From Akkermansia muciniphila (GTDB lineage: Bacteria; Verrucomicrobiota; Verrucomicrobiia; Verrucomicrobiales; Akkermansiaceae), in assembly GCA_945874895.1 (NCBI GenBank), contig CAMCIC010000009.1, forward strand, positions 1 to 64,000: 64,000 nt of DNA, in the 5' to 3' direction. Of the stretch, positions 1 through 64,000 are shown one piece after another (position 1 is the stretch's first letter; each line of letters opens with the position of its first letter). Below the pieces are notes generated by a model. The model was given only the letters and a program-made list of their open reading frames with translations, did no database searches and was not told where the DNA came from. Both the position numbers and the translations under genes were made by a program.

Positions 1-1140
1 AACGCTGACGACGGCATCGAGTTCTTCGGTGGCACGGTCAACACCAGCCACATTGTTCTTGCCTTCAACCAAGACGACGGCTTCGACATCGACGAGGGCT
101 ACAAAGGCACTAACCAGTTCTGGTTTGGCATTCAGGCTCCCAAGACAGAAGGCGGCACATCTGGTCACGACAACGGTGGCGAGTGGGACGGCGTTACCGG
201 CACGATTGCTGACAACGCAACGAACTCAGCACCTGTGATCTATAACGCTACCTTCATCGGTTCCGGTGTCACTGCTGACCTTGGAAACGACAAAGGCAAC
301 AATGCGATTTACATCGACGACCGCTTCAAGGGCAAAGTCTATAACTCGCTCTTCCATGATTTCCGCGAGGATTTGATTGAATCATCGAGTGATGGTCCTG
401 GCACAGGCTTGACCTTTGCTAACAACACGATCGGTGCATTTGGTGGCGGTAGTTTCACAGGTTCCAATACATCGAACTTGACCTACCTCAATGGCTCTGG
501 TGCTGCTAATACGTTCTTCGACGCCAACGGTTCGCCCATCAACGGCAACACCAACGGCGGCGTTGATCCCATGCTGACCACCTATGAGCGTGACGCAACC
601 TCACTCGAACTGCTCGCCATCGACCCACGCCCAGCAACTGGCTCCCCTCTGTGGACCAATAAACTGAGCACTGGCGCCCCCGTTTCTACCACTTTCCGCG
701 GTGCATTCGGATCGGAAAACTGGGCAGCTGGTTGGACCAAGATGAGCCAGGCAGGCTTGTTGCAAGGTGTTTCCCCTGCGACCAGCTCGGTGGTTGACGC
801 CGATGGCGACGGTATCGATGATACCCTCGAAGCTACTCCAGCGATGACCGCACTGGGCTTCAGCGCAAGTGTGAACAACGTCTCCAACCACGGTGGCGTG
901 CAAGGTACGAGCCTGTTCAGCAGCCTCTACACCAGCAGCAGCATCCAGAACCTTCGTGGTAATGGCATGGTGATCGGCCCCGTCACTCCTGGCGGCAATG
1001 CTACCATCACGCTGCCACTGTTCAAGTCGGACGATCTGACCAACTGGACCTCAGCCGGCAATGCTACCGCCACTGTGGCAGCACCTGCAGGCAAGCAGTT
1101 CTTCCGTGTTGACTTGACCAACGGCACGCCGAACCAATAA
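1..1140 (+). CDS. Secreted parallel beta-helix protein, C-terminal part only
   Basis: The frame is open from the first base of the window, so the gene starts upstream; 379 residues are visible before the TAA. The opening residues NADDGIEFFGGTVN and the recurring short Gly/Asn/Asp-rich strands (NQDDGFDIDEGYKG, NNAIYIDDRFKG) look like turns of a right-handed beta-helix, as found in large secreted or surface proteins of Bacteroidota and Verrucomicrobiota. Near residue 265 the run DADGDGIDD resembles a calcium-binding thrombospondin type 3 repeat. It is followed by a C-terminal module ending in the pattern SDDLTNW...KQFFRVD, which I recall as a frequent C-terminus of secreted Verrucomicrobial proteins. 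Substrate and function are unknown. A hairpin terminator follows directly, so this is the last gene of its transcript. Confidence 0.75.
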   Translation, partial: NADDGIEFFGGTVNTSHIVLAFNQDDGFDIDEGYKGTNQFWFGIQAPKTEGGTSGHDNGGEWDGVTGTIADNATNSAPVIYNATFIGSGVTADLGNDKGNNAIYIDDRFKGKVYNSLFHDFREDLIESSSDGPGTGLTFANNTIGAFGGGSFTGSNTSNLTYLNGSGAANTFFDANGSPINGNTNGGVDPMLTTYERDATSLELLAIDPRPATGSPLWTNKLSTGAPVSTTFRGAFGSENWAAGWTKMSQAGLLQGVSPATSSVVDADGDGIDDTLEATPAMTALGFSASVNNVSNHGGVQGTSLFSSLYTSSSIQNLRGNGMVIGPVTPGGNATITLPLFKSDDLTNWTSAGNATATVAAPAGKQFFRVDLTNGTPNQ

Positions 1141-1168
1141 GTTCCCCCCGAGAAACCAAAACAAATCA

Positions 1169-1198
1169 AAGGGTCGTCGGCCCATGCCGGCGACCCTT
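1169..1198 (+). terminator. Stem-loop terminator after the beta-helix gene
   Basis: A 13-bp stem (1169-1181 pairing with 1186-1198, one G-T wobble) closes a 4-base loop and lies 28 bases after the stop codon. There is no strong T-run after it, so it may act as a weak or factor-assisted terminator. It separates the beta-helix gene from the TonB operon. Confidence 0.6.
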
Positions 1199-1213
1199 CA
1201 CTCATTCCACTCT

Positions 1214-2011
1214 ATGACAGTTACGACACGCATCCCAATCTTTACTTTGACGATAACGTTGCTTTGCACTCATGCGCCATTCAGCATGGGCCAGTCGAAG
1301 GATCCTTTGGATCAGTCAAAAGAGAACATGCGCCTATGGCTGGAGACATCGCAGAAGCGTCAAGCCGAGGAAAACGCTTGGAAGAACGATCAGGAAATCC
1401 TCACAAATTACAAAGAAGGCCTGCTTGCCGAAAAAGCAGCCTATTTGAAACAAATCGAAGAAGCGAAACAACGCGCCCAGGCTGCAGATCAGCAATCGAC
1501 TGACAAAATCAGCCAACGCGACCAATTGATCGCTGCCGAAAAAGCACTGGCATCCCATTTGCGCGGACTGGAAGAAGAGTTCGTCAAACAAGTTCCCGCA
1601 TTGCCCGCTCCCTTGATCAAAATGTCCAAGATGGCAGTGGGAATCGAAACACTCAAAAAGAATTTAGCATTGCCCGCCGATCAACAGACGGATGACGTGG
1701 GCAAACGCTCGGCCAACCTCACCGAGATGATCGCGGAGGTAGAGAAGTTCCAGCAGAACGTCACGGTGAGCAACGAGTTGCACAAGAACGCTGCGGGTCA
1801 GGAATTCAACATGCAGGTCGTCTACCTCGGCATGGCAGCCGCATACGCGGTCAATGAGGACGCGAGCTTCGCGCTCATCGGTAGTCCACAATCGGGCGGT
1901 TGGAAATTCACAGAACGCAACGAAATTGCCGCGGACATCAAAAAGCTGATCGTCACCGCTACCACGGAAAAAGACATCTCATTCACTCCGCTTCCTGTTC
2001 CCACTCCTTGA
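1214..2011 (+). CDS. DUF3450-like periplasmic coiled-coil protein
   Basis: This 265-residue protein starts with a signal peptide ending near SMGQ, followed by a long charged coiled coil (about residues 30-120) and a C-terminal domain. The C-terminal pattern QVVYLGMAAAYAV ... GGWKF matches the DUF3450 family, whose members sit upstream of ExbB/ExbD/TonB genes in proteobacterial TonB2-type clusters. The role is inferred to be a periplasmic partner of the TonB motor. I chose the ATG at 1214 because the next upstream ATG (1184) lies inside the terminator hairpin and would spoil the signal peptide. It is the first gene of a five- or six-gene operon, 20 bases before the ExbB gene. Confidence 0.75.
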   Translation: MTVTTRIPIFTLTITLLCTHAPFSMGQSKDPLDQSKENMRLWLETSQKRQAEENAWKNDQEILTNYKEGLLAEKAAYLKQIEEAKQRAQAADQQSTDKISQRDQLIAAEKALASHLRGLEEEFVKQVPALPAPLIKMSKMAVGIETLKKNLALPADQQTDDVGKRSANLTEMIAEVEKFQQNVTVSNELHKNAAGQEFNMQVVYLGMAAAYAVNEDASFALIGSPQSGGWKFTERNEIAADIKKLIVTATTEKDISFTPLPVPTP

Positions 2012-2031
2012 AACCTTCATTTCCACTCATC

Positions 2032-3573
2032 ATGAAACATTTGATCACTCACACGATTCTTTCCAGCATTCTGGTGCCATTGGCAATCGCCGCGGAGTCT
2101 GACACTCTTACGGAGTCCAAAAACCGCATCGAAAAGGCTGCACAGGAGCTCAGCAAAACGGTGGCGCAAAATAGCGACTTGCGACGTTTTACCTACAACG
2201 AAATCAACAAGCTCGATGACGAAGTCATCGCTCTGACCAAAGAGCTGAGGGCTCTCGAGCGCGATGAGGAGATGCGCACGATCAAGACCAAAACCTTGGA
2301 TAAGGAAGTGGATCAGCGGAAAGCGCAGTTCACCTATGCATCGGGTCTTCTCAACCAGTACTCAAAAGCCTTTATCTCTCGCATCCATCCGGCTGAATAT
2401 CAGCAATACAAGCAGAAGGTCGCTAACATCGATCAAAGCGCACTCAATGCAGTGAATGAACCAGTCAAGGAAATCAATGAGCGGGTGCAGGTTCTATCCA
2501 TCGGTATCAAGCGCTTGGCCGAATTGGCGGGAGGATACACATTTGCGGGCAAAGCGTTCGGCTTTGCTGGTAAATCGATCGAGGGCAATTTCCTGATCAT
2601 GGGTTCATCGGTCTATTTCGCCGCTCAGGACAAAATCTCGGAAGGGATTTGCCCTATGTCCGACACGGGATCCGGCTACCCAGCCTTTGTTTCCATCAAT
2701 CAATCGGGTGGCGCGATTGCCAAAGTGATCAGCAGCGGCACGGGCGTGTTGCCTGTAGACGGCACCATGGGTAAAGCGATCACCGCGGAAATGAAACATC
2801 CGGGTGGACAAAACAAAGCCCTCGAGCACGTGATGCTGTTCGGCGACATCGCGAAGAACATGATGTTCGACGGATGGATCGCGATTGCGATTTGTATCGC
2901 AATGATCGGTGTGGGCTGGACCGTGGCTGCGCGCAAGATCCTTTATTTGAACAAGATAGAAAAAGGGAATCACGACTTCATGCGCGAATGGCGCAAGATG
3001 GCGAACGATCTGACCACCTTGGATCGGAATGCCGATGCTCAAAAATTGACGGAAACTCCCGCCATGAAGCGTTCGCCGTTTTATGAGATCTACCACATCG
3101 GAGCCGAGGAAATCACAGCTCGTGTGAGCTCGGTAAGATCTGGTCATAAAGGTCTGTCTGGCCGCTCCATTCAAGCCGTGCGCGCCGCTCTTGATGCTGG
3201 TTTGGTCAATCTGCAGCACAAGCTCACGAACGGTCTGGTGTATCTTACCATCAGCATCGCCGGTGGCCCCTATGTGGGTCTGCTCGGAACGGTGGTGGGT
3301 GTGATGATCACCTTCGCCATCATTTCCAAAGAGGGCGAGGTGAACGTCAACGCCATCGCGCCAGGTATTGCCTCTGCGCTCTTGGCGACCGTGGCAGGTC
3401 TGATCGTGGCGATTCCCGCGCTCTTTGCATACTCTTATCTGAACAACCGGATCAAGAATATCACTTCGGAAGTGAAGGTGTTCATCGATGAATTCGTATC
3501 GAAAATGGCGGAGTATTACCCGCAGGTCAACGAAGCCGCCGCGCCTAAGTTCAGCGATGGCGAAGAAGACTAA
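2032..3573 (+). CDS. exbB: ExbB/TolQ/MotA-family proton channel with long periplasmic N-terminus (TtpC-like)
   Basis: The protein of 513 residues is about twice the length of ordinary ExbB. It has a signal peptide (cleavage near AIAAES), a coiled-coil periplasmic region to about residue 270, a first membrane span at about 281-302, a cytoplasmic loop, and the two conserved ExbB spans at about 403-430 (GLLGTVVGVMITF) and 441-468 (IASALLATVAGLIVAIPAL). This architecture matches TtpC, the extra ExbB-like subunit of Vibrio-type TonB2 systems. No ordinary short ExbB is present next to it, so this one protein probably combines both roles. It converts proton flow into movement of TonB across the periplasm. 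The start at 2032 follows a pyrimidine-rich leader without a Shine-Dalgarno site. Confidence 0.88.
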   Translation: MKHLITHTILSSILVPLAIAAESDTLTESKNRIEKAAQELSKTVAQNSDLRRFTYNEINKLDDEVIALTKELRALERDEEMRTIKTKTLDKEVDQRKAQFTYASGLLNQYSKAFISRIHPAEYQQYKQKVANIDQSALNAVNEPVKEINERVQVLSIGIKRLAELAGGYTFAGKAFGFAGKSIEGNFLIMGSSVYFAAQDKISEGICPMSDTGSGYPAFVSINQSGGAIAKVISSGTGVLPVDGTMGKAITAEMKHPGGQNKALEHVMLFGDIAKNMMFDGWIAIAICIAMIGVGWTVAARKILYLNKIEKGNHDFMREWRKMANDLTTLDRNADAQKLTETPAMKRSPFYEIYHIGAEEITARVSSVRSGHKGLSGRSIQAVRAALDAGLVNLQHKLTNGLVYLTISIAGGPYVGLLGTVVGVMITFAIISKEGEVNVNAIAPGIASALLATVAGLIVAIPALFAYSYLNNRIKNITSEVKVFIDEFVSKMAEYYPQVNEAAAPKFSDGEED

Positions 3574-3594
3574 TATTCTCCACTCCCACCCATC

Positions 3595-3999
3595 ATGGCC
3601 TCTGCTGACGACAAAAGTTTTGACGATATCAATGTTACACCGATGGTGGACTTGTATCTGGTGCTGCTGCTGATTTTCATCGTGATGACGGCAGCGGGTG
3701 TCAAGGGTGTGAAAGTGGATCTGCCGAAAGCCGGTGGCAAGGCTGCCGCGGACATTGGCGCTCCCAAAATCCAGGCGATTACGATCGACTCGGAAGGAAA
3801 GATTACCCTGAACCTCACACCGATGTCACTGGAAGAACTGGAAAGCAAGATTTCTGGCATGGTGGCAGTGACTCCCGACCTACCCGTCGTGGTGCGTGGT
3901 GACAGTTCTACACAATACCAAAAGATCATGGCAGTGGTGACCATGCTTGGGAAAAACGGAATCACCAAGATTGGTTTGGCTACGCAACCAAACAAATGA
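3595..3999 (+). CDS. exbD: ExbD/TolR biopolymer transport protein
   Basis: At 134 residues this is the usual ExbD size. A short cytoplasmic tail leads into one membrane span, NVTPMVDLYLVLLLIFIVM (about 13-32), that contains the conserved Asp of the proton path. A periplasmic ExbD/TolR domain follows, with VKVDLPKAGGK just after the span. It should form the stator with the ExbB protein upstream. It lies 21 bases after exbB and 12 bases before tonB in one operon. No Shine-Dalgarno sequence is visible; the leader is C/T-rich and ends CATC before the ATG. Confidence 0.93.
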   Translation: MASADDKSFDDINVTPMVDLYLVLLLIFIVMTAAGVKGVKVDLPKAGGKAAADIGAPKIQAITIDSEGKITLNLTPMSLEELESKISGMVAVTPDLPVVVRGDSSTQYQKIMAVVTMLGKNGITKIGLATQPNK

Positions 4000-4011
4000 T
4001 CGATAAAAGCG

Positions 4012-4722
4012 ATGAGGCAGATCAATCCCATATCCGATGACAAGTCCAAGAAGGTCAAGGTGATCCTTGTCCTCTTGGGTTTGGTAATCGTCGGCGGTGT
4101 GGTGTCCCTTGTCCTCAATGGCTCAGGAGGAGACGATCAGGCGAAGGAAGAGGAATTCCAATTCGTCGAGTTTGCCCCCCCGCCCCCGCCGCCCCCGCCG
4201 CCCCCCGCGCCGGAAGAGCCCAAACCGGAGCCAGAGGAGTATGACGAGCCACTTGAGCCCGTGGAAATTCCCGAGGATGCTGAAGTTTCTCCCAACGAAC
4301 CGGTGAATGACTTGGGCATGGATCTGGGAGATATGGCGATGGGCGAAGGTGCCGGAGGCGGGTTCGTAATGGACATTCCACGTTTCGGTCGACGCGGACG
4401 TGCGGGTGATTCGGAGGATGACGATCTGATGGGTTCCAATGGGGCGGCAGATGCTCCCGTGCCTACCTTCAAAGTCCAGCCTACTTATCCTAGCGCACTT
4501 CTGCGCAAAAAAATTGGTGGCAAAGTGGTGGTCACTGCCACAGTGGACACATCAGGATCTGTGACCAAGGTCACCATCAAACAAAGCTCGGGGCACGCGG
4601 AATTGGACAAAGCCGTTGTGACCGCCGTGCAAAAATGGAAGTTCAAACCCGGCTCGCGCGATGGCAAGCCCGTGCAGAGCACCTGCCTCATTCCTTACAC
4701 ATTCGAAGTAAAAAACAGCTGA
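4012..4722 (+). CDS. tonB: TonB energy transducer
   Basis: The 236-residue protein has an N-terminal membrane anchor (about 16-35, VILVLLGLVIVGGVVSLVL), then a proline tract of about ten consecutive Pro, a Pro/Glu-rich spacer and a Gly/Met-rich stretch. It ends in a TonB C-terminal domain (about 150-235): YPSALLRKKIGGKVVV, SSGHAELDKAV and KWKFKPG with DGKPV are the family signatures. It should span the periplasm and contact outer-membrane receptors. The only TonB-dependent receptor gene in the window is the ZnuD-like gene near 18-20 kb, so which receptors it serves cannot be told from here. Confidence 0.93.
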   Translation: MRQINPISDDKSKKVKVILVLLGLVIVGGVVSLVLNGSGGDDQAKEEEFQFVEFAPPPPPPPPPPAPEEPKPEPEEYDEPLEPVEIPEDAEVSPNEPVNDLGMDLGDMAMGEGAGGGFVMDIPRFGRRGRAGDSEDDDLMGSNGAADAPVPTFKVQPTYPSALLRKKIGGKVVVTATVDTSGSVTKVTIKQSSGHAELDKAVVTAVQKWKFKPGSRDGKPVQSTCLIPYTFEVKNS

Positions 4723-4724
4723 TT

Positions 4725-6209
4725 ATGACGAAACGCATCATTCTTCCACTTCTGACCATTTGGGGTCTTCATTCGGCACGTGCCGAGGAGTCGCTGATTG
4801 CTCCCACTCCCTTGTTCCAGCAAACGGGTTTCGCCAAGGAATTTGTCGGTAGCTACGGTATTCTTTCGGACGTGGAACCGGACGTGACCGATACCGAGCA
4901 AAAATTGCTTGGTCGCTTGCAGACATTGTTTGCGGAATCGAAATTCAAGGACGCGGAAAACCAATTGATCCTTTACATCAAAGAGACCACCGCGCCGACG
5001 GATCCTAACTTGCAACCGGGAGAGATCAGTCCAGCGCTCGTTTTCGTGCTGGGCAATCTTTATTTCCAGTCGGAACGTCTTGACGAAGCCGAACGAGCTT
5101 TCAAGGAAGCCATCCGCCGTTTCCCGAAATTCCGTCGGGCATTCACCAATCTGGGCTTTCTTTATACCTCCCAGAACAAAATGGATGAGGCCCTGGCCGC
5201 TTTTCAGAAATCGGTAGAACTCGGGGAGAAATCCGCTCGTGTGATGGGCATGCTGGGGTATTGCTACATGTTCAAACAAAATGCGGTGGCGGCAGAAAAT
5301 GCATATCGCCAGGCTTACTTGATTGACCCGAACGCCCGCGACTGGAAACTGGGGCTGGCACAAGCACTTCTGATGCAGGACAAGCATGAGGATGCGGCCA
5401 GCATGTTTGGCAATCTCATCAGGGAAAACACGCAGGATCGCCAGTTGTGGATGCGTCAGACCAGTGCGTATCTGGCTTTGGAAAAATTTGAGGAAGCCAT
5501 CATCAATCTCGAAATGATGCGCTTGCTCGGATTGGCTGACGAAAAGAGCCTAGTTTTGTTAGGAAATATCTACATCGATCAGACGCAACCACGTCTGGCG
5601 CTCGATGCCTTTTCCGAGGCGATGAGCCGCGCACCCAAGCTCGATGTGGCGCAGGCTCTGAAGTCGGCAAAAATCCTCAATGACAACGGGAATCCCAAGG
5701 AAGCGGGAGAGATGGTGCAAAAGATCCGTACCGCGGCAGGTGAGAGCCTTACACCAGCGGATCGTCTGGCCCTTGATCTCACCGAGGTCAAAATCGCCCG
5801 CAACAGCAACCAACCGGACGTCGTGGGTTCCATTCTCACAAGATTGCTGCAAGAAAATCCCACGAACCCCGAAATTCTGTTAGAGCTGGCCAAACATTAC
5901 GACCAGTGCGCGAAAAACGAGACGGATCAGGAAAAAATCCGCAAACACATCGGCGAGGCAAAAACCAACTACATGTTGGCGATGCAATACGATGCCACGG
6001 CTTATCCCGCGAATTTGGGATACGGTCAGTTGCTGATTCGTGACAACCGTGCGCTTGAGGCTCTTCCCTTTATTGAAAAAGCTCTGTCACTCAAAAAGTC
6101 TGATTCCCTCGAACAATTCGTCAGTCGTGTGCGTCGTGCAGCCGATCGTGAAAAAGCTCGCGTCGAGCGTGAGCAAGCCGATCGTGCGAATGCCCAACCT
6201 CAGAAATGA
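4725..6209 (+). CDS. Secreted TPR-repeat protein of the TonB operon
   Basis: This is a 494-residue protein with a signal peptide (cleavage after HSARA) and at least six tetratricopeptide repeats, for example FQSERLDEAERAFKEAIRRF, then TSQNKMDEALAAFQKSVELG, then further degenerate copies to about residue 470. The C-terminus is highly charged. TPR proteins close TtpC/ExbB/ExbD/TonB clusters in Vibrio and relatives, where they are thought to help the TonB complex engage receptors; the same job is inferred here. The start at 4725 follows the tonB stop by 2 bases, which suggests translational coupling. The longer reading from 4635 would overlap tonB and lose the signal peptide. Confidence 0.85.
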   Translation: MTKRIILPLLTIWGLHSARAEESLIAPTPLFQQTGFAKEFVGSYGILSDVEPDVTDTEQKLLGRLQTLFAESKFKDAENQLILYIKETTAPTDPNLQPGEISPALVFVLGNLYFQSERLDEAERAFKEAIRRFPKFRRAFTNLGFLYTSQNKMDEALAAFQKSVELGEKSARVMGMLGYCYMFKQNAVAAENAYRQAYLIDPNARDWKLGLAQALLMQDKHEDAASMFGNLIRENTQDRQLWMRQTSAYLALEKFEEAIINLEMMRLLGLADEKSLVLLGNIYIDQTQPRLALDAFSEAMSRAPKLDVAQALKSAKILNDNGNPKEAGEMVQKIRTAAGESLTPADRLALDLTEVKIARNSNQPDVVGSILTRLLQENPTNPEILLELAKHYDQCAKNETDQEKIRKHIGEAKTNYMLAMQYDATAYPANLGYGQLLIRDNRALEALPFIEKALSLKKSDSLEQFVSRVRRAADREKARVEREQADRANAQPQK

Positions 6210-6235
6210 TCACCCCTTCCTTTTCTTCCTCAGTC

Positions 6236-7555
6236 ATGAAACTTCACTCTTCCCTTATTCTGTTTCTCTTGTCTCTGCCGGTCCTGGGCAACGAGGCTCT
6301 TGATTTGTTAGAAGGCAAAAAAGATGCTGCCAGTGTGAGTGCTCCCGCTCCTGCGGCGGACGCTCCAGTGCTCAGTGGGGCCATCGGTGCCACGAATGCT
6401 GATGGCAAAACCGTCAAGCCCTACAAGCCCAGTCAGCCATCCGAATTTTCCCAAGAAATGCACCAGATTTTCGATCCGATTTGGTCGCGCGCGCAACTGG
6501 AAAAGAATGAAAGCCATCCCTTCGTGCAGGAATTATCATTGATCGGATTGTTTGAAGGCGCGGCAGCGTGGGGGACGATCGACAACGATGCGGCAGCATC
6601 ACCGTTGAAACAGTCTGTCAACGACGTGCAGATGCGGCGTGCTCAACTTGGCGCACGCATGAAGGCCTTTTACCGCACAGAAGTGACTGGCGTGGTGGAA
6701 ATGGCTGGCCCCTCCCCGATGAATGGAATCCAGACACTGAAAGCACGCACGGAATTGTCGGATCATTCGGGCGTAACCTTTGGTAAATTTCGTCCACTCA
6801 GCACTCAGGAAAACAATACGCCTGATGCCAACCTGCTCCTCAGCGAGCGTTCCTTCTTTTCCAATATGATCGCGCCTGCCGATAGTTTGGGTGTGATGGT
6901 TGATACAACTCACAAAGAGTGGACCTATTTGCTTGGTTGGTTCTCTGGTGATTTCAGTGACAACATCCCCAGCGTGAATAACGATGGATTGTTGAATGCC
7001 GGGATTGTCTATGAGAAAGTGGGCAAAGCGGAATCGGGTGCGCCCTTGCGCAGTCGCTGGTATTTCAACTATGTGCACAATCTGAACCATGCCAATGGTG
7101 AGGTGATGCCTCGCCACCGCTACGCCGGAGCTACGCCATTCGAGAAATTGTATTCGACTGGTTTCAGCACCCAAGAGGATCGTTTCGGATTCCAGGCTGA
7201 TTTTACCATTGCCCGTGGCGACAAGAGCGCATGGGGTATGACCTTGATGCCTACCTACTGGATCATGCCTGGCGCGATTCAATTGGTGAGCCGCTATCAT
7301 TATGCAGACTCCGACAAGAAGGATGCGCTGTATGGCGGCTATGGTCCTGGCGCTGATCCGTTTTACCAAGGTGACTCGCCCATCGTGAGTGGTGACGAAT
7401 ATCACTCGTTCTACCTCGGCGCGAATTTTCATGTGTATGAAAACCGCATGATCATCAGCAACGGTCTGGAATATACCTTGTTCCGTGACGACCTCGATAG
7501 CGAAGTCGATACAACCAGCCTGATGTGGCAGACCGGAGCCAAACTCAGCTTCTAA
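6236..7555 (+). CDS. OprP/OprO-like outer-membrane porin
   Basis: The protein has 439 residues, a signal peptide (MKLHSSLILFLLSLPVLG) and a Gly/aromatic-rich beta-barrel pattern ending in a C-terminal Phe (GAKLSF), as expected for the outer membrane. Segments such as VTFGKFRPL, LLSERSFFSNMIAP and WTYLLGWFSGDFSDN recall the phosphate-selective porin O/P family. An alternative ATG at 6206 overlaps the TPR stop (ATGA) and would add ten residues; I prefer 6236 because it gives a cleaner signal peptide. Being last in the TonB operon suggests that the porin and the TonB complex work on the same nutrient. The substrate is not proven; phosphate is a guess helped by the phosphatase downstream. Confidence 0.7.
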   Translation: MKLHSSLILFLLSLPVLGNEALDLLEGKKDAASVSAPAPAADAPVLSGAIGATNADGKTVKPYKPSQPSEFSQEMHQIFDPIWSRAQLEKNESHPFVQELSLIGLFEGAAAWGTIDNDAAASPLKQSVNDVQMRRAQLGARMKAFYRTEVTGVVEMAGPSPMNGIQTLKARTELSDHSGVTFGKFRPLSTQENNTPDANLLLSERSFFSNMIAPADSLGVMVDTTHKEWTYLLGWFSGDFSDNIPSVNNDGLLNAGIVYEKVGKAESGAPLRSRWYFNYVHNLNHANGEVMPRHRYAGATPFEKLYSTGFSTQEDRFGFQADFTIARGDKSAWGMTLMPTYWIMPGAIQLVSRYHYADSDKKDALYGGYGPGADPFYQGDSPIVSGDEYHSFYLGANFHVYENRMIISNGLEYTLFRDDLDSEVDTTSLMWQTGAKLSF

Positions 7556-7600
7556 TTCACGTTTTGTACTGAATCCGCTGCGGAGTGGGCGGATGCTTTG

Positions 7601-7673
7601 CGCGACTCATCGACAGTTTGCTGAGTCGCGTTCGTTGGAATAGCGAATGGGGAGCCGTGTTTGATCGCTATTC
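7601..7673. terminator. Two consecutive hairpins after the porin gene
   Basis: Two perfect 9-bp inverted repeats follow each other: CGCGACTCA at 7601-7609 with TGAGTCGCG at 7622-7630, and GAATAGCGA at 7638-7646 with TCGCTATTC at 7665-7673. They lie between the TonB operon and the phosphatase gene. No T-run follows, so they could end transcription with a factor, protect the 3' end of the mRNA, or act as protein sites. Confidence 0.35.
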
Positions 7674-7765
7674 GCGCAGTCATCGATGCGTTTGGAGCTA
7701 AGCTTTGAAGCCGCGCGCGTGATTTTTTCTGCTTGTTTTTCTGAAGGGTGGCGTGAATGTGAATC

Positions 7766-9493
7766 ATGCTCCGTCTTTGCTTTTGCCTACTGTTCTGCAC
7801 ACGCGTCAGTGCAGTGGATCATGGACCATTCGTTCAGTGGTATCATGACCCATGTCACGAAGCGGAGATTCGTTGGATCGATCGCGCGCAGTCTTCCTCG
7901 TCTCCCGCCGTCTGGACTCTGGGCGTGGCGGGCTTCGGTTATGGCGATAATGACGACAAGACCGTGCTTCATGGAATGAAAGATCGCTACACCAGCATCG
8001 CATTGCGCAAAAAAATCGCTTTTTCGCGAGGATCGGCAGACGATGAATTGGTTGCAGAGATCCTTTACGACGACGGCTTTGTTTTGTTCATCGATGGCAA
8101 GGAAGTGATGCGGAAAAATGCCGTGGGTCGTGATGAAACGATCAAGGGGGCGGGCTCTCACGAGGCGGAGCAATGGGAACGCTTCACACTGGGAAAAGCC
8201 GCCGAGTTGATCAAGGAAGGCAGCATCGTGGCGGTCCAGGTCGTGAATGACAAACCCAGCAGCAGCGACTTGTCGTTTCACATGAGCTTGACTCGACAAG
8301 GAAAAGAAACGACGCCACTGATCCGGCGCCATGACACATGGCAATATCTGGCGGACAAGGCCGCCACGGGTTCGTGGAAGACGGAATGGATGGATCTAAA
8401 ACCGGCTCCTGCAGCGGGTGGTAAAACCTATTCCTTGGGTTATCGCGTCGCAGATCAAAGCGAGTGGCAGTGGATTCGTTCTGATTCGCATCCGTTCGCT
8501 CGCAGCACGAGTCGGGTTCATGCGGTTTCCCTCAGCGGTCTCAAGGCGGACACTCGTTACGAATTTGTCATTCGCAACGATTCCGATCGGAGCTTGCAAG
8601 GTCCTTATTTTATGGTTACCGCGCCAGACACATTTCGGAGGATGCATTTTGTCATTGGCGGCGACATGTATCATTCTCGCGTTCTTTTGGATGCGATGAA
8701 TCGTCGCGCTGGAGCCGAGGACCCTCTGTTTGCAGCCTTGATTGGCGATCTCGCCTATGCCAATGACGAGCACACGGGACGTTGGTATGATTGGATTGAT
8801 TCATGGGTCGCTCATGCCAAAGCTCCCGATGGTCGGTTGATCCCGATGGTGGTTGGCATGGGCAATCATGAAGTGCTGGGCAATGGATTTTATCCTGAGA
8901 AAAAAACGCCTGGTCCGGAAAAGTCGACTCAATTTTACAGCCTTTTTCGCATGGGGCGCGAGGAGGGGCGTCCTGTTTCCTACTACCATCTCGATTTCGG
9001 CAACTACCTGAGTCTGGTGCTATTGGATTCTGGGCACACGCAGCGCATTTCCGAGCAGGTGGCATTTTTGCGCGCATCGCTCGACCAGCGACGCGACGTG
9101 CCATTTGTTTTCGCCGCCTATCACCGACCTGCGTGGGGCACGGGTGTGAAAGAGGATGCCGTGGATATCCAGCAGAAATGGTGTCCCTTGTTCGAGTCGT
9201 TGGGTGTGGAAGCTGTTTTCGAGCATGATCACCATTGCTACAAACGGACCTGGCCGATCAGGAGCGGGCGGCGCGATGATGAGAATGGCATTCCTTACCT
9301 GGGCGACGGTGCTTGGGGAGTGGCGGTGCGTAAACCGGAGGAGGGCGATCCAGCAAAACGCCCGTGGATCGCAGAGCAAGCTGCCATCAATCACCTGTTC
9401 CGCGTTACTTTGCGTGAAAATGATTTCCACTGCGAAGCGAAAACAGCGGAGGGCAAGGTCTTTGATCAGGCCACGTATCCGAAACGCCCGTGA
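7766..9493 (+). CDS. Secreted purple-acid-phosphatase-type metallophosphoesterase
   Basis: This 575-residue protein has a signal peptide (LLFCTRVSA), an N-terminal beta-sandwich and fibronectin-III-like region (to about 280), and a metallophosphoesterase domain. The five metal-ligand blocks can be seen: GGDMY (about 295), GDLAYAND (about 326, with the Tyr typical of purple acid phosphatases), GNHE (about 366), AAYHRP (about 450) and EHDHHCYKRT (about 486). The last block is normally GHxHxYER, so the Gly before the first His is Glu here, but the metal-binding His residues are kept. Likely role: hydrolysis of phosphate esters outside the inner membrane. It follows the OprP-like porin gene, which suggests a link to phosphate scavenging. 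Confidence 0.85.
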   Translation: MLRLCFCLLFCTRVSAVDHGPFVQWYHDPCHEAEIRWIDRAQSSSSPAVWTLGVAGFGYGDNDDKTVLHGMKDRYTSIALRKKIAFSRGSADDELVAEILYDDGFVLFIDGKEVMRKNAVGRDETIKGAGSHEAEQWERFTLGKAAELIKEGSIVAVQVVNDKPSSSDLSFHMSLTRQGKETTPLIRRHDTWQYLADKAATGSWKTEWMDLKPAPAAGGKTYSLGYRVADQSEWQWIRSDSHPFARSTSRVHAVSLSGLKADTRYEFVIRNDSDRSLQGPYFMVTAPDTFRRMHFVIGGDMYHSRVLLDAMNRRAGAEDPLFAALIGDLAYANDEHTGRWYDWIDSWVAHAKAPDGRLIPMVVGMGNHEVLGNGFYPEKKTPGPEKSTQFYSLFRMGREEGRPVSYYHLDFGNYLSLVLLDSGHTQRISEQVAFLRASLDQRRDVPFVFAAYHRPAWGTGVKEDAVDIQQKWCPLFESLGVEAVFEHDHHCYKRTWPIRSGRRDDENGIPYLGDGAWGVAVRKPEEGDPAKRPWIAEQAAINHLFRVTLRENDFHCEAKTAEGKVFDQATYPKRP

Positions 9494-9575
9494 TCTTGGA
9501 TGATGCTTGTTCCGGCAGGCGTGGCGGAGTGGGCTTCGTCATTGACAGATGCCAGCACTTGCACAGGATGGCGCC

Positions 9576-10253
9576 ATGATGAAACACATGCTTTTGCTGG
9601 CAGTGGCCTTCTGGGTCACGGGAGATGCGTCGGTTGAGGCTCAGCAGGCATTGTCCTCGGAACTGCCGAGGATTCTGCTGATTGGGGATTCGATTTCCGA
9701 AGGTTACCAAGCTCAGGTGAAAAAGGCATTCGAGGGTCGGGCTGTGGTTGTGAAAAACCAGGGCAATGCCGAGTGGTCAGGAACGGGCGTGAAAAAAATC
9801 GATAGCTACTTGGGCGATACGAAGTGGGACATCATTCATTTCAACTGGGGCTTGTGGGACATCTACGGATGGGAGTATGACGCGGAAGATCGCGCGCCAG
9901 AAGCCTATGCGAAACGACTCGACACTCTGGTGACTCGAATGAAGCAAACCGGCGCCAAGTTGATCTGGGCTACCACCACCCCAGTGTGTCGAGAACCTGA
10001 AAAGACCATGAGCAAACGTTTTCATAAAACAGTCATCGTTTCGCCCGAACAGCAGCGGAAGTATGCCGATGCGGCACGGGTGATCATGGAAAAACACGGC
10101 GTGACCATCAACGATCTCTATGCTCATATTGTGCCTACTCTTGCTCAACACGGAGTGGCACCCAATGATGTGCATTTTCATGCGGCTGGCAGTGCCCGCT
10201 TGGCCCAAAAAGTGATTTCTGCCCTCGATGAGGCATTGAAGTCCCTCCACTAA
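9576..10253 (+). CDS. Secreted SGNH/GDSL hydrolase
   Basis: A 225-residue esterase-type protein. After a signal peptide (cleavage near SVEAQ) the nucleophile block GDSIS is at about residue 37, the block III Asn lies in HFNWGLWD, and the block V Asp-His pair lies in DVHFHAAG. These define the SGNH fold used by carbohydrate and lipid esterases; the exact substrate is open, and a sugar O-acetylesterase is plausible. I chose the ATG at 9576 over 9549 because AGGA at 9565-9568 is 7 bases upstream and the signal peptide starts there. It is one of few genes here with a recognisable ribosome binding site. The short GC hairpin around its stop codon (10243-10256), followed by five T, may end transcription. 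Confidence 0.85.
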   Translation: MMKHMLLLAVAFWVTGDASVEAQQALSSELPRILLIGDSISEGYQAQVKKAFEGRAVVVKNQGNAEWSGTGVKKIDSYLGDTKWDIIHFNWGLWDIYGWEYDAEDRAPEAYAKRLDTLVTRMKQTGAKLIWATTTPVCREPEKTMSKRFHKTVIVSPEQQRKYADAARVIMEKHGVTINDLYAHIVPTLAQHGVAPNDVHFHAAGSARLAQKVISALDEALKSLH

Positions 10254-10401
10254 GGGGTTTTTGTTGATTTTTCCTCTGAATGTCGGGTTTTTTGCGCATT
10301 TCGGGAAATTTGTGCTTGCCGCGTGAAAGATCGACCGCTATTCGCTCGAGGTCGTTTTTGTGTGGTCACATCAGCGCTTTCTCTCCCAACAATCGATACG
10401 C

Positions 10402-11046
10402 ATGCGAAAATTTCTTTTCTTCACCGGTTCAGCCTTGATGGTGGCCTTTGCCCTGAGCAGCTGTTCCAGCGGTTTGAAAATCGTAGACGTGACATCGTCG
10501 CGCGTTTTCAACTTCGTCAAGGTGGAGCCTATTGTCACGGCCGCGCCCTCACCCCATCTTCTTGCCGCAGCGCAGAGTAAGCCGAAAGATCGCCACAATA
10601 TGCCGGTCTACACCTTCGGTGAGCGCAACCGCGTGGTTCGCACGACCGCCTACACTTGCTCGGAATCCGACCACTTGCAGTATGGTTCATCGAACGCGAT
10701 GGGCACGACTCTCAAGTATACCAATCGCGTGCGTTCGGCGGCAGCGGATTGGTCGTTCTACCCCTTGGGCACAGTGTTCAAAATCAAGGGACAATCGCAA
10801 TTGTATGTGGTGGATGACTATGGCTCGGCTCTGACCGGCGCGGGAACCATTGACATTTACCAACCCACACAGGAATGGATGAATGCCTGGGGGCGTCGCA
10901 ACGTCGAGATCGTCGTCATGAAGTGGGGCTCGTTCGAGTTGAGTGCCGATGTCCTTTCAAAGCGCACCAAGTATCCTCACTGCCGTCAGATGTTCGCGAA
11001 CATTCAGCGCATGCGCGGCCTGACGGCTTCGACGGCGATGCGCTGA
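10402..11046 (+). CDS. 3D-domain (MltA-like double-psi beta-barrel) lipoprotein
   Basis: The 214-residue product begins with a lipoprotein signal peptide with lipobox LSSC, so Cys at about residue 21 should be lipidated. The C-terminal half matches the 3D domain: TAYTCSESDH near the front, then YPLGTVFKI, YVVDDYGSAL, TIDIY and a final stretch VEIVVMKWG, with the Asp residues that give the family its name. The fold is shared with lytic transglycosylase MltA and with YuiC/resuscitation factors, so peptidoglycan cleavage is the likely activity. The ATG at 10402 is preferred to 10360 because it gives the classic lipoprotein leader. The gene converges on the rhomboid gene, with 21 bases between their stops. 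Confidence 0.82.
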   Translation: MRKFLFFTGSALMVAFALSSCSSGLKIVDVTSSRVFNFVKVEPIVTAAPSPHLLAAAQSKPKDRHNMPVYTFGERNRVVRTTAYTCSESDHLQYGSSNAMGTTLKYTNRVRSAAADWSFYPLGTVFKIKGQSQLYVVDDYGSALTGAGTIDIYQPTQEWMNAWGRRNVEIVVMKWGSFELSADVLSKRTKYPHCRQMFANIQRMRGLTASTAMR

Positions 11047-11067
11047 TTGCGATTCATTTTGCCGATG

Positions 11068-11961
11068 CTAGTCGGGGAGATGTTCTTTGCAGTATTCCTC
11101 GCCGTCTGACATGTGGACGTAGAATTCGAGATCTGGGTCATCGTGCTCGGTGCGCTGGCATACTTTGCAATGATGCAAATGATCGGCGCTCTTGCGCAGC
11201 GCGTTGCGGAATTGTTGTTTGCGCTGGATGTTTGCCCAAGCACCGCCCATCAGGGCATTGACCATGCCCACCAGTCCTCCGCTGGCAAAGCCGACAAGGT
11301 GCGCCGTATTCGCCACGGGGCCCATCATGCCGGTGAAACAAACCACCAACCAGATTAGCAACATGGCGGCCGTTTGGGGATGGATGACGAACCCTGGGTT
11401 CGGGTGGAGCTTGGAACGTGCGAGCAAAAAGCCAAATAATCCGTAGTTCACTCCTGACATCCCACCGAAATTTGGGCCGCTGACGAATGCTTGCGCGACG
11501 TTTGACAAAAGGGCCGTGAACAGCACAAGTGCCAAGAAAGGCCAGGAGCGGAAGCGACTCTCGATGAGTAGGCCGAACTGCCACAGCCACATCATGTTGA
11601 AGACGACGTGGAGCACGCCAAAGTGCAGGAATATCGGAGTGAAAGACCGCCATACCTGACCTTGGGCGATATCGCGCTGGGGATTTTTCCGCATTTGTTC
11701 GATCATTTGATGGCGTTGTATGATTTCCTCCTCGGGGATTTCATCCAACGTTTCGATTTCCTCCTCAGTAAACATCACCTGCTCAAATTCCAGCTGCGAT
11801 GCGAAGAAAAGCCCATCGACTTTTGATCCGTCCTTACCAAAATGACTGATTCCTGCCACTACGATACTCACTGCCATCAATACCAAGGTGACATAGCCAT
11901 AGCGCAGGGCATCCTGCCATGGGCGGCGTGGGGAACGTGACGATCGGTGAAATGGGTTCAT
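11068..11961 (-). CDS. Rhomboid-family intramembrane serine protease with a C-terminal Cys/His motif
   Basis: The protein has 297 residues and about six membrane spans. The catalytic Ser lies in GMSGVNYGL (about residue 168) and the catalytic His in NTAHLVGFASG; HFGVLHVVFNMMWLWQFG is the conserved second span. Between the first and second spans is a charged loop rich in Glu (about 58-98). The C-terminus after the last span holds HHCKVCQRTEH and a final EEYCKEH, a CxxC...CxxH spacing like a small zinc-binding tail, which is uncommon in rhomboids. It should cut membrane-anchored substrates in the inner membrane. It is divergent from gcvT, with 78 bases between the two starts. Confidence 0.88.
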   Translation of the reverse strand: MNPFHRSSRSPRRPWQDALRYGYVTLVLMAVSIVVAGISHFGKDGSKVDGLFFASQLEFEQVMFTEEEIETLDEIPEEEIIQRHQMIEQMRKNPQRDIAQGQVWRSFTPIFLHFGVLHVVFNMMWLWQFGLLIESRFRSWPFLALVLFTALLSNVAQAFVSGPNFGGMSGVNYGLFGFLLARSKLHPNPGFVIHPQTAAMLLIWLVVCFTGMMGPVANTAHLVGFASGGLVGMVNALMGGAWANIQRKQQFRNALRKSADHLHHCKVCQRTEHDDPDLEFYVHMSDGEEYCKEHLPD

Positions 11962-12001
11962 GGAATTTGATGCTTCGCCGTTTTATCCGAAGCGATGGGA
12001 G

Positions 12002-12031
12002 TTGACAAGCCGGTAGCGCGTGCCATTTTCT
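12002..12031 (+). promoter_or_regulatory. Possible gcvT promoter
   Basis: TTGACA at 12002-12007 is a perfect -35 hexamer. The best -10 candidate at 17-18 bases spacing is T-rich (TTTTCT at 12026-12031), which is weak. Transcription would begin about 2-3 bases before the gcvT ATG. No glycine riboswitch was recognised in this 78-base interval. Confidence 0.3.
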
Positions 12032-12039
12032 GCGTCGAA

Positions 12040-13137
12040 ATGTCAGACAATTTGCTCCACACCCCGCTGGAATCTGTACACGTCGAGCTGGGTGCCAAGA
12101 TGGTGCCATTTGGTGGATGGTACATGCCGGTGCAATACAGTTCCATTCTTGATGAACATGCGGCCGTGCGGCAGCAAGTAGGTGTTTTTGACATTTCTCA
12201 CATGGGTCAAATCGTAGTTGCGGGAGTGGGTGCGGAAGCCTGGCTCAACCGTATGCTTCCGAACAATGTGGCCGCACTTGCGCCGGGGCAAGGGCAATAC
12301 GGTTTCATTCTTAACGAGCGTGGTGGCGTGATCGATGATTTGATCATCTATCGGGAAGCCGCAGATCGTTTTTTTGCGGTGGTGAATGCTTCACGCATCG
12401 AGCAGGATTTCTTCTGGCTGGCGCAACATCAACCGGAGGATGTGACTTTGGCAAACGAGAGTGAATTGTGGGCTGGGTTGGCGGTGCAAGGTCCGCTGTC
12501 CGCGGCTGTGTTCGCGCGATTGTTTGACGGTGTCAGTTTGCCGCCGCGCAACGGCATCCTCCGTTTTACTCATAAGGGGGAGGATTTTGTGGTGTGTCGT
12601 ACAGGATACACCGGCGAGGATGGGTATGAGTTTTTTAGCTCTGCCTCTACAGGGGCTTCATGGATGAAGGCATTTGTTGCCGCAGGTGCCAAACCTTGTG
12701 GCCTCGGTGCGCGCGATAGCCTGCGCTTGGAAATGGGCTACCCGCTGAATGGCAGTGATCTCTCCGAAGAACATACCCCGCTCGAAGCAGGGTTGGGAAT
12801 TTTTGTAGATTTGGAAAAGGGAGATTTTATGGGCCGTGAGGTCTTGGCTACCCAAAAAGCCGGAGGCCTCACACGCAAGCTCGTCGGTTTGCAGTATCTG
12901 GAGAAAGGTGCTCCACCTCGTGCCCACTACACCGTAGAAACGACCGAGGGCCAATCGATTGGCGAACTCTCCAGCGGAGTGCTCTCTCCCAGCCTGATGA
13001 CGGGAATCGGCATGGCTTATCTGCCCATCGCATGGACCAAACTCGGCACCATCGTGAACATCGATGTGCGCGGTCGGAAATTTTCCGCCAAGGTCGTCAA
13101 AAAACCATTTTACAAACCTGCTGCTCCGACATCATAA
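12040..13137 (+). CDS. gcvT: Glycine cleavage system T protein (aminomethyltransferase)
   Basis: At 365 residues this is normal GcvT size. It transfers the methylene group from the aminomethyl-lipoyl H protein to tetrahydrofolate and releases ammonia. Recognisable segments are PFGGWYMPVQY near the N-terminus, DISHMGQ, RTGYTGEDGYE in the middle, GLGARDSLRLEMGYPL, and the C-terminal barrel domain with LSPSLMTGIGMAYL. The ATG at 12040 matches the usual N-terminus (LLHTPLESVHVELGAKM); the upstream ATG at 11995 would add 15 unrelated residues. gcvH follows 11 bases downstream. The P subunit gene is not in the window. Confidence 0.95.
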   Translation: MSDNLLHTPLESVHVELGAKMVPFGGWYMPVQYSSILDEHAAVRQQVGVFDISHMGQIVVAGVGAEAWLNRMLPNNVAALAPGQGQYGFILNERGGVIDDLIIYREAADRFFAVVNASRIEQDFFWLAQHQPEDVTLANESELWAGLAVQGPLSAAVFARLFDGVSLPPRNGILRFTHKGEDFVVCRTGYTGEDGYEFFSSASTGASWMKAFVAAGAKPCGLGARDSLRLEMGYPLNGSDLSEEHTPLEAGLGIFVDLEKGDFMGREVLATQKAGGLTRKLVGLQYLEKGAPPRAHYTVETTEGQSIGELSSGVLSPSLMTGIGMAYLPIAWTKLGTIVNIDVRGRKFSAKVVKKPFYKPAAPTS

Positions 13138-13148
13138 CCATTTCACAC

Positions 13149-13526
13149 ATGAACACTCCGAACGATCTCCGCTACAATTCCTCTCACGAATGGGTGCGCT
13201 TGGAAGGCGACATCGCCACCGTGGGCATCACCGATCACGCCCAAGCCGAACTCACCGACGTGGTGTTTGTGGAGCTTCCTGCAGTGGGCCGTCAAGTGGA
13301 CCTGGGTGATCCCACCGCCGTGGTGGAATCCGTGAAGGCCGCCAGTGACATTTACGCTCCCATTTCTGGTGAAGTCGTGGAAGGCAATCCCGATGTGGAA
13401 GCTGACCCCTCATTGGTCAACACCGATCCCTACGGCAAAGGCTGGATTTTCAAAATGCGCGTCAAGGACGTGGCCGCCGTCGAGAAATTGATGGATGCTG
13501 CTGCTTATGCTGCGATGATTTCCTGA
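13149..13526 (+). CDS. gcvH: Glycine cleavage system H protein
   Basis: The 125-residue lipoyl carrier protein shuttles the aminomethyl group between P, T and L proteins. The lipoylation Lys is in VESVKAASD (about residue 63). Flanking signatures are HEWVRLEGD at the N-terminus, GITDHAQAELTDVVFVELP and NPDVEADPSLVN. The ATG at 13149 gives the usual N-terminus; the longer frame overlaps gcvT. It is co-transcribed with gcvT. No ribosome binding site is seen in the leader ACCATTTCACAC. Confidence 0.96.
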   Translation: MNTPNDLRYNSSHEWVRLEGDIATVGITDHAQAELTDVVFVELPAVGRQVDLGDPTAVVESVKAASDIYAPISGEVVEGNPDVEADPSLVNTDPYGKGWIFKMRVKDVAAVEKLMDAAAYAAMIS

Positions 13527-13664
13527 GTGGTGGATCGGAGCGCGGAATTCAATCCGCTAAGTCGCATCAAGGCGAGTCATCGTGTTGTTTGACAGAATTT
13601 CCGAATTTTCATAACGCAAACAAACACCCCCTCCAACCAACGCGAAATTTTCCCGCCTCCTCTG

Positions 13665-13693
13665 TTGCGTTGTTTGTTGATCTGTCGCATAGT
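13665..13693 (+). promoter_or_regulatory. Predicted leaderless promoter of nadK
   Basis: TTGCGT (13665-13670) and CATAGT (13688-13693) are separated by 17 bases. The -10 ends exactly 6 bases before the GTG at 13700, so transcription should begin on the start codon. This supports the GTG over the upstream ATG at 13589. Confidence 0.45.
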
Positions 13694-13699
13694 GACCTC

Positions 13700-14551
13700 G
13701 TGAAAGTCGGTATCTTGGTCAACGAGCGAAAAGCGGATGCACGTGAGGCAGTGCGCGGTTTGCGCGATGTGCTGCAATCGCGCGGGATCGAGGTTTTGCT
13801 TCATCATCAGGCGGCGGCTTTGGTCGAGGAATCCGCATCCTACGATGCCCACGAACTGGCAACGGAATCCGATGTGATCGCCGTGCTCGGCGGTGATGGC
13901 ACAATGCTCGCGGCGATGGAGAAGCTGGGCAATACGGAAAAACCCGTGGCGGGCATCAACATCGGCACGCTAGGGTTTCTCACGAGTTGCACGGAAAACG
14001 AACTGGAATTGTTTGCCGATGCGCTGGTGAGTGGCGATTACCGCACGAGCGAGCGAACCTTGTTGCACTCGGTGATCTGCCATGCGGATGGCACACAGCA
14101 GGAATTTCTCGCCCTCAACGAAGTGGTGCTGGCGCGTGGACAAACGGGTAAGCTGGTGAATCTCTGCGCCCGCATCAATGGCGAGATGCTAAATCACTAT
14201 CGTGCGGATGGTTTGATCGTCAGCACCCCCACTGGCTCCACGGCCTACAATCTCTCGGCAGGCGGTCCACTCATTAGCCCAGACGCTCGGGTGTTTGTCA
14301 TCACTCCCATTTGCCCCCATTCCCTCAGCTATCGTTCGCTCGTGGTGAATGATGATTCGCAAGTGGAAATCATTCCGGAAGGTTCGGCCGAGGAGCCGAT
14401 GTTTTTCACCGTGGACGGGCGCGATATCGTGCAAATTTCCATGGGCAGTCGCATTCGAGTAAGCAAGTTGGCACGATCATTTCATCTCTTGCGGCTCAAG
14501 AACCGCTCCTTCTACGAGGCGCTGCGCCAGAAGCTCGGCTGGCGCGGGTAA
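13700..14551 (+). CDS. nadK: NAD kinase
   Basis: This enzyme phosphorylates NAD to NADP in the cytoplasm. The diagnostic motifs are GGDGTML (nucleotide binding), NIGTLGFLT, LNEVVLARG and DGLIVSTPTGSTAYNLSAGG. From the GTG at 13700 the protein is 283 residues and begins VKVGILVNERK, the normal beta-strand start of the family. A longer reading from ATG 13589 adds 37 residues that do not look like an NAD kinase N-terminus. The gene stands alone between gcvH and pepP, each with its own apparent promoter region. Confidence 0.95.
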   Translation: MKVGILVNERKADAREAVRGLRDVLQSRGIEVLLHHQAAALVEESASYDAHELATESDVIAVLGGDGTMLAAMEKLGNTEKPVAGINIGTLGFLTSCTENELELFADALVSGDYRTSERTLLHSVICHADGTQQEFLALNEVVLARGQTGKLVNLCARINGEMLNHYRADGLIVSTPTGSTAYNLSAGGPLISPDARVFVITPICPHSLSYRSLVVNDDSQVEIIPEGSAEEPMFFTVDGRDIVQISMGSRIRVSKLARSFHLLRLKNRSFYEALRQKLGWRG

Positions 14552-14611
14552 TTTCATCCTGCCCTCACATTTCGTTTGGAGTTTGATCCGCTCTTTGCTT
14601 GGATCATACGC

Positions 14612-15901
14612 ATGCGTTACAAGGCCATCGACCCACAGCTTTTCATTCGCAATCGTGAAAAATTGCGCGCCCTGCTGCCACCCGATAGCATGGTCATCGT
14701 GGTATCAAACGATGTCTATCCGACCAATGCGGATGGCACCATGCCCTTCAAACAGAATGCCGATTTGTTTTATCTCTGTGGCGTGGATCAGGAGGACACC
14801 GCATTGATGTTATTTCCCGATGCCAAAGATCCGAAGCAGCGGGAAATTCTTTTTGTCAAGGAAACCAGCGAGCACATTGCGATCTGGGAAGGTGCCAAAT
14901 TAACGAAGGAGGAAGCTCGCGCCGCCACCGGTATGGATCGCATCGAGTGGATTGCCTCTTTCGAGGGGATGCTCCAGCAAATGATTCCTCAGGCGAGCAA
15001 CATTTTTTTCACCACCAACGAATATCTCCGCGCGCATCCCGTGGTAGAGACGGCGAATGATCGATTGATCAAAACCTGCCGCCAGCGGTTCCCGTTGCAT
15101 CGCTTTGAGCGTCTGGCCCCGCTGATGCATCAGCTGCGGATCAACAAAGAGCCGCAGGAAATCGCCATCATGCAACAGGCCTGTGACATCACCGAGGCGG
15201 GCTTTCGGCGACTGCTATCGTTCGTCAAACCCGGCGTGGGAGAATGGGAAGTGGAGGCCGAGCTCTTGCATGAATTCGTTCGTCGTGGTTCGCGTGGATT
15301 CGCGTATCAACCCATCATTGGTTCGGGGAAAAATGCCTGTGTGTTGCATTACATCAGCAATGATGCTGTGTGCCATGATGGCGATATGCTGCTTTTGGAT
15401 GTGGCGGCAGAATACGCTGGATGGAATTCTGATCTGACTCGCACCATTCCCGTGAACGGACGGTTCACCCCGCGTCAACGTGAGGTCTATAATGCCGTGC
15501 TCCGCGTGATGCGCGGCGCCAATGCCCTGCTTCGTCCCGGCAATACGCCCAACGAATACCAACAGCAAGTCATCGAGTTGATGGAAAAGGAGCTTGTCGA
15601 TCTCAAACTCATCGACGCCCAAGCTGCGAAGAATCAGGGGCCCGACAAATCGTTGGTGAAAAAATATTTTATGCACGGCACTTCGCATCACCTCGGACTG
15701 GATGTGCATGACGTCTTTCCGCCGCATCAACCGTTCGGCGTGGGCATGGTATTTACCATCGAGCCAGGCATATACATCCGCGAGGAGAACATGGGCATTC
15801 GTCTGGAAAACGATGTGATCATCGGCGAAAACGGCAACTTCGATCTGATGAGAAACATTCCACTCGAAGCGGATGAGATCGAGGATTTGATGAATCGCTG
15901 A
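14612..15901 (+). CDS. pepP: Xaa-Pro aminopeptidase (aminopeptidase P, M24B)
   Basis: The 429-residue enzyme removes N-terminal residues followed by proline. It has the N-terminal AMP_N domain (about 1-150, RNREKLRALLPPDS and FKQNADLFYLCGVDQ) and a pita-bread catalytic domain. The metal ligands are visible in LLLDVAAEYAGWNSDLTRT (two Asp), HGTSHHLGLDVHD (His), IEPGIYI (Glu) and IRLENDVII (Glu). The ATG at 14612 gives the standard MRYKAIDPQLFIRNR start, while 14576 would add 12 residues. It converges with the msrC-like gene. Confidence 0.94.
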   Translation: MRYKAIDPQLFIRNREKLRALLPPDSMVIVVSNDVYPTNADGTMPFKQNADLFYLCGVDQEDTALMLFPDAKDPKQREILFVKETSEHIAIWEGAKLTKEEARAATGMDRIEWIASFEGMLQQMIPQASNIFFTTNEYLRAHPVVETANDRLIKTCRQRFPLHRFERLAPLMHQLRINKEPQEIAIMQQACDITEAGFRRLLSFVKPGVGEWEVEAELLHEFVRRGSRGFAYQPIIGSGKNACVLHYISNDAVCHDGDMLLLDVAAEYAGWNSDLTRTIPVNGRFTPRQREVYNAVLRVMRGANALLRPGNTPNEYQQQVIELMEKELVDLKLIDAQAAKNQGPDKSLVKKYFMHGTSHHLGLDVHDVFPPHQPFGVGMVFTIEPGIYIREENMGIRLENDVIIGENGNFDLMRNIPLEADEIEDLMNR

Positions 15902-15907
15902 GAAATA

Positions 15908-16414
15908 TCAGCCGATCGCGAACTGGCGCGCCATGTCCTCGAGCATGGTTCGATCGCATTCATCGAATGCAGCTGCTTTTGTGGAATCCACATCTAGCAC
16001 GGCGACAACGACTCCCCGGCAATCATGCCAGGGTATCACGATTTCGCTAGCAGAACGCGCATCGCAAGCGATGTGGCCGGGGAAGGCGTGGACATCGGCC
16101 ACAACGATGGTCCGGTTTTCTGCCCATGACGTGCCGCATACGCCCTTGCCATGGCCAATGCGTAGGCAGGCCGGCGTTCCCTGATACGGGCCGACCCGCA
16201 ATTCGTCGTCACAGACTCGATAGAATCCGGTCCAGAAATAATGCGGCATGGTCTGATGCAGCACCGCTACCACACTGGACATGATGAGGGTGGCATCTGT
16301 TTCCCCAGATAGCATGGCTGTCAGGGCGTCAATCGCGTTCCGATAGAGATCACGCTTTTCCTCCGCGCAGGGAATCCTTCCTTTCACTACGGAAAATGTT
16401 TCGCCGTGGGACAT
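15908..16414 (-). CDS. msrC: GAF-domain free-methionine-(R)-sulfoxide reductase
   Basis: The 168-residue protein is a single GAF domain of the fRMsr type, which reduces free methionine-R-sulfoxide using active-site cysteines. The signature HYFWTGFYRV, GPYQGTPACLRI, GKGVCGTSW and FPGHIACDARSASEIVIP carries the three conserved Cys residues. It starts 15 bases after the stop of the OppD-like gene, so the two are probably one transcript, linking oxidised methionine repair with peptide uptake by position only. It overlaps no other gene. Confidence 0.88.
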   Translation of the reverse strand: MSHGETFSVVKGRIPCAEEKRDLYRNAIDALTAMLSGETDATLIMSSVVAVLHQTMPHYFWTGFYRVCDDELRVGPYQGTPACLRIGHGKGVCGTSWAENRTIVVADVHAFPGHIACDARSASEIVIPWHDCRGVVVAVLDVDSTKAAAFDECDRTMLEDMARQFAIG

Positions 16415-16429
16415 CGGATTTTCTAACGG

Positions 16430-17431
16430 TTAGTCAGCTGGTTCATTCTGCTTGAGGCCTGCGCTCAGACATCCGGGGCAATCTTGAGCCCAGTGGCCAG
16501 GAGCGATCTCTCGGAGTGGTGGCACCCGATCGGTGAGGCACAGCTCGCGGCGTCCCATGGTGTTGCGCTCACGAAAGGCACAGCCTTGCGGTGGATTCGC
16601 GAGATTCGGCGGCAGACCTGGGATGGTGTGCAGTAATTCATGTTTCGGCTTGATCGAGGGAATGCTGGCCAACAAGGCACGAGTATAGGCATGACGTGGG
16701 TTCGCGAAAAGAAGATCCCGCGGCGCGGATTCGACAACGCGTCCCGCATACATCACGTGGATGTGATCGCACATTTCCGATACCACTGCCAAATCGTGGG
16801 TAATAAAAATCACCGATGTTCCCAAATCGCGTTGGCGGTTGCGGATGAGATCCAGCACCTGCTTCTGCACTGTGACGTCGAGCGCTGTAGTGGGCTCATC
16901 GCAAATCAATAGCTCGGGGCGCGTGATGAGCGCCATGGCAATCATCACGCGCTGTCTCATCCCGCCGGAGAATTCGTGCGGATAACTGTGAACCCTTTGT
17001 TCTGGATGGTGAATCCCGACTTCGGATAGGGACTCAATGGCGCGTTGCAGCGCTTCCTTCTTGCCCATGCCCAAATGTTGCTGGAGCGGCTCCATCAGCT
17101 GCGTAGCAACCTTGAGATAAGGATTCAGCGAGGTCATCGGATCCTGAAAAATCATGCTGATGCGCTTGCCTCGAATGCCCGCCATTTGTTGGGGTGTGGC
17201 CTTGAGCAAGTCGATCCCGTCAAACACCGCCGTGCCTGAGTGAATGCGCCCCGGAGGTTGAGGAATGAGACCGAGCAGGGAATAGCAGGTCACGGACTTC
17301 CCTGAGCCGGATTCGCCCACGATTCCAAGGGTTTTGCCTTTCTCGAGAGAAAACGAAACGTCCTCCACCGCATGCACCACGCCATTGCGCGTGTGGAAGC
17401 GGGTGCTCAGATGGCGAACATCGAGGATCAT
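16430..17431 (-). CDS. OppD/DppD-type peptide ABC transporter ATP-binding protein
   Basis: The 333-residue ATPase has Walker A GESGSGKS, the Q-loop FQDPMTSLNP (typical of oligopeptide transporters), signature SGGMRQRV, Walker B LLICDEP and H-loop ITHDL. The C-terminal oligopeptide-transporter domain follows, with the Cys pattern GCAFRERN ... C ... HWAQDCPGC that in characterised DppD/OppD proteins binds an iron-sulfur cluster. It drives import across the inner membrane. No permease, solute-binding protein or second ATPase gene is nearby, so it must join subunits encoded elsewhere. The ATG at 17431 is chosen because the family begins there (MILDVRHLSTRF); the 27 residues upstream look non-coding. 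Confidence 0.9.
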   Translation of the reverse strand: MILDVRHLSTRFHTRNGVVHAVEDVSFSLEKGKTLGIVGESGSGKSVTCYSLLGLIPQPPGRIHSGTAVFDGIDLLKATPQQMAGIRGKRISMIFQDPMTSLNPYLKVATQLMEPLQQHLGMGKKEALQRAIESLSEVGIHHPEQRVHSYPHEFSGGMRQRVMIAMALITRPELLICDEPTTALDVTVQKQVLDLIRNRQRDLGTSVIFITHDLAVVSEMCDHIHVMYAGRVVESAPRDLLFANPRHAYTRALLASIPSIKPKHELLHTIPGLPPNLANPPQGCAFRERNTMGRRELCLTDRVPPLREIAPGHWAQDCPGCLSAGLKQNEPAD

Positions 17432-17724
17432 GACGCGCCATTGAAGCATTCCCGCGCTTTTCCCGCAAACGGAAAGTGCCGTGGTTGAAGAATCGCGAGC
17501 AAGCCAGGGCAACAGCGGGCAGATGACCCTACGCGAAGCATGAGGCCTAGGAAGCCGAGTCGGGATACGACGAATGTACGGATTTTACGAAAATCATCGA
17601 ATCGAATCGCTTTTTTATCCTCAGAAAACAGTTGAGATATAAGTTCAATAAATTTTCTCAATCGTTTTTTTATAGCCATGTGGAATGAGGTGTGAGAGCC
17701 ACTGGTGCGTGAGCCAGGAATAGG

Positions 17725-19830
17725 TCAGAACTGCGTGCGGATGCCGGCGACGATGCCGCGGCCAGCGAGCGGGGCGATATCGCGCACGAATGATGTGCTG
17801 AGGCGTGCCTCCTCATCGGTCAAATTGACACCGCGCAGGAAACAGGTGGACTCTACTCCGGCGATCGTGGTCTTATAACTGATGCCCGCGTTGATAAGGA
17901 AGAAGCTGTCCGTGGGTAATTCGTTTTCCGGCACACGATTTTGATCGGCGGAGTATTGTCCTTCGAGATAGGAGGTGAAAGGACCAGTGCTGTATTCCAC
18001 GGTGGCACCGGCACGGAAAGGCGCGATGCGTGGCAGGGCTTGGTTCGTGTCACGATTTTCCGTATGGACATAATCTGAGCGCAGAATCACATCGAGTCGA
18101 CGCTCGTGCGCCGCTGCCTTGCCCTCCGCTTGTTCCGCGGTAATCGGAGCGTGAAGGTGGAAAACGGTCTCGAGTTCGAAGCCGCAGAAATCGGCATTCA
18201 CGGCTTCGAATTGGAAAATCGGCAATTCCTCGTGCTCGTGAGCCCCTCCATCGCCATGCTCCTCTTCATGAAATGCACCCGTATTACGCAGGTTGATAAA
18301 GTCGTGGAAGCGATAGTAGTAGGCGTTCGCAAAACCCGTTACCCCGCCTGTCTTTTTGCGGATGCTCAGATCGAGAGAAAGGGATTCTTCATTGCTGAGA
18401 TCAGAATCCCCTTGCTCAAAGCTGCCCGTGGCATAGTGCGGTCCGTTCGCAAACAATTCCATGTTGGTCGGCGGACGCTGGGTGTAAGCCGTGGAGGCGG
18501 ATGCCGCATACTCTTCGGTGATGTGGTAAATCATACCCGTGGAGGCGCTGAATCCCATGTTGTCGACGTCGAGCGTGGGACCAAGATCGTCCGTGGCCAG
18601 GCGCTCATTGCTGTGATGGTCGAGACGCATGCCGAATTGGTAGCGCAGTTTCCCGAACTCTTTTTCTTCCAGGAAAAACACCGAGTGCTTCTGGGTATCG
18701 ACGGGAGGCACGAAGGCTTCTTCTCCTACCGCCGAAAAGTCGGAGACTTGGATCTCATAACCGAATGTCCCCTCGAAGCCCGCGACTTCCTTGTGCATGC
18801 ATTCGAGACGACCGTTGAAGCCTTCGATGTCGAAGCGTGTTCCGATTTCTGCTCCTTCAAACTCTGTGTGATGGTAATCGGAATAGCCTAGGTTGAAACG
18901 GATCTCTCGCAGGAACGACAGCGGCTCATAGATGGCTCCACGCACATCGTAACGCTGTTGTTGCATGCCGATGGTGACATCGTCTTTGGCCACCACACCG
19001 TAGTCAGAATCCATGCCGGAAACGGAGAAGCCGAGGAAGCCGTTTTCAAACACATGCGAGGCACCGAATCCGAAACCTTCGGTATCAGCCGCGCTGTTCG
19101 GCACAAAACCACGGGCTTGTTCTTGATCCGGTTCATCGATGGCGCGCTGGGCTGCGGAGCGTGCAAAGCCGGGAATTTCGAGGTTGCCCATCTCGCGGTG
19201 AAAATAATCGAAATGCAAGACCCAGGGCCCCGAGCCCCAGTTGAGGTCCACGCTCTGCGAAAAGGAATCGTCGGGTGTGCCCGCCATCAGTCCAAAACTG
19301 CCCGAGGGAGCGCTACCCGTGAAACGTTCTTCGGCAATGCGGCGGTCGATGACATTCACCACGCCGCCCACGGCGTTGGGCCCGTAGAGCAGAGTGGAAG
19401 GCCCGCGAACGATTTCGATGGATTGTGCGGACAAGGGATCGGCGGAAACGGCGTGGTCAGGGCTGAGATTCGCCGCATCCAAAATTGAAGTGCCGTTTTG
19501 CAGCATCCGCACACGATCATCTCCCAAACCGCGCAACACGGGTCGGCTCGAGGCAGGAGAAAAGCCGGTGGAACTGACTCCCGGCAAACGATTCAGCGTT
19601 TCGCCCAAGGTCGGTTCCACGCGTAGCATCAAGCGCTCTTCGGAAAGTTTGTAGGAAGGCTGGATTTGCTCGAAAATGGTTTGTTCTCCACGGTTCGCGG
19701 TGACCACCACTTCATCGAGAACGTTCGCTGATTCCTTTTCTTTTTCGGCCGACTCCGGTTGCGGTGTTTGCGCATAGCAGAGTGATAGGGGCAGTAAGGG
19801 CAAGAAGGAAAAAATGCGTTTGGCTTTCAT
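17725..19830 (-). CDS. znuD: ZnuD-like TonB-dependent outer-membrane metal receptor
   Basis: The 701-residue receptor has a signal peptide (MKAKRIFSFLPLLPLSLCYA), a TonB box/plug start (LDEVVVTANR) and a plug with the ZnuD-type signatures FSPASSRPVLRGLGDDRVRM, SPDHAVSADPL and IEIVRGPSTLLYGPNAVGG. A 22-strand barrel follows and ends in Phe. The last part (LTDEEARLSTSFVRDIAPL) also fits the ZnuD subfamily. An extracellular loop holds an acidic/His cluster, HEEEHGDGGAHEHEE, suited to capture of zinc or a similar cation. ZnuD takes up zinc in Neisseria; zinc is the best guess here, though copper or nickel cannot be excluded. It probably uses a TonB motor like the one at 1.2-6.2 kb. Confidence 0.85.
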   Translation of the reverse strand: MKAKRIFSFLPLLPLSLCYAQTPQPESAEKEKESANVLDEVVVTANRGEQTIFEQIQPSYKLSEERLMLRVEPTLGETLNRLPGVSSTGFSPASSRPVLRGLGDDRVRMLQNGTSILDAANLSPDHAVSADPLSAQSIEIVRGPSTLLYGPNAVGGVVNVIDRRIAEERFTGSAPSGSFGLMAGTPDDSFSQSVDLNWGSGPWVLHFDYFHREMGNLEIPGFARSAAQRAIDEPDQEQARGFVPNSAADTEGFGFGASHVFENGFLGFSVSGMDSDYGVVAKDDVTIGMQQQRYDVRGAIYEPLSFLREIRFNLGYSDYHHTEFEGAEIGTRFDIEGFNGRLECMHKEVAGFEGTFGYEIQVSDFSAVGEEAFVPPVDTQKHSVFFLEEKEFGKLRYQFGMRLDHHSNERLATDDLGPTLDVDNMGFSASTGMIYHITEEYAASASTAYTQRPPTNMELFANGPHYATGSFEQGDSDLSNEESLSLDLSIRKKTGGVTGFANAYYYRFHDFINLRNTGAFHEEEHGDGGAHEHEELPIFQFEAVNADFCGFELETVFHLHAPITAEQAEGKAAAHERRLDVILRSDYVHTENRDTNQALPRIAPFRAGATVEYSTGPFTSYLEGQYSADQNRVPENELPTDSFFLINAGISYKTTIAGVESTCFLRGVNLTDEEARLSTSFVRDIAPLAGRGIVAGIRTQF

Positions 19831-19839
19831 GGCGCGACG

Positions 19840-19868
19840 AATGTCATGCAAAAGAATTGCATGCGCAA
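19840..19868 (-). promoter_or_regulatory. Predicted znuD-like promoter with a palindromic operator as spacer
   Basis: On the minus strand TTGCGC (19863-19868) and GACATT (19840-19845) sit 17 bases apart, about 10 bases before the ATG. The whole spacer is a palindrome, ATGCAA-5-TTGCAT (19846-19862). A regulator bound there would cover the polymerase site. The -10 match is weak (3 of 6). Confidence 0.4.
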
Positions 19869-19893
19869 GAAATAAATGCAATTTTTATGCAAT
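19846..19893. promoter_or_regulatory. Cluster of four ATGCAA half-sites (candidate metal-responsive operator)
   Basis: ATGCAA or its complement occurs at 19846-19851, 19857-19862, 19876-19881 and 19887-19892. Starts are 11 bases apart within each pair, about one helix turn. The first pair is inverted and the second pair direct. Placement upstream of a zinc-type receptor suggests a Zur- or Fur-like repressor site, though the sequence is not a classical Zur box. Confidence 0.4.
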
Positions 19894-20268
19894 AGCAAGT
19901 TTCATGGGTTTGTGGATTTGGCGGCGAAGTCCAGGGAGGCGGATTGGGATACGACGGATGGCACGGACGGTTGCATCATTCTCCAATCCTATTTCTCATC
20001 TGAATCCCCATCTCGTAAAATATCTTCCTTGTCCTTCGTGCCCGCTTCCACCGTTTCATTCATAAAATCCGTACAATCCGTGAAATCCGTCGTAAAACAA
20101 TGCATCGTCTAGACTTCGCGCGCCACTCTTGCGCGGAATCATCCCCATCGGATCCATGAAGGAATCGTTTCCACTGTTCCGATCTCCATGGATCTAAGAT
20201 GAGACCGATGGATTCGTCACGCATCACATCATTTCCCCGTCTTGATCGCCGTGGATCTTACCGACCCA
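19894..20268. other. Non-coding interval between znuD-like gene and der
   Basis: Apart from the inverted AATCCGT element, nothing was recognised. Reading frames of 60-86 codons exist on the plus strand, but they run through the repeat and have no plausible start signal or recognisable protein pattern. No tRNA or riboswitch fold was seen. Confidence 0.5.
19950..20094. repeat. Intergenic element with 18-bp imperfect inverted ends built from AATCCGT units
   Basis: TACGACGGATGGCACGGA (19950-19967) pairs 16 of 18 with TCCGTGAAATCCGTCGTA (20077-20094). The right end is three tandem 9-mers AATCCGTNN (20066-20092). A related tract, on the minus strand reading AATCCGTACATTCGTCGTATCCC in two pieces, lies near 17555-17580, on the other side of the receptor gene. 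These resemble short dispersed intergenic repeats rather than coding sequence. Confidence 0.45.
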
Positions 20269-21669
20269 TCAATGGCTCTTTTGCGAAAACGTACTGGGCG
20301 AAAGATCGCGACGCTCGCGGGATCTCGGGGAAAACACGGTGGGAATGCCGGGTGCGGGATGGCTTTCGCGCATCTGGTGGGTGAGGTATTGACTGTAGCT
20401 TTGGCTCAGTAGCTTTTTGTCGTTCACGAACAGAATGTAGGTGGGCACGGGGATCAGCTCGCTGGTTTTGTCGGTGGCCACCGTGCCGTAGTAGAGCTTC
20501 ATGCGGCGCTTGAGCTTCGAGTCGATGGGCGGCGGGTTTTTCTCGATGGCTTTTTGCAGGATGCGATTGAGAATGCCCGTGGTGGGATACTTCTGCGCCT
20601 GGTTGCGGATCTTGATGGCCTCTTTCAGCACCAGTTCCACCGAATCGTTTTCTTTGGCCGAGACCACGACAAACGGTGCGTAATCGAGGAAAAACAGCTC
20701 GCGTTTGACGTGATCGGTAGCCTCATCCATGCGGGCTTTTTTCTTGGCGCCAGGGTGGTAGAGATCGAACTTGTTGAGCACGATCAGACACGGCTTGTTT
20801 TCCGATAGAATGAGCTGGGCGATCTTGCGATCCTGAGCGGTGATGCCGGAGGCGAGGTCGATGACCAACAGGCAGAGATCGGCGCGGCGAATGGCTTTCT
20901 CCGTTCGCATGGCCGAGAAAACCTCCACGGAGGTGTCGCGCTTGGAGCGTGGACGCAGTCCCGCGGTGTCGATGAGGGTGAAGTATTCGTTCTTGAACTT
21001 GCAGGGCAGATCAATGGCATCGCGCGTCGTGCCAGCGATGTCCGAGACGATGGTGCGCTGGTCTTGCAAAATGGCATTGGCCAGCGAGGACTTGCCGGCA
21101 TTCGGCTTGCCAACGATGGCGATGCGGATGCCTTCCGGCTGGCGCATCTCGGGTGTTTCTCCTTCAGCAGGGGAAATGGGTTCCAGCGCGGCATCGATGG
21201 CATCCACCAGTTCGCCGAAATTGCGACTATGTTCGGCGGAGACGGGAATTCCCTGCCCCAACCCGAGTTTGGCGAAATCACTCCAGGCGGATTCGTGTTT
21301 GTCGTGATCCACTTTGTTCATCACCAACAGCACGGGAGCTTTGGCCTTGCGAAGCTTTTGCCCGAGTGCGGAATCGATCGCGGTGATGCCATCGTGAGCA
21401 TCCACCACAAACAAAATCACGTCCGCCGTGGCGATAGCGATGTCCGCCTCCAGCGCGACTTGCTCGGCAAAGCCGTCATCGAGCGTGGCACCGATGCCGC
21501 CGGTATCGACGATTTCGCAGGGAAACTTCGTCAGTTTCGCAGGAGCGGCCAGGCGGTCACGGGTGATGCCGGCCTGATCGTGCACGATGGCGATTTTGCG
21601 CCCGACAAGGCGATTGAACAGAGCGGACTTCCCCACATTTGGGCGACCAACGATAGCGACAGTGGGCAT
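20269..21669 (-). CDS. der: Ribosome-biogenesis GTPase Der (EngA), tandem GTPase
   Basis: The 466-residue protein has two GTPase domains followed by a KH-like domain, the Der architecture, and acts in 50S ribosome assembly. Domain 1 has GRPNVGKS, DTGG and NKVD; domain 2 has GKPNAGKSS, DTAG and NKFD. The KH-like region (about 360-440) ends with IPVPTYILFVNDKKLLS. The tail after it is rich in Ser and Arg. The gene is monocistronic, and its promoter overlaps the region upstream of the divergent NTF2-like gene. Confidence 0.97.
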   Translation of the reverse strand: MPTVAIVGRPNVGKSALFNRLVGRKIAIVHDQAGITRDRLAAPAKLTKFPCEIVDTGGIGATLDDGFAEQVALEADIAIATADVILFVVDAHDGITAIDSALGQKLRKAKAPVLLVMNKVDHDKHESAWSDFAKLGLGQGIPVSAEHSRNFGELVDAIDAALEPISPAEGETPEMRQPEGIRIAIVGKPNAGKSSLANAILQDQRTIVSDIAGTTRDAIDLPCKFKNEYFTLIDTAGLRPRSKRDTSVEVFSAMRTEKAIRRADLCLLVIDLASGITAQDRKIAQLILSENKPCLIVLNKFDLYHPGAKKKARMDEATDHVKRELFFLDYAPFVVVSAKENDSVELVLKEAIKIRNQAQKYPTTGILNRILQKAIEKNPPPIDSKLKRRMKLYYGTVATDKTSELIPVPTYILFVNDKKLLSQSYSQYLTHQMRESHPAPGIPTVFSPRSRERRDLSPSTFSQKSH

Positions 21670-21675
21670 GGCTTA

Positions 21676-21704
21676 ATTGTGCACCATCAGGCACACTTCA
21701 CCAA
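21676..21704 (-). promoter_or_regulatory. Predicted leaderless promoter of der
   Basis: Minus-strand TTGGTG (21699-21704), 17-base spacer, CACAAT (21676-21681), then 6 bases to the ATG. Transcription is predicted to start on the A of the start codon. No Shine-Dalgarno sequence exists. Confidence 0.4.
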
Positions 21705-21733
21705 GTCGAAAAAAATCCCTTGGGAAAAAGAGA

Positions 21734-21762
21734 CTGGAAATCAGCATTCTTTTCTCTAGCAT
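21734..21762 (+). promoter_or_regulatory. Predicted leaderless promoter of the NTF2-like gene
   Basis: CTGGAA (21734-21739), 17 bases, TAGCAT (21757-21762), then 6 bases to the ATG at 21769. The -10 matches 4 of 6 bases and the -35 is weak. The spacing to the ATG is the same as at der, nadK and other genes here. Confidence 0.35.
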
Positions 21763-21768
21763 TGCGCT

Positions 21769-22182
21769 ATGAAAGCAAAAGAAATAACGCAGGAATTGCT
21801 TGCGACTTACTACGCCTGCTTCAATGCGGGGAATACCGATGGCATGCTAGCCTTGATGGCGGATGACATTGTGCATGACATCAACCAGGGCGGGAGCGAA
21901 ACGGGTCTTGCCGCGTTCCGTGAATTTTTTGTGCGCATGAACCGCTGCTATCGCGAGAACGTCCGTGATTTGCAGATTTTTGTGAGTGATGACGGCACGC
22001 GTGCGGCGGCGGAATTTCTGGTGCACGGCACCTATCTCTCCACCGATGAGGGGCTGCCCGCAGCGCAGGGGCAGACCTATGATCTCCCTGCGGGGGCGTT
22101 TTTTTCGATCTCGCATGGAAAAATCCAACGCGTCACGATGTATTACAATCTCCAAGACTGGCTCGACCAGGTGAACTCCTGA
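21769..22182 (+). CDS. NTF2-like / ketosteroid-isomerase-related protein
   Basis: This 137-residue protein has the cone-shaped NTF2/SnoaL-like pattern: an N-terminal helix ITQELLATYYACFNAGN, then ALMADDIVHDINQGG and the long strands AAAEFLVHGTYL, GAFFSISHGKIQRVTMYYN. Related proteins are annotated as ketosteroid isomerase-related or polyketide-cyclase-like, but the reaction is unknown for most. The gene ends 5 bases before the sulfatase gene, so they are likely co-transcribed. A role next to a secreted sulfatase is not obvious. Confidence 0.75.
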   Translation: MKAKEITQELLATYYACFNAGNTDGMLALMADDIVHDINQGGSETGLAAFREFFVRMNRCYRENVRDLQIFVSDDGTRAAAEFLVHGTYLSTDEGLPAAQGQTYDLPAGAFFSISHGKIQRVTMYYNLQDWLDQVNS

Positions 22183-22187
22183 ACCCT

Positions 22188-23465
22188 ATGAAACATTTCA
22201 TCATCGCGCTGCTGGCCACGTTGTGCCTGGCAAAGGCGGAAGAAGCGCCGCTGAACATCGTCTACATCATCTCCGATGACCATTGCTGGACCGACTACGG
22301 CTTCATGGGTCATGCGCAGGTGAAAACGCCGCACCTCGATCAACTGGCGAAGGAGTCGCTGTTGTTCCAGCGCGGCTACGTTCCCTCCAGCCTTTGCTGC
22401 CCCAGCCTGGCCACCATTCTCACTGGAAAATTCCCGCACCAACACAAGATCACCTCCAACGACCCGCCCATGCCCAAGGGCATGACACCGCAGCAATCCC
22501 GCAAGGGCAACTTGTTCCAACAAGGCCGCGACGTGATGAACGGCTTCATGGATCAGCAGAAAACTCTGCCGCGCCTTCTCACCGAAAAAGGCTATCTCAC
22601 CCTGCAAACCGGCAAGTGGTGGCAAGGTCCCTACACCCACGGCGGCTTCACTCACGGCATGACCAAGGGCGGGCGCCACGGCGATGAGGGACTGGACATC
22701 GGCCGCAAAACCATGAAACCCATCGATGAGTTTCTCGATCTTTCCGTAAAGGAGAAGAAACCGTTTTTTGTCTGGTATGCGCCGCTGCTGCCCCATGACC
22801 CGCACACTCCGCCCGAGCGTTTGTTGGAAAAATACAAAAAGCTCACACCCTCCATCCATCAGGCCCGCTACTGGGCGATGATCGAGTGGTTTGATGAAAC
22901 CATCGGCCAACTGCGCGCCAGTTTGGAACAACGGAATTTGTTAGAAAACACGCTGATCGTCTATGTGGCGGACAATGGCTGGATCCAGAATCCGGACAAC
23001 CCGAAATACGCGCCCAAGTCCAAACAATCGCCCTACGATGGCGGCCTGCGCACACCGATTTTTTTCCGTTGTCCGAAAAAAATCCCCGCGCTGGATGCAC
23101 CGGACCTGGCCAGCTCCGTGGATATCATGCCCACCGTTTTGCATTTGGCGGGCATCGCCGCCCCCGCCGACCTGCCGGGTCTCAATCTGACCGATAAGGA
23201 CAAACGCAGCAAACGTGACAGCATCTACGGCGCGTGTTTCACCCACAATGCCGTCGATCTGCAGGTGCCCGCGTCTTCCTTGCGCTGGCGTTGGGTCATT
23301 CAAAACGATTGGAAGCTGATCATCCCCGCCGCGTTGGAAAAAGACGCGCAGCCAGAACTTTACCATCTGGCCAAAGACCCGCGCGAAGAAAACAATCTGG
23401 CGGCACAAGAAGCAGAACGCATCAAGAGCATGAAAGCATTGCTGAACACCTGGTGGCAGCCCTGA
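22188..23465 (+). CDS. Secreted sulfatase with a variant CxPSL active-site motif
   Basis: The 425-residue protein has a signal peptide (MKHFIIALLATLCLAKA) and an alkaline-phosphatase-type sulfatase fold. Metal ligands lie in IISDDHC at the N-terminus and VADNGW later; the middle has TGKWWQGP and PLLPHDPHTP. The active-site block reads SSLCCPSLATILTGKFPHQH (about residue 70). The canonical motif for formylglycine formation is CxPSR; here Arg is replaced by Leu, with C-x-P-S, the following Ala and the TG kept. The enzyme probably removes sulfate groups from algal or mucin-type glycans, if the Cys is converted. No anaerobic maturase or FGE gene was seen in the window. Confidence 0.85.
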   Translation: MKHFIIALLATLCLAKAEEAPLNIVYIISDDHCWTDYGFMGHAQVKTPHLDQLAKESLLFQRGYVPSSLCCPSLATILTGKFPHQHKITSNDPPMPKGMTPQQSRKGNLFQQGRDVMNGFMDQQKTLPRLLTEKGYLTLQTGKWWQGPYTHGGFTHGMTKGGRHGDEGLDIGRKTMKPIDEFLDLSVKEKKPFFVWYAPLLPHDPHTPPERLLEKYKKLTPSIHQARYWAMIEWFDETIGQLRASLEQRNLLENTLIVYVADNGWIQNPDNPKYAPKSKQSPYDGGLRTPIFFRCPKKIPALDAPDLASSVDIMPTVLHLAGIAAPADLPGLNLTDKDKRSKRDSIYGACFTHNAVDLQVPASSLRWRWVIQNDWKLIIPAALEKDAQPELYHLAKDPREENNLAAQEAERIKSMKALLNTWWQP

Positions 23466-23477
23466 AGCTGGCATCGC

Positions 23478-23505
23478 TTTCCCGCCTCCGCATCGTGGCG
23501 GGAAA
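23478..23505 (+). terminator. Hairpin terminator after the sulfatase gene
   Basis: TTTCCCGCC (23478-23486) pairs perfectly with GGCGGGAAA (23497-23505) across a 10-base loop, 12 bases after the sulfatase stop. It is followed by a few T residues. It separates the sulfatase from the phosphatase-kinase pair. Confidence 0.55.
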
Positions 23506-23562
23506 TTCTTGCTTTGCGCTTGCGTCCCGCCATGTCAGCAAGCAGGCTTTCGCCGCTCACTC

Positions 23563-24312
23563 ATGTCCGATCTTTCTCTTGCCACACACGCCGCACTGGA
23601 AGCGGGAAAACTTTTGCGCGAAAAATTCGGCCAGCTCGCTGTGGTCGATGAGGCGACTCATCACGACATCAAGTTGCAGCTCGACAAAACCTCGCAGGAT
23701 CTCATCACGGGCATTCTGCTCGATGCCTGTCCCGACGACGCTCTTTACGGCGAGGAAGGCATTGCGGGAAACCAGGCATCCGAGCGCCAATGGATCGTCG
23801 ATCCTATCGACGGCACGGTGAATTTTTTCTACGGCATCCCGCATTTTTGCGTGTCGATCGCCTTGCGTGTGAAGGGAGAAATCGTGGTGGGAGTGATTCA
23901 TGACCCGATGGTGCAAGAGACCTGGACGGTGGAAAAAGGCGGCCCCGCCCTGCACAATGGCGTGCCGGTTTCCGTTTCATCGCGGACGCTTCTCGAGGAG
24001 TCCATTCTGTTTGTCGGCTGCGGCAAAGATGGCGATGCCTTGCGCACCGGCATGGACCGCTTTGCGAAGGCTTCCGTGCGCGCCCGCAAGATGCGCATGA
24101 TGGGCTCCGCCGCGCTCGGCATGGCCTACATCGCCTCTGGCCGGCTCGATGCCTATGTGGAGTCGAAAATTTCTCTCTGGGACATCGCAGCAGGACAACT
24201 GCTAGTGGAAACCGCGGGCGGCAAAGTGAGCCTGGCTCCCTCGCCACAGAATTCCGATTCCTATTCCATCGTCGCCACCAACGGCTTGATTCCCATCGAG
24301 GAAATTCTCTAA
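23563..24312 (+). CDS. Inositol-monophosphatase-family phosphatase
   Basis: At 249 residues this has the normal IMPase/SuhB size. Metal-binding motifs are YGEEGIAG (Glu), WIVDPIDGTVNF (the DPIDGT block) and SLWDIAAGQLLVETAGG (the WDxAAG block). It hydrolyses a sugar or inositol phosphate ester with magnesium; the true substrate may be inositol-1-phosphate, a hexose phosphate or PAP. The ATG at 23563 gives a standard start (MSDLSLATHAALEAGKLL). The PfkB kinase gene follows after 14 bases, so a kinase and a phosphatase acting on related small sugars or polyols may be made together. Confidence 0.9.
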   Translation: MSDLSLATHAALEAGKLLREKFGQLAVVDEATHHDIKLQLDKTSQDLITGILLDACPDDALYGEEGIAGNQASERQWIVDPIDGTVNFFYGIPHFCVSIALRVKGEIVVGVIHDPMVQETWTVEKGGPALHNGVPVSVSSRTLLEESILFVGCGKDGDALRTGMDRFAKASVRARKMRMMGSAALGMAYIASGRLDAYVESKISLWDIAAGQLLVETAGGKVSLAPSPQNSDSYSIVATNGLIPIEEIL

Positions 24313-24326
24313 CATCATTTTGCACC

Positions 24327-25274
24327 ATGTCCAAACTTCCCGTCATCATCGGAGGCACCATTGCCATTGACAATGTCATCACCCCGCAAGCCGAAGCCAA
24401 GGAGCTCCTTGGTGGATCGGCTTCCTACGCCGCCTTGGCCGCCGCGTATTTCACCAGCCCCGTGCATCTCGTCGGCATCATCGGTCACGATTACCCGCAG
24501 CGTCATTTGGAAATGCTGGAAGACCACGGCGTGACCCTGCACGGTGTCGAGCGCTCCGAAGGCGAATCTTTCACCTGGACGGGCGAATATCATGCCAACA
24601 TGAACGACCGCACCACGCACCGCGTGGGTCTGAATGTGTTGGAAAACTGGCAGGTCAAGGTTCCAGCGGAAATTGCTACTACGTCCATCGTAGTTCTCGC
24701 CAACATGTCGCCGGACAACCAATTGCAAATGCTCGCCGGTTGCACCGCATCGCCGCGTTTTGTCATTGCCGATACGATGGACCTGTGGATCAACATCGCC
24801 AACGAGCGCTTGCATGACGTGCTCCGTGAGCTGGACCTGTTTGTCATCAATGAGGGTGAGGCGCGCGAATTCGCCGGCACCTCGAACCTGATTCTCGCCG
24901 GTCAGCGCTTGTTGGCAAAAGGTCCGCGCAACGTCATCATCAAGCTTGGTGAGTTTGGGGCGATGCTGTTCACCGGTCAGGCGGCAGGCTGGCAGGTCGG
25001 GCCGGAGACCTTCTTTCGTTCCGCGGCCTTCCCCTTGCACGAAGTGGCCGATCCCACTGGCGCAGGTGATACCTTCCTCGGCGCCTTGGCGGGCTATCTG
25101 GCATCGCTCGGGAAAACCTCATTCAGTTTTGCCGATATCCGCCAGGCCGTGATCAAAGGCTCCATCCTTGCCTCCTTCACCTGTGAGGAGTTTTCCACAC
25201 GCAAACTGCAATCCCTGAGTCACGAAGAAATTCGCGAACGCGAGCATTTGTTCAAGGACCTCACGGGATGGTGA
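24327..25274 (+). CDS. PfkB-family carbohydrate kinase
   Basis: The 315-residue kinase has the ribokinase fold. GGSASYAALAAAYF near residue 30 is the first family signature, and EVADPTGAGDTFLGALAGYL (about 235) is the second, with the anion hole and catalytic Asp. NEGEAREF is the usual motif in the nucleotide-side helix. It should phosphorylate a sugar, polyol or nucleoside; the sequence does not say which. It is the second gene of a pair with the IMPase gene. An inverted repeat downstream at 25317-25361 may end the transcript. Confidence 0.9.
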   Translation: MSKLPVIIGGTIAIDNVITPQAEAKELLGGSASYAALAAAYFTSPVHLVGIIGHDYPQRHLEMLEDHGVTLHGVERSEGESFTWTGEYHANMNDRTTHRVGLNVLENWQVKVPAEIATTSIVVLANMSPDNQLQMLAGCTASPRFVIADTMDLWINIANERLHDVLRELDLFVINEGEAREFAGTSNLILAGQRLLAKGPRNVIIKLGEFGAMLFTGQAAGWQVGPETFFRSAAFPLHEVADPTGAGDTFLGALAGYLASLGKTSFSFADIRQAVIKGSILASFTCEEFSTRKLQSLSHEEIREREHLFKDLTGW

Positions 25275-25316
25275 ATGGCAACACGCAGCTGTGTTTTATC
25301 GAGGGAATGGGCGCGG

Positions 25317-25361
25317 TGCCTTTGTTCAGGATGAAAGGTCTCCATAGAGCAAACAAAGGCA
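25317..25361. terminator. Inverted repeat downstream of the PfkB gene
   Basis: TGCCTTTGTT (25317-25326) is perfectly repeated in inverse as AACAAAGGCA (25352-25361), with a 25-base spacer. It lies 43 bases after the kinase stop. No T-run follows, so it may be a terminator, an mRNA-stabilising stem or a protein site. Confidence 0.3.
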
Positions 25362-25506
25362 TTCCGCTCTTACTGGGCATCAGGGAAAAATGAGTTACAT
25401 CCTCTTCGGCGCTTCGTCTTTTTCCCACGATTTCCTTTCGCATCGAATGATTTTTTTGATTGATGGTTGATGCTGTGAAGAGCAGGATGGCAGTGAAAGA
25501 ACCATA

Positions 25507-28500
25507 ATGAACCAAACCGATATCAGCCCAGGTGAGATTGCCTTGATGGGACCTTGGTCACGGGAGAAAGAACCCAGCGGGTTTACTCTCGTGATCACTC
25601 TGTCGTTGTTGGTCTTGCTGACCTTGATTGCGCTCGGCATGCTTGGATTGAGCAGCGTGACCTTGCGCCAGACTAGCGCCCAGAGCGCGCAATCGATCGC
25701 GCGGTCCAACGCCCGAATGGCGCTGATGCTGGCCTTAGGCGAATTGCAAAAAGCCACAGGTGCGGACCAACGCGTGACGTTCTCATCTGCTGCATCCGGC
25801 ACCACCGAGCCCGCTCAACCGCATTGGACGGGAGTGGCCCAAGTCAATCCCACGACTCTCAACGCGGAACCGAAAAATACTCCGATGCAATGGCTGGTCA
25901 GTGGAACCAACCCCAAGCCCGCCATCAATCTCACCTTTTCACCTTCCTCCACACAAGGCAACGCGCTCAAGTTAGGCTCTTTTCTTAGTGCTCCCAATAC
26001 TTCACGCGATCTCCTCGCGCCTGTCATGACCATTGCCCAGGGAAGCAATACTGGGCGATATGCTTGGTGGATTGCCGATGAGGGAACGAAAGCTCGCGTC
26101 GACGTGGCGCGACCAAAAACGAGTGCTGCGAGTGAGCGGGAGCGACTGGCGCAGTCACAATCACCCCTCGAGGCAGGGTGGACCAGCCTGGGCAACAACT
26201 GGCTTCCATTTGCGCCACAAGGGGCTCTGGACAAAACGACTCTGATTTCCTTGCCCACCGTCTCGCTGGTCGCCGCCAAGCCTGGTCTAGAGCGTGAGTA
26301 TTTTCACGATATTACCACAGGCGGGATGGGACTACCCGTCAATGTGGTCAATGGTGGCATGAAGGCCGACCTCTCGCTGATCTTCGATCGCTCGCAAGTC
26401 AACAAAAGGTATGGCGATCGTTATTTCGGTGCTACTCCCTCGGCTCTGACATGGAATGGAGCGCCCATTTACAGTTTCACGACTTCCGCTCCTGCAAAGT
26501 TCTATCTGAGCGATGGCATCAGTCGCAATGGAAGCTTAGCCACGGGGCCAAACTGGGGCAATCTCTGGAACTACGCCACGCTATGGCAAAATGTCACGGG
26601 TCAACAAATCCCCCTCATTGGTGGCCACCCGCTGGTCGAGTCAGATCTTCGCTTCAAAAACTGGCTCCCCTATACCAATCACAATCAGGGAAGTTTCATG
26701 CGGGATGTTCAGCAAACCAATAGCCCTGTGGCTCCGGTATTGTCGATGTTTCAAATCGGATTCCGCTTGAACTCCGAACTGGTTCCCCCCACCAATCCCT
26801 CATCAACCGCAGAATTTTATCGAGCACAAGTTGGCATTCAACCCGTGGTAGGTTTGTGGAATCCTTACAATATTACGATTCGATCGTCTTCTTACCGGTT
26901 TGACTGGGCACTCTATCCGTATCTTCGTTTCAATTACGCACGCCCCACGGGGAATGGCACCTTCACCGATGGACGCCTCACGAGGCTCTGGCTGCGCGAG
27001 GAATGGACCAGCGGGAGCAGCGTGATTCCGACACCTACAGACAGTGCGGGTGGTCGCTGGCTTCAACTCGAAACACCTGCCATCGACCTCCAACCAGGAG
27101 AGTTCCGGCTCTTTTCCGTGGTGGATCGCATTCGCGTCCGGGCGGGCGAAACCTACACACTCAAGCCGGGGTGGAGCGAGAAAGGAGCATTCATCGTCGA
27201 TCTAAAGGATGATGCCGGAAATACCCGAATCGTTCCCAAAGGCTACCGGGCCTGGTTTGGTGCCATCGTTTTGCAGGACACTCAGAGCACGGAAGTAAAA
27301 AGCAAGTTCCCCACGCTCAATCTCACAACATCGGCTTCCACATGGTTCACTCTCAAGTCAGGCAATAGCGTGCTGTTGCGCTCTAACGAACTCTGGAATG
27401 GAGGCAACGATCCCTCCATTAACACGGCCTTTCTCGTGCCGGAGCCTGTCATTTCTGGATCAGACGGCGGCCTGAATACGACAAAAACGACTTATCTGAT
27501 CGAGGACCTCGCCGGTGATAGAGTCACTCCTAATATCGCGACATGGTCTTTTTTCAGTCGCACCACCAATCAGATCGAAGCACCCGATGTGAACCAACGC
27601 CTGCGCGGTTGGGTGGATGCCAATCCACGTGCACTCGTTACGAATTCCCTCTGGGACGGTTCGAGAGTGAGCAATGCGGGAGAACGCAGTGGATGGCATA
27701 CGACCTCACCTTTCATCGGTGCATGGAACGCGCCGGGACGCCCGCGTGTGGTGGGCGATGGCATAGGCGGCAATCGCGGACTGCTCGCGGAAGGAGGCAG
27801 CAATATTACGGAACCGGAGGTCAATCGTGCGGGTGGGCGCTATCAAGGATTCGGTGGTTCTTCGAACACCTTAGCAGGCGGAAAAACCAATGTGGTGATC
27901 TATGATGTGCCACGCTCACCCTTGGTATCGATCGGACAATTCCAGCACGCCCAACTCGCGCGCTACAATTTCGAGCCAGGCTTTGTGGTAGGAAATTCCT
28001 ACGCCAATCCCCGCATCCCGCTGCGCTCCACCAGCAATCCGAATTTCAACGGCATCAGCGGATTCAATGTGACCGACGTATCGTTTGACGTGAATCGAAA
28101 ACTCTGGGACGGCTACTTTTTTTCGACCATGGCTCTCGATTATGTCAACGGATCCGGTAGCTCATGGGATCGGGTTTTTGACAGCAAAAAACTGCAATCG
28201 GGAGCTGCCACGTTGCCGAATCCACGTATGGTTTTTTCGCCTGACCTGAGCGATACCACGATTGATAAAATTCTCACCGATGCCGGCGATCGAGCACCCG
28301 AAGCCATTGCCGCACGCATCATGGTCAAAGGTGCGTTTAACATCAATTCGACTTCGAAAAATGCATGGAAGACTTTGCTCGCATCGATGGGCGCCTCACA
28401 ACTCCCCGTCCTTCAGCCCCAGACGGGCGTTGTGACGTGGCAAAATCCCGCCAGTGCACGCTTCAATCGCTTCGGGCACTCCCTCACCAACTTGCCTTAC

Positions 28501-29100
28501 CAACAGGGGGCATCCGGAGATAGCGACGCCTTTTGGCAAGGTTGGCGCGGACTATCCGATACGGAAATCGATCGGCTGGCTCAGGAGATCGTGACCGAGG
28601 TGAAAGCGCGTGGACCGTTTCGATCACTGGCTGAATTTGTCAATCGTCATCCACAGAGCAGCAATGTGGCGCATCAACAAAAAGGCGCCTTGCAAGCCGC
28701 TCTCGATCGCACAGTGAATGCCAATTTGCCGAACTCTGTGGGCAAACCGGCCGTGCAACCTCAAGGAAGTCAGTTCTCTAACGCGACCAGCAATGAAAAC
28801 ACCGCTGCGGGCAGCGCGTCCTATGTCTTACAGGGAGATGTTCTGCAATCACTCGCTCCGATCCTGCAAGCACGCTCGGATTATTTCAAAATCCGTGCCT
28901 GTGGGGAGGCCTTGGACGCGAGCGGCAAGGTCATCGCCCGCGCCTGGTGCGAGGGCATGGTGCAACGCATGGCGGGCTACATCGACTCGCGTGACTCCAG
29001 TTTCCGTATCCCTACCGAGCTCACGGTCCCCGCAAACCGCGTCTTTGGGCGTCGCTATGAAATGGTCTCTTTCCGCTGGCTCCATCAATCCGAAATCTGA
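25507..29100 (+). CDS. Very large pilin-like protein (type IV pilin N-terminus, GspK-like features)
   Basis: The 1197-residue protein starts with a prepilin-type leader: Gly25 precedes FTLVITLSLLVLLTLIALGMLGL, a cleavable hydrophobic helix. The position-5 Glu of normal pilins is Ile here, as in minor pilins of the GspK/PilX type. A second ATG at 25546 would give a shorter, more typical 12-residue leader. After ARSNARMALMLALGELQKAT comes about 1100 residues of beta-rich sequence. Near the C-terminus, GPFRSLAEFVNR resembles the hairpin-helix of GspK. Proteins of this kind recur in Verrucomicrobiota, and it may be related to the Verru_Chthon cassette protein A family, but its B, C and D partners are not next to it. 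Function is unknown; a surface or secretion-tip role is possible. Confidence 0.7.
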   Translation: MNQTDISPGEIALMGPWSREKEPSGFTLVITLSLLVLLTLIALGMLGLSSVTLRQTSAQSAQSIARSNARMALMLALGELQKATGADQRVTFSSAASGTTEPAQPHWTGVAQVNPTTLNAEPKNTPMQWLVSGTNPKPAINLTFSPSSTQGNALKLGSFLSAPNTSRDLLAPVMTIAQGSNTGRYAWWIADEGTKARVDVARPKTSAASERERLAQSQSPLEAGWTSLGNNWLPFAPQGALDKTTLISLPTVSLVAAKPGLEREYFHDITTGGMGLPVNVVNGGMKADLSLIFDRSQVNKRYGDRYFGATPSALTWNGAPIYSFTTSAPAKFYLSDGISRNGSLATGPNWGNLWNYATLWQNVTGQQIPLIGGHPLVESDLRFKNWLPYTNHNQGSFMRDVQQTNSPVAPVLSMFQIGFRLNSELVPPTNPSSTAEFYRAQVGIQPVVGLWNPYNITIRSSSYRFDWALYPYLRFNYARPTGNGTFTDGRLTRLWLREEWTSGSSVIPTPTDSAGGRWLQLETPAIDLQPGEFRLFSVVDRIRVRAGETYTLKPGWSEKGAFIVDLKDDAGNTRIVPKGYRAWFGAIVLQDTQSTEVKSKFPTLNLTTSASTWFTLKSGNSVLLRSNELWNGGNDPSINTAFLVPEPVISGSDGGLNTTKTTYLIEDLAGDRVTPNIATWSFFSRTTNQIEAPDVNQRLRGWVDANPRALVTNSLWDGSRVSNAGERSGWHTTSPFIGAWNAPGRPRVVGDGIGGNRGLLAEGGSNITEPEVNRAGGRYQGFGGSSNTLAGGKTNVVIYDVPRSPLVSIGQFQHAQLARYNFEPGFVVGNSYANPRIPLRSTSNPNFNGISGFNVTDVSFDVNRKLWDGYFFSTMALDYVNGSGSSWDRVFDSKKLQSGAATLPNPRMVFSPDLSDTTIDKILTDAGDRAPEAIAARIMVKGAFNINSTSKNAWKTLLASMGASQLPVLQPQTGVVTWQNPASARFNRFGHSLTNLPYQQGASGDSDAFWQGWRGLSDTEIDRLAQEIVTEVKARGPFRSLAEFVNRHPQSSNVAHQQKGALQAALDRTVNANLPNSVGKPAVQPQGSQFSNATSNENTAAGSASYVLQGDVLQSLAPILQARSDYFKIRACGEALDASGKVIARAWCEGMVQRMAGYIDSRDSSFRIPTELTVPANRVFGRRYEMVSFRWLHQSEI

Positions 29101-29111
29101 CGACTTCGTTC

Positions 29112-29804
29112 ATGAAATTCATTTTTTTTCTTTTTCTCGCTCTGCTGACGCCACAGGCCTGGTCTCAGGAGGCGACGGTTCAAACTGAGATTGTCACGAT
29201 AGCATTGGACGAATCCGTCAATGAGTTGTATTTTTACAATGGCAATGATTTTTCGCTCCTTCAGGCCAACCCCACGGGACTGGGGGAACCACTGCGCTAT
29301 CGGGGTCCGCAACGTTTCATTCTGCGCAAATCCAAGGAAGAGTTTGCTGCGAAACCTCCGCTGCCTGCGCCCGTGGCCGCGGTGGATCTGCCGATGAACT
29401 GCGAGCGCGTTTTGCTCGCTTGTCTCAAATCAGGCGACGCCCCGGTGAAGCTGGTCGCTTACGATATCGGCAAAGCACGCATCGATGCCGGGGACTATCG
29501 ATTTTTCAATTTCTCACATTCCACGGTATCCGTGATCTTGGGCGAGCGCAAGTTTGCCATCAAGCCAGGACAGGAATCCTTGATCTCCGATGTCTCATGG
29601 AAGAAGGAAGTCAGTGAGCTCGACATCGCCATGGCGATCATGAAGGAGAATGAAATGAAAGCAGTCTATTCCGCGCAATGGGGCAATCGTCCGGGCAGAC
29701 GCAACTACATTTTCTTGTTCGACGGTCCACAGGACTACAAGCCGATCCGCATCTGCAGGTTTTTCGACGTTCCCCCCGTGGAACCTGAAAAGCCCAGACC
29801 ATGA
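29112..29804 (+). CDS. Secreted hypothetical protein paired with the large pilin-like protein
   Basis: I do not recognise the family. The 230-residue protein has a clear signal peptide (MKFIFFLFLALLTPQAWSQ), then a beta-rich body, for example NELYFYNGNDFSLLQ, ERVLLACLKSG, YRFFNFSHSTVSVILGERKF and KAVYSAQWGNRPGRRNYIFL, and a Pro-rich end. It begins 11 bases after the stop of the pilin-like gene, so the two are one operon. The likely job is in the periplasm or cell surface together with that protein. Confidence 0.75.
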   Translation: MKFIFFLFLALLTPQAWSQEATVQTEIVTIALDESVNELYFYNGNDFSLLQANPTGLGEPLRYRGPQRFILRKSKEEFAAKPPLPAPVAAVDLPMNCERVLLACLKSGDAPVKLVAYDIGKARIDAGDYRFFNFSHSTVSVILGERKFAIKPGQESLISDVSWKKEVSELDIAMAIMKENEMKAVYSAQWGNRPGRRNYIFLFDGPQDYKPIRICRFFDVPPVEPEKPRP

Positions 29805-29852
29805 GGCACGCCGGACCCGAAAAGGCCTATGCCCTCGGTCATCTGGCATGGT

Positions 29853-30848
29853 CTACAAAATCAACATGCAGTCGCCGTAGCTGTAGAAGCGGTATTCCTG
29901 CTCTACGGCTTGGCGATAGGCTTCAAGAATGAGCTCGCGGGACGCCATCGCACTCACCAGCATGAGTAAGGTGCTCTGGGGGAGATGGAAATTGGTGAGT
30001 AGGGCATCGACCGCACGGAATTGATAAGGCGGGTAGAGAAAAATATCGGTGCTGCCGCTCTGATTTCCCGCCGCGATGCGCTCTCCTGCTACCGCTGTTT
30101 TTGCGAGGTGCTCGAGCACGCGAGTGACGGTGGTGCCGATCGCTACCACGCGACTTGCGGCATTGATGGCAGCGGTGGTTTCGGCATGGACGTGGTAGTT
30201 CTCCGAATGCATGTCGTGCTCTTCGGGTCGATCGGCTTTTACGGGGCGGAAGGTGCCGACTCCAACGTGCAGGGTGAGGAAGGTATGGGGTAGCGTCTCT
30301 AACAGTTCCGGGGTGAAATGCAGACCGGCGGTGGGAGCGGCGATGGCGCCCTCGTTCTTGGCGTAAACCGTCTGATAGCGCTCGCGGTCCTCCACCTCGT
30401 CCTCGCGGTTCATGTAGTGGGGCAGGGCCAGGTGGCCGTGTTTGTGTAGATCCAGCTCGCGATCCCATTCGATCAAGCGGTCGCCATTATCAAAAACTTC
30501 CACTACGGTGCCGATCGCATCTGCCACCTGCACGGTAGCTCCGACTCGCATTTTTTTGCCGGGCTTTACCAAACAACGCCACAGCGTGGGACTGCTGCGG
30601 TCGAGGCAGAGCAACTCAGTCTTGTGATCGTTCGAATACAACCTCGCAGGAATGACCTTGGTATCGTTGAGAATGATGAGGTCATCGGGTCGAATGTATT
30701 CAGGGAAATTCCGAAACATGCGGTGTTCGATCAAACCGCTCTGGCGATGCACCACCATCATGCGTGATGCGGAGCGGTCGGCGAGCGGGCGGGAGGCGAT
30801 TCGTTCCTCCGGCAGGTGATAGTCGAAATCAACGGTGCGCAAACTCAT
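29853..30848 (-). CDS. queA: S-adenosylmethionine:tRNA ribosyltransferase-isomerase
   Basis: The 331-residue enzyme adds the epoxycyclopentanediol group to 7-aminomethyl-7-deazaguanine in tRNA, the step before queuosine. Recognisable blocks are DFDYHLPEERIASRPL at the N-terminus, NDTKVIPARL, PTAGLHFTPELL, GVGTFRPV and TNFHLPQSTLLMLVSA. Length and end (FYSYGDCMLIL) are standard. It converges with the pilin-associated gene and diverges from the MFS transporter gene. QueF of the same pathway is 31 kb away at 61.9 kb. Confidence 0.96.
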   Translation of the reverse strand: MSLRTVDFDYHLPEERIASRPLADRSASRMMVVHRQSGLIEHRMFRNFPEYIRPDDLIILNDTKVIPARLYSNDHKTELLCLDRSSPTLWRCLVKPGKKMRVGATVQVADAIGTVVEVFDNGDRLIEWDRELDLHKHGHLALPHYMNREDEVEDRERYQTVYAKNEGAIAAPTAGLHFTPELLETLPHTFLTLHVGVGTFRPVKADRPEEHDMHSENYHVHAETTAAINAASRVVAIGTTVTRVLEHLAKTAVAGERIAAGNQSGSTDIFLYPPYQFRAVDALLTNFHLPQSTLLMLVSAMASRELILEAYRQAVEQEYRFYSYGDCMLIL

Positions 30849-30949
30849 GGGCGTAACAAAGAAGAGAGATGCGCGCTTGGCAAATCAATTTCTGGACTTT
30901 GTGAATTCCGTGATTGCGCCTGCCAGTCCCTTGTTTTAGAAGTCCACCC

Positions 30950-32275
30950 ATGACCGAAACCGATGTTCGTTCCCGCTATGTGCGTATTTCGCTGATGATG
31001 TTCCTACAGTTTTTCACATGGGGCTCGTGGTTCTCGACTCTTTTCATGATCTTGGGGAAACATGATCTCGCATCGATTATTGGAAAATCCTACGGTACGG
31101 CTCCGATTGCGGCGATGGTGGCGCCCTTATTTCTCGGTTTGATTGCGGACCGGTTTTTTTCCTCGGAGCGTCTTATGGGAGTGATGTTTCTCATCGGTGG
31201 ATTGCTGATGCAAATGGTGCCCAGTGCCATCGCCGCAGGGAATGCCTCGTTGGTGGTGACCTTGTTTACGGGGCACATGCTTTGCTACATGCCCACGCTG
31301 GGGCTGGGCAATACCATCGCGTTTTCCCATTTGCCGCGTGACATTTTTCCGAAAACCCGCGTGTGGGGAACGATTGGTTGGATCACTGCCGGATTGGTGG
31401 CTGGTTTTTTGGGTTGGTCAGATAGCCTTCATCTATTTCGCATGGCGGGCATCTCGGCGCTGCTGTTAGGTTTGTTTTGCTTCATGCTACCGCACACGCC
31501 GCCACCATCTCAAGACAAGCCGGTGGACTTGCGCGCGCTGTTCATGGTGGACGCCTTCCGCCTACTTGCTAAGCCTGCGTTTTTCGTCTTTATGCTTTGC
31601 TCGATGCTGATCTGCATCCCCTTGGCCTACTATTTTAATAGTACTTCAGGTTTTCTCTCCAACATGGGCTTCCAGCAACCTGCTTCCGCGATGACCATTG
31701 GCCAGATGTCGGAGATTTTCTTCATGCTGCTGGTCCCTTTCTTTTTCCGTAAGCTAGGAGTGAAATGGATGATCATCGTAGCGATGCTCTGCTGGGTCAT
31801 GCGCTATGCGTTGTTCGCTTACGGCGCAACGCAGCAATCGGTCTTGATGATTTTTGCGGCGATCGCCCTGCATGGCATCTGCTACGATTTCTTTTTTGTC
31901 ACGGGCTTCATGTATGCCGACCGCGTAGCCCCAGAAGCCATTCGTGGCCAAACGCAAAGCATGCTGGTGTTTTTCACGCAGGGCGTGGGCATGTTCATCG
32001 GGTATGATTGGGCGGCGAAAAAATTTGCCGTGGTGCAGCCCGCTTCCGATGCGTTGGGTGCCGCCATTGCTGCCGAAAATCCGGTGGAAAAAATGACCTA
32101 CGCGCAAAAACTGGCTCAGATGTTTGCCGCGGAAATGCCGCATGTGGATCACGCCATCTGGACAAAAGCCGCAGGCTTATGGCAATCCTACTGGCTGTTT
32201 CCCGCCCTGTTGGCGGGAGCGATCGCGATCCTTTTCTTTTCAGCGTTCTGGGATCGATCGAAGTCAGAGGAGTGA
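30950..32275 (+). CDS. MFS transporter, nucleoside:H+ symporter (NupG/XapB) family
   Basis: The 441-residue protein has about 12 membrane spans. The N-terminus (RISLMMFLQFFTWGSWFSTL) and the motifs HMLCYMPTLGLGNTIAF, RVWGTIGWITAGL and GICYDFFFVTGFMYAD are those of NupG-like nucleoside permeases. Between spans 11 and 12 there is an inserted amphipathic stretch (about 375-410) with many Ala and Glu. It probably imports nucleosides with protons across the inner membrane, though other small substrates are possible. The ATG at 30950 is chosen for the standard N-terminus; 30914 would add 12 residues. Confidence 0.85.
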   Translation: MTETDVRSRYVRISLMMFLQFFTWGSWFSTLFMILGKHDLASIIGKSYGTAPIAAMVAPLFLGLIADRFFSSERLMGVMFLIGGLLMQMVPSAIAAGNASLVVTLFTGHMLCYMPTLGLGNTIAFSHLPRDIFPKTRVWGTIGWITAGLVAGFLGWSDSLHLFRMAGISALLLGLFCFMLPHTPPPSQDKPVDLRALFMVDAFRLLAKPAFFVFMLCSMLICIPLAYYFNSTSGFLSNMGFQQPASAMTIGQMSEIFFMLLVPFFFRKLGVKWMIIVAMLCWVMRYALFAYGATQQSVLMIFAAIALHGICYDFFFVTGFMYADRVAPEAIRGQTQSMLVFFTQGVGMFIGYDWAAKKFAVVQPASDALGAAIAAENPVEKMTYAQKLAQMFAAEMPHVDHAIWTKAAGLWQSYWLFPALLAGAIAILFFSAFWDRSKSEE

Positions 32276-32332
32276 GAAATTTTCCCTTCGTTTCGAATCG
32301 ACGCCGATGCGGGAAAACGGCATGTTCCTGTC

Positions 32333-32941
32333 ATGGAACTTATGGATCAGTTGGGGGTGGCCTTTGGTTTGGCGACACTGGCAGGTTTGAATTTGTATCT
32401 CACCGTCGCCCTGGTGGGCTTGGCCATTCGATGGCACTGGATTTCGTTATCGGGCGCCTATGAACACCTCGCAGTGTTGGGAAATCCGTGGATTCTCGGC
32501 GTGGCCGGCGCCTTATTTGCGATCGAATTTATCGCTGATAAGGTGCCTTGGGTCGATAGCACTTGGGATGCGGTGCATACCCTTATCCGTCCGGCGGGTG
32601 CGATTTTGTTGGCGTTGACTGCGATGGGAGATCTCCATCCGGTGATGACAGTGATCGCCGCTCTGTGTGCGGGGACAGCGGCTCTCACGACCCATGGCAC
32701 GAAGGCCAGCGCACGATTGGTGATGAATGCCTCGCCCGAGCCGGTTTCGAACACGGTTGCCAGCCTCACAGAGGACAGCTTGGTGGTGGGCGGCATCGCT
32801 CTGATTTCCGCTGCCCCGCTCGTCGCCCTCGTGGTGTTCGTGGTTCTGGTCATTTTCTGCCTGATGCTGACGCGTTGGCTGTGGAAAAAAGTTTCCGGTC
32901 TGCGTGGGAAACGTCGAAGCATGGCAGGAGGTGGGGCATGA
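32333..32941 (+). CDS. DUF4126 family membrane protein
   Basis: The 202-residue protein has four to five membrane spans and matches the DUF4126 family by its glycine-rich first helix (GLATLAGLNLYLTVALVGLA), FIADKVPWVDSTWDAVHT, and the SARLVMNASPEPVSN segment. No function is known. Its stop overlaps the start of the ROK kinase gene (ATGA), so the two are translationally coupled. An alternative start is the in-frame ATG at 32342. Confidence 0.8.
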   Translation: MELMDQLGVAFGLATLAGLNLYLTVALVGLAIRWHWISLSGAYEHLAVLGNPWILGVAGALFAIEFIADKVPWVDSTWDAVHTLIRPAGAILLALTAMGDLHPVMTVIAALCAGTAALTTHGTKASARLVMNASPEPVSNTVASLTEDSLVVGGIALISAAPLVALVVFVVLVIFCLMLTRWLWKKVSGLRGKRRSMAGGGA

Positions 32942-33816
32942 GTGGAAGGATTGCGGCGATGGAATTGGGCGGCACGAAAACCGTGGTCGCAGTGGCTGAT
33001 GCCGATGGGGTTCTTTGTGAGGAATACCGCTTCCCCACCACTACTCCAAAGGAGACCATGAACATCGCCGTTTCGTGGTGGCGCGCGCGCGGGGAGGTGG
33101 CGCGCTTGGGCATTGCCAGCTTCGGTCCTCTGCGGGTAGATCCTCAGGCGGCGGACTTCGGTACTTTTTTGCGCACACCCAAAGAATCCTGGCAGGGCTT
33201 TTCCTTTGCATCGTATTTTCACAATCATCTTCCCGGTGTGCCTTGGTTTCTTGATACGGATGTGCAGGCGGCCTTGTTGGCGGAAATGACGTATGGCGCG
33301 GCACGCGGTTTGAGCGATGTGTTGTATCTGACGGTGGGCACGGGAATCGGCGCGGGTCTTGCCTGTGGCGGTCGCTTGGTGCACGGCACCCTGCATCCGG
33401 AAATGGGGCATTGGCTGGTGCGTCGTCATGCCGATGATTCCTTCGTGGGTCTTTGTCCGTTTCATCGCGATTGCTGGGAAGGGCTGGCCAGTGGTCCGGC
33501 CATGTGGCAACGCTGGGGAGCAGCGGCGCATACGCTGCCCATGGATCATCCCGCCTGGGACATGGAGGCGTTTTATCTGGCGCAGGGCTTGTATACGGCT
33601 TGCGCCATGGTGTCGCCGCAGCGGTTGATCTTGGGCGGCGGAGTCTCCCAAGCTACCGGATTATTGGACAAAGTGTCGATGTGGATGGATCGTTTCAGTC
33701 AGGGATATTTTGAATCGCTCGGCGCACGGGTCGTCGCTCCCGCCCTCGGTCAGCAAGCTGGAATCACAGGCGCCATCGAACTGGCCCTGCGCGGAGATAA
33801 GAAGCTGCCATCTTAG
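32938..33816 (+). CDS. ROK-family fructokinase
   Basis: This 292-residue sugar kinase begins with the phosphate-binding loop AMELGGTKT. The catalytic Asp is in FLDTDVQAALLAE. The ROK signature VGTGIGAGLACGGRLV leads to HPEMGHWLV and a zinc site, with CPFHRDCWEGLASGPA giving the H-C-H-C type ligands of YdhR/GmuE fructokinases. AGGAGGT at 32926-32932, 5 bases before the ATG, is a strong Shine-Dalgarno site, and the start overlaps the DUF4126 stop. A longer in-frame reading from 32563 runs through the DUF4126 gene and is not credible. It likely makes fructose-6-phosphate. Confidence 0.92.
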   Translation: MSGRIAAMELGGTKTVVAVADADGVLCEEYRFPTTTPKETMNIAVSWWRARGEVARLGIASFGPLRVDPQAADFGTFLRTPKESWQGFSFASYFHNHLPGVPWFLDTDVQAALLAEMTYGAARGLSDVLYLTVGTGIGAGLACGGRLVHGTLHPEMGHWLVRRHADDSFVGLCPFHRDCWEGLASGPAMWQRWGAAAHTLPMDHPAWDMEAFYLAQGLYTACAMVSPQRLILGGGVSQATGLLDKVSMWMDRFSQGYFESLGARVVAPALGQQAGITGAIELALRGDKKLPS

Positions 33817-34089
33817 GGGTCAGTCCTCGCGTCGTAACATTTTTATGCGGAAAATTCCATTTTGGGGGCAGTGGATGTGGTGTTCAGGTTTTGATGAGAT
33901 GCTGTGTTGACACGGTGAAGTTCGAGTGTTTTCTCCGCCTGAAGTTTCGATGAAAGGTCCCCGCCTTGGGAAAGGCAGCACGGCAGTATGCCGCAGGCAT
34001 GCGTAAAGCACGACGGCACGACGCCTTCGCTCGTTCGATCGATTGACTTCTTTGAAAGAATGATTCGGTCCCGCCGTAGTGCTGAGAAT

Positions 34090-35097
34090 ATGGGCAATGA
34101 AGACAAAGCGGCGGTGGATCGATTGCACGAGGTCTATGGTCGGATGAAGCAGGAATTAGCGCAGGTGATCGTAGGCCAGGATCTGGTGGTGGAGCAGGTC
34201 TTGATGGCGATTTTCTGTCGTGGTCACGCCTTGCTCGTCGGCGTGCCTGGGTTGGCGAAGACTTTGCTGGTCTCGACCTTGTCGCGCGCGCTGGATCTGA
34301 GTTACAAGCGCATCCAATTCACGCCCGACCTGATGCCTACCGACATTACCGGCACCGATGTGTTAGAGGTGGATCCTGAAACCGGTCGCCGCGGATTTCG
34401 TTTTGTCAACGGGCCGATTTTTGCGAATCTGGTGCTGGCCGATGAAATCAACCGCACGCCGCCCAAGACGCAAGCCGCTCTGTTGGAGGCGATGCAAGAG
34501 CAGCACGTCACCGTGGGCGAACATACGCTCGCGTTGCCGAAACCGTTTTTCGTGCTCGCCACGCAGAACCCCATCGAGCAGGAGGGTACGTATCCGCTGC
34601 CCGAGGCACAGCTCGACCGCTTTTTATTCAACATCATTGTCGAATATCCCACTGAGGCGGAAGAGCGCGAGATCATCCGCCGCGTGACCAGTCCCAGCGC
34701 CGCCACGGTCACGCCGATGATGAATGCGGCGGAAATTTTGCATTTGCAGGACATCGTCAAGCGCGTGCCGGTGGGCGATCACGTGATTGACTTTGCTTCC
34801 AAACTCGTGCGCGCCACGCGACCAAAGGATGCCTCGGCACCGGATTTTGTGAAAGAAATGGTTGGCTGGGGTGCAGGGCCGCGAGCGGGTATCAGCCTGA
34901 TCACTGCAGCGAAAGCTCACGCCGTGTTGCGCGGGAGGTTTCATGCCACCACGGGTGACGTCGCCGCCGTGGCCGCGCCGGTGATGAGGCATCGGGTGAT
35001 CACCACCTTCAATGCCGAGGCCGCCGGTGTGAACAGCGATGACGTGATCAAAAAATTGTTAGAAAAACTCGTGCCGCGCGAGGAACTGGTCGTCTGA
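34090..35097 (+). CDS. MoxR-family AAA+ ATPase
   Basis: The 335-residue protein has a single AAA+ module: Walker A GVPGLAKT, Walker B VLADEINRTPPKTQAALLEA, sensor 1 LATQNPIEQEGTYPLPEAQL, then an alpha-helical lid to the C-terminus. This is the MoxR subgroup, which helps fold or insert metal into VWA-domain partners. It is the first gene of a six-gene cluster with a DUF58 protein and two VWA membrane proteins, its usual partners. The ATG at 34090 gives a normal N-terminus (MGNEDKAAVDRLHEVYGRMK); the frame stays open to 33988 but the added part looks non-coding. The DUF58 gene follows 5 bases later. Confidence 0.94.
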   Translation: MGNEDKAAVDRLHEVYGRMKQELAQVIVGQDLVVEQVLMAIFCRGHALLVGVPGLAKTLLVSTLSRALDLSYKRIQFTPDLMPTDITGTDVLEVDPETGRRGFRFVNGPIFANLVLADEINRTPPKTQAALLEAMQEQHVTVGEHTLALPKPFFVLATQNPIEQEGTYPLPEAQLDRFLFNIIVEYPTEAEEREIIRRVTSPSAATVTPMMNAAEILHLQDIVKRVPVGDHVIDFASKLVRATRPKDASAPDFVKEMVGWGAGPRAGISLITAAKAHAVLRGRFHATTGDVAAVAAPVMRHRVITTFNAEAAGVNSDDVIKKLLEKLVPREELVV

Positions 35098-35102
35098 AGC
35101 TG

Positions 35103-36032
35103 ATGTCCTCCTCGCTGCAACTGCCCGACTGCATGAAATTGCTGCCCCAGGAGACCATGGGGGTCATGAAACGTCTCGAATGGTATGCGCGCAAACGCAT
35201 GCTCGGCACTTTAAGCGGTCGCCACAGTTCGCCTGACAAGGGGTTTTCGGTAGAGTTCGCGGAGCACCGCGAATATGCGCCTGGTGATGATCCGAAAAAT
35301 CTTGACTGGAAGGTAATGGCGAAAAGCGATCGCCACGTGATCAAGCAATACATCGAGGAGACCAATCTGCGCGCCACGATGGTGGTGGATGTTTCTGGAT
35401 CCATGGACTACACGGGCGATGCGGCGGCGATGATCGATGGCGTGCGTCTCTCGAAACTCAGTTATGCCAAGCATCTCGCAGCCGCGCTTTCGTATCTCTA
35501 CATCAAACAGGGCGATGCGGTGGGCTTGGCGACCTTTGACCAGAAATGGCGTGGTTATGTGCGCGCGGGGAGTCGACCCAGCCAAGTGCGGCGTGTGTTG
35601 CAGGAGCTGCACGATACCGGTGCGGGCAAGGATACTGCCATCGGACCGGTGCTGCATGAAATTGCCGAGCGCATTCCCCAACGCGGGCTGGTGGTGTTGA
35701 TCAGCGACCTGTTCGATTCGCCCGATGCCATCATCGAGGCGCTGCATCACTTCGATTACCGCCAGCACGAGCTGGTGATCTTTCATTTGCTGGCCGACGA
35801 GGAGTTGACATTTCCTTTCCAGAACTTCCAGCGTTTTCGTGATCTGGAAGGTGTGCAGGAAATGTTGCGCATCGATCCGCAGGCTGTGCGCGCGGCGTAT
35901 CTGGAACAATTGCGCGCCTTCATCAAACGCATCGATGCCGCCTGCGGGAAAATGCGTGCGGACTACGTGCCGGTGAACACGCGCACACCCTTGCGCGATA
36001 CCTTGTTGCGCTATCTGGGAGGGAGGAAATAA
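35103..36032 (+). CDS. DUF58 protein with a VWA-like domain
   Basis: The 309-residue protein has the DUF58 signature EFAEHREYAPGDDPKNLDW and then a von Willebrand A-like fold with the metal-ion site DVSGSMDY, a central IGPVLHEIAERIP region and the strand RGLVVLISDLF. DUF58 proteins are standard partners of MoxR ATPases and carry the target of the ATPase cycle. It lacks membrane spans and so should be cytoplasmic or peripheral. Its stop directly abuts the next gene's ATG, with no gap, so the operon is tightly coupled. Confidence 0.92.
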   Translation: MSSSLQLPDCMKLLPQETMGVMKRLEWYARKRMLGTLSGRHSSPDKGFSVEFAEHREYAPGDDPKNLDWKVMAKSDRHVIKQYIEETNLRATMVVDVSGSMDYTGDAAAMIDGVRLSKLSYAKHLAAALSYLYIKQGDAVGLATFDQKWRGYVRAGSRPSQVRRVLQELHDTGAGKDTAIGPVLHEIAERIPQRGLVVLISDLFDSPDAIIEALHHFDYRQHELVIFHLLADEELTFPFQNFQRFRDLEGVQEMLRIDPQAVRAAYLEQLRAFIKRIDAACGKMRADYVPVNTRTPLRDTLLRYLGGRK

Positions 36033-38858
36033 ATGCTGTTTCTGCATCCATGGTTGTTGATCGGTTTGGCGGGAGTGGTGTTGCCCATCCTGATCCATCT
36101 CGTGCGGCGTCAGGCCGCCAAGCCCATCGACTGGGGGGCCATGCGGTTTTTGTTCGACACCATTTCCGTGCGACGTCGCAAAATGGAATGGGAGGATCTG
36201 GTGATCATGGCCGCGCGCTGTTTGCTCTTAGCCTTGCTCGCGCTGGCTGTGGCGCGGCCTTTTCTCACGCCGGATTCCCAAGTGCCGTGGTTGTTTGTCT
36301 TGCCCGCGGGTCTGCTCGCAGTGGCTTGCTTCGGTTCATCATTTGTCCTCAGCAACCGTGCCTGGCGCTGGGGTCTGCGCGCGGTTTCGGTGTTGTTGCT
36401 GATGGGTGCAAGTGCATTAGGATATTGGGAAAAGGAATGGAACCTGCGGCGCTTCGAGGCCAGCGGTCGTCGCGATGTGGCGCTGATCATCGATGCCTCC
36501 GCGTCGATGGAGCTCAACCGTTCAGGGAAATCGGTATTCCAGTCGGCCATCGATGAAGCCAAGAAACTGGTCAACGACGCGCCGCGCGGCACCGCTTTTC
36601 TCGTCGTGCTCGGGGGACCATCGCCTGAGGCGAAAACGGCCACGCCGCTCACTCATCGCGCCGATGTGTTAGGTGTGCTTGATTCGCTGCGTCCGTTAGG
36701 TGGCACGTTCCGAGCGCACGAGGCTTTGGGAGTGGCGACACTTGGCTTGGCACAAGGCAGCAATGCCTCGAAGGAAATCATCGTCTTTACCGATGCGCAA
36801 CGCAGTGGCTGGAGGTTGGATGATCCAGGAGCATGGAAAACCCTGCGGCAGTCATGGCAAGGGCTCCCCACCGCGCCGAAGTTGCTGGTTCGCAGTTTCG
36901 GCGAGCCGCAAGATCTGGCCAATGTGGCACTCATCTCCTGCTCGACCTCGCGCGCTGTGGTCGGCACGGATCGAGATGTTGCGCTTCGCGTCGAGGTGAT
37001 GAATACCGGTCGCAGCGCCATCACGCCCGGTGTGGTAACGCTGGAAGTGGATCAGAAAAAAATCGGGCAGAACCCTGTGGGGCTGCTATTGCCGGGACAG
37101 CGGCAGATCATCGAATTCCGTCATCACTTTTTACAATCCGGTTCGCACATTGTGAAGGCCAGTATCGAGGTGCAGGATGATCTCCCCGCGGACAACCGCA
37201 TCGAAATGGTGCAATGGGTCCAACAACGTCTGCCAGTGCTTTTGGTCGATGGCAATCCGTCTGGCTCGTTTTTTGATCGAGCAGCGGGTTACATGGCCTT
37301 GGCCTTGGCGCCGTCTGGTGCGACAATGGCAGGACAACAAGGTGAGTCAAAATTCTTGATGGATCCGCGTGTGGTTTCGGCGTCACAATTGAAATCGGAG
37401 GATTTCGATGATATGCGCGTGGTCATACTCGCTGATGTCCCGCGTTTGCCAGAAAAACTGGCATCCGTTTTGGCTGCGAAAGTGAATGCTGGCACAGGGC
37501 TGGTCATCATCGCCGGGCCACGGACTGAGCCATCATTTTACAATGCCTGGAGCAGTCTCGATGGCAGCGTATTGCCGATGACGCTGGGCGAAGAATCTAC
37601 GGACGAAAAGGGTGTTTCCCCTGCGTCTGCGACCTTTGTGCATGAGACGATGGCTCTCTTCGCCAAGCGCAGTGATCTTTCCGATGCGTTGATCAAACGC
37701 TGGCGTAAAACGGGGGCGGCGCCTGGCCATGGTGTGCAGGCTGCGGCTTTTAGCAATGGCGATGCCTTTCTCGCCACCAAAACACTGGGCAGCGGCCGAG
37801 TGTTGTTAGGCACCTGCGCCTTCGATGCTCGCGTCGGCAATCTTCCCGCGCGTCAGGCATTTGTGCCCTTCATGCACGAATGGATCACATGGGTGGCGGG
37901 CACAGGCACAGAGTGGAATGTAGATTCGCTCTGGAGCCCCAGTATTACCTTGCCGCAGAGTGGTGGTGGTCTCATGGGCTACTATGCCCGTAGTAAATAT
38001 CGCGAATCACAGGAGTTATTGCAGCGCATCGATGCAGCGATCCACTTCGACTGGACATCGTCATCTCCCGCGCAGGGTGTGCCGCGAGATCAATTCCGCG
38101 TGACTTGGAAAGCTACCTTGCTGCCGCCTGTGACGGGCGAGTATTTGTTTGAAGCCGAAGTCGACGATGATCTGACAATGATCTGGCAGGACGGCACGGC
38201 ATGGAGTTGGGAAGATGGCACGGTTCCTCTAGCAAAACGGATGCTCACTGCAGGTGAGGGAAATCCGTTAGAGATCCGCTATGAACAAAGGTGGGGGGCG
38301 GCGTTTGTGCGATTGTATTGGACTGTTCCCGGTGGCAAGCGTCAGCTGATACCTAGCTCGGTGTGGATTCCCGCGATGCCCGCCACGGATCCGATGCGGG
38401 TGATCGATCCGCAGGGTTTACCACGCGAAGCTCATCTGCGTGCGGGGCGTCGAGGTCAGGAATTGCAAGTGCTCGGACCGGCTGTTCCAGGCATTTATCA
38501 GGTAGCGGCGAATGAGCCCTTGGCGGAGATGTTCGGGGTCAAAGCCGCTACCTTATTGCCCTTGGCTGTGAAGCGAGAGGCGGCAGAAAGCCAGTTTACC
38601 GCGATGAACGAAGCGGATTTGGCACTGATCCGTTCGCATGTGGATTTGCTGTTACCCTCATCCCTCGGTGATGTGATGGCGGTGCTGCAGGGCAAGGGTT
38701 TCGGTCGTGAGATCGCGCGCTGGCTGGCCTGCGCCGCCGTGGTGTTTTTCCTGCTGGAAAGCATGCTCACGCGCTGGGTATCGCGCGTGCGCCGGACGGG
38801 AGAGGACGTGCGCGTCGAGTTTGGTGAGGATAAGGTATGGAAAGGAGGTTTTCGATGA
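36033..38858 (+). CDS. BatA-like membrane VWA protein with a PA14 domain
   Basis: The 941-residue protein begins with the BatA-type N-terminus (two spans, about 5-24 and 57-78, with RRQAAKPIDWGAMRFL), and two more spans at about 88-105 and 117-134. A VWA domain follows from about 147 (ALIIDASASME is the metal-ion site). The middle (about 390-540) looks like a glutamine-amidotransferase-type fold, LPVLLVDGNPSG and LVIIAGPR. A PA14 domain occupies about 646-790 (GLMGYYARSKY, GEYLFEAEVDDDLTMIWQDG, IRYEQRWGAAFVRLYW). One final span is at about 893-911. PA14 domains often bind glycans. The end overlaps the next start by 4 bases. Confidence 0.82.
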   Translation: MLFLHPWLLIGLAGVVLPILIHLVRRQAAKPIDWGAMRFLFDTISVRRRKMEWEDLVIMAARCLLLALLALAVARPFLTPDSQVPWLFVLPAGLLAVACFGSSFVLSNRAWRWGLRAVSVLLLMGASALGYWEKEWNLRRFEASGRRDVALIIDASASMELNRSGKSVFQSAIDEAKKLVNDAPRGTAFLVVLGGPSPEAKTATPLTHRADVLGVLDSLRPLGGTFRAHEALGVATLGLAQGSNASKEIIVFTDAQRSGWRLDDPGAWKTLRQSWQGLPTAPKLLVRSFGEPQDLANVALISCSTSRAVVGTDRDVALRVEVMNTGRSAITPGVVTLEVDQKKIGQNPVGLLLPGQRQIIEFRHHFLQSGSHIVKASIEVQDDLPADNRIEMVQWVQQRLPVLLVDGNPSGSFFDRAAGYMALALAPSGATMAGQQGESKFLMDPRVVSASQLKSEDFDDMRVVILADVPRLPEKLASVLAAKVNAGTGLVIIAGPRTEPSFYNAWSSLDGSVLPMTLGEESTDEKGVSPASATFVHETMALFAKRSDLSDALIKRWRKTGAAPGHGVQAAAFSNGDAFLATKTLGSGRVLLGTCAFDARVGNLPARQAFVPFMHEWITWVAGTGTEWNVDSLWSPSITLPQSGGGLMGYYARSKYRESQELLQRIDAAIHFDWTSSSPAQGVPRDQFRVTWKATLLPPVTGEYLFEAEVDDDLTMIWQDGTAWSWEDGTVPLAKRMLTAGEGNPLEIRYEQRWGAAFVRLYWTVPGGKRQLIPSSVWIPAMPATDPMRVIDPQGLPREAHLRAGRRGQELQVLGPAVPGIYQVAANEPLAEMFGVKAATLLPLAVKREAAESQFTAMNEADLALIRSHVDLLLPSSLGDVMAVLQGKGFGREIARWLACAAVVFFLLESMLTRWVSRVRRTGEDVRVEFGEDKVWKGGFR

Positions 38859-41266
38859 AAGCTTGGCTGCGTTTGTTAGGAATCGCGGCGATTAGCGCAG
38901 GAGTGTTGTTTGGGCTCTCACAAATCATTCGGTTCACGTCCGCATGGCCATGGTGGGCGGTGGCTCTGGGTTTGACTCTGGCAATGGAGACGTTGATTCG
39001 CCTGAGTCGTTACGAGCGCCGTGCTGTGACGGTTCTGCGGGCCCGTTGGATGCTGGCCTTGCGCGCCACAGCACTTGTATTATTGACCTGGATCTTGATC
39101 GAGCCGACATGGATACGCAAGGTGACTCAACCACGGCAACGGCAGGTCATGGTATTGGTGGATGATTCTGGATCGATGCAATTGCAGGATGAGGGCAGTA
39201 TGACCTCACGCCGCGATCGAGCGCAACAGGCGCTCGCAGAAGCGAAGTTGGTCGAATCTCTGGAGCAAAATGCCAAGGTGCGCACGGTGCGATTCGCCCG
39301 CAGCATTCGCGAAGGCGAGACGCGCATGCCCGATGGCTGGGCGGATGCCACCGATCTGAGTGCCGCGATGAGTTATGCGCTTGAACAAATTCCTCCCGAT
39401 GAATTGTCCGGCGCGGTTCTGCTCAGCGATGGTCGCCACAATCGGCCTGACCGCGTGGAGGACATCGCGCGTCGCTTCGGCATTCTCGACGCACCCATTG
39501 GCATCCTTGCGGTGGGTTCTGCCACTCCGCCGCGCGATGCCGCGATTGTCGCGGTCGATGCCCCTGAGGCGATCCACCTCGGGGACCGCATGCGTGTGAA
39601 CGCGAAGGTGAAGTTCGACGGTTACAAGGGCAAAAAGGCGAAGGTCCTTTTGTGTCGGGGCGAGAAGACTCTCGAGGAGCGGGAAATTGCCATTCCCCAG
39701 GACCATCATCGCGAGGAATTGCGCTTTGCACATCTTCCTGAGGAGGGGGGTGTGGGAGAATATCGCATCGAGATCGAGGATCTCGGCGAAGAGCGCTTTG
39801 CGGATAACAACCGATGGGAGTTTGAAACATCCATCACGGATGCCCGCACGAATGTTTTGCTCGTCGACAGCCATCCGCGCTGGGAGTTCCGCTACCTGCG
39901 CAATTTGTTCTATGGCCGGGATAAGTCGGTGCATCTGCAATACGTTTTGTTTCATCCCGATCAGATTGCCGGTCAGGAGATTCAACCCGTAGTGGCATCG
40001 GCAGCAAGACCGTTCGGCGACGCGCAGGCCACTCAGTTGCCACGCAGTGAGGAGGAATGGCGTAAGTTTGATGTGATCATCCTCGGTGATCTCGAGGCGA
40101 ACGCGATCGATGCGGCCACTTGGCAAATCATTTCTCGGTGTGTCAACGAGCGAGCGGCCTTATTGGTGCTGATCGCTGGTCCGCGAGCCATGCCTCATGC
40201 ACTGGTGGCGGATGAAGCGCGTGCGCTCGTGCCAGCGGAGATCGACTGGGGCACACGCGAGTATTTCAGCGATCAAAAAATCGGTTTGCGATGGAAGCTG
40301 ACGGCGGAAGGGCAACAGCATCCCATTACACAACAGGCCACGGGACGTGAGGACAATGCCGCCCTGTGGTCGGGCTTCGCCGGATTATCTTGGAGGCATC
40401 CGATCCGCGATGTGAAAGCGGGGGCAGAGATTTTGCTCACTCAGGCCGCCCCTCAGAGCGACGCTCCCGTCGCGGGCTCGGCTGATCTCCATCGAGCCCT
40501 TGCAGATTTGTCTCAGCGGCGGCAGCAGGAAGTAGAGTCCGCTCTGCTTGTCACACGCCGCACAGGAAAAGGCAAGGTGGCGTTGCTTTTGACTGATCGC
40601 ACCTGGCGTTTGCGTGAGGGAGCGGGTGATGTCTATCATCACCGTTTCTGGGGAAATTTGGTGCGTTGGGGAGCGGGGCCGACCTTGCGTGCGGGACTCA
40701 AGCGAGCTCGGCTCGGCACCGATCAGTTGACTTACACGCCGGATGATCCGATCCATGTCACGACTCGCTTGCGCGATGAGAACCTAGCGCCGGTGGAAAA
40801 AGCCCAGTTGCAAGCGGAGGTCTTGCGCGATGGCGTGGTGCTGCGCACGGTCCCCTTGCGAGAGTTGGCGGATGCGAATGGACTCTACGAGGCGACTCTC
40901 CCAGCGCTTGAGGAGTCTGGGCGATATGAAATCCGTCTGCAAGGGGAAAAGGTCGCACAAGCCCTGCGGGCCGAGGGCGCCACTTCCTTGCAGACGAGCA
41001 TCCGTGTGGTTGGTTCGCGTGGACCCGTCGAGTTGTCTGACACTACGCTCAACCTTCCGCTGTTGGAAACCATCGCGAGCTTATCGGGCGGCAAGGTCGT
41101 CCGCCCCGAACAAGCGGCAGATTTGCTGCCCATGTTGATGCGCGATTCATCGGAAAAAGAAGAAGTGCGGGAAATTTCATTATGGGATCATGGGATCTTA
41201 TTGCTAGCTTTGGTGATCGTTTTGTCAGTTGAATGGGTGATCCGCCGCGGAGCTGGGTTGCCTTAA
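38855..41266 (+). CDS. Large membrane-anchored VWA protein
   Basis: This 803-residue protein has three N-terminal membrane spans (about 3-26, 30-50, 66-86), a VWA domain starting near 96 with metal-ion site DDSGSMQ, a CARDB-like beta-sandwich (about 235-330), an amidotransferase-like region (NVLLVDSHPRWEFRYL, LLVLIAGPR), and a final span (about 775-797). It belongs with BatA/BatB-type proteins. AAAGGAGG at 38841-38848, 6 bases before the ATG at 38855, is a strong Shine-Dalgarno site, and the ATG overlaps the previous stop (ATGA). An earlier ATG at 38837 lacks these supports. It is the fourth gene of the MoxR cluster. Confidence 0.85.
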   Translation: MKAWLRLLGIAAISAGVLFGLSQIIRFTSAWPWWAVALGLTLAMETLIRLSRYERRAVTVLRARWMLALRATALVLLTWILIEPTWIRKVTQPRQRQVMVLVDDSGSMQLQDEGSMTSRRDRAQQALAEAKLVESLEQNAKVRTVRFARSIREGETRMPDGWADATDLSAAMSYALEQIPPDELSGAVLLSDGRHNRPDRVEDIARRFGILDAPIGILAVGSATPPRDAAIVAVDAPEAIHLGDRMRVNAKVKFDGYKGKKAKVLLCRGEKTLEEREIAIPQDHHREELRFAHLPEEGGVGEYRIEIEDLGEERFADNNRWEFETSITDARTNVLLVDSHPRWEFRYLRNLFYGRDKSVHLQYVLFHPDQIAGQEIQPVVASAARPFGDAQATQLPRSEEEWRKFDVIILGDLEANAIDAATWQIISRCVNERAALLVLIAGPRAMPHALVADEARALVPAEIDWGTREYFSDQKIGLRWKLTAEGQQHPITQQATGREDNAALWSGFAGLSWRHPIRDVKAGAEILLTQAAPQSDAPVAGSADLHRALADLSQRRQQEVESALLVTRRTGKGKVALLLTDRTWRLREGAGDVYHHRFWGNLVRWGAGPTLRAGLKRARLGTDQLTYTPDDPIHVTTRLRDENLAPVEKAQLQAEVLRDGVVLRTVPLRELADANGLYEATLPALEESGRYEIRLQGEKVAQALRAEGATSLQTSIRVVGSRGPVELSDTTLNLPLLETIASLSGGKVVRPEQAADLLPMLMRDSSEKEEVREISLWDHGILLLALVIVLSVEWVIRRGAGLP

Positions 41267-41270
41267 CCTC

Positions 41271-44200
41271 ATGTCGTGTATGTTAGAAAAATCATCGCCT
41301 TCCGCCATCGATCAATCGCTCGCCCGCTTGCTGCGGCAAATCCGTCGCACCCAGGTCTGGCGTGCCTGTTCTATGATCATCACGGTCGCCGTGCTCGGTG
41401 CGCTCATCTCCATGGCAGCAGACTGGCTTTTCGCTCCACTGGCTGAATGGACAAGATGGCTCTTGTTTTTCATGTGGGTCGTAAGTTTGGTGGGATCTTT
41501 CCGTTGGGCATGGGCTCCCGTATTCCGTGTCATATCGCCAGTGGCACTTGCTCGTTGGTTGGAGGTTCGGCACCCGGAAATGCAAGAACGCATCAGCACG
41601 GCGCTGGAATTGCAAGGGCAGGAGAACGGCGTTTCGATCGGCTTGATGGAGGAACTGCGGCGCGCTGCAGCATGTGATGCTTCTGCCATCGATCCGAGGG
41701 GTGAGGTGCGATCGGTCAGCCGTTACCGTCGTTGGACCCGTCCTGCCGCATTCTTGACCGGTTGTTTCATTTTGTTGTTGGTCTGTTGGCCCGAATCATC
41801 ACTGCGACTTCTGGTGCGGGCCGTGGCTCCTTTTTCCGATTATGGCAATGCTGGTGCAGCGTGTTTTGCTGTGAGTCCCGGCGATATCGAATTGTTGGAG
41901 GGTGATGCGCTTCGCGTGGAGATCGCTTATCGGGGTGGCGCGACAGAACTGGCTTTGCACAGCAAATGGGAAAACGGAATCACAGCGCGGGAAATTCTGA
42001 CGAAAACAGCCGAGGCGTTTGTCTATGAATTACAGCCGGTGACGCGCAGTTTCCGCTACTTCGTCAGAGCGGGCCGCGACGAAAGTGATTCGTATTCGGT
42101 TACGGTATGGCCGCGTCCGGCACTGGTGGATGCGCGTTTGCGGGTGGCAGCACCGGAATATCTGGCGCTGGAGCCCAGAACGGAGGCTCTTGATGATCAG
42201 GTGACGGCAGTGTGTGGCACGGCATTTCATTTGACGAGTAAGACGAACACGGCGATCGAGTCCGCGCGCCTAGTAGTTGCTGGGGAAACCATCGCGGAAG
42301 CTCGTGTCAGCACGGTGTCCGGCACGAGCCAGTTCACGCTCGATTGGACCCTCGATGCACCGGGTCTGGTCGAGGCCAAGGTGGTCTTGCGGCATCGACT
42401 CGGTCATGAAATCGAAGCGCATGCTTTTGCCACGGAAATGATCGAGGACCAGATTCCCCAAGTCGTTCTCCTTAGCCCCATGCAGCAGAAATTGCGTCTG
42501 CGCCCGGATGAGCAGTTGGAATTGAGCTACGAGGTATTAGAGGACTATGCTCTGGCGCGAGTGGCGGTAGAGCTCAGCGAAAAAGGTGACAAACCCATGG
42601 CGCTGGGGCAGAATTTGCCACTGCGCGTTGAGGGCAGCAAGCCGCAACGTTTTCGAGGATCAGCGATGCTTTCGATCGGAGATCTCAAAATGCGCATGGG
42701 AGGAAAACGTGAATTTCTCATTCGCCTTCGTGCCGAGGATGGCAAGCCGGCGGACCGCGCGGGTCCTGGCATCGGCTATTCGAATTGGTTGAGCATTCGC
42801 ATCGATGAAGAAGCTGAATCGTTGGTGCGCCAAGAGTTGCGGGAACAGCACGAGGGCGCGATGAAAGAGATCGATGAAACGATCCGTCAGGTGCGTGAGG
42901 CTCGTCAGCAAATCGATCAACACAAAGAGCAGGTGAAAAAAGGCGATCTCACGCCCAAGGTGGAAAAGGCACTGCAAGAAGCCGCGGAAAAACTAGCAGA
43001 GGCTCAGGAAAAAACCCATCGACTCGGACAGAAAATGGAAGAAGGTGTTCATGCTCTTTTGGCCAACGATGTGAAACAGGCGGCGGAGAAAATGGAGCAA
43101 AGCCGCGAGAGCATGGAAAACGCTCCCTTGCAAGACGAGGAGGCGCAGCGCGAGGACAAGATGCAACAGGCCCGCGATCAAGCCGAGGAATCAATCCGCA
43201 AACTGGAGCAGGTGAAGCAGGAGATGCAAAAGCAAAACGAAAAGATTCAGGACCTTGCCAAATTGCAAGAACTCGCGCAAAAGCAGCAGGAAGTCGCCCG
43301 TCAGGCTCAACAACAGACGGAACAACAGCAGGAAAATTCTAACGAAAAATCAGCGAAAGAATGGCAGCAGCAACAGCAGCAGGTCGCGCAACAATTGCGT
43401 GAGGAATTGAAACAACAACCGCAGGCCCTCGCAGAGGTGCTGAAAGAACAAGCACGTCAGGCCGAAGAACTCTCCCAACAAGCCGAGGAAATTTCCCAGT
43501 CACAGGAGCAACTCCAGCAGCAGTCGGAAAAAGCAGCAACGGCGGAAAAATCCTCTGATCCCGCGCAACAGGAGCAAATCGAGAGACAAAGCCAACAGGC
43601 GATTCAACAGGCACTGGCGCAAGAACAAGCCAAAATCGCCGAGGAAACCGCGCAGCAATTGGAGCAGGCACGCGAGCAGCGCAGCGCTCTTGCCGATGAA
43701 CTCCCCGCTGCTCAGGCCGCGACAGAAAACGCCAAGGAGCAACTCGCAAAGGAATCTCCCAAGGCAGCGGCGAGGGCTGCCCAGGCCGCACAGGAAGCGT
43801 TGGAAAAAGCCAGCGCACAAGCGGATGAGGCGGCGAAAGAAGTTCAACAGGGTCAGGCACAAGCCGATGCCGCCAAGGAATCGAACGAGCAAAACCAAAC
43901 CCAAGGTGAGGAGGCCGCTTCCGCTGAGGCGAGCGCTCCCGCCGAGGCTGCCCAACAGGCGGAAATGGCCGCCGCTGCCGAGGCTCTGGAACATCTAACA
44001 GAACGGCAGGCAATGGTGGCGGAAGCGGCACGAGACCTGGCTGAGGGCAACACTGCAGAGGCATTGGAGCAATTGCAGCAAGCTCAGGCACAGAGTGCGG
44101 AGGAGTTGGCCCAAGCGATTGCCGCCGCACCGCAAGCCCAGCCATCCGCTCCCATGCAGCAGGCGGAACAGAGTAGTCAAAAAGGCAGCCAGCAAGCGCA

Positions 44201-44816
44201 GAAAGCCGCCCAACAAGCGCAGCAAGGTCAACAGCAACAAGCAACGCAGCAACATTCCCAGTCGCAACAAAGTTTCGCGCAAAGCGCACAAGCGCTCGCT
44301 CAAGCCGCGAAGGAAATGTCCCAAGCTGCTGCCCAGGCCGCTCAACAACCAGCTTCCCCACAACAGGCTCCGGCATCGCCCGAAGCTCTCGCCGAGGCTT
44401 TTCAACAAGCGTCTCAGGCGAGTGAAAATGCATCGCCTCAGCAAGCGGCCCAGCAGTCTCAACGTGCGGCTCAGGCCTTGCAACAAGCAGCCCAATCGGC
44501 CAAGGCTCGCATGCAAGGGCAAAGCCAGCCCCGCACGAAGCCTTCATCGCCGCAAGCACCGGGCAGTGCGCAGCCTAGCAATCCTAGCGAACAAGCTGGT
44601 GAGATGGCGAACGAAGCCGAACGCCCCGCCGAGGCCGATCCTGGTGTGCCACCGGAACTCGCGAAGCTAGGCATTAGTGCCGCCGACTGGGAAAAAATCC
44701 AGAACAACCTGCGCGCCGATGTGGGTGGTGGCGGTGCCGCCGGTATCCCCGAGGAATACCGCGAACTGGTGAAAGGTTACTTTCAAAGTATGTCCACTTC
44801 TCCTCAGAAAAAATAA
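41271..44816 (+). CDS. Giant DUF4175-like membrane protein with Gln/Ala-rich coiled coil
   Basis: The 1181-residue protein has three N-terminal spans (about 30-52, 62-82, 155-174) and a beta-rich extracytoplasmic region (about 200-510), a layout like DUF4175 proteins. From about 520 to 1110 it is an almost uninterrupted alpha-helical low-complexity stretch dominated by Gln, Ala and Glu. It ends in a compact conserved-looking tail (LGISAADWEKIQNN ... IPEEYRELVKGYFQSM). The long helix could reach far across the periplasm or scaffold the complex. Two ATGs, 41271 and 41280, are possible. It lies 4 bases after the VWA gene. The 406-residue antisense frame here comes from base composition only. Confidence 0.8.
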   Translation: MSCMLEKSSPSAIDQSLARLLRQIRRTQVWRACSMIITVAVLGALISMAADWLFAPLAEWTRWLLFFMWVVSLVGSFRWAWAPVFRVISPVALARWLEVRHPEMQERISTALELQGQENGVSIGLMEELRRAAACDASAIDPRGEVRSVSRYRRWTRPAAFLTGCFILLLVCWPESSLRLLVRAVAPFSDYGNAGAACFAVSPGDIELLEGDALRVEIAYRGGATELALHSKWENGITAREILTKTAEAFVYELQPVTRSFRYFVRAGRDESDSYSVTVWPRPALVDARLRVAAPEYLALEPRTEALDDQVTAVCGTAFHLTSKTNTAIESARLVVAGETIAEARVSTVSGTSQFTLDWTLDAPGLVEAKVVLRHRLGHEIEAHAFATEMIEDQIPQVVLLSPMQQKLRLRPDEQLELSYEVLEDYALARVAVELSEKGDKPMALGQNLPLRVEGSKPQRFRGSAMLSIGDLKMRMGGKREFLIRLRAEDGKPADRAGPGIGYSNWLSIRIDEEAESLVRQELREQHEGAMKEIDETIRQVREARQQIDQHKEQVKKGDLTPKVEKALQEAAEKLAEAQEKTHRLGQKMEEGVHALLANDVKQAAEKMEQSRESMENAPLQDEEAQREDKMQQARDQAEESIRKLEQVKQEMQKQNEKIQDLAKLQELAQKQQEVARQAQQQTEQQQENSNEKSAKEWQQQQQQVAQQLREELKQQPQALAEVLKEQARQAEELSQQAEEISQSQEQLQQQSEKAATAEKSSDPAQQEQIERQSQQAIQQALAQEQAKIAEETAQQLEQAREQRSALADELPAAQAATENAKEQLAKESPKAAARAAQAAQEALEKASAQADEAAKEVQQGQAQADAAKESNEQNQTQGEEAASAEASAPAEAAQQAEMAAAAEALEHLTERQAMVAEAARDLAEGNTAEALEQLQQAQAQSAEELAQAIAAAPQAQPSAPMQQAEQSSQKGSQQAQKAAQQAQQGQQQQATQQHSQSQQSFAQSAQALAQAAKEMSQAAAQAAQQPASPQQAPASPEALAEAFQQASQASENASPQQAAQQSQRAAQALQQAAQSAKARMQGQSQPRTKPSSPQAPGSAQPSNPSEQAGEMANEAERPAEADPGVPPELAKLGISAADWEKIQNNLRADVGGGGAAGIPEEYRELVKGYFQSMSTSPQKK

Positions 44817-44820
44817 TCCA

Positions 44821-45882
44821 ATGAATCGTTTTTTTAGCATAATCTTTGCCATCGTAATGGGGACCATCTGCCATGCGGCGGAAGAGGGCTTAGACCCAGT
44901 ATTCGCGAAGTGGCGCGATCGTGTGGACCCATCGGTGGAAAAAGCTCTGACCTATCTCTCCCGTGTGCAAAAAACCGATGGCTCGTTTCCAGAAAATTTC
45001 GGCGAATCCACTGGCATTCCTGCCTTGGTTGGTATGACTTTCCTTTCCAAAGGTCACTTGCCCACCGAGGGACCTTACACACAAACGATCAACAAGTGCA
45101 TCGATTTTCTTTTGTCCAACCAGCGCGACGACGGGCTTTTTGAAAAAGGCCACGCCGGCAGCGGGCCGATGTATGCGCACAACATTGCCACGCTCTTTCT
45201 CTCGGAAGTCAGCGGCATGGTGGAACCGGGCCGACAGAAAAAAATCAGCGTCGCCCTGCCCAAGGCGCTGCATCTCATTCTACGCGCTCAGGCGGTGAAA
45301 AAGGATGACCGCAATCGCGGCGGCTGGCGCTATCATCCCGGCTCCAACGACAGTGATACCTCATGCAGTGGTTGGGCTTTGATGGCCTTGCGTTCTGCCA
45401 AACTCAACGGAGCGGCCGTGCCGGATGAGGCTATCGATAAGGCCCTGCAATATCTGAAGCGCCATCAACACGCCACCAAGGGCTGTTTCGGCTACACCGA
45501 CTACGAGGGCCACGCGCGCTCTCTCACCGGAATGGGTCTCTTGTGTCTCGAACTCTGTGGACAGCACGGCAAACCGGAAACCGTAGCCGCAGCGGACTAC
45601 ATTATGAAAACCTTCCGCGATCTGCCCGGCAACCAATTCGAATTTTATGGCAACTATTACAATGCCCAGGGCACCTTTCAAACCGGCGGGCGCTACTGGA
45701 GCGAGTATGCCGAGTGGATGTATGATACGTATCTGAAAAAACAAAACGAGGACGGCTCCTGGAATAGCAACGAAGCTGGGCGCGTCTACGGCACCGCCAT
45801 CATGACTCTCGCCTTCACCGTGCCCTATCGCCAGCTGCCTATCTACCAGCGCGACGAAACCGTGGCGGAACAGGGGGAGTGA
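44821..45882 (+). CDS. Secreted squalene-cyclase/prenyltransferase-repeat toroid protein
   Basis: The 353-residue protein has a signal peptide (MNRFFSIIFAIVMGTICHA) and repeats of the alpha/alpha-toroid type seen in terpene cyclases, for example YLSRVQKTDGSFPENFG, FLLSNQRDDGLFEKG, GGWRYHPGSNDSDTSCSGWA and YLKKQNEDGSWNS. The QW-like repeats are present, but a full DxDD catalytic acid motif is not clearly seen, so it may be a binding protein rather than an enzyme. Secreted toroid proteins of this kind recur beside MoxR/VWA genes in Planctomycetes and Verrucomicrobiota. It starts 4 bases after the previous stop and closes the cluster. Confidence 0.82.
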   Translation: MNRFFSIIFAIVMGTICHAAEEGLDPVFAKWRDRVDPSVEKALTYLSRVQKTDGSFPENFGESTGIPALVGMTFLSKGHLPTEGPYTQTINKCIDFLLSNQRDDGLFEKGHAGSGPMYAHNIATLFLSEVSGMVEPGRQKKISVALPKALHLILRAQAVKKDDRNRGGWRYHPGSNDSDTSCSGWALMALRSAKLNGAAVPDEAIDKALQYLKRHQHATKGCFGYTDYEGHARSLTGMGLLCLELCGQHGKPETVAAADYIMKTFRDLPGNQFEFYGNYYNAQGTFQTGGRYWSEYAEWMYDTYLKKQNEDGSWNSNEAGRVYGTAIMTLAFTVPYRQLPIYQRDETVAEQGE

Positions 45883-45922
45883 ATGTGCTTCCTTGCCTGC
45901 GCGATGCGGCACTCCTCATCGA

Positions 45923-46363
45923 TCATTCGCTGGTGATAATGTCTCTTCCCTTACTGTGTGTGTGTGTAAGCCACTTCTGTTCACTCATCCGTTGCTCGAA
46001 GTCACTGGGCTTCAGCTCTGGATGGTATTCGAACACTCTGGCTCCCAGAGTTGCCAGCAGGGCAACCCGACCTCTTTCCCTATCGGTCTGCAAGTCTTCT
46101 GATACCGCACGGAATACTTCTGGATGCTTTGCAAACGCGGCTCCGGTAAGAGCGATCTGATAATAGGATATGGCTCCGTCCGCAGGATAGTTCAGAAGGT
46201 CTCTCAAGTGTTCGGGTGTAGGATGGACATCGATACGGGCGGATAGTGAATCAAGCTCCTCATACGGATTGTTTTCTCCTGTGCTGAAAACAAACAATAC
46301 GGCAATTCCCAGGCAAAGCATTCCGAACAATAGGATTGCAGATCGAGCTATGGTCTTCTTCAT
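45923..46363 (-). CDS. Hypothetical membrane-anchored protein
   Basis: I do not recognise this 146-residue protein. One N-terminal membrane span or signal (ARSAILLFGMLCLGIAVLFVF) is followed by a soluble helical part with HPTPEHLRDLLNYPADGAIS, VSEDLQTDRERGRVALLATL and a basic end. The codon pattern fits a real gene, and a TAGAAT -10 sits 6 bases before the ATG. It converges with the MoxR-cluster toroid gene and is transcribed by itself. Confidence 0.65.
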   Translation of the reverse strand: MKKTIARSAILLFGMLCLGIAVLFVFSTGENNPYEELDSLSARIDVHPTPEHLRDLLNYPADGAISYYQIALTGAAFAKHPEVFRAVSEDLQTDRERGRVALLATLGARVFEYHPELKPSDFEQRMSEQKWLTHTHSKGRDIITSE

Positions 46364-46369
46364 GGTGCG

Positions 46370-46375
46370 ATTCTA
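46370..46375 (-). promoter_or_regulatory. Predicted -10 of the 146-residue hypothetical gene (leaderless)
   Basis: Minus-strand TAGAAT (5 of 6 to consensus) ends exactly 6 bases before the ATG at 46363. No good -35 is seen at 16-18 bases. The spacing fits the leaderless pattern seen at other genes here. Confidence 0.4.
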
Positions 46376-46445
46376 AAGGAGAATATCATGAATTCACATC
46401 CCGCTCGATCGTTGGAAGCAAACGCGGACTTCGCTTGATAGAAAA

Positions 46446-46598
46446 TCAGGTTTTTGTTTCTGCAACAATGAATTTCCTGAGGAAACGTTCGTCTATCAGG
46501 ATGCGGCATCGGGGAGTCAGGAGCGGTGGATCTGCCTCCCGCAAGGCGATGACCCGCTGCCACTCCCGCAAGTCATCCGAGTCAGCACATAGGAAAAT
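46446..46598 (-). pseudogene. Short coding-like frame without ATG (gene remnant or unusual start)
   Basis: The minus-strand frame reads about 50 codons to a TGA, with a protein-like sequence including DSDDLREWQRVIALREAD and RCRILIDERFLRKFIV, and the G/C-rich third positions of a real gene. It is bounded upstream by a TAA at 46614-46616 and contains no ATG; the only starts are ATT (46598) or an internal TTG. It could be the 3' remnant of a decayed gene or a small gene with a rare start. I do not recognise the family. Confidence 0.35.
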
Positions 46599-46711
46599 CC
46601 TTCGTGATCGATTTTATGCGATGTGTGCGGTTGGTGGTGAGCCAACTCCGCGTTGATGAAACATTTGCCCCGCGCATGGCGTAGTTTCCCTGTTCCGCGC
46701 TGCAACTCCGC

Positions 46712-46739
46712 TTGCGTGAAGACAAAACTCTGGTATTTT
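46712..46739 (+). promoter_or_regulatory. Predicted promoter of the PVC cytochrome gene
   Basis: TTGCGT (46712-46717), 16 bases, TATTTT (46734-46739). Transcription should begin near 46746, giving an 8-base leader before the ATG at 46754. Confidence 0.35.
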
Positions 46740-46753
46740 TGCTGACTGACAAC

Positions 46754-49057
46754 ATGAAAACCCGCATCACTTCTCTTTTTCTGGCCTCGCTAACTCTCGC
46801 CATGGGCCAAAACGGCAATCGTAAGGAGCATCACTCGATGGAGCCTGTGGTGCCTGCGAATTTGATTCCACCCGCTCCTGTGTTGAGCCCGGAGCAAGAG
46901 CTGAAAACCTTTCAACTTGCGCCTGGATTCGCGATCGAGCCCTTTGCCACCGAACCATTGGTAGAAAAACCCATCGCGCTGGATTTCGATCCCGCGGGTC
47001 GCGCTTGGGTGGTGGAAATGATCGGCTACATGATGGACCTGGATGGCAAGGATGAAAAAGTGCCGCAGGGTCGCATCGTCGTGCTGGAAGATACGAATCA
47101 AGACGGCAAGGCCGACAAACGCACGATATTTTTGGAAAAAATCCTGCTGCCTCGCGCGGTGGCGGTGTATCCCGATGGCATTCTTTACCTTGACGACCAA
47201 GACCTGCGCTGGATCAAGCGTGATGGTCTCAAGCCCGTGGGCGAATCCATCGTGGCGGCGCCGAAGTTCATCGAGGCCGGCAACGTCGAACACAAGGTCA
47301 ACGGCTTGGTGCGCAATCTCGATAACTGGCACTACAATGCCAAGTCCGGCAAGCGCGTGCGCCGCGATGGCGATAAGTGGCTGGTGGAGGCCACGCCTTT
47401 CCGCGGCCAGTGGGGCATCGCCCAAGACAACTACGGCCGCCTCTATCATAACAACAACTCGACCTTTTTGTTTGGTGATTTTCTCGCGCCCAATTTGCTC
47501 GCAGGCAATCCCGGAGTAAACATGAAAGTTTCCGATGTGTCGCAGCTCGGACCGAACAACACCTATCCTGCCCGCGTGACGCCGGGTGTGAATCGCGCTT
47601 ACATTCAGAAGTCGAATGGATACACCTCTGACACCCTTGATCCCAAGACTTTCAAATTGCTGCTCACCTCCGCATCCGCTGGTCCTACGATCTATCGCGG
47701 CACCAATTTCCCGAAGGAATGGCAGGGTCGCGGTTTCACACCGGAGTCGGTGGTGCAATTGGTCAAAGCCATCGCGATCGAGGAAAGCGACAGCAAACTG
47801 ACTGGCTCGCATCCGCTGGGGAAGAGTGAGTTTTTGACATCCACTGACGAGCGTTTCCGTCCGGTGAACATGTATAACGCGCCCGATGGTTCCTTGCTGG
47901 TGTTGGACATGTATCACGGCATCATCCAGGATCGCTTTTTCATGACCTCCTACTTGCGCCAGCAATACGCCTCGCGCAAGCTTGACGGCCCAGCCACGGG
48001 TCAGGGACGCATCTGGCGTGTCACATCGAAAGCGGGCAAGTTGGAAAAAATCGCGAACGCCGAGACGATGAAGGCGGAGGATTTGGTCAAACAACTCGCG
48101 CATCCGAACGGTTGGCATCGCGACATCGCCCAGCGCGAGTTGGTCAATCGCAAAGATTTTTCCGTCTTGCCCCTGTTGGTAAAATTGATCGGCATCAACG
48201 AGCGTCCGCTCGCGCAAATCCATGCTTTATGGACCTTGGAAGGTATGGGCAAACTCGACGCGGCTGCAGTGGCGCAGGCCTTGAAGGCATCCGATGCCAA
48301 AGTAGTCGTATCTGCCTTATGGGCGGCGAGCAAACTCCCCGAAGCAGAGATGAAGAAGTTGTCTCCCGCGCTATTGGCATTCGCTCCGAAAAATGACGAG
48401 CAGGCCATTTACCTCGCTCGTGTCCTCGGTCCCGTTGGCACCCCGGAAGCTTTCGCGCGCTTGCACAAGTTGCTCGAGGACAACGCGAAAAATCCTTTGA
48501 TCAAAGCTGCTGCTTTTGCCGGACTGGATCACCATGAGATCGCCTTCAAATCGCAGATCGAGGGCAAGTACAAGGACAAGACGTTGCTTGCTTGGCTCGA
48601 CCAAGGCGCAGCCAGTGCCGGTAAAGCCGCGGTCTCCGGGTCTGGATTGAAAGGTGAACATCTCGCTTCGTTCGAACGCGGTAAGGCGCACTACTCGGGC
48701 GCTGCCGCTTGTTTCGGATGCCATGGTGCCTCGGGTGAAGGTGTGCCGAACCTCGGCCCACCGCTGGATGAGTCCGAATACGTGACGGGCGATTCGGAGC
48801 GATTGGTGAAAATCCTGCTCCACGGCCTCACAGGTCCCATCACGGTCGCGGGCATCGAATACAAACCCACTGCCGACATGCCAGGCTTGATGCAGAACCC
48901 GCTGATGAAAGATGCGGACATCGCTGACATCGCCACCTACATCCGCCACGAGTGGTCGAACAAAGCATCCATGGTTCCCTCAGAAACGGTTAGCAAAGTG
49001 CGCAAAGACACCGCCACCCATACGGGAAGCCCGTATCGCGCGGAGGATTTGAAGTGA
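46754..49057 (+). CDS. PVC-type membrane-bound dehydrogenase with HEAT-like repeats and c-type cytochrome domain
   Basis: The 767-residue secreted protein has a signal peptide (TSLFLASLTLAMGQ), an N-terminal beta-propeller of the PVC membrane-bound dehydrogenase type (about 60-430; GFAIEPFATEPLVEKPIALDF split over two strands and GRAWVVEMIGY), HEAT-like helices (about 440-600), and a cytochrome c domain with CFGCHG at about 653. The heme should be attached at the CxxCH, with the methionine ligand near ADMPGLMQNP. It likely oxidises a sugar or alcohol in the periplasm; the substrate is unknown. The ATG at 46754 is preferred for the signal peptide. It ends facing the DUF1501 gene across a strong bidirectional terminator. 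Confidence 0.88.
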   Translation: MKTRITSLFLASLTLAMGQNGNRKEHHSMEPVVPANLIPPAPVLSPEQELKTFQLAPGFAIEPFATEPLVEKPIALDFDPAGRAWVVEMIGYMMDLDGKDEKVPQGRIVVLEDTNQDGKADKRTIFLEKILLPRAVAVYPDGILYLDDQDLRWIKRDGLKPVGESIVAAPKFIEAGNVEHKVNGLVRNLDNWHYNAKSGKRVRRDGDKWLVEATPFRGQWGIAQDNYGRLYHNNNSTFLFGDFLAPNLLAGNPGVNMKVSDVSQLGPNNTYPARVTPGVNRAYIQKSNGYTSDTLDPKTFKLLLTSASAGPTIYRGTNFPKEWQGRGFTPESVVQLVKAIAIEESDSKLTGSHPLGKSEFLTSTDERFRPVNMYNAPDGSLLVLDMYHGIIQDRFFMTSYLRQQYASRKLDGPATGQGRIWRVTSKAGKLEKIANAETMKAEDLVKQLAHPNGWHRDIAQRELVNRKDFSVLPLLVKLIGINERPLAQIHALWTLEGMGKLDAAAVAQALKASDAKVVVSALWAASKLPEAEMKKLSPALLAFAPKNDEQAIYLARVLGPVGTPEAFARLHKLLEDNAKNPLIKAAAFAGLDHHEIAFKSQIEGKYKDKTLLAWLDQGAASAGKAAVSGSGLKGEHLASFERGKAHYSGAAACFGCHGASGEGVPNLGPPLDESEYVTGDSERLVKILLHGLTGPITVAGIEYKPTADMPGLMQNPLMKDADIADIATYIRHEWSNKASMVPSETVSKVRKDTATHTGSPYRAEDLK

Positions 49058-49175
49058 TCGTTCCTGCGAACCAAATCCCGATGCCGCGGAGGATGCGGAA
49101 GAACACCGACTCTTCCAGTTATCGAGCTTGAGAGTTGACGAAATCAACCATTTCCAATCCTATAAGGCACGAAAC

Positions 49176-49225
49176 AAAAATCGCGGCGTTGAGGTGTGTT
49201 TCACCTCGGGCGCCGCGATTTTTTT
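49176..49225. terminator. Strong bidirectional intrinsic terminator
   Basis: AAAAATCGCGGCG (49176-49188) pairs perfectly with CGCCGCGATTTTT (49211-49223), and an inner GAGGTG (49191-49196) with CACCTC (49202-49207). An A-tract on the left and a 7-T run on the right make it work for both converging genes: the PVC cytochrome gene on the plus strand and the DUF1501 gene on the minus strand. Confidence 0.9.
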
Positions 49226-49245
49226 GCGCAAGACAATCCGATAGA

Positions 49246-50544
49246 TTAGGCGAAGACTTGATCCACTGGCACGCCTTTGTCGGCGATCTTGAAGGGGCGC
49301 TTGGACGGGGACATGATGACCAGATCGTGGGGTAGGCCGAGGGCCTTGGCGATGGTGGCGTTGAAATCCTGCACGGTGACGGGGTTGGCTTTGACTTTTC
49401 CGCCGCTGGCATCGGTCTCACCGTGCTTGTAGCCGCCCTTGATGCCACCGCCTGCCAGCAGGCAGCTGTAGGCGCTGGGATGGTGATCGCGACCGTCCTT
49501 ATGCTCGGCCTTGATTTCTGGCGTGCGACCGAACTCCGTGGCCACCACAACGAGTGTGTCCTTGAGTTTTCCGCGCTTGTCGAGGTCGGTGATGAGCGCA
49601 GCATAGGCTTGGTCGAACTCCTTGCATCGACCTTCCACGGCGGTGAAGTTATCGTAGTGGGTATCCCAACCGCCGAGCTGCACCTCCACAAAACGCACGC
49701 CGTGTTCCACTAGGCGTCGTGCGAGCAGGCATCCTTGGGCGAAACGGCTGGTCCCGTAGAGTTTTTTCGTAGCCTCGGATTCCTCGTTGAGGTTGAAGGC
49801 CTTGAGATCCTTCGAGTTCATGAGGCGGATCGCTTCTTGATAGAGATCCTGATAGGCCTGGACATCGGCATTGGCGTAGCGGCCGTGGAATTGCTTGTTG
49901 AGTTTATCAGCGAGGCTGAGGCGACGATCGAAATTCTCTTTGGTCACATCGGTCACGCGGCGGGAATCCTGCAGTCCTTCTTGAGGGCTGCCGATGGGAG
50001 CGGCCGCATACTTGGCGCCGAAAAATCCGCCACCCGAATGATCAGCTGGGGTATCGATGGAGACAAATCCGGGGATTTCCTGATTGATGCGGCCACCGAG
50101 TTTCATCACCCACGAGCCCAGAGAAGGATGCTTGATGGTGCCGCGCAGGTTGTAGCTGGTATGCATCACGTAGGCACCTTGTTCGTGAGCGCCTTGGATG
50201 GATGTCATGGAATTGATCACGGCGACCTTGTCCATGACCTTTGCGGTTTCTGGCAAGTAATGACCGACCATGATGCCATCTGCTGCGCTGGCAATCGCGT
50301 TGGTGGGGCCCATTACCTCTTTTTTCTTCGGTTTGGGGTCGAAGGTATCGACGTGACTCATGCCACCTGACATGAAAAGGTAGATGACGTGTTTTGCCTT
50401 GGCAATATCCGCCGCAGAGGCGGGAGCTGCTTCGGCGATGCTGGCTCCCATCATGGGGAACAAATGCACACCAAGGTAGGTGCGGGCGGCATTGGAAAGA
50501 AACTGCCGGCGGGTGAATTCATCGGGTTTTTGGAAAGGGTTCAT
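49246..50544 (-). CDS. DUF1501 protein with a Tat signal
   Basis: The 432-residue protein begins with a twin-arginine signal (TRRQFLSNAARTYLGVH), so it is exported folded. It has the DUF1501 pattern, an alkaline-phosphatase/sulfatase-like fold: HVIYLFMSGGMSHVDTFDPK at the start of the fold, QLGGWDTHYDNF in the middle, and VVVATEFGRTPEIKAEHKDGRDHH near the end. The family is abundant in Planctomycetes and Verrucomicrobiota and almost always pairs with DUF1549/DUF1553 genes; its activity is unknown. The DUF1549/1553 gene lies just upstream with 54 bases between them, so they form one operon. Confidence 0.93.
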   Translation of the reverse strand: MNPFQKPDEFTRRQFLSNAARTYLGVHLFPMMGASIAEAAPASAADIAKAKHVIYLFMSGGMSHVDTFDPKPKKKEVMGPTNAIASAADGIMVGHYLPETAKVMDKVAVINSMTSIQGAHEQGAYVMHTSYNLRGTIKHPSLGSWVMKLGGRINQEIPGFVSIDTPADHSGGGFFGAKYAAAPIGSPQEGLQDSRRVTDVTKENFDRRLSLADKLNKQFHGRYANADVQAYQDLYQEAIRLMNSKDLKAFNLNEESEATKKLYGTSRFAQGCLLARRLVEHGVRFVEVQLGGWDTHYDNFTAVEGRCKEFDQAYAALITDLDKRGKLKDTLVVVATEFGRTPEIKAEHKDGRDHHPSAYSCLLAGGGIKGGYKHGETDASGGKVKANPVTVQDFNATIAKALGLPHDLVIMSPSKRPFKIADKGVPVDQVFA

Positions 50545-50598
50545 GTTCGTTCAAATTCAAATGTTATGTCTTATGTCTGTGAATTTCTTTTCTTCTTA

Positions 50599-52497
50599 TT
50601 ACTGCAGGAACAAAAATTCCGAGGACATCACCAGAGCTGATACAATATTGCGGATGCCGTTTTCGCCGGATGCGGTGATTTCTTCTTTCATCCAGCCCAT
50701 TTCCTCCGCGCTGGGGGGACGGTTGAGCACTGCCACATAGATGCGGCGGATTTTTTCTTCATCGGTCTTCGCGCCTTTCAATCCTTTGTAAAGGTGAGAA
50801 TCGGGATTGTTGACGAGTTGTCTTTGCACAAATCCGTTCATCAGAGAAAGCACCTGTCCCACGTTGGGATCGCGGCTGGCGCCTTCGACCACATCGCGTT
50901 CGGATTGGCCGAAGAGGTAGAGGAAATGCGAGCGCGGAGCGGGGGAAGGAAGTTCCGAGGCGCGCACCTGAGCATCATTGTTGTAGCGTTGCACAGCGTT
51001 CATCCCCATCATGGAATCGCTGCTACTGCTGCCACCGCCACCACTTTTGATCTCAGACATGAAGTGGGAGAAGTAATCACGCACTTCCTTTTCCGATTTC
51101 AGTGCCAAGACTTCTTTGGAAAGCTGAGGCATGGTTTTTGAGCCCACCAGCACGGGGCGGCCATTGAGATAGATGCGATCGTCGAGGCTGCGGATCGGCT
51201 TTTGATCCGGGTCTCCACCTGCTAGTGTGATCAGCGAATCCCAAATCTGCTCGGCGGTAAGGCGCTCGATCTTGCGACCGTGGAAGTCATCGCCGGTTTC
51301 AACGGTGGAAGGATTCGGGTTGGTGGCGAATTGGAAAGTTTTTGTCAGCATGAGGACGTGTTGGAAATCACGCAGGTTGTATTTGAGATCCATCATGGTC
51401 TGGACCAAATGCATCATCAGCTCGGGCGATTGGGTTTCTTTAGCCGCGATGAACTCATCGACAGGTTCGTAGAATCCTTTGCCCATGACGCGCTTCCACA
51501 TGCGGTTGGCGATCACGGAGGGGAACTGCTCGCCGTTTTTGGTCGTGACCCATTCCGCCATTTGTTTGCGTCCATCGTTTTCATCCTTTTTCTCGGACAT
51601 TCTGACACCTTTGCCGAAGGGAGTTTTGGCTCCCACCATCTCGCCTGGTTGGGCATCACGGTATTGGTAGTCGGATGGCAGGCTAATGCGCCCAGTGCCG
51701 CCACCGGACAAACTCATGCCGTAGACCTTATCCCACATGATTTGAGCGATGTTGTATTCTTGACCCATCGCGCGGCGGTCATCGCGCAATTCGTTCCATA
51801 GCGAAGTCATGTATCGCTGGTTCAGGGTGTCCTGACCGTGGGTGAAAGCAGCGAGTTCGTAAAAATCGTGGCGCTCGGTTTTTCCGAATGGGTCATCGTG
51901 GCACTGAGCGCATTCCATGCGTGAGCCCAGAAAGATCCGCATCGAATTCGCGAGATTGTCGAGTGGCATGCCGCGATCACGAGTGTAGTATCCCACTGCT
52001 GCTGTCTTTTGATCCCAGCCATCCCCTTCGGCGGAAAGCAACTGGTAAACGAACTGGTCCCATGGCATGTTGCTGGTGATCGCTGTGCGCACCCAGTGAC
52101 GGTAGGGTTCATTGTTGGCTGATGTGCCCATCCGTCCGTCTGCCAGACGCAAGAGATCGAAAGCCCAGTTGGTCATATGACTGGAGTAACCTTTGGAGCC
52201 GAGAAGATAGTTCACCAAGGCCTCGCGCTTGGTGGGATCTTCGATCTCCAGGAAAGCGCGCGCTTCCTCAATGGTGGGAATTCTGCCAACGCTTACAAGA
52301 AAGGCCCGACGCAGGAACGTGGCGTCATCGGTAACCTTGGGCACGGGAAGTTTTTTGAGGCGGTAGAAATTCGCCACGGCTTGGTCGATTTTCAGCGCTG
52401 CTTTTTTGAGTGCAGCTTGTTCCTCTTGTGGCGCAGGGGTTTCGGCAGCCGTCACGAGAAATGGAAGCAATGCGAAAACGAGGGTTAAGCGTTTCAT
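50599..52497 (-). CDS. DUF1549/DUF1553 secreted protein with a CxxCH motif
   Basis: The 632-residue protein has a signal peptide (MKRLTLVFALLPFLVTAAE), an N-terminal DUF1549 domain (FLRRAFLVSVGRIPTIEEAR), the segment MECAQCHDDPF at about 197 that is a CxxCH site for a possible heme, and a C-terminal DUF1553 domain (FPSVIANRMWKRVMGKGF, ERLTAEQIWDSL, RIYVAVLNRPPSAEEM). A Gly/Ser-rich linker (about 490-500) is inserted in the C-terminal part. The gene precedes the DUF1501 gene in one operon. Together with the facing PVC cytochrome gene they make a periplasmic redox or glycan-processing locus of unknown substrate. Confidence 0.9.
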   Translation of the reverse strand: MKRLTLVFALLPFLVTAAETPAPQEEQAALKKAALKIDQAVANFYRLKKLPVPKVTDDATFLRRAFLVSVGRIPTIEEARAFLEIEDPTKREALVNYLLGSKGYSSHMTNWAFDLLRLADGRMGTSANNEPYRHWVRTAITSNMPWDQFVYQLLSAEGDGWDQKTAAVGYYTRDRGMPLDNLANSMRIFLGSRMECAQCHDDPFGKTERHDFYELAAFTHGQDTLNQRYMTSLWNELRDDRRAMGQEYNIAQIMWDKVYGMSLSGGGTGRISLPSDYQYRDAQPGEMVGAKTPFGKGVRMSEKKDENDGRKQMAEWVTTKNGEQFPSVIANRMWKRVMGKGFYEPVDEFIAAKETQSPELMMHLVQTMMDLKYNLRDFQHVLMLTKTFQFATNPNPSTVETGDDFHGRKIERLTAEQIWDSLITLAGGDPDQKPIRSLDDRIYLNGRPVLVGSKTMPQLSKEVLALKSEKEVRDYFSHFMSEIKSGGGGSSSSDSMMGMNAVQRYNNDAQVRASELPSPAPRSHFLYLFGQSERDVVEGASRDPNVGQVLSLMNGFVQRQLVNNPDSHLYKGLKGAKTDEEKIRRIYVAVLNRPPSAEEMGWMKEEITASGENGIRNIVSALVMSSEFLFLQ

Positions 52498-52609
52498 AGT
52501 TTGGTAAGTCTATGTGCGGGGACTGGCGCGTCAATCTCATTTTTTGGCATCGCGCTTTTTGTGGCGCGTCCTGTTCAGTGGGATTGAATGATTGACCCGG
52601 TGTGCTGCG

Positions 52610-54778
52610 ATGCGTAAGGTGAAGTTACTTCGCATGAGTGCGCCCCGCATCATCCTCGCTTTGCTTCTGATCTGTCATCTCGCTGCGATGAGTGCGGAGT
52701 TGTCGGCTTCGCAGGAAACAACTCCTGTTCCAGATGGTGCGACGAATGACGCATCGATCAAAGGACTGAAAAATGCTCGCGTCATCAGTTTGGCGATTCC
52801 TGCTCCCAGGGGGCAAATTCTCGATCGCGAGGGGGAACCGCTGGCGCAAAACCGAGTCACGTATCAGTTGGCGCTGCAGTTTCCTCAATTCGAGAATGCA
52901 ACGCAGGAATACGTCGTTTCTTGGGCGCGCAAACGTTTCAGCGAGTTGAAAATTGTATGGCCCAAGCATGCGGAGAAGTCCGATGCAGAATTGTGGGCGC
53001 ATTACAAGGATCGGCGATGGTTGCCGCTTTATCTGAGCGGCTTCCTGACCAGCAACGCAGCGGCAGAAATATCGAAGAAAATGGGCAAGCGAGATGATCT
53101 GGTCCTCGTGCCGGTGTATTCGCGATACTATCCCGGCGGGTCCTTGGCGTCACACGTGATCGGTTACACGGGCAGTTCGGGTAAACTTCCGACGGGTCCG
53201 ATCAATTTCAACGATCCACTGTGGGAGCCTACCGAGGGCAAGGCGGGACTGGAGTTGCTTTACGAAAAGCAGCTTGCGGGAACTCCAGGCATGAAGCGCA
53301 TGCTATACAACAACGATGGTGTGAAGTTGTTAGAGGAGACGGTGCGCCGGCCCATCGCGGGAGGCAATTTGGTTACCACGATCAACAAACGTTGGCAGAC
53401 CCGGGCGGAATCCGTGCTTAAGGAGGGTTGTCAGCGCGGTGCCATGGTCGTGCTGGATGTTACTACCGGCGAGGTGCTTGTCATGGCTTCGCGGCCGGGT
53501 TTTGACCTGATGGAATTTGTGGGTGGCATCAGCACGACACGATTCAAGGAATTGAACGAGGATCCTTCCGCGCCGTTATTTGCTCGTGCCTTTGCCGCTC
53601 AATATCCACCCGCATCGACTTTCAAGGCGGTGGTCGGCCTCGCGGCGATGCAGGCAGGAACGATAAGCGAAGAGACGGCCATCTACGCTCCCGCCTACTT
53701 GGAATTTCCCGGCCACAAAGTGCGCAATGCCTCAGGCCGCGAAGAGGGCAGCATTGCCATCAAATATGCCATGGCGCGCTCTTGCAACACATGGTTCGCG
53801 CAAGTCGGGATCGACACCGGACCTAACACGTTTCTCGCCATGGCTCGCAAGCTAGGCTACGGCGAAAAAACGGGGCTGCCACTCGTCGGCGAAGCGCCCG
53901 GCCTTATCCCTACGAACGAATGGATGCTGTCCCATCACAAACGCCGATTCATGAATGGAGACACGGCCAACATGTCCATCGGACAAGGCGTGTTGCTCGC
54001 CACCCCGTTGCAGGTGGCGCAGGGCATGGCGGGCATGGCGAACGGGCAGGCCTTGCCGAAATTGCAATTGATCCGCCAAGTGCAGGACGGCAAGGGGCGG
54101 GTCGTTTCGCAATCAATGCCTGAAGTGCGGACCACACTTGGTGTCGGCGAAGAGGCCGTTCTCGCCGTTCATAAGGGCATGTGCGATGTGGTGAATTCCG
54201 GCTACGGCACGGGGCGTGCTGCGGCGATGGAGTGGACCACGATGTGTGGCAAAACCGGCACGGCTCAGTGGGGTCCTCCCTCCAAAAACCAACGTCTGGC
54301 GTGGTTTGCTGGATTTTTTCCATTCGATCACCCGCGCTTCGCCTATGCGGTCGTGTATGAAGGCCGCCCGAATCAGACCGTGAGCGGCGGTCGCATGGCA
54401 GCACCCATGGTTCAGGCGTTTTTCAATCCCCTTCGCAAGGAAATCGAGGAAATCATCACGCCTCCGAAAAAAGCCCTAGTGGTCGAAGATGTGAGCTCAC
54501 CAGCACTATGGCAAGGCGGTTCGATCCGCGCGATTCCCGTGAATCCCGATGACGAAAGCCTAGGAGTTCCCAAGGCGGTCCCTGTTCCTCTGGAAAATGT
54601 TCCTGCTGCTGATCCTCCTCCGGCCGCGATGGTGGTAGAGGGGGGCGATGGACCGGCTGAAAACGAAGAGAATGTTCCCGCTGAGGATGAGAAACCGGAA
54701 GGCGAAATCCGCCGCGCGATTCCCGTCGATGAAAACGCGGAAGAAACGGGCGATGAAATCGAATACACGCCGCAGTGA
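52610..54778 (+). CDS. Class B penicillin-binding protein (PBP2-type) with acidic C-terminal tail
   Basis: The 722-residue transpeptidase has a signal/anchor helix (SAPRIILALLLICHLAAMSA), the PBP dimerisation domain (RGQILDREGEPLAQNRVTYQ, then YYPGGSLASHVIGYTG) and the penicillin-binding domain. The active-site motifs are PPASTFK (about 335, SxxK), SCN (about 389, SxN) and CGKTGTA (about 546, KTG). It crosslinks peptidoglycan, probably in elongation like MrdA. Past the domain it has about 100 residues rich in Glu, Pro and Asp, unusual for the family. Start choices are ATG 52610, TTG 52592 or ATG 52634; 52610 gives basic residues before the helix. No rodA or mreC gene is beside it. Confidence 0.88.
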   Translation: MRKVKLLRMSAPRIILALLLICHLAAMSAELSASQETTPVPDGATNDASIKGLKNARVISLAIPAPRGQILDREGEPLAQNRVTYQLALQFPQFENATQEYVVSWARKRFSELKIVWPKHAEKSDAELWAHYKDRRWLPLYLSGFLTSNAAAEISKKMGKRDDLVLVPVYSRYYPGGSLASHVIGYTGSSGKLPTGPINFNDPLWEPTEGKAGLELLYEKQLAGTPGMKRMLYNNDGVKLLEETVRRPIAGGNLVTTINKRWQTRAESVLKEGCQRGAMVVLDVTTGEVLVMASRPGFDLMEFVGGISTTRFKELNEDPSAPLFARAFAAQYPPASTFKAVVGLAAMQAGTISEETAIYAPAYLEFPGHKVRNASGREEGSIAIKYAMARSCNTWFAQVGIDTGPNTFLAMARKLGYGEKTGLPLVGEAPGLIPTNEWMLSHHKRRFMNGDTANMSIGQGVLLATPLQVAQGMAGMANGQALPKLQLIRQVQDGKGRVVSQSMPEVRTTLGVGEEAVLAVHKGMCDVVNSGYGTGRAAAMEWTTMCGKTGTAQWGPPSKNQRLAWFAGFFPFDHPRFAYAVVYEGRPNQTVSGGRMAAPMVQAFFNPLRKEIEEIITPPKKALVVEDVSSPALWQGGSIRAIPVNPDDESLGVPKAVPVPLENVPAADPPPAAMVVEGGDGPAENEENVPAEDEKPEGEIRRAIPVDENAEETGDEIEYTPQ

Positions 54779-54792
54779 TCCATCGTTTTTTC

Positions 54793-54821
54793 TTGATTAG
54801 TGATATAAGTCAACGTATTGT
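54793..54821 (+). promoter_or_regulatory. Predicted leaderless promoter of the AddB-like gene
   Basis: TTGATT (54793-54798), 17 bases, TATTGT (54816-54821), then 6 bases to the ATG at 54828. The region is AT-rich against its surroundings. Confidence 0.45.
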
Positions 54822-54827
54822 TTTTGT

Positions 54828-57620
54828 ATGCATCGTATTTTTGTTGGTTGGGATCGTCCTGTGGTCGAGACAGCAGCGGAATGGCTGTGGGCTCGGCGTG
54901 ATCAACTCGGCACGATGTGCGTGGTGACGCCTACCGCTCAAGCGGGACGAAGGTTGCAGGAAGCGGTGGCGGATTGTGCCGCGCGCGAGGGTAAAGCGGT
55001 GCTAGGATTGCGCACCGTGACGCCGGCTTTTTTCATCAAGGGACACGAACCGGACATGGCCGATGACACCGTCGAGTTGCTCGCTTGGATGGAAGTGCTT
55101 GAGTCGATCGATGATTGGTCGCCTTACGTCGCGGCATTTCCTCACGAATGGGATACCGATGAAGGAAAGGGATGGTCGCGTGGGTTGGCGCAGTCGCTCA
55201 TGGAATTGCGCTATCATTTGCAGGAAGCGGGCAGCACGATTCTCGATGCGTCGCAGCGGATGCAATCGCATGCCGATGCCCCTCGTTGGCAGGCACTGGC
55301 GATGCTCGAAAAAGAGGTGGAAGCACTCTTGCGCCGGTGGTCGCTGCGCAGTCGCACGGCCTGTTTGCAAGGACGTTTGGCGCAGGAGACCGCTCCCGCG
55401 CTGCCAAACGATTGCTCGCAATTGATCCTGGTTGGTGTGACCGAGACGACGCCAATGGTGGCGCGTCTGTGGCAACGGATGCCGACGGCGATCGCTTTGA
55501 TCGCCGCGCCGCCAGAAGAGGCCCAAAGGTTTGATGCTACGGGATTTCCTGATTTGTCATGGTGTCAGAGCGGGCAGGAGTTTCCGGGAAGAAACGGCAT
55601 CGAGGGACAAGTCCACGTCGTGGCGGACATTCGTCAGCTCGCGGAAAAAGCAGTGGAGTGCGTGGCCGTGCGCGGGCATTCATCCGATCAGGTGATGCTT
55701 GCGACCTGCGATCCTTCTTTTGGCGGACCCTTGGCTGGCGCCATGGAGCGCGCGGGTTGGCCGGTGTTCGATCCTGCTTCCACATCCTCAGGCCTGAGCT
55801 GGCGCACGTGGTTGAGGCATTGGCAACGCTGGCTTAGTGCGCCCAGCTTGGGGGTCGTGGCGGAAATGGCTGGCTTTCACGAAACAGAAAACCTCACGGG
55901 TGGCAGCACGCTCCCATGGCTTCGTACTCTGGGGATTCTTCGCGACCAATGCGTGGTGGATACCATTGATGACATTCATCGGTTCATCGACTCCCATTCG
56001 CTGCCGCGACTGGTGAGTGAGGCACAGGCGCGCGCTTTGCTTGCTGCATTGGATCCATTGCAGCGTTGGCGCGCGGAGTTTTACCAGAATGGTTGCTGCG
56101 TGACCCTGATTCGATTGATCGAGCGCTGGCAATCGGATCCGCAGTGCGGGGCGGACGCGATGGAGATGATGCCACTATTGGAACAATGGTCGTTATGGGA
56201 AAAGCACCTCGGCTATGATGCCGCGCTTTGGTTGCAATTGTTTTGTGACCGCTTGCCGCCGCCTCCGATGGAGCTACCGGAGGCTCGCGCCTTGGATGTG
56301 GAAGGCTGGTTGGAAATCGCTTTTCACCGGGCGGAACACTTGTTGATTTGCGGCATGAGCGATCAGTTCATCCCAGCTGCGTGTGGAGGCGAGCCATGGC
56401 TCAACCACGCGAATCGTGCCATGTTGGGCCTCAACGCTGATGACCGCCGCGAAGCGCGCGATGCCTATCTGTATCGCGCGATGATCGAAGCGCATCGTGC
56501 GCGTGGTAGCATCGACATCCTTCTCAGCAAATCTCATGACCAAGGCGCCATGACGTTGCCATCCCGTCTGTTGCTGCGTGCCAAAGGACAGGAATTGGCT
56601 GCGCGCGTGGCCCATCTATTCGCCGAACTGCCCACGGCGGACTCTCAGTTGACTTGGCAGTGTGATGGGCAGTGGCAACCGCGTTTCGTAGAATTGCCTC
56701 AGGAAAAGGAAGGGGTCCGCAAGTTGTCGGTTACGGCACTCCGCGACTATCTCAGCTGCCCCTATCGTTTTTATCTTCGGCACGGTTTGCGAATGAACCA
56801 ACGAGATGGCGACCGAGGCGAGTGGAATCATCGCGATTTCGGCAACCTTTTTCATGAGGTGCTGGAAAACTGGGGTCGAGATGAGTCGGCACGCGATCTA
56901 TCGGATGCGGTCGAATTGAAAAATGTCTGGCAAGCACAATTCGATCATTTGCTCCTGAAACGATACGGGGACTCTCCCAACCTCGCGATCCAAATTCAGG
57001 CCGCGGCCTTGCGGCAACGACTCGAGTGGCTGGCTGAGCAGCAGGCTCAGCATCGCGCCGCGGGGTGGCAGGTGCTAGCAGTGGAGACACCGTTTCTTTT
57101 GCCATGGCCAAACATTCAGGTCAGCGGAAAAGTCGACCGCATCGATTTCCATGCCGGTCGTGAAGAATACATTATGTGGGACTACAAAACCGGATCAGTA
57201 AAAAAACAAGTCGGACAATCGCACCTTGTCGGCGTCTCGGCGAAGTCAGTGATTCCCGCCCATCTTGCGGAGGATGAAAGACTTTTTTGGACTGATGAAA
57301 AAGGAAAACGCCACAGGTGGACCAACCTGCAACTCCCGCTGTATGCCGTTGCCGGATTGACGCCTAAGCCGCCGATGGTCGGGTTCATCACGATAGGCGA
57401 TGCCCGCGACAATGTCTCGTATTCACTTTGGGAGGGATTTGATCAGAGCATCGCGGATGCTGCGGTGGACTGCGCGCAATGGCTACTCGATCTCATTGAC
57501 CGGCGTCATTTTTGGCCGCCTAACGAAAAGAGTCTGCCAACGGAGTTCGATATTCTATCTTGTGGGAGCGATCTGCGTCAGATGTCCGCTGAATTGCTTG
57601 CGCGACACGAGGAAGCTTGA
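54828..57620 (+). CDS. AddB-like protein: inactive helicase core plus PD-(D/E)XK nuclease
   Basis: The 930-residue protein resembles the AddB/RexB subunit of recombinational repair nucleases. The N-terminal part follows the UvrD-like fold but has no Walker A loop where one would be expected (VVTPTAQAGRRLQEAV), as in AddB forms without ATPase activity. The C-terminal nuclease domain is clear: LSVTALRDYLSCPYRFYL (about 633), FGNLFHEVLENW, GKVDRIDF (about 766, the Asp), WDYKTGS (about 783, the Asp-x-Lys) and LQLPLYAVAG. The usual partner AddA is not in the window. It should process double-strand DNA ends in the cytoplasm. An ATG start fused to its promoter suggests a leaderless mRNA. Confidence 0.85.
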   Translation: MHRIFVGWDRPVVETAAEWLWARRDQLGTMCVVTPTAQAGRRLQEAVADCAAREGKAVLGLRTVTPAFFIKGHEPDMADDTVELLAWMEVLESIDDWSPYVAAFPHEWDTDEGKGWSRGLAQSLMELRYHLQEAGSTILDASQRMQSHADAPRWQALAMLEKEVEALLRRWSLRSRTACLQGRLAQETAPALPNDCSQLILVGVTETTPMVARLWQRMPTAIALIAAPPEEAQRFDATGFPDLSWCQSGQEFPGRNGIEGQVHVVADIRQLAEKAVECVAVRGHSSDQVMLATCDPSFGGPLAGAMERAGWPVFDPASTSSGLSWRTWLRHWQRWLSAPSLGVVAEMAGFHETENLTGGSTLPWLRTLGILRDQCVVDTIDDIHRFIDSHSLPRLVSEAQARALLAALDPLQRWRAEFYQNGCCVTLIRLIERWQSDPQCGADAMEMMPLLEQWSLWEKHLGYDAALWLQLFCDRLPPPPMELPEARALDVEGWLEIAFHRAEHLLICGMSDQFIPAACGGEPWLNHANRAMLGLNADDRREARDAYLYRAMIEAHRARGSIDILLSKSHDQGAMTLPSRLLLRAKGQELAARVAHLFAELPTADSQLTWQCDGQWQPRFVELPQEKEGVRKLSVTALRDYLSCPYRFYLRHGLRMNQRDGDRGEWNHRDFGNLFHEVLENWGRDESARDLSDAVELKNVWQAQFDHLLLKRYGDSPNLAIQIQAAALRQRLEWLAEQQAQHRAAGWQVLAVETPFLLPWPNIQVSGKVDRIDFHAGREEYIMWDYKTGSVKKQVGQSHLVGVSAKSVIPAHLAEDERLFWTDEKGKRHRWTNLQLPLYAVAGLTPKPPMVGFITIGDARDNVSYSLWEGFDQSIADAAVDCAQWLLDLIDRRHFWPPNEKSLPTEFDILSCGSDLRQMSAELLARHEEA

Positions 57621-57741
57621 TCGCAAGCGATGCGTGCATTCATCAAGATGGAACAAAGAGGGATGGGGTCTCCGTCAAAACCACAAAGGACAGATGTAAG
57701 GAGCACACGCAGCGGTTCACGAAATTTTCACGCATCCGCTC

Positions 57742-57769
57742 TTGCGATTTTCGGTGCAAACGGAATGAT
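57742..57769 (+). promoter_or_regulatory. Predicted leaderless promoter of the DedA gene
   Basis: TTGCGA (57742-57747), 16 bases, AATGAT (57764-57769), then 6 bases to the GTG at 57776. The fixed 6-base distance supports this GTG as the start. Confidence 0.4.
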
Positions 57770-57775
57770 GAGCGG

Positions 57776-58417
57776 GTGAAGGACATACTTGATTACTTTT
57801 TGCACCTCGACGCGAGACTGGTCGATTTAGTGAAAACCTATCCTCTGTGGATCTACGGGATTTTGTTTGCCATCATTTTTTGCGAGACTGGGCTGGTGGT
57901 GACTCCGTTCTTGCCAGGTGATTCTCTGTTGTTTGCGGTGGGCGCCGTCTCGCAAAAGACCTCACTGAATCTCTGGTACTGCGGTGGTCTCATGTTGGTT
58001 GCCGCCATCATGGGGGACATTGTGAACTATGGGATCGGTCGTACGGCCGGGCGCTGGATGATGAATACATTTCCGCGCATCGTAAAAAAAGAATACATTG
58101 ATAAAACTCACAAGTTTTTCGAGCAATATGGTGGCAAGACCATCATCATCGCAAGGTTCGTTCCCATTGTCCGCACCTTCGCTCCCTTTGTTGCGGGCAT
58201 GGGTCACATGGAGGCGCGAAAATTCATGTCCTTCAATGTCACAGGCGCCGTCCTATGGGTGGGGCTGCTCATTCCCGCGGGGCGTTTTTTCGGCCGCATA
58301 CCCGTGGTGGAGGAAAACTTTGAGCTGGTAGTGTTTGGCATCATCGGTTTTTCCCTATTGCCCATGGTGATCGAATTTCTCAAATACAAACTTACCCGCT
58401 CATCGAATCCTTCCTGA
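57776..58417 (+). CDS. DedA family membrane protein (VTT domain)
   Basis: The 213-residue protein has about five membrane segments and the DedA/VTT signatures: FCETGLVVTPFLPGDSLLFA near residue 40, GDIVNYGIGRTAGRW, and FEQYGGKTIIIARFVPIVRT with FAPFVAGMGHM. DedA proteins move lipid carriers such as undecaprenyl phosphate or help keep the membrane potential. I chose the GTG at 57776 because it gives the family length (about 200-220) and has the leaderless -10 spacing; the frame runs back to ATG 57617, but those 53 residues are Cys/Arg-rich and look non-coding. Confidence 0.9.
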   Translation: MKDILDYFLHLDARLVDLVKTYPLWIYGILFAIIFCETGLVVTPFLPGDSLLFAVGAVSQKTSLNLWYCGGLMLVAAIMGDIVNYGIGRTAGRWMMNTFPRIVKKEYIDKTHKFFEQYGGKTIIIARFVPIVRTFAPFVAGMGHMEARKFMSFNVTGAVLWVGLLIPAGRFFGRIPVVEENFELVVFGIIGFSLLPMVIEFLKYKLTRSSNPS

Positions 58418-58526
58418 GGGAGATCGGGTTGCCCGAGCCTCGATGGTCTACCCCGCTTGCCGGAGGCACGTTTCGTGATTTTCTGATTCTCAAACGCGCG
58501 CTTTTGCGTTATCGATCTGCACCACC

Positions 58527-59930
58527 ATGCAAACCACTGTAGGTCTCATCTCTCTCGGCTGCGCCAAAAATCTCATCGACTCGGAAGTCATGATCGGCCA
58601 CCTCGCCCAAGCAGGCATGGCGTTGACGCCCGATGCCGACCTCGCAGACGTGCTGATCATCAATACCTGCTCGTTCATCGACATGGCCAAGACCGAGTCG
58701 GTCAACGCGATTTTCGAAGCGGTCAAGGAGCGTGCTGAAAACGAGGAGCGCGCGCGCCAGAAGATCATCGTGGCCGGTTGTCTTTCCCAGCGCTTTGCCA
58801 AAGACCTACCGGGCATCATGCCGGAGGTAGACGCCTTCATCGGCCTGGACCAAATCACCAAGGTAGCGCCCATCATTGAAAACCTGCTAGGAAAAGAAAA
58901 TGCCGATGAGGTCCAAAAAACCGAAGGCCCGGCAGCGACGGAGGATCCGCGGGATTTCGTCACCCTCAAGCCGCAATACATTCCGGATTACTCGACGCCC
59001 CGCATGCGATTGACACCGGATCACTTCGCCTACGTGAAAATCGCCGAGGGCTGCAATCACACCTGCACGTTTTGCATCATCCCACAAATCCGCGGTCGCC
59101 ATCGCTCACGCACGCAGGAGTCGGTGGTAAATGAAGTGAAAGCACTGGTGGCTTCCGGCGTGAAGGAAATCAATCTCATTTCCCAGGATACCACGTATTT
59201 CGGCATGGACTTGTGGGACGAAGCTCGCCCGAAGCCCAATTCTCCTGTCGATTCTTCCAAAGGTCACTCACTGGCGACCTTGTTGCGTGAACTGAATGAG
59301 ATCCCCGGCGATTTCTGGATTCGTTTGCTTTATACTCACCCCGCCCACTGGAGCGACGAATTGATTCAAACGATTGCCCAGTGTGACAAGGTTGCGAAGT
59401 ATGTGGACATCCCGCTGCAGCACATCTCTGATCGTATGCTGACAGCGATGAAACGCGTGACGTCCGGCGACTACATTCGCGATCTGCTGCGCCGCATGCG
59501 TGCGGGGATTCCTGGAATTGGCATTCGTACTACGTTCATCGTAGGTTTTCCTGGGGAAACGGAAGAAGATTTCCAAGAGCTCTTGGAATTCATCGAGGAG
59601 TTCCGCTTCGAGCGCGCCGGCGTTTTTTCCTATTCCAAAGAAGAAGGAACACGCGCCAACAAGATGGACGGGCATATCCATCATGCAACGAAAAAATCTC
59701 GTTGGAGCCGCGCGATGAAAGCGCTCCAGCGCATCGCCAGCGAGGTCAATCAAGAGCAAGTCGGCAAAACCGTCAAAGTCCTTGTTGAACAACCTGGGGT
59801 TGCTCGCACCGAGTGGGATGCTCCAGAAATCGATGGCTCCGTTCACGTGCCCGAGGACATTCCAGTAGGCACCTTTACCGAGGTCACCATCAAGGATTGG
59901 CGCGGCTACGATCTGGTGGCGGCACGGTAA
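58527..59930 (+). CDS. rimO: Ribosomal protein S12 methylthiotransferase
   Basis: The 467-residue radical-SAM enzyme adds a methylthio group to Asp of ribosomal protein S12. The UPF0004 domain has SLGCAKNLIDSE (typical of RimO rather than MiaB), NTCSFID and AGCLSQRF, with the three Cys of the auxiliary cluster. The radical-SAM cluster motif is EGCNHTCTFCIIPQIRG (CxxxCxxC). Later blocks GIRTTFIVGFPGETEEDF and a TRAM domain at the C-terminus (VLVEQPG ... DWRGYDLVA) complete it. It is monocistronic. The leader before the ATG (ATCTGCACCACC) has no Shine-Dalgarno site. Confidence 0.96.
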   Translation: MQTTVGLISLGCAKNLIDSEVMIGHLAQAGMALTPDADLADVLIINTCSFIDMAKTESVNAIFEAVKERAENEERARQKIIVAGCLSQRFAKDLPGIMPEVDAFIGLDQITKVAPIIENLLGKENADEVQKTEGPAATEDPRDFVTLKPQYIPDYSTPRMRLTPDHFAYVKIAEGCNHTCTFCIIPQIRGRHRSRTQESVVNEVKALVASGVKEINLISQDTTYFGMDLWDEARPKPNSPVDSSKGHSLATLLRELNEIPGDFWIRLLYTHPAHWSDELIQTIAQCDKVAKYVDIPLQHISDRMLTAMKRVTSGDYIRDLLRRMRAGIPGIGIRTTFIVGFPGETEEDFQELLEFIEEFRFERAGVFSYSKEEGTRANKMDGHIHHATKKSRWSRAMKALQRIASEVNQEQVGKTVKVLVEQPGVARTEWDAPEIDGSVHVPEDIPVGTFTEVTIKDWRGYDLVAAR

Positions 59931-59973
59931 ATCCTTGCGTTTTTGCTCTGATGGGTCAGCATGCAATTCTCGT

Positions 59974-61812
59974 ATGAATGGGTTGCTTCGCTGTTTCTCT
60001 GGTTTGCTGGTCGCTGGGTGGGTGGTGATCCCGATGTCGGCGCAAACGCCCGCGCAGATTATGGCGGATTTCCCTCAACGCCGGCAGCTGGTGCTCGAGC
60101 AATTTGCTCGCGAGGGAAATGAAAAGTTCATCCAGGCTCAGTGTCTGTTTGCTCTGGGTCGGAATCAGGACGGCATCCGGGTGGTCAATCAGGGACTGGA
60201 TGCTCTGGTTCCAGGCAATAAGATCAATCGGTGGATGCACGGTGGCAACACGGGATTCATCGCTTGGCCGGGGATCGAGTGCTACGTGCGCTTCCAACAA
60301 CAAATGGATCAATCCACGCGTGATCGTTATCGGAAAATCTACACCGGCGGCGTGTTTTATGCGAAACTCTCCACCAGCAATCACAAGATCATGGCGGCCG
60401 TAAGCCGCTATCTTGCCACACAGTGCTGGGGCGCAGATGCGTTTCAGGCCGATCCGTGGTTCATGCAGAATGATCCTTACATTCAGGAGATGACGGCCAA
60501 GTCCCGTCACAAAGGCTGGGTTTGGGGCTCAAGGTTCGGCCACGAAGATGAAACAGGGGAAAAATACTTGCGAGAAATCATCGCTTCCAGCTGTCGCGTG
60601 GGGCCAGGGGAATACGCTTCTCGCCCGTATGGCGCGCAAAACGTCCTTCCCTTATTGACGATTGCCGACTGCGCGAAGGATGCTCAGCTTGCGGCACAAG
60701 CGCGGGTGGCGTATGAAATCTCTCTGACACAAATCGCCCCCGCTTGGATGGCCGGACATCTGGCGACATTTGCCCCGCGATCCTATCCGGATACGGAGTG
60801 CCAGCGCCCGTGGGGCTTTGCGACGCTGCCGTGGTTTTATTTCGGCGGATTGGCTCCCGAACTGCGCGGCGCGAAAGCGGCAGCAGCCGCAGCGGTGAGT
60901 CGCTACCAAGTGCCTGAGGAAATCGTCGAAGCGGCCGTCGACCGCGTCCGAGCCTATGAGTATCGCGCCCTCATCAACGGTTGGGCACTGAATCATCACA
61001 TGCAAGGGTCCTACGCCTTGTTTTCCCGTTCCGCTAAGGTCGGTGGTAAGCCATGGGGTGGTCAAAGTTATCCCTGCGGTGTGATGTGGCAGGAACCACG
61101 CCACGAATGCGGCAGTCATCTCTGGATCACCAATCCCGCGGCTGATGAAGCGGGCAAGATGGGCTTGCATACGCACGGTGTGCGCCCTTTTGAGCAGGAG
61201 CTCCTGGCACGCGATGCCTTATTGTATGTATTTCAGATCCAGGACGATAATCCCTTTCCTTATGCTCTCGGATACATACCCGGCGGTTACCGAGTGAGCA
61301 TGGATGAAGGACGCAAGCATCATTCCCTATTTTTTCACTATGGCAGCGTATTGATCGCCGTGCGCGCCAGTCATCCGATCGAATGGCATCCGGATCAGGG
61401 CATTCGCGCGCCCGCATCGCCCGCTCGCACGGGTGACTCGGAGTTTCGCTTGCGGGAAAAGCGATGCGCTTTGGTCATCGAAACGGCATCACCGGCGGAA
61501 TTTTCTGCTGCGAATGACACTGCCGTTTTGCAACGCTTCCGCGATCGAATTCTTGAGCACCCCCATCCTTCTCTCCGCATCGAAGCACACACATCGGCAA
61601 CCTATCGCACGCGCCATAACACGACCCTGAGCTGCACCTTCGATGGGGAGGATTGGATCGATGGTCAAAAAATCGATTACGCGCGATGGCCCATTTCCTC
61701 CAGCCCGTGGACTCGGCAAACCGATCCGAAGGGACCATTCATCATCGAAGGGAAAAAAACGATCCGCACCTATGCGCTAGACGGCTCCGCACCCGTGGTC
61801 CGCGGAAAATGA
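59974..61812 (+). CDS. Secreted protein of unknown function, possibly a toroid-plus-sandwich polysaccharide enzyme
   Basis: I do not recognise a specific family. The 612-residue protein has a signal peptide (SGLLVAGWVVIPMSAQ), a helix-rich first half (RREQ-type helices, RYLATQCWGADAFQADPW, ITQIAPAWMAGHLATF) and a second half rich in strands with His/Trp motifs, for example INGWALNHHMQGSYALF, PRHECGSHLWI and HHSLFFHYGSVLIAV. An alpha/alpha-toroid followed by beta-sandwiches with conserved His, Tyr and Asn is the layout of several polysaccharide lyases, so a glycan-degrading enzyme is possible. A TGCAAT -10 lies 6 bases before the ATG at 59974, which supports this start over 59935. Confidence 0.6.
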   Translation: MNGLLRCFSGLLVAGWVVIPMSAQTPAQIMADFPQRRQLVLEQFAREGNEKFIQAQCLFALGRNQDGIRVVNQGLDALVPGNKINRWMHGGNTGFIAWPGIECYVRFQQQMDQSTRDRYRKIYTGGVFYAKLSTSNHKIMAAVSRYLATQCWGADAFQADPWFMQNDPYIQEMTAKSRHKGWVWGSRFGHEDETGEKYLREIIASSCRVGPGEYASRPYGAQNVLPLLTIADCAKDAQLAAQARVAYEISLTQIAPAWMAGHLATFAPRSYPDTECQRPWGFATLPWFYFGGLAPELRGAKAAAAAAVSRYQVPEEIVEAAVDRVRAYEYRALINGWALNHHMQGSYALFSRSAKVGGKPWGGQSYPCGVMWQEPRHECGSHLWITNPAADEAGKMGLHTHGVRPFEQELLARDALLYVFQIQDDNPFPYALGYIPGGYRVSMDEGRKHHSLFFHYGSVLIAVRASHPIEWHPDQGIRAPASPARTGDSEFRLREKRCALVIETASPAEFSAANDTAVLQRFRDRILEHPHPSLRIEAHTSATYRTRHNTTLSCTFDGEDWIDGQKIDYARWPISSSPWTRQTDPKGPFIIEGKKTIRTYALDGSAPVVRGK

Positions 61813-61870
61813 AAAAATCAACCGTGGAGTGACTTTACGAGTGGCTCCCGTTTTGCCTGACGGTTTTCCA

Positions 61871-61899
61871 TTGAAGGAATCAGCTCCGCGTGTTTTGAT
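61871..61899 (+). promoter_or_regulatory. Predicted leaderless promoter of queF
   Basis: TTGAAG (61871-61876), 17 bases, TTTGAT (61894-61899), then 6 bases to the GTG at 61906. The match is 4 of 6 in each hexamer. It supports the GTG start. No preQ1 riboswitch was recognised upstream. Confidence 0.45.
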
Positions 61900-61905
61900 G
61901 ACGCG

Positions 61906-62337
61906 GTGAACGATTCCCTGACTCTCCTTGGCAACTCACAAACCCAATGGCCACCATCACCGGACGAGGCGAAGCTGGAAACATTCCCCAATCGCAGTCC
62001 TCAGCACGCCTACTGGGTGCATCTTGACTTCCCAGAATTTTCCTCATTGTGCCCAGTGACCGGTCAGCCCGATACCGCTAGGATCCAGATCCGCTACATC
62101 CCAGACAAAGTCTGCGTGGAAACGAAGTCACTGAAATTTTATCTCACCTCCTTCCGCAATTCCCAGGCCTTTAACGAGGAAATCGTCAATCGCATCCTCG
62201 CCGACATGGTGCGCGTTCTTGAGCCGAAGCGTCTGGTAGTGCGCGGCGATTTTTCACCCCGTGGTGGTATTTCCCTCACGGCTCAAGCCTCGCATCCGAC
62301 CGCGGAATGGGTCGGCTTGTCGATCGACGAGGCCTAA
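61906..62337 (+). CDS. queF: NADPH-dependent 7-cyano-7-deazaguanine reductase
   Basis: The 143-residue enzyme reduces preQ0 to preQ1 in queuosine synthesis. The nucleophilic Cys is in FSSLCPVTGQPDTA, and the QueF signature ETKSLKFYLTSFRNSQAFNEE holds the Glu and the NADPH-contact residues. This is the short unimodular (YkvM) type. The GTG at 61906 is the only suitable start and has the leaderless promoter spacing. queA, the next enzyme but one, is at 29.8-30.8 kb. The earlier steps (QueC, D, E) are not in the window. Confidence 0.95.
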   Translation: MNDSLTLLGNSQTQWPPSPDEAKLETFPNRSPQHAYWVHLDFPEFSSLCPVTGQPDTARIQIRYIPDKVCVETKSLKFYLTSFRNSQAFNEEIVNRILADMVRVLEPKRLVVRGDFSPRGGISLTAQASHPTAEWVGLSIDEA

Positions 62338-62372
62338 GACGTAAGGTTCCACTTCGAGGATCCTGCCGCAGC

Positions 62373-62474
62373 ATGAAATTTTCCTCATGGCTGGCGATCT
62401 CCGCTGCTGCAGTCGTCATGGCGACTCGGGCGGCCCCTCTTGTTTGGAAGAGGGAAATCGACGGAGGAAAATGA
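62373..62474 (+). CDS. Possible 33-residue signal-peptide-like micro-protein
   Basis: ATG 62373 gives MKFSSWLAISAAAVVMATRA followed by about 13 residues and a TGA. The start looks like an export signal. A second 33-codon frame begins at 62471, overlapping this stop by 4 bases, with AGGA 4 bases before its ATG. Both could be a small exported gene pair, the broken halves of one gene, or chance. No family is recognised. Confidence 0.25.
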   Translation: MKFSSWLAISAAAVVMATRAAPLVWKREIDGGK

Positions 62475-62631
62475 TCATACGGACCATGTATGAAGAAAGC
62501 CAAAATCGGTGTGGGCAAAAGGGTCTTTCCAAAGTCTGGCTGGACCTAGCGGCCAAGGAGGGCAAAGCGTAGGCCACAGAGTGACTCGTCAAGTAAGTCG
62601 CCGAGCGATAAGATCAGCAACGATTTCCCAC

Positions 62632-62660
62632 TTGGCGGGCGCGGGATTTGCGTTTAGTTT
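62632..62660 (+). promoter_or_regulatory. Predicted lysA promoter
   Basis: TTGGCG (62632-62637), 17 bases, TAGTTT (62655-62660), then 9 bases to the ATG at 62670. The mRNA leader would be about 3 bases or none. No lysine riboswitch was seen. Confidence 0.35.
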
Positions 62661-62669
62661 GCGCGCGCC

Positions 62670-63950
62670 ATGCACGCTTTTTCCTACATCGACGGTCAGC
62701 TTCACTGCGAAAATGTCCCGCTGCAATCTCTTGCGGAACAATACGGCACTCCTCTTTACGTGTATTCCGGCAACACGATCCTCGACCATTACCAGCGTCT
62801 CGATCTCGCCCTACAAGGTCTGGATCACGAGGTGGCCTATGCCGTAAAAGCGAACTCGAACCTTTCCGTGCTGCGCCTTCTTGCTCAAGCAGGTGCCGGA
62901 TTCGACATCGTGTCCGGTGGCGAGCTGTATCGCGTGATCAAGGCCGGCGGCGATCCGGCACATTGCACCTTTGCGGGTGTGGGCAAAACTCGCGATGAAA
63001 TCATCTATGCGCTCCAACAGGGCATTTACTGCTTCAATGTCGAGTCGGCCGCCGAGTTGGCCTATCTGAATGAAGTCGCCGGTGAATTGGGCGTGGTCGC
63101 TCCCGCGGCTGTTCGCGTGAATCCGAACGTGGATGCTAAGACACACAAATACATTTCCACGGGTAAGTCGGAGAACAAATTCGGTATCGATTTTGATGCC
63201 ATCGAGGCGCTCTATGACAAGGCCGCTGTGGATTGGAAAAACGTGCGCATGCGCGGTTTGCAAATGCACATCGGTTCGCAACTCACCTCCGTGCAGCCGT
63301 TTGTGGAAGCAGTGAAAAAGGTCAAGCCGCTCGCGCAGACGCTCAAAGACAAACACGGGATCGAATTCTGGTCCATCGGTGGCGGCATCGGCATTGTTTA
63401 TCACGACTCCCTCGCTTCTGGCCAACTCGAATGGTGGCAGCAAAAAGAGGAGAAGCCACTTACCATCGAGGAATACGGCGCCGCGGTGGTTCCATTGTTG
63501 CAGGATCTGGGCCTAAAAATCCTGCTGGAGCCCGGGCGCTACATCGTTGGCAATGCTGGGGTATTGCTCACCCGTTGTCTCTACGAGAAAAAAGGCAGCG
63601 CGAAAACTTTCAAGATCGTAGATGCGGGCATGAATGATCTGATTCGTCCCGCACTTTATGAAGGGCATCATGAAATCGCACCGCTCCAAGAAACGGTCGG
63701 TGAATTGGTCAAAGCCGATGTGGTAGGCCCGATCTGCGAGAGCGGAGACTTTTTCTGTCAGGATCGTGCGATGGCTGACTTCCAGCCTGGCGATGTCATT
63801 GCGTTGTTATCCGCTGGAGCCTATGGCTTTGTGATGGCGAGCAACTACAACACGCGACCTCTCCCTGCGGAAATCCTCGTGGACGGAGAGAAGTCCACTC
63901 TCGTGCGCAAACGCCAGACCTTGGATGACGTGCTTGCGGGAGAACTCTGA
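62670..63950 (+). CDS. lysA: Diaminopimelate decarboxylase
   Basis: The 426-residue PLP enzyme makes lysine from meso-diaminopimelate. The PLP Lys is in VAYAVKANSN (about residue 55). Other signatures are GGELYRVIKAG, HIGSQLT, SIGGGIGI (phosphate-binding Gly loop), LEPGRYIVGN and the C-terminal PICESGDFF with the catalytic Cys, then SAGAYGFVMASNYN. Length and start are standard. It has its own promoter and no partner genes; only 50 bases follow it in the window. Confidence 0.96.
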   Translation: MHAFSYIDGQLHCENVPLQSLAEQYGTPLYVYSGNTILDHYQRLDLALQGLDHEVAYAVKANSNLSVLRLLAQAGAGFDIVSGGELYRVIKAGGDPAHCTFAGVGKTRDEIIYALQQGIYCFNVESAAELAYLNEVAGELGVVAPAAVRVNPNVDAKTHKYISTGKSENKFGIDFDAIEALYDKAAVDWKNVRMRGLQMHIGSQLTSVQPFVEAVKKVKPLAQTLKDKHGIEFWSIGGGIGIVYHDSLASGQLEWWQQKEEKPLTIEEYGAAVVPLLQDLGLKILLEPGRYIVGNAGVLLTRCLYEKKGSAKTFKIVDAGMNDLIRPALYEGHHEIAPLQETVGELVKADVVGPICESGDFFCQDRAMADFQPGDVIALLSAGAYGFVMASNYNTRPLPAEILVDGEKSTLVRKRQTLDDVLAGEL

Positions 63951-64000
63951 TCAAGGCGCATGCCCTGATTCCGGTTCTTTTCCGTCCAAGACGCAGGCGA

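Follow-up and report, generated by a model that had tools for sequence, protein, structure and literature searches.

Paired palindromes upstream of a ZnuD-like receptor gene of Akkermansia muciniphila as probable operators of a zinc uptake repressor

Introduction

In the window (the whole 64,000-nucleotide stretch of Akkermansia muciniphila DNA that was analysed), the gene of a TonB-dependent receptor is preceded by a perfect 17-bp palindrome. This raises the question of which regulator such a site serves and which signal the receptor gene answers to. The answer developed here is that the palindrome is one of a pair, and that the pair is very probably a set of docking sites for a zinc-sensing repressor that would shut down zinc uptake under zinc-replete conditions. 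This mechanism of zinc control is an ordinary one, and its host belongs to a group in which such control is hardly described, with only one predicted Zur site found in the searchable literature. For this group, the analysis yields a zinc-response motif of practical use and a candidate for the zinc sensor. With this motif, genes of the zinc-starvation response can be listed in these genomes, and one genus, called g3 below, is conspicuous for an apparently different way of handling zinc uptake.

Paired boxes upstream of the receptor gene

The palindrome ATGCAAAAGAATTGCAT is an exact ATGCAA-N5-TTGCAT, as the original prediction had stated, and it is the sole exact match in the window (Table 1). 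Across the 2.92-Mb draft genome, TGCAAN5TTGCA is found without mismatch at three sites and, judging from the flanks, only the one at the receptor extends to ATGCAA...TTGCAT. The two extra ATGCAA copies that had been noticed nearby are indeed present, from 19876 and from 19887, 11 bases apart, but they are better read as a single imperfect box, which we call the distal box and whose centre lies 30 bp upstream of the centre of the proximal one. Paired boxes, 29-30 bp apart, also precede the receptor orthologues of two other genomes (G042 and G023).

Table 1. Coordinates of the features discussed; positions refer to the window unless a contig is named.
Feature	Position	Strand	Remarks
ZnuD-like TonB-dependent receptor, 701 aa	17725..19830	-	Start ATG at 19830
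Proximal Zur-type box ATGCAAAAGAATTGCAT	19846..19862	.	Predicted
7-1-7 core of the proximal box	19847-19861		Minus-strand letters TGCAATTCTTTTGCA; 16 nt before the receptor start codon
Distal Zur-type box TGCAATTTTTATGCA	19877..19891	.	Predicted; imperfect 7-1-7 palindrome; minus-strand letters TGCATAAAAATTGCA
Promoter of the original prediction (TTGCGC 19868-19863, GACATT 19845-19840)	19840..19868	-	Not supported
L018, Fur-family protein, 147 aa	G000:C3:253649-254089		Next to ruvB, on another contig than the receptor

Both boxes fit the relaxed pattern YGCAW-N5-WTGCR, which is found 82 times in the own genome versus 17 times for the reversed control pattern. About 1.8 such boxes are expected per 64 kb, and the window contains exactly two, both upstream of the receptor. 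Their number is therefore ordinary but their placement is not, since a single upstream region holds both, 30 bp apart, and two relaxed boxes in the 300-bp receptor upstream region were obtained in none of 500 dinucleotide shuffles. Matching the palindrome with up to two mismatches was dropped as a measure, since it gave four sites in the window against 4.65 expected, which is chance level. A search of 19500-20400 returned no Rfam family, and ATCCGT-type phrases are seen by eye to be repeated at 20060-20105, between the receptor gene and a Der-type GTPase gene.

The receptor itself carries the Pfam Plug and TonB barrel domains, both over their cut-offs, and its best match among PDB sequences is ZnuD (4rdr, E 1.7e-43), which we take to come from Neisseria and with which it shares this plug-and-barrel architecture. 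It belongs to a distant lineage, and although it matches the NCBIfam ZnuD model NF038289 with an E value of 2.6e-88, its 297.4 bits are under the 950-bit cut-off, so that we name it ZnuD-like and not ZnuD proper. By eye, the N terminus MKAKRIFSFLPLLPLSLCYA resembles a signal peptide, and a His-rich stretch HEEEHGDGGAHEHEE is seen in the protein.

We scored the upstream regions of 17 of 30 receptor loci (L021-L037), the weaker matches L038-L050 being left out and two more matches, of about 36-37% identity, having no locus. A box scoring 10/10 was found within 300 bp in 7 of the 17, while shuffles gave a mean of 0.29 and a largest value of 4. Three others have a 9/10 box, a kind of site whose frequency comes near to chance (0.09 per 300 bp in the control), and the last seven remain below 9/10 within 300 bp. 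In nine records of ZnuD-like receptors from other lineages (L081-L089), no 10/10 box was found within 350 bp and a single one had a 9/10 box, so the receptor gene does not bring the box along with it.

The same box at znuA genes across the family

The idea of a Zur-type Fur-family regulator is supported by the upstream regions of metal genes, where the predicted enrichment of the box was found. We searched 117 genomes of the family and examined the znuA upstream regions of 111, counting distances from the start of the protein match and not from a mapped gene start. The count leaves out G102 (no match), G003 (cut by a contig end) and G065, G096, G109 and G114, in which the matches are weak and paralogue-like. 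A 10/10 relaxed box lies within about 350 bp of 72 of these 111 znuA orthologues, the own one included, versus a mean of 1.16 in dinucleotide shuffles of the same regions, with the reservation that box counts are not fully blind, sites in the own genome and in relatives having guided the choice of the relaxed pattern. The profile search of the own genome and the class-wide scan described below are cleaner tests in this respect. Elsewhere around the first 30 znuA loci, the box occurs 3 times in 101,962 positions. Upstream of MntA-type paralogues it is never found at 10/10 (0/18) and once at 9/10.

The form of the box could be read from these sites. Among the 111 upstream regions, 65 contain YGCAAN5TTGCR, 12 contain TGCAAN5TTGCA and 9 contain the exact 17-mer ATGCAAN5TTGCAT; the majority form is TTAAYGCAAnTTACTTGCRTTA, and the own znuA carries a degenerate box, CGCATATGTGTTGCG. 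The inner letters of the half-sites are symmetric by definition of the score. Further out, the arms of the 72 boxes pair at dyad offset 9 in 51 cases and at offset 8 in 40. The centre is asymmetric, with pairing at offset 2 in 4 of 72. The position left of the three central bases is mostly A (41, with 12 C), and the one to their right mostly C (45, with 11 G).

A candidate regulator

The own genome has three genes of the Fur family, all over the Pfam cut-off: a Fur-like one (L016), a PerR/Irr-like one (L017) and L018. The last of these reaches 51.3 bits for the FUR domain against a cut-off of 23.1, and 18.6 bits, under the 167-bit cut-off, for the NCBIfam Zur model NF008646, a model presumably built on E. 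coli-type Zur. In 16 of 16 aligned members, C98xxC101 and C139xxC142 are invariant, which corresponds to the two-CxxC structural zinc site. C54 and H131 are invariant as well, and H92, C111 and E117 nearly so. Across 34 rows of another alignment, H92, E117 and H131 are invariant and D94 is at least 90% conserved. The Zur of Streptomyces has a Cys-containing regulatory site, to which no obvious counterpart is seen in the L018 alignment. Sequence searches for solved relatives return Fur, Zur and PerR alike, and the same mixture is found with the predicted model (mean pLDDT 86.5), for which Fur-family structures, again PerR, Fur and Zur, are the best 50 Foldseek matches. The metal sensed by L018 is thus indicated by its predicted targets and not by its fold.

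Most of the family has a strong L018 homologue, but genus g3, with 13 genomes, gave no match. The 10/10 box at znuA is present in 70 of the 92 genomes with a strong homologue versus 2 of the 19 without (Fisher p 1.2e-7, a value that overstates the association because the genomes are related), and when 9/10 is allowed, these counts become 83/92 and 4/19. Genus g3 supplies 13 of the 19 regulator-free genomes, and once it is removed p is 0.04 on the six that are left, again overstated by relatedness. There are exceptions in both directions: 22 of the 92 regulator-bearing genomes are without a 10/10 box at znuA, of which 13 have a 9/10 one, and the two genomes with the box and no strong L018 match (G054 and G068) are both drafts. 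Two regulator-free genomes, G010 from the genus of the window and G069 from genus g13, have no box at znuA, and G010 has none at its receptor either. The 13 genomes of g3 likewise lack a receptor match at E <= 0.001, and none of them has a 10/10 box at znuA; the whole zinc circuit is apparently lost or lacking in this genus.

Gene neighbourhoods connect the regulator to the boxed genes. An L018-type gene is divergent from znuA in G015, with the box in between (L249), and lies near ZnuD-like receptors with boxes in G114, G031 and G040 (L251, L252 and L253). It is near znuA in G029, with no box there; in the receptor neighbourhood of G011 no box was found; and in G004 the Fur-family protein encoded near znuA is a more distant relative (24% to L018). 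The loci L252 and L253 have the appearance of a zinc island with four boxes, a TonB protein, choice-of-anchor M proteins, a ZnuD-like receptor and a Zur-type gene, the domains being those read in L252. We conclude from these sequence comparisons that L018 is likely the Zur of this organism.

How the boxes would work

We consider it highly probable, on the comparative evidence, that the paired sites before the receptor are operators of Zur, the dimeric Fur-family repressor of zinc uptake, with L018 as the most likely regulator. On the model of Zur in other bacteria (PMC6103462), zinc-loaded dimers would occupy both 7-1-7 boxes and block transcription of the receptor. When zinc is scarce, Zur would leave the boxes, and the receptor and ZnuA would be made together, since the own znuA stands under the same kind of box; the periplasmic zinc-binding protein would in this manner be co-regulated with the outer-membrane receptor. 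Cooperative binding by the paired boxes is possible, as 30 bp amounts to about three helical turns. We infer by analogy the binding of Zur, the nature of the metal, the sign of the effect (repression and not activation) and any cooperation between the boxes.

The boxes could instead be bound by the Fur-like L016 or the PerR/Irr-like L017, in which case the receptor would answer iron or peroxide. Both proteins are Fur-family members over the Pfam cut-off, and 7-1-7 boxes are also used by Fur and PerR, so that the architecture of the site is not special to one member of the family (for Zur, see the available text of PMC6103462); the distant Fur relative near znuA in G004 would also fit. We nevertheless regard this as improbable. 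The box precedes znuA, ZnuD-like and ZigA genes, all of them zinc genes by annotation, and is absent at 10/10 from the 18 MntA-type paralogues. Moreover, 17 of the 19 genomes without a strong L018 homologue have no 10/10 box at znuA, including two that retain a different Fur-family relative (G010 and G069), while L018-type genes adjoin znuA or boxed receptors in several genomes.

The next alternative concerns the promoter. The original prediction had the palindrome exactly filling the spacer of a promoter, and one may imagine a true metal-regulator site that forms the spacer of a sigma-70 promoter and blocks RNA polymerase at exactly that spot. The hexamers TTGCGC and GACATT are indeed found on either side of the palindrome, 17 bp apart, and Zur boxes often overlap promoter elements, according to the available text of PMC6103462. 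The promoter assignment itself fails, however. Each hexamer has, by manual count, 3 of 6 matches to its consensus (TTGACA and TATAAT), a scan of 19600-20300 returned no minus-strand promoter, and in the two closest orthologues (G042 and G023) both hexamers are replaced while both boxes are kept; the exact-spacer promoter was rejected. In addition, GACATT ends 9 bases ahead of the ATG at 19830, and a transcript starting there would have almost no leader. There is therefore little probability that the boxes work in this precise geometry. Finally, a palindrome arising by chance in an AT-rich intergenic stretch would agree with the two-mismatch count and the 82 relaxed boxes of the genome, and it is very unlikely in view of the shuffles of the own upstream region, the pairs at the same spacing in two orthologues and the recurrence of this box at znuA, in the own genome as in others.

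Relation to known Zur sites

A Zur operator being the preferred reading, its box can be compared with those already described. The original prediction had called the box unfamiliar, which does not stand: its core equals the Zur site ATGCAACnnnGTTGCAT that was proposed in 2004 for two Desulfovibrio genomes, before znuABC-zur, in the part of PMC545781 available to us. The Desulfovibrio site and the box described here are alike in their 17 bp, their half-sites ATGCAA and TTGCAT, their spacing and the kind of their target, a zinc ABC transporter. They differ at the bases flanking the three central ones, which are C and G in the Desulfovibrio consensus given there and A and A here (19852 and 19856). 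Relatives within the family often have YGCAA...ACTTGCR, unlike this consensus. The same text quotes the Gram-positive Zur consensus TAAATCGTAATNATTACGATTTA. The Zur boxes of other phyla in the available text of PMC6103462 share the 7-1-7 palindrome for a Fur-family dimer and differ from ours in the bases of the half-site; two Zur boxes per promoter are known there from S. coelicolor znuA and B. subtilis yciC.

Closer to the host, in Luteolibacter yonseiensis a palindrome preceding zepA was described in 2024 as resembling a Zur site, with zepA lying near a Fur-family gene in PVC species (PMC10957091, as far as its text was available). This is a predicted Zur site and a single instance in the PVC superphylum, and we liken it to our boxes by description and not by letters. 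The setting of zepA is comparable to L252 and L253, where an island of PEP-CTERM/choice-of-anchor proteins is found with a TonB protein and a receptor with four boxes. The open-licence literature that was searched gave no further account of a Zur motif in this bacterial group.

Profile searches and other candidate targets

A profile built from 24 znuA boxes of other genomes, the own genome being left out, listed eight places in the own genome, in rank order C1:316762 (inside a coding region), C6:85213, C8:96880, the own znuA, C3:219048, C1:119324 and the two receptor boxes, the proximal one seventh (E 7.6) and the distal one eighth (E 8.8). Three of the eight are thus at the two zinc-uptake genes, znuA and the receptor. 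The profile alone is no proof of a site, because its E values are weak (0.16-8.8) and scoring covered 150 of its 760 first-look candidates. The other five places show no zinc gene by eye and were not retained as a wider regulon of this genome, and box-like letters in L100, L102, L103 and L104 were set aside in the same way, lying in or at genes apparently unrelated to zinc. With R2, a wider profile of 74 sites that excludes the own genome, the distal box is the best match of the own genome (E 0.27), and the proximal one is not among the matches at E <= 3. Around two other metal transport loci of the own genome, the results were as follows. No 10/10 box was found in the 6 kb examined for the ABC-3 permease at C8:112940. 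On contig C23, there is a metal ABC cluster (L019, L116 and L117) with two permeases, a ZnuA-family protein and an ORF that we name DtxR/MntR-like by eye; for L019, the best scores of the first pattern are 9/10.

R2 was also searched in ten genomes of the genus, and we read 12 loci among the matches listed; for znuA and the receptor of other genomes, its matches mostly come from its own training set. A box precedes a COG0523 GTPase in three of the 12 (L265, L269 and L274), a His-rich protein in two (L272, with a weak BBP2 match, and L273) and a choice-of-anchor M protein in L279. Two others lie by a pilin-like gene (L261 and L275), and L275 has no 10/10 box. The remaining sites, L268, L280, L281 and L282, show no zinc gene by Pfam or fall in coding sequence; the one in L282 may precede a TonB/ExbB pair, as judged by eye. 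Concerning the zinc-chaperone GTPase ZigA, the 21 close homologues in the family have a 10/10 box in six cases and a 9/10 box in three. The 10/10 test is independent of R2, to whose training set one of the six sites (G019) belonged. The own genome has no match to ZigA.

The class-wide scan used no gene information and covered 141 genomes, with 56 first-look candidates scored in each. It returned six places in five genomes at E <= 0.01, a threshold that is strict because even the family members of the sample gave no match. All six are outside the family, and none was in the training set. The box stands before ZigA-type GTPases over the NCBIfam cut-off in L315 and L316 and before an OprB-type porin in L319. 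Two boxes are found in L317 (G153), 35 bp apart at the start of a TonB receptor, and in L318 (G238), 139 bp apart upstream of a BBP2-type porin; no zinc gene is in sight in L314. Given L317 and L318, which belong to other families, paired boxes may be a recurring layout.

A broader reading of these data, which we hold as tentative and rather doubtful, is that the family, and probably much of the class, has a Zur sub-family of its own, with a YGCAAnnnACTTGCR box and unusual targets in its regulon. Such a sub-family would be marked by a CPVH motif, by an invariant Cys immediately before the predicted helix 56-68 and by having no obvious counterpart to the Cys-containing regulatory site, and its box would either be shared with Desulfovibrio or have been reached independently there. 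Among these targets would be a pilin-like gene pair and, ahead of the receptor, the coding sequences of short secreted peptides rich in His and Cys.

Two further observations concern these genes. In L261 and L275, the gene after the pilin-like one encodes a product with LEPLIAHIDIDPRY close to its start, and a strong box precedes the pair in L261; if real, the pair would be an unusual Zur target. As for the receptor loci, L025, L026, L030 and L032 have, by eye, a short ORF ahead of the receptor, about 135-830 bp upstream of the receptor match. In L025 and L032, which are among the seven loci below 9/10 within 300 bp, 9/10 sites lie 500-830 bp upstream, by this short ORF. The encoded products have a leader-like start, a His/Cys-rich middle (such as HKECHNDADDPAHEC and HDHCHGHSHEPDHTC) and an end in PPRGP or PPRAP. 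They are candidate secreted zinc-binding peptides, and the short ORF is perhaps in one operon with the receptor.
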